A stretch of DNA of 13,667 nt from Erwinia sp. (lineage in GTDB: Bacteria > Pseudomonadota > Gammaproteobacteria > Enterobacterales > Enterobacteriaceae): NCBI GenBank assembly GCA_003512805.1, contig DOOK01000441.1:1-13667 (forward strand), written 5' to 3'. The position numbers and the translations under genes are program-made. This document shows positions 1 to 13,667 of this stretch, one piece after another; the first letter of the stretch is position 1; the number at the start of each line of letters is the position of its first letter. Below the pieces are notes generated by a model, which was not told the origin of the DNA, searched no databases, and was given only the letters and a program-made list of their open reading frames with translations.

Positions 1-899
1 CACATAACCCACGATATCGACAGGTTCCGCCGGGTTAAGCACCGGCAGCTGTTCGCTGGCTTCCGTTTCGCCCTCTATAACCGGCGCGGCGTACCATGGC
101 TGGATAGCGCTGTTCAGCAGGGCGCTGGAGAGCGAAGCCAGGCGATGTTCGTTAGCCAGATCCAGACCGGCGGAGTTTTGGCGATTCACGCCATACAGGT
201 CGCGCGGCAGGGGGATTTTCGGATGCGGCAGGCCAATCGCGCCTTCAGTACGGGCCAGTTTTTCAATTTCGTCGACCGGATCGGCAACCAGATCTTCAAT
301 CTGTAGCGTGTTATCGGCAATGCGGTTAACAAATGAGGTGTTAGCGCCGTTTTCCAGCAGGCGGCGCACCAGGTAAGCCAGCAGGGTTTCGTGTGTGCCG
401 ACGGGCGCATAGATGCGGCACGGACGGTTAAGCTTGCCATCGGCCACTTTGCCGACCACCTGCTCGTACAGCGGCTCACCCATGCCGTGCAGGCACTGAA
501 ACTCATACTGACCAGGGTAGTAGTTATTGCCCGCCATCTGATAAATAACCGCCAGCGTATGGGCGTTGTGCGTCGCGAACTGCGGATAGATCAGATTAGG
601 TACCGCTAACAGCTTACGGGCGCAGGCCAGGTAAGAGATATCGGTATAAACCTTGCGGGTAAATACCGGATAGCCTTCCAGACCGTCCATCTGAGCGCGT
701 TTGATTTCGCTGTCCCAGTAAGCACCTTTCACCAGACGGATCATCAGACGGCGACGGCTGCGCTGGGCCAGATCGATCAGCGCGTCGATCACAAACGGGC
801 AGCGCTTCTGATAGGCCTGAATAACAAAGCCGATCCCGTTCCAGCCTTCCAGCTCCGGTTCAAAGCAAAGTTTTTCCAGCAGATCCAGCGACAGCTCCA
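1..899 (-). CDS. putA: putA internal fragment: proline dehydrogenase / P5C dehydrogenase (bifunctional PutA), both ends missing
   Basis: The minus strand is open through all 300 codons here and translates to an internal piece of PutA, the membrane-associated flavoenzyme that oxidises proline to glutamate and represses its own gene. Recognisable stretches are [50 protein letters not shown] and [10 protein letters not shown]. The segment [20 protein letters not shown] carries the proline-binding residues known in E. coli as Tyr540, Arg555 and Arg556. Counting from Tyr540, the fragment covers roughly E. coli residues 377 to 676: the C-terminal half of the proline dehydrogenase barrel and the linker into the P5C dehydrogenase domain. 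The DNA-binding N-terminus, the catalytic Asp370 region and the aldehyde dehydrogenase domain are absent. The left end is the contig edge; the right end is an abrupt join to rpoB. Identity is certain; its position beside rpoB is probably artificial. Confidence 0.95.
876..899. other. Chimeric junction between rpoB and putA
   Basis: Coding to the right of this tract is RpoB ([19 protein letters not shown], then AANM); to the left it is PutA ([14 protein letters not shown]). The bases between encode ELSLDLL, a peptide that E. coli RpoB ([11 protein letters not shown]) and PutA ([11 protein letters not shown]) share by chance in the same frame. The crossover can lie anywhere in these 24 bases or fewer, a length typical of an assembler k-mer overlap. 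No insertion sequence, target duplication or recombination site is visible. An assembly error is the best explanation; a real deletion or translocation would destroy the essential rpoB gene. Confidence 0.85.
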
Positions 900-1842
900 T
901 GTTCGCCGCAACGATCAGTTCGCCGGTGCTTTCGTCGATATAATCTTTAGCGACGACTTTACCCGCGATATATTCAACCGGAACTTCAATATGCCCAACG
1001 GCATCTTTTTCCAGCTGACGAATATGGCGTGCTGTAATACGACGGCCTTTCTCAACGTAAACCGTTCCGTTGGCTTCGATATCGAAGGAGGCAGTCTCAC
1101 CGCGCAGGCGCTCAGGCACCAGTTCCATCTGCAGCTTGTTGTTGCGGATCTCATACACGATTTTGTCAAAGAACAGGTCAAGGATCTGCTCAGTGGTGTA
1201 GTTCAGCGCGCGCAGAATGATGGTCGCTGGCAGCTTGCGGCGACGGTCAATACGAACGAACAGGTTGTCTTTCGGGTCAAACTCAAAGTCTAACCAGGAA
1301 CCACGGTAAGGGATGATACGTGCGTTATACAGCACTTTACCCGACGAGTGGGTTTTACCCTTATCGCTGTCAAAGAAGACACCAGGACTACGATGCAGCT
1401 GAGAAACGATAACGCGTTCTGTACCGTTAATAACAAAGGTACCGTTATCGGTCATGAGCGGAATTTCGCCCATGTACACTTCCTGCTCTTTGATGTCTTT
1501 TACGGTACCTTCCGGCGCTTCACGCTCGTAGATCACCAGACGCAGTTTTACGCGCAAAGGAGCAGAATACGTGACGCCACGGATCTGACACTCTTTCACA
1601 TCAAAGACGGGTTCGCCTAAACGGTAGCTTACGTACTGCAGCTCAGAATTACCGCTATAGCTTTGGATAGGGAATACGGAACGGAATGCCGCTTCCAGAC
1701 CATATTGACCTTCCGGATCTTGCTCGATGAACTTCTGGAACGAGTCAAGCTGGATAGAAAGGAGATAAGGAATGTCCAGAACCTGCGGACGTTTTCCAAA
1801 ATCCTTACGAATGCGTTTTTTCTCGGTATAGGAGTAAACCAT
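876..1842 (-). CDS. rpoB: rpoB 5' fragment: RNA polymerase beta subunit, truncated after about 314 residues
   Basis: Starts at the ATG at 1842 with [19 protein letters not shown], the standard enteric beta-subunit N-terminus. Only the first 314 codons or so of a protein of about 1342 residues are present. This covers the start of the beta1 domain and much of the beta2 lobe, which help form the downstream DNA channel. Recognisable stretches are [40 protein letters not shown] and RQLEKD followed by [17 protein letters not shown]. The central rifampicin-binding clusters and the residues that line the active centre lie beyond the break. The gene follows rplL with the usual long spacer holding an attenuator. 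Its frame continues into putA without a stop, so an automatic caller could report a false rpoB-putA fusion protein. The gene is certain; I infer that the truncation comes from assembly. Confidence 0.96.
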
Positions 1843-1876
1843 AGGGTTCCTCAGCTCGCTGAAAAGTAGAACCTCT

Positions 1877-1897
1877 CTGTCCGTTCAGGGGGGACAG
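1877..1897 (-). promoter_or_regulatory. Small hairpin in the rpoB leader
   Basis: The complementary arms ctgtcc and ggacag (6 bp) enclose a 9-nt loop, about 35 nt before the rpoB start on the transcribed strand. No T-run follows, so it is not a terminator. It may be part of the folded rpoB leader, whose translation is autoregulated in E. coli, but the sequence alone does not show function. Confidence 0.35.
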
Positions 1898-2046
1898 TTC
1901 ATGCAACACTATTTTGTTGGCCGGAATGAACAGCTTCCGTAATACCTCTTTCTATCACTCTTAAATCATTTCGTTGCCGTGCAAGGCAGGGAACCCTGCG
2001 GGGAAGCAATATATTAAGGCGTCGATAGAAAAAGACATTAAGCAAA

Positions 2047-2077
2047 TCAGTGACTAAACGGTGTGAAACGCCACTGA
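2047..2077 (-). promoter_or_regulatory. Candidate RNase III processing stem in the rplL-rpoB spacer
   Basis: The rplL-rpoB spacer (1843-2161) is 319 nt and holds no gene. Just downstream of the attenuator on the transcribed strand, tcagtg and cactga form a 6-bp stem. In E. coli the same place holds the RNase III stem-loop that separates the L7/L12 message from the beta message. Position matches, but the stem seen here is short and I could not fold the full region. The rest of the spacer towards rpoB is AT-rich leader with no other clear element. Confidence 0.4.
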
Positions 2078-2090
2078 CGCTTTACAGCGC

Positions 2091-2121
2091 AAAAAGGCTG
2101 GTGACCAAAAAGTCACCAGCC
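2091..2121 (-). terminator. rplL-rpoB attenuator (partial terminator)
   Basis: On the minus strand a perfect 10-bp stem (arms ggctggtgac and gtcaccagcc) with a 6-nt loop is followed directly by five T residues. It lies about 40 nt after the rplL stop. The enteric rplL-rpoB attenuator sits here; it ends most transcripts after rplL so that ribosomal proteins are made in excess over the beta subunit. Confidence 0.9.
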
Positions 2122-2161
2122 ATCAGCCTGATTAACTCAGACTGCAACCTGAAAGGTTGGC

Positions 2162-2545
<384 letters not shown>

Positions 2546-2586
2546 TCAGAAATAGTTTATACGTTAAAGTGCAACAGGCAAAAAGC

Positions 2587-3084
2587 TTATGCAGCTTCTT
2601 TCGCGTCGCGTACGGCAGCCAGGGTGCGGACCAGTTTGCCTGCAGCGGCTTCTTTCATGGTCGACATCAGACGTGCCAGTGCTTCTTCGTAAGTTGGCAG
2701 AGTTGCCAGACGGTCGATATTCGCCGCCGTGATCAGCTCACCTTCAAAGGCCGCAGCTTTGACCTCAAATTTTGCATTCGCTTTCGCGAACTCTTTGAAC
2801 AGACGAGCAGCAGCGCCCGGGTGTTCCATAGAGTATGCAATCAGGGTCGGACCAACAAACGTGTCTTTCAGGATCTCAAACTGAGTTCCTTCAACGACGC
2901 GGCGCAGCAGGGTGTTACGAACAACACGCATGTAAACGCCAGCTTCACGACCTGCTTTACGCAGTTCAGTCATTTTGCCTACTGGTACGCCGCGAGAATC
3001 CGCAACTACCGCAGACAGCGCGCCTTTGGCTACTTCGGTGACTTCAGCAACAATCGCTTGTTTGTCTTGAAGATTTAATGCCAT
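2587..3084 (-). CDS. rplJ: 50S ribosomal protein L10
   Basis: Encodes 165 residues, the E. coli length, starting [21 protein letters not shown]10 forms the base of the stalk: its N-terminal domain binds 23S rRNA beside L11, and its C-terminal helix carries L7/L12 dimers. The stretch [18 protein letters not shown] in the rRNA-binding part and the alanine-rich C-terminal helix ([20 protein letters not shown]) are both visible. The ATG at 3084 has an aggag ribosome-binding site. A 292-nt spacer separates it from rplA and holds the L10-controlled leader. In E. coli the L10-L12 complex binds that leader and represses translation of both stalk genes. Confidence 0.98.
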
Positions 3085-3336
3085 TAGCTTTTGCTCCTGG
3101 ATTTTTACCGGAGAAGGATTCCTCCGGAACTCACATCACCTGCCAACCGAAGTCGGCAGGCGCTCATACACGGTGAGCAGAATCCAGCAAAGACTATAAA
3201 AATATTCTTCAGGTTCTGTCACCGTCTACGCAGGAAATTAAGTTTCTCGCGAAACACCTGCGGTCTTGGACGGAGGCCTGGATAAGGCCAGGCTCCAACC
3301 GAAAATTCTGGTTCTGTATATTAACAGAACAACGGG
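3085..3336 (-). promoter_or_regulatory. rplJ mRNA leader (L10 autoregulatory region)
   Basis: This long untranslated stretch precedes rplJ, where enterics carry the L10(L12) repressor-binding leader. A strong stem is visible at 3139-3160: on the RNA, ccugccgac and guuggcagg pair over 9 bp (one G-U) around a UUCG tetraloop. A second pairing potential lies near the start codon (ccggaggaa against ttctccgg at 3105-3127), which could hide or expose the upstream part of the leader. The role is assigned by position and family knowledge; the exact L10 contact site was not identified. Confidence 0.65.
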
Positions 3337-3342
3337 CCAAAG

Positions 3343-3371
3343 ATTCTAGTCGAAAATTTCGCCCGCGTAAA
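3343..3371 (-). promoter_or_regulatory. Candidate sigma-70 promoter for rplJ-rplL-rpoBC
   Basis: The minus strand reads TTTACG, a 17-nt spacer, then TAGAAT, starting just after the rplA stop. Hexamer match and spacing are good, and enterics have the major rplJ promoter in this spacer. Transcription would start near 3336 and give a leader of about 250 nt. A TAATAT box about 20 nt further downstream is an alternative -10 element with a poor -35 partner. Confidence 0.5.
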
Positions 3372-3376
3372 GCAGA

Positions 3377-4589
<1,213 letters not shown>

Positions 4590-4630
4590 AAAAACAAAAG
4601 GCGCGAAATTGTAGGGCAATTTCGCGCCTT
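4590..4630 (-). terminator. Intrinsic terminator after nusG
   Basis: On the minus strand a perfect 14-bp stem (arms aaggcgcgaaattg and caatttcgcgcctt, 5-nt loop) is followed by TTGTTTTTA. It lies about 45 nt past the nusG stop and would end the secE-nusG transcript before rplK. Confidence 0.88.
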
Positions 4631-4676
4631 CCGCAACCGTTATTCCGGTCTTTGGCTTACATTTTATGTAGGCCGA

Positions 4677-5222
4677 TCAGCCTTTCTCAACCTGTCCGAA
4701 GTCCAGCTCAACCGGCGTAGCGCGGCCAAAGATAGAAACGGAAACTTTCAGGCGGCTTTTCTCATAATCCACTTCTTCGACCACGCCGTTGAAATCAGCA
4801 AACGGACCGTCGTTGACGCGGACCATTTCGCCTGGTTCAAACAGGGTTTTCGGACGTGGCTTATCGCCAGCAGACTGCAGGCGGTTCATGATCGCGTCGA
4901 CTTCTTTATCGCTAATAGGTGCCGGACGATCGGATGTACCACCAATGAATCCCATGACGCGAGGCACGCTACGCACTAAGTGACAGCTTGCATCGTTCAT
5001 GACCATTTGTACCAGAACATAGCCCGGGAAGAACTTGCGTTCGCTTTTGCGACGCTGACCGCCACGGATTTCAACCACTTCTTCGGTTGGCACCATGACA
5101 TCGCCAAAAAGCTCTTCCATGTTATGTAATTTGATATGCTCGCGCAGCGACTGGGCTACACGGCCTTCAAAGCCGGAAAACGCCTGAACGACGTACCAGC
5201 GCTTTTTTGGAGCTTCAGACAT
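4677..5222 (-). CDS. nusG: Transcription elongation/termination factor NusG
   Basis: Encodes 181 residues, the E. coli length. NusG binds the clamp of RNA polymerase through its N-terminal NGN domain, suppresses backtracking, and through its C-terminal KOW domain contacts either Rho (termination) or S10 (transcription-translation coupling, rRNA antitermination). Visible features are the NGN start [20 protein letters not shown], the [10 protein letters not shown] core, and the KOW domain from about residue 127 ([20 protein letters not shown]). The C-terminus is QVEKG where E. coli, as I recall, has QVEKA. The ATG at 5222 lies 1 nt after the secE stop, the same tight spacing as in E. coli, which suggests coupled translation. 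A strong terminator follows. Confidence 0.98.
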
Positions 5223-5223
5223 C

Positions 5224-5607
5224 TCAGAACCTCAGGCCAGTGATAAACGATACCAGACGGACCAGAATACCATCCAGTCCCCACAAAATCAGTGACATCA
5301 CGGCAGTAACCGCGGCAACGATTAACGTGGTATGCAACGTTTCCTGACGAGTCGGCCAAATAACCTTGCGAACTTCTGTGCGCGCTTCGCGGGCAAAAGC
5401 CAGGGTTGCTTTGCCCTTTGTCGTCAGCAGCGCAATGCCACCTGCTGCTGCGATCAGGATTACAACGGCCAGCGCGCGCAGCGGGAGGGTGACATCACGA
5501 TAATAGTAGTTGCCGACCACGGCCACGAGCAGTAGCAGCGCCACGCCTAACCACTTTACCGTTTCCAGTCCACGCCCGCTCCCTTGAGCTTCGGTATTAG
5601 CACTCAT
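5224..5607 (-). CDS. secE: Preprotein translocase subunit SecE
   Basis: Encodes 127 residues from the ATG at 5607 ([15 protein letters not shown]), the start used in E. coli. An in-frame ATG five codons upstream (MAGWF) has no support from homologues. SecE clamps SecY in the inner-membrane SecYEG channel. Three hydrophobic segments fit the three-helix enteric form: about residues 19-36, 43-62 and 93-113. The conserved cytoplasmic amphipathic helix and hinge before the last segment ([20 protein letters not shown]) is the part essential for SecY binding. It is cotranscribed with nusG. In E. coli this operon directly follows tufB, which matters for judging the join to the str operon. Confidence 0.97.
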
Positions 5608-5695
5608 AAACCAACCTGCCACAATAGATCAGAAACTATTTTGCCCCGTAATACGCGGCAACCGAACCGAATAATGCGCTCAGGCGAAACTCGGC

Positions 5696-5725
5696 ATATA
5701 ACGCCGTGCTACAGAGCCTGCCTCA
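5696..5725 (-). promoter_or_regulatory. Candidate secE-nusG promoter
   Basis: The minus strand reads TGAGGC, an 18-nt spacer, then TTATAT, about 90 nt before secE. The surrounding sequence (gcaggctctgtag) resembles what I recall of the E. coli tufB-secE spacer, which has a TATAAT box at the same place. The -35 match is weak. Confidence 0.5.
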
Positions 5726-5779
5726 GCAATGATTATGGTTGAAAATCACTGATGAGCCAGGTTCTATGTTACAGCGTGC

Positions 5780-5804
5780 AAAAAGGGCATCAAATGATGC
5801 CCTC
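5780..5804 (-). terminator. Intrinsic terminator downstream of tuf (tufB-type flank)
   Basis: On the minus strand agggcatc pairs with gatgccct (8 bp, 4-nt loop), followed by a run of T residues. It lies about 35 nt past the tuf stop. The same hairpin follows tufB, not tufA, in E. coli as I recall it, so the flank left of tuf belongs to the tufB-secE locus. Confidence 0.88.
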
Positions 5805-5836
5805 TTCTTGTGCGTTGCGTCAAATATTATCAGCGA

Positions 5837-7081
<1,245 letters not shown>

Positions 7082-7091
7082 TTAAACCCGA

Positions 7092-9221
<2,130 letters not shown>

Positions 9222-9242
9222 CTAGGACGTTCAAAGTTAAAT

Positions 9243-9272
9243 CCCAGCGGGGTCAACTGAACGCCCGCTGGG
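9243..9272 (-). promoter_or_regulatory. Hairpin in the rpsG-fusA spacer
   Basis: Nine-base arms cccagcggg and cccgctggg enclose a 12-nt loop in the 87-nt gap. The fusA ribosome-binding site lies about 25 nt further on. No T-run follows. It may be a processing or stability element between the S7 and EF-G reading frames; function is not shown by sequence. Confidence 0.5.
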
Positions 9273-9293
9273 TTAATAACAACTACTGAGCTG

Positions 9294-10302
<1,009 letters not shown>

Positions 10303-10309
10303 ACGCGGA

Positions 10310-10338
10310 ATTTTAGGGCTGAGCAGAAAAGGTGTCAA
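10310..10338 (-). promoter_or_regulatory. str operon promoter
   Basis: The minus strand reads TTGACA, a 17-nt spacer, then TAAAAT, about 75 nt before rpsL. The -35 is a perfect consensus and the arrangement matches the known E. coli str promoter. The discriminator after the -10 box (tccgcgtcc) is GC-rich, as in stringently controlled promoters, so ppGpp/DksA repression is likely (inference). The promoter begins about 20 nt after the tusB stop. Confidence 0.9.
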
Positions 10339-10359
10339 GAAATAACCAGGATATCGTAC

Positions 10360-10647
10360 TCACCAGGTCATTTGTTGAGTCTGTTTTACCGTCAACGCGA
10401 CGAACTCAGTATAGCTTACTGCGGCCACGCTGGATGAAATTTGAGCGGAAAGTCCGCGAGCGATAACATCGTCCTGCAGCGCATAGAGAGAAATGGGGGC
10501 CAGAAGCAGCAATTCAAGGGCCTGGCTGCCTTCCAGCGCTGCCAGTACGCCGTCCTGCATTAGCAGTACGTCGTCCCCATTTGCCAGCATTCGCAGCAGG
10601 GCGTTGAAATCGCAGCGGAAAGGCGAGTTGATCACCGTATGCAGCAT
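10360..10647 (-). CDS. tusB: Sulfurtransferase complex subunit TusB
   Basis: Encodes 95 residues, the E. coli length, beginning MLHTVINSPFRCDFNALLRM and ending QMTW. TusB is part of the TusBCD heterohexamer. The complex accepts persulfide sulfur from TusA and passes it to TusE and MnmA for 2-thiolation of the wobble uridine of tRNA-Lys, tRNA-Glu and tRNA-Gln. TusB contributes to the structure and is not the main sulfur carrier. The start at 10647 lies 7 nt after the tusC stop, and its ribosome-binding site (tgagga) overlaps that stop. Its sequence is less conserved than those of neighbouring ribosomal genes, as expected. Location next to rpsL is the standard enteric arrangement. Confidence 0.95.
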   Translation of the reverse strand: MLHTVINSPFRCDFNALLRMLANGDDVLLMQDGVLAALEGSQALELLLLAPISLYALQDDVIARGLSAQISSSVAAVSYTEFVALTVKQTQQMTW

Positions 10648-10654
10648 ACTTTCC

Positions 10655-11014
10655 TCAGAAAGAAATAATTTGATCGTATTTTTCCAGCTCTGCGCGCAGC
10701 GCGGGAGGCGCCAGTACCGTGACCGGCAGAGCTTTCAACGCGGCAGCATCAAGACCCCGCTCGGCCAGCGAGGCCGAACAGGCGTAGAAATTTTCCACAT
10801 CATACAGCGGCAGTACGCCAAAAGTGGCGATATAGTTGCGCGCCAGCACCTTTTCCGGCTGCTGGTCGCCCAGCAGTTGCGTTACGCCGTCGCTGATAAA
10901 AAACAGCGCCACGTCTTCGCTAAGCGCTGAAACGGCCATCACGGCATCCAGCCCTTCCCTGCCGGCGCTGGAACCATGAGGTGCCTGACTGAAGACAAAG
11001 GCGATTCGCTTCAT
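10655..11014 (-). CDS. tusC: Sulfurtransferase complex subunit TusC
   Basis: Encodes 119 residues from the ATG at 11014 ([20 protein letters not shown]), the length of E. coli TusC. An in-frame TTG one codon earlier is a less likely start. TusC belongs to the DsrE/DsrF family and is the second subunit of TusBCD in the cytosolic tRNA 2-thiouridine relay. The [14 protein letters not shown] stretch and the C-terminus [10 protein letters not shown] fit the family. The start codon overlaps the tusD stop by 1 nt (TGATG), a sign of translational coupling that would keep the three subunits in equal amounts. Confidence 0.95.
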
Positions 11015-11400
11015 CAAAATTGCACCATCCGTTCGCTGCTTAACGCGGCTTCTGCCAGCGCACCCAAGCCAGAAAGCTGAAAGCCTTCAGCCAGATTGGC
11101 CGCCGGCAACGCCTGATTTTTTGCTTCCTGCGGATCCACGATACCGCGACGCAGCGCGGCGGCCACGCAAATATTTAGCGCAACGCCACGATCGCGATGT
11201 AATTGTTGCCATGCCTGAGTCAGATTGAACTCATCGCTGGCTGGCGAAGTCAGCGCGCTGGCGTTAAGCACCCCTTCACGGTAAAAGAAGACGCTTTCCA
11301 ACTTGTGTCCTTCGGCCAGCAGCGCCTGAGCAAACAGCCAGGCGGAACTGGCCTGCTGTGTCCCATAAGCCGGGCCGGTTACTAACAGCGTGTAACGCAT
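11014..11400 (-). CDS. tusD: Sulfurtransferase complex subunit TusD
   Basis: Encodes 128 residues, the E. coli length. TusD is the sulfur-accepting subunit of TusBCD: its Cys78 takes the persulfide from TusA. That cysteine is retained at residue 78 within [15 protein letters not shown]. The DsrE-fold start [20 protein letters not shown] and the FFYREGV segment match the family. The ATG at 11400 overlaps the yheO stop by 1 nt (TAATG), so yheO, tusD and tusC form a tightly packed unit. Confidence 0.96.
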
Positions 11401-12122
11401 TAACGCTCGCTTCCCTGGAAGTCGCCGTTTTTAAACTGGCGAATATAGAGATAAACGGTGTGTCTGGAGATATTCAGGCGTTCGGCCACCTGACTGATAG
11501 CATCTTTAATATCGAAGATGCCTTTTTCGTAGAGGTTCAGCACAATCTGACGATTCTTGGCATTGTTGGAGATGTTGCGGTCATTGCTGACCTCCTCAAT
11601 CGTAAACTCCAGCGTTTGCATCACCAAATCCTCCACCGAAGAGGCGAAGTTGACGGAAGAATCCATCTCGTGCGTTTCCGGCGGCATAAAGGTCGCCATA
11701 ATCTGCGAGAAAGGCACATCCAGATTCATATTGATGCACAGCAGTCCGATGACACGCTGTTTGCCATTACGAATAGCAATAGTGACCGATTTCATCAGCA
11801 CGCCGCTTTTGGCACGGGTGAAATAGGCTCTGGAGACATTGCTTTCCGCATCTGTCATATCATGCAGCATCCGCAGCGCCAGATCGGTTATAGGTGAACC
11901 GATTTTGCGGCCGGTGTGCTCACCGTTAGCGATCCTGACCGCCGAGCGTTTCAGGTCTTCCAGCGAATGCAGGACAATCTCGCAGTGCGAGCCGATAAGC
12001 ATTGCCAGCCCGTCTACCACGGCCTCGTAAGATTTAAGAATATCAAAATCGGTTTGTTCGAAGGGATGCTGCTCCAGTAATTCCAGATCGTTCACATCAC
12101 CGGTAAAAATTGAGCCAGACAT
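11400..12122 (-). CDS. yheO: YheO-family PAS/helix-turn-helix transcriptional regulator
   Basis: Encodes 240 residues. The N-terminal YheO-like PAS domain (about residues 25-140) contains [20 protein letters not shown] and [17 protein letters not shown]. The C-terminal winged/HTH domain (about 180-235) contains [20 protein letters not shown] and [21 protein letters not shown] relative, DauR of Pseudomonas, controls D-arginine use, but the ligand and targets of enteric YheO are not settled; I assign no specific function. It precedes tusDCB and overlaps tusD by 1 nt, so the regulator and the tRNA thiolation genes are probably cotranscribed. The ATG at 12122 follows an agggtgg ribosome-binding site. 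Confidence 0.93.
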
Positions 12123-12178
12123 TAAGACACCACCCTTAAAAGAGTCCGCGGTACGCGGCCCGCGCAGCGAAGAGCGTC

Positions 12179-12208
12179 AGTCTAGCAAATATCGGAAATG
12201 TCTGTCCC
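12179..12208 (-). promoter_or_regulatory. Candidate promoter for yheO-tusDCB
   Basis: The minus strand reads GGGACA, 18 nt, then TAGACT, with TGC directly before the -10 box (extended -10 form). It lies about 57 nt before yheO and after the fkpA terminator. Each hexamer matches consensus at 4 of 6 bases. A short ccgcg/cgcgg stem at 12146-12158 lies in the resulting leader. Confidence 0.35.
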
Positions 12209-12253
12209 GACCTTTGTCATGTATTTCTTGTGGGCATTGCACTGGGGAGGGGA

Positions 12254-12283
12254 ATAAAAAGAGGCCGCCACGAACGTGGCGGC
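12254..12283 (-). terminator. Intrinsic terminator after fkpA
   Basis: On the minus strand an 8-bp GC-rich stem (gccgccac and gtggcggc, 4-nt loop) is followed by CTCTTTTTATT. It starts about 7 nt past the fkpA stop and separates fkpA from yheO. Confidence 0.88.
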
Positions 12284-12290
12284 AGGCATC

Positions 12291-13130
12291 TTATTTGGTC
12301 TGAGCGGCGGCCGGTGTATCGGTCGGTGCCGGTGCGTTAGCATCCGCCTTCGCGGCCGGTTTGATGTCCAGCAGTTCGACATCGAAGACCAGCGTAGAAT
12401 TAGCCGGAATACCCGGCACGCCATTTTTGCCGTAGGCAAGCTGTGGTGGGATGACCAGCTTGATTTTACCGCCTTTTTTCACGTGCTTCAGGCCTTCGGT
12501 CCAGCCAGGGATCACGCCGTCAAGACGGAAAGAGAGCGGTTCACCGCGCGTATAGGAGTTGTCGAATTCTGAACCGTCGATCAGCGTCCCTTTGTAGTTC
12601 ACCACTACAGTATCGCTGTCTTTCGGTGCGTCACCGGTCCCTTCTTTCTCTACCTGATACAGCAGGCCAGATTCCGTTTTCTTCACGCCTTTTTCTTTCG
12701 CAAATTTGGTAGCGAAAGCGTTACCTTTCTCGGTATTTTCCTTCGCGTCTTTTTCCATTTTCGCCTGAGCGGCAGTTTTCACGCGGCCTTCAAATGCCTG
12801 CAGCGTCTGCTCAATCTCCTGATCGGAGAGCTTGCTCTTACCTGCGAAAGCATCCTGAACGCCTGAGATCAGCTGCTGCTTATCCAGCGCGATACCCAGT
12901 TTTTCCTGCTCTTTCAGTGAATTTTCCATGTAGCGGCCAAGTGACGCGCCCAGCGCGTAAGCAGACTGCTGATCTTCATTTGTAAATGCGGCATTCTTCG
13001 GTGCCTGCTGTGGCGCCTGTGCGGCTGGCGCTGCTGGTGCCGCAGCGGTTTCGGCAGCGGATGCCAGCGGTGCATTCAGCGCAACGCCCAGGGTGGTGGC
13101 TAACAGTGTGACTTTAAACAGTGATTTCAT
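12291..13130 (-). CDS. fkpA: Periplasmic peptidyl-prolyl isomerase/chaperone FkpA
   Basis: Encodes 279 residues from the ATG at 13130 (MKSLFKVTLLATTLGVALNA), which has a ggag site 6 nt upstream; an ATG four codons earlier (MEKW) is less likely. A signal peptide with probable cleavage after Ala-Ser-Ala at residue 25 sends it to the periplasm. After an Ala/Pro-rich linker, the helical dimerisation/chaperone domain includes SAYALGASLGRYMENSLKEQ and LSDQEIEQTLQAFEGRV. The C-terminal FKBP domain has VVVNYKGTLIDGSEFDNSY, GVIPGWTEGL and AYG, with the aromatic pocket residues present. FkpA folds envelope proteins and, in E. coli, is induced by sigma-E. The Ala/Pro-rich linker and tail differ from and are slightly longer than in E. 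coli (270 residues). It diverges from slyX. Confidence 0.97.
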   Translation of the reverse strand: MKSLFKVTLLATTLGVALNAPLASAAETAAAPAAPAAQAPQQAPKNAAFTNEDQQSAYALGASLGRYMENSLKEQEKLGIALDKQQLISGVQDAFAGKSKLSDQEIEQTLQAFEGRVKTAAQAKMEKDAKENTEKGNAFATKFAKEKGVKKTESGLLYQVEKEGTGDAPKDSDTVVVNYKGTLIDGSEFDNSYTRGEPLSFRLDGVIPGWTEGLKHVKKGGKIKLVIPPQLAYGKNGVPGIPANSTLVFDVELLDIKPAAKADANAPAPTDTPAAAQTK

Positions 13131-13242
13131 CCATTTCTCCAAAACCGAAGCCTCTCACCTCGGAAATCGTTTTACAGACAGAGCCTGTACTATACAGCCG
13201 TGCGCGAGAAAACTTTATGCTCTCGCCATGATAACTAACTAC

Positions 13243-13271
13243 TTCCGACCGCTTGTTTGTCCGAAAGTTTC
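13243..13271 (-). promoter_or_regulatory. Candidate sigma-E promoter of fkpA within the fkpA-slyX spacer
   Basis: The minus strand reads GAAACTT, 16 nt, then TCGGAA, about 113 nt before fkpA. This resembles the sigma-E pattern (GAACTT, 16-17 nt, TCTGA) and E. coli fkpA is known to be sigma-E dependent. One base in each box departs from consensus. The 274-nt spacer 13131-13404 otherwise shows a TAGAAT box at 13361-13366 that could serve slyX, without a good -35, and no gene. Confidence 0.4.
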
Positions 13272-13404
13272 CTCATGAAGATGCAGGCAATAACGGCTTT
13301 TTTCAACGGGGTGGGCCAAATTAAACCGGCTATGCCTGTGCTGGCCTGACTTTTGTCGGTAGAATCGGCCCCATCCAGCCCTGGCGACAGCAAGAGGTAA
13401 AAGT

Positions 13405-13623
13405 ATGCAACAATCCGTGTTTGAGCAGCGTTTAGAGCTGCTGGAAAGCCGTCTGGCTTTTCAGGAGCACACTATTGAAGAGCTCAACCAGACGGTGGTA
13501 CACCACGAACTGGAAATGGCCCGCATGCGTGAACAGATGCGCCTGCTGACCGATAAACTAAAAGCGGCAGCGCCGTCAATGCTCGCTTCGCAGTCGGAAG
13601 AGACGCCGCCGCCGCACTATTGA
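13405..13623 (+). CDS. slyX: SlyX family protein
   Basis: Encodes 72 residues, the E. coli length. It is the only plus-strand gene, with an aagaggtaa ribosome-binding region before the ATG at 13405. The sequence is mostly a single charged coiled coil: [20 protein letters not shown] and [20 protein letters not shown] show leucine/hydrophobic heptad spacing over about residues 5-52. The family's C-terminal signature EETPPPHY is intact. The biochemical role of SlyX is not known; it is named from its position beside slyD. Divergence from fkpA and expected convergence with slyD (past the contig edge) match enteric genomes. It differs from E. coli more than any other complete gene here. Confidence 0.95.
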
Positions 13624-13632
13624 TTTCAGACC

Positions 13633-13648
13633 AAAAAAAAGGCCACCG
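13633..13648 (-). terminator. Half of a terminator expected to follow slyD, cut by the contig end
   Basis: On the minus strand cggtggcc is followed by eight T residues, as in the 3' arm and U-tract of an intrinsic terminator. The matching 5' arm would lie to the right, where sequence stops and adapter begins. It would serve a minus-strand gene, expected to be slyD, or be bidirectional for slyX. Confidence 0.4.
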
Positions 13649-13653
13649 ATGAG

Positions 13654-13667
13654 AGATCGGAAGAGCG
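13654..13667 (+). other. Illumina TruSeq adapter remnant
   Basis: The last 14 bases, agatcggaagagcg, equal the start of the Illumina TruSeq read-through adapter; the final g fits the read-2 form. They are not genomic. One to three bases before them cannot be assigned with certainty. Confidence 0.93.

What the first reader, a model, noticed from the sequence alone, without database searches (positions are those of the whole stretch)
876..899. In-frame rpoB::putA hybrid at a short shared tract
Seen: codons to the right are RpoB, codons to the left are PutA, and the frame stays open across the join through at least 300 putA codons. The tract between encodes ELSLDLL, found in both proteins (Rpo[12 protein letters not shown], Put[12 protein letters not shown]), so at most 24 bases could be common to both genes. 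Known: rpoB is essential and single copy, and putA lies elsewhere in enterics. Inferred: an assembler joined two loci at a k-mer-sized match. Because the frame is kept, an annotation pipeline would report an apparently novel polymerase-proline dehydrogenase fusion protein.
Basis: partly seen in the sequence, partly recalled or inferred. Interest (0 to 1): 0.8.

Follow-up and report, generated by a model that had tools for sequence, protein, structure and literature searches.

The report
Assembly-made rpoB-putA hybrid contig
A contig that seems to fuse an RNA polymerase gene to a proline-breakdown gene is most likely an assembly error at a 24-base stretch that both ordinary genes happen to share, so the "fusion protein" is probably not real.

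Summary
On the minus strand, window 1842-900 is the 5' part of rpoB, and window 875-1 is a middle part of putA in the same open frame (614 codons to the window edge). The shared tract is exactly window 876-899.

In the closest named relative found, Erwinia sp. 198, both genes are full-length, lie on different contigs, and carry this exact 24-mer with unrelated flanks. The 24-mer sits in both genes in 5 of 37 Erwinia genomes. Of the same 37, 35 show both pieces and none shows them joined. In the 16 genomes with both on one contig they lie at least 1.3 Mb apart along it.

The contig has a second non-native join that this finding does not mention: it enters tuf from the tufA side (fusA) and leaves on the tufB side (secE). 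No place listed for the 37 Erwinia genomes shows this, though 5 E. coli records do.

All pieces fit one Erwinia species near sp. 198, so this looks like a genome misjoined at repeats. Reads were not available, so the artefact is inferred. A real rearrangement at the native rpoB locus is very unlikely.

The parts
1..1842 (-). apparent rpoB::putA hybrid ORF (614 codons, runs off the window start)
900..1842 (-). rpoB 5' part (RpoB residues 1-314 and, with the tract, to about 322), downstream of rplL as in relatives
   Evidence: 96.8% identical to Erwinia sp. 198 rpoB over 943 bases
876..899 (-). 24-base tract shared exactly by rpoB and putA; the join lies somewhere inside it
1..875 (-). putA middle part: proline dehydrogenase domain without its first third, and the first residues of the aldehyde dehydrogenase part
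   Evidence: 90.1% identical to Erwinia sp. 198 putA over 873 bases
5837..7020 (-). tuf, inside or at the end of which the contig passes from the tufA locus (fusA side) to the tufB locus (secE side): second non-native join
2162..5622 (-). secE-nusG-rplK-rplA-rplJ-rplL, the neighbourhood of rpoB in relatives (gene names partly by recall from the translations)
7092..13142 (-). fusA, rpsG, rpsL, three DsrE/DsrH-family genes (tusBCD-like), a yheO-like gene, an FKBP-type isomerase (fkpA-like): the str region, tufA side

Best explanation
The hybrid is a mis-assembly. The contig comes from an Erwinia species close to Erwinia sp. 198, whose rpoB and putA genes, far apart on the chromosome, both carry the same 24-base tract. 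In a short-read de Bruijn assembly with a small word length (24 or less), the two genes share graph nodes there. Where the true continuations were thinly covered or clipped as tips, the path ran from rpoB into putA. Both genes read the tract (ELSLDLL) in the same codon phase, so the frame stayed open. The same contig was also carried through the tufA/tufB repeat, joining the str region to the secE region. Shown: the 24-mer in both parent genes of relatives, their separation there, and the two non-native joins in the window. Inferred: that the window's species has intact parent genes, and that the switch happened in an assembler.
For: Erwinia sp. 198 rpoB and putA both carry the exact 24-mer, and each follows the window only on its own side; both are full-length open frames there. 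The shared run is exactly 24 in 5 of 5 genomes that have it in both genes, with 60-base flanks 23-40% alike. 23 of 37 Erwinia genomes carry the 24-mer, at 28 places, none for the reversed control; compared by hand, all 28 are the rpoB site (17) or the putA site (11). All 72 places listed lie on one side or the other. 0 of 5426 E. coli genomes have one place covering 80% of window 1-2400. There is a second non-native join at tuf. Segment identities fit one species. In a toy k=21 graph model with 100-base reads at 2x, the rpoB-to-putA path became the only one in 599 of 20,000 trials; the two genes share no word of 25 bases or more in the 524 bases compared.
Against: No reads and no sister contigs were available, and the assembler is unknown. 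In the toy model the commonest outcome from 2x upward is a contig break, not a chimera (11,785 of 20,000 at 2x, 19,957 of 20,000 at 8x; k=21, 100-base reads). The chimera is rare at higher depth: 1 of 20,000 at 8x for k=21 with 100- and with 150-base reads. A 13.7 kb contig suggests that depth was not very low everywhere.
Confidence: 0.88

Rival explanations
1. Physical chimera made in the laboratory: template switching in PCR or whole-genome amplification, or chimeric library molecules, at the 24-base match. The reads would then span the join, but the organism's DNA would not.
For: The same shared tract would serve as the microhomology.
Against: A chimeric molecule would have to win over the true continuations. 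The second join, at the 1.2 kb tuf repeat, is more typical of assembly (inference).
Confidence: 0.07
2. Real chromosomal rearrangement by recombination at the 24-base tract, with rpoB truncated at about residue 322 and continued as PutA.
For: The frame is open and the codon phase matches. The tuf layout of the same contig does exist in 5 E. coli records, so that join at least could be natural.
Against: rpoB is essential (established knowledge), and the hybrid sits where rpoB lies in relatives and cuts it off. In the 16 Erwinia genomes with both genes on one contig they are at least 1.3 Mb apart along it, 11 in opposite orientation, where an exchange would be an inversion breaking rpoB; in the other 5 it would be a deletion or duplication. 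The PutA part lacks Pfam Pro_dh positions 1-91 of 278. No such protein among the best 120 of 7996 matches (338-1074 residues only).
Confidence: 0.04
3. Variant of the best explanation: the pieces come from two different Erwinia strains or species in one sample, joined at the tract, rather than from one genome misjoined with itself. Its odds overlap with those of the best explanation.
For: Related strains can co-occur. rpoB is 96.8% and putA 90.1% identical to Erwinia sp. 198.
Against: The identities track gene type: yheO-like 90.8%, fkpA-like 90.3%, putA 90.1%, tusBCD-like 86.5%; rpoB, ribosomal and translation genes 96.5-99.6%. Erwinia sp. 198 is the nearest of the genomes compared for putA and for each other segment except rplJ (G018 nearer) and tuf (only 80 bases held) (three of the seven genomes had no str region fetched).
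Confidence: 0.15

Closest known systems
Chimeric contigs from de Bruijn metagenome assembly
   Same: Join at an exact word shared by two loci, the true continuations lost. The review PMC7299287 (passages seen) says that graphs linked by shared k-mers can give chimeric contigs and that iterative assemblers start with a small k.
   Different: The review speaks of chimeras between related species; here the loci appear to belong to one species, and the join happens to be in frame.
tufA-tufB inversion in enterobacteria
   Same: fusA-tuf-secE order, present in 5 E. coli records (UTI89 four times, UM146 once). PMC8262849 (passages seen) cites earlier work in which up to a quarter of recombination events between the inverted tuf genes gave an inversion.
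   Different: In this window it could equally be collapse of the two tuf copies by the assembler; no place listed for 37 Erwinia genomes shows it.
P0006, a phosphopentomutase-PutA hybrid on a 2123-base contig
   Same: Another protein that enters PutA at almost the same residue (NF008772 position 373, against 374 for the window).
   Different: Other partner, other record; not checked at DNA level.

Membership tests
Assembly chimera at a shared word | both parent loci exist apart in relatives | tested here: met
   35 of 37 Erwinia genomes have both pieces, 2 (G033, G034) only the putA piece; none contiguous
Assembly chimera at a shared word | exact shared word already in both parents at the join | tested here: met
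   24-mer in rpoB and putA of Erwinia sp. 198 and four other genomes, 5 of 37
Assembly chimera at a shared word | reads fail to span the join | not testable with these tools
   no reads, and no genome held for the window
Functional RpoB | full-length beta subunit | tested here: not met
   only about the first 322 of 1342 residues; 315.6 bits against the NCBIfam rpoB cut-off of 801
Functional PutA | complete proline dehydrogenase domain | tested here: not met
   Pro_dh profile entered at position 92 of 278; 636 bits against a cut-off of 1750, though the window edge also cuts the 3' end
tufA-tufB inversion | fusA-tuf-secE order | tested here: met
tufA-tufB inversion | reciprocal join in the same genome | not testable with these tools
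   the rest of the assembly is not held

The most novel reading that the evidence does not exclude
A real, possibly transient or merodiploid Erwinia chromosome in which a rearrangement at a 24-base match made an RpoB(1-322)::PutA hybrid expressed from the rplL-rpoB promoters, with intact rpoB kept elsewhere by duplication.
Probability: 0.03. Interest if true: 0.55.

Novelty: not a real feature. Interest (0 to 1): 0.06.

Why it matters
Mainly as a caution. In-frame hybrids at short shared coding tracts pass gene callers and can enter databases as new fusion proteins. Looking for the exact join word in both parent genes of a relative gives strong evidence about them without reads.

Tried and rejected
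Fusion among known proteins: of the best 120 of 7996 matches, all carry Pfam PF01619 and 118 cover 52-60% of the queried stretch, which fits the PutA side alone (most alignments not viewed). P0047 at 85% cover was checked: it is PutA, and its alignment before the tract is weak. P0006 at 67% is a different hybrid. The search admits proteins of 338-1074 residues, so a full-length hybrid of about 1260 would be missed, and the window's own protein was not in the list, so the search has no positive control.

Junction and 24-mer: no exact match in viral contigs. Plasmids: 28 records match window 1-2400, 0 with a place covering 80% (15 listed). Phages: 14 records match, 10 listed, none of those bridging.

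Papers: for an rpoB-putA fusion (terms rpoB, putA, fusion protein, chimeric) 44 papers hold all terms, 8 were seen as a listing, none on the subject; 'puta' also matches 'putative'. Searches gave listings; passages of three papers were read. PMC8046335 gave nothing that decides the tuf join.

Tuf switch point: could not be placed. The window follows G018 tufA at 35 of 41 sites where the copies differ, tufB at 5, neither at 1, to near the 3' end; gene conversion could explain this.

Background repeats: (84 isolated matches, tandem repeats included) was replaced, which left out pairs within one 20-kb piece and matches of 60 bases or more. One search printed 19 rows, 8 of 24 bases or more. I dropped 7 rows (33-47 bases, between L169, L219 and L222, judged by recall to be linked to rRNA operons) and one double row; 11 remain.

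A translation of L146/L147 printed was in the wrong frame and was not used; redid the frames. In one search the putA frame of G029 is shorter (1174 codons) than in the other four (1316-1330); not followed up.

Full report
What is there. The minus-strand ORF from 1842 to the window start is open for 614 codons. Against solved structures, residues 1-326 align to E. coli RpoB chains 1-326 and residues 314-610 to PutA chains (376-672 of 4o8a_A). Pfam and NCBIfam agree. The RpoB part stands downstream of rplL and the other secE-rplL genes, as in relatives.

The source. No genome is held for the window. At DNA level the window against that genome (G001) is 96.8% in rpoB, 90.1% in putA, 98.2% in fusA, 90.8% in the yheO-like gene, 90.3% in the fkpA-like gene and 86.5% in the tusBCD-like genes. 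The putA value is what other genes outside translation show, so all pieces are compatible with one Erwinia species related to sp. 198 but probably not the same.

The join. Reading in the coding direction, the window follows Erwinia sp. 198 rpoB through the tract to 876 and departs right after it; it follows putA from 899 onward and not before. The 24 bases 899-876 occur letter for letter in both genes of that genome, each of which is a full-length open frame (rpoB 1362 codons from the first possible start, putA 1316). Over the 37 Erwinia genomes held, 23 carry the 24-mer, at 28 places; the reversed control has none. Compared by hand with the coordinates, the 28 are the homologous site in rpoB (17) or putA (11). 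Five genomes (G001, G011, G018, G021, G029) have it in both, and there the shared run is 24 bases each time, with unrelated flanks. The tract is thus a coincidence of two leucine-rich coding stretches read in the same codon phase, present without any join.

Is the join found elsewhere? In one search all 37 genomes matched, 35 with two places and 2 (G033, G034) with a putA place only; none of the 72 listed places bridges the tract. Of 5426 E. coli genomes, 5375 match window 1-2400 and none has a place covering 80% of it (10 of 5385 records viewed). The protein search showed no fusion of this kind in its best 120 of 7996 matches, with the limits told in Tried and rejected.

A second join. In the coding direction the contig runs fkpA-like, yheO-like, tusBCD-like, rpsL, rpsG, fusA, tuf, then secE, nusG, rplK, rplA, rplJ, rplL, rpoB. 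In relatives, the tuf after fusA (tufA) and the tuf before secE (tufB) are two loci. Four tRNA genes precede tufB in the three genomes looked at (G001, G018, G021), and the window has no tRNA gene. Its fusA-tuf spacer matches only the tufA locus and its tuf-secE spacer only the tufB locus in 3 of 3 genomes tested. No place listed covers both sides. That list is cut at its weak end. By my tally, 21 of the 37 genomes show both native layouts read through the whole of tuf; in the others tuf is mostly broken between contigs, so they say little. In Erwinia sp. 198 itself the assembly breaks inside tuf, about 80 bases from each end. In E. coli, 5 records have the window's order, and PMC8262849 (passages) cites inversions between tuf genes, so this join alone could be real. 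Together with the first it points to an assembler walking through repeats.

Mechanism. In the regions compared, the two Erwinia sp. 198 genes share four words of 21 bases, two of 23 and none of 25 or more, all on the same strand. In a toy model of error-free reads with tip removal, the rpoB-to-putA path became the only one in 599 of 20,000 trials at 2x, 116 at 4x and 1 at 8x (k=21, 100-base reads); with 150-base reads it was 237, 25 and 1. At 2x and above the commonest outcome is a contig break. A crude count of isolated 21-24 base matches gives 11 in 1.2 Mb of one Erwinia genome, about 156 per genome (rows dropped as told). So a low-depth genome could be expected to yield occasional such joins. 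That some assemblers start from a small word and that shared words lead to chimeric contigs is said in PMC7299287 (passages).

Why not real. That rpoB is essential is established knowledge. The hybrid lies where rpoB lies in relatives and would remove the rest of it. In the 16 Erwinia genomes with both genes on one contig they are at least 1.3 Mb apart along it, 11 in opposite and 5 in the same orientation (coordinates, tallied). An exchange between opposite copies would break rpoB.

Verdict. Observation confirmed, interpretation supported, biological interest low. What remains open is mainly which kind of artefact this is.

Noticed in passing
window 5837-7020: Second non-native join: the contig enters tuf from fusA (tufA locus) and leaves to secE (tufB locus). 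Collapse of repeats or a tuf inversion.
   Followed up: yes
H36-H40 (E. coli UTI89 and UM146 records): These 5 records are the only ones in the E. coli collection with a single place covering at least 80% of window 4600-9800 (secE side to fusA/rpsG), which looks like a natural tufA-tufB inversion in that lineage.
   Followed up: partly
P0006 (395 aa, 2123-base contig, source ena): A phosphopentomutase start joined to PutA at almost the same PutA residue as in the window: probably another chimeric contig.
   Followed up: partly
window 2095-2157, minus strand: Rfam P26 (RF00630, described as a Pseudomonas sRNA) matches the rplL-rpoB spacer at 67.1 bits, above its cut-off of 36.
   Followed up: no
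G018 tufA and tufB (L144, L143): The two tuf copies of this Erwinia differ at 41 of 1184 sites, many of them at coding positions 386-545, 891-926 and 1070-1103, so they are not fully homogenised.
   Followed up: no
L155 (G029 putA): The open frame through the tract is 1174 codons, shorter at its start than in four other genomes (1316-1330); a frameshift or sequence error is possible.
   Followed up: no
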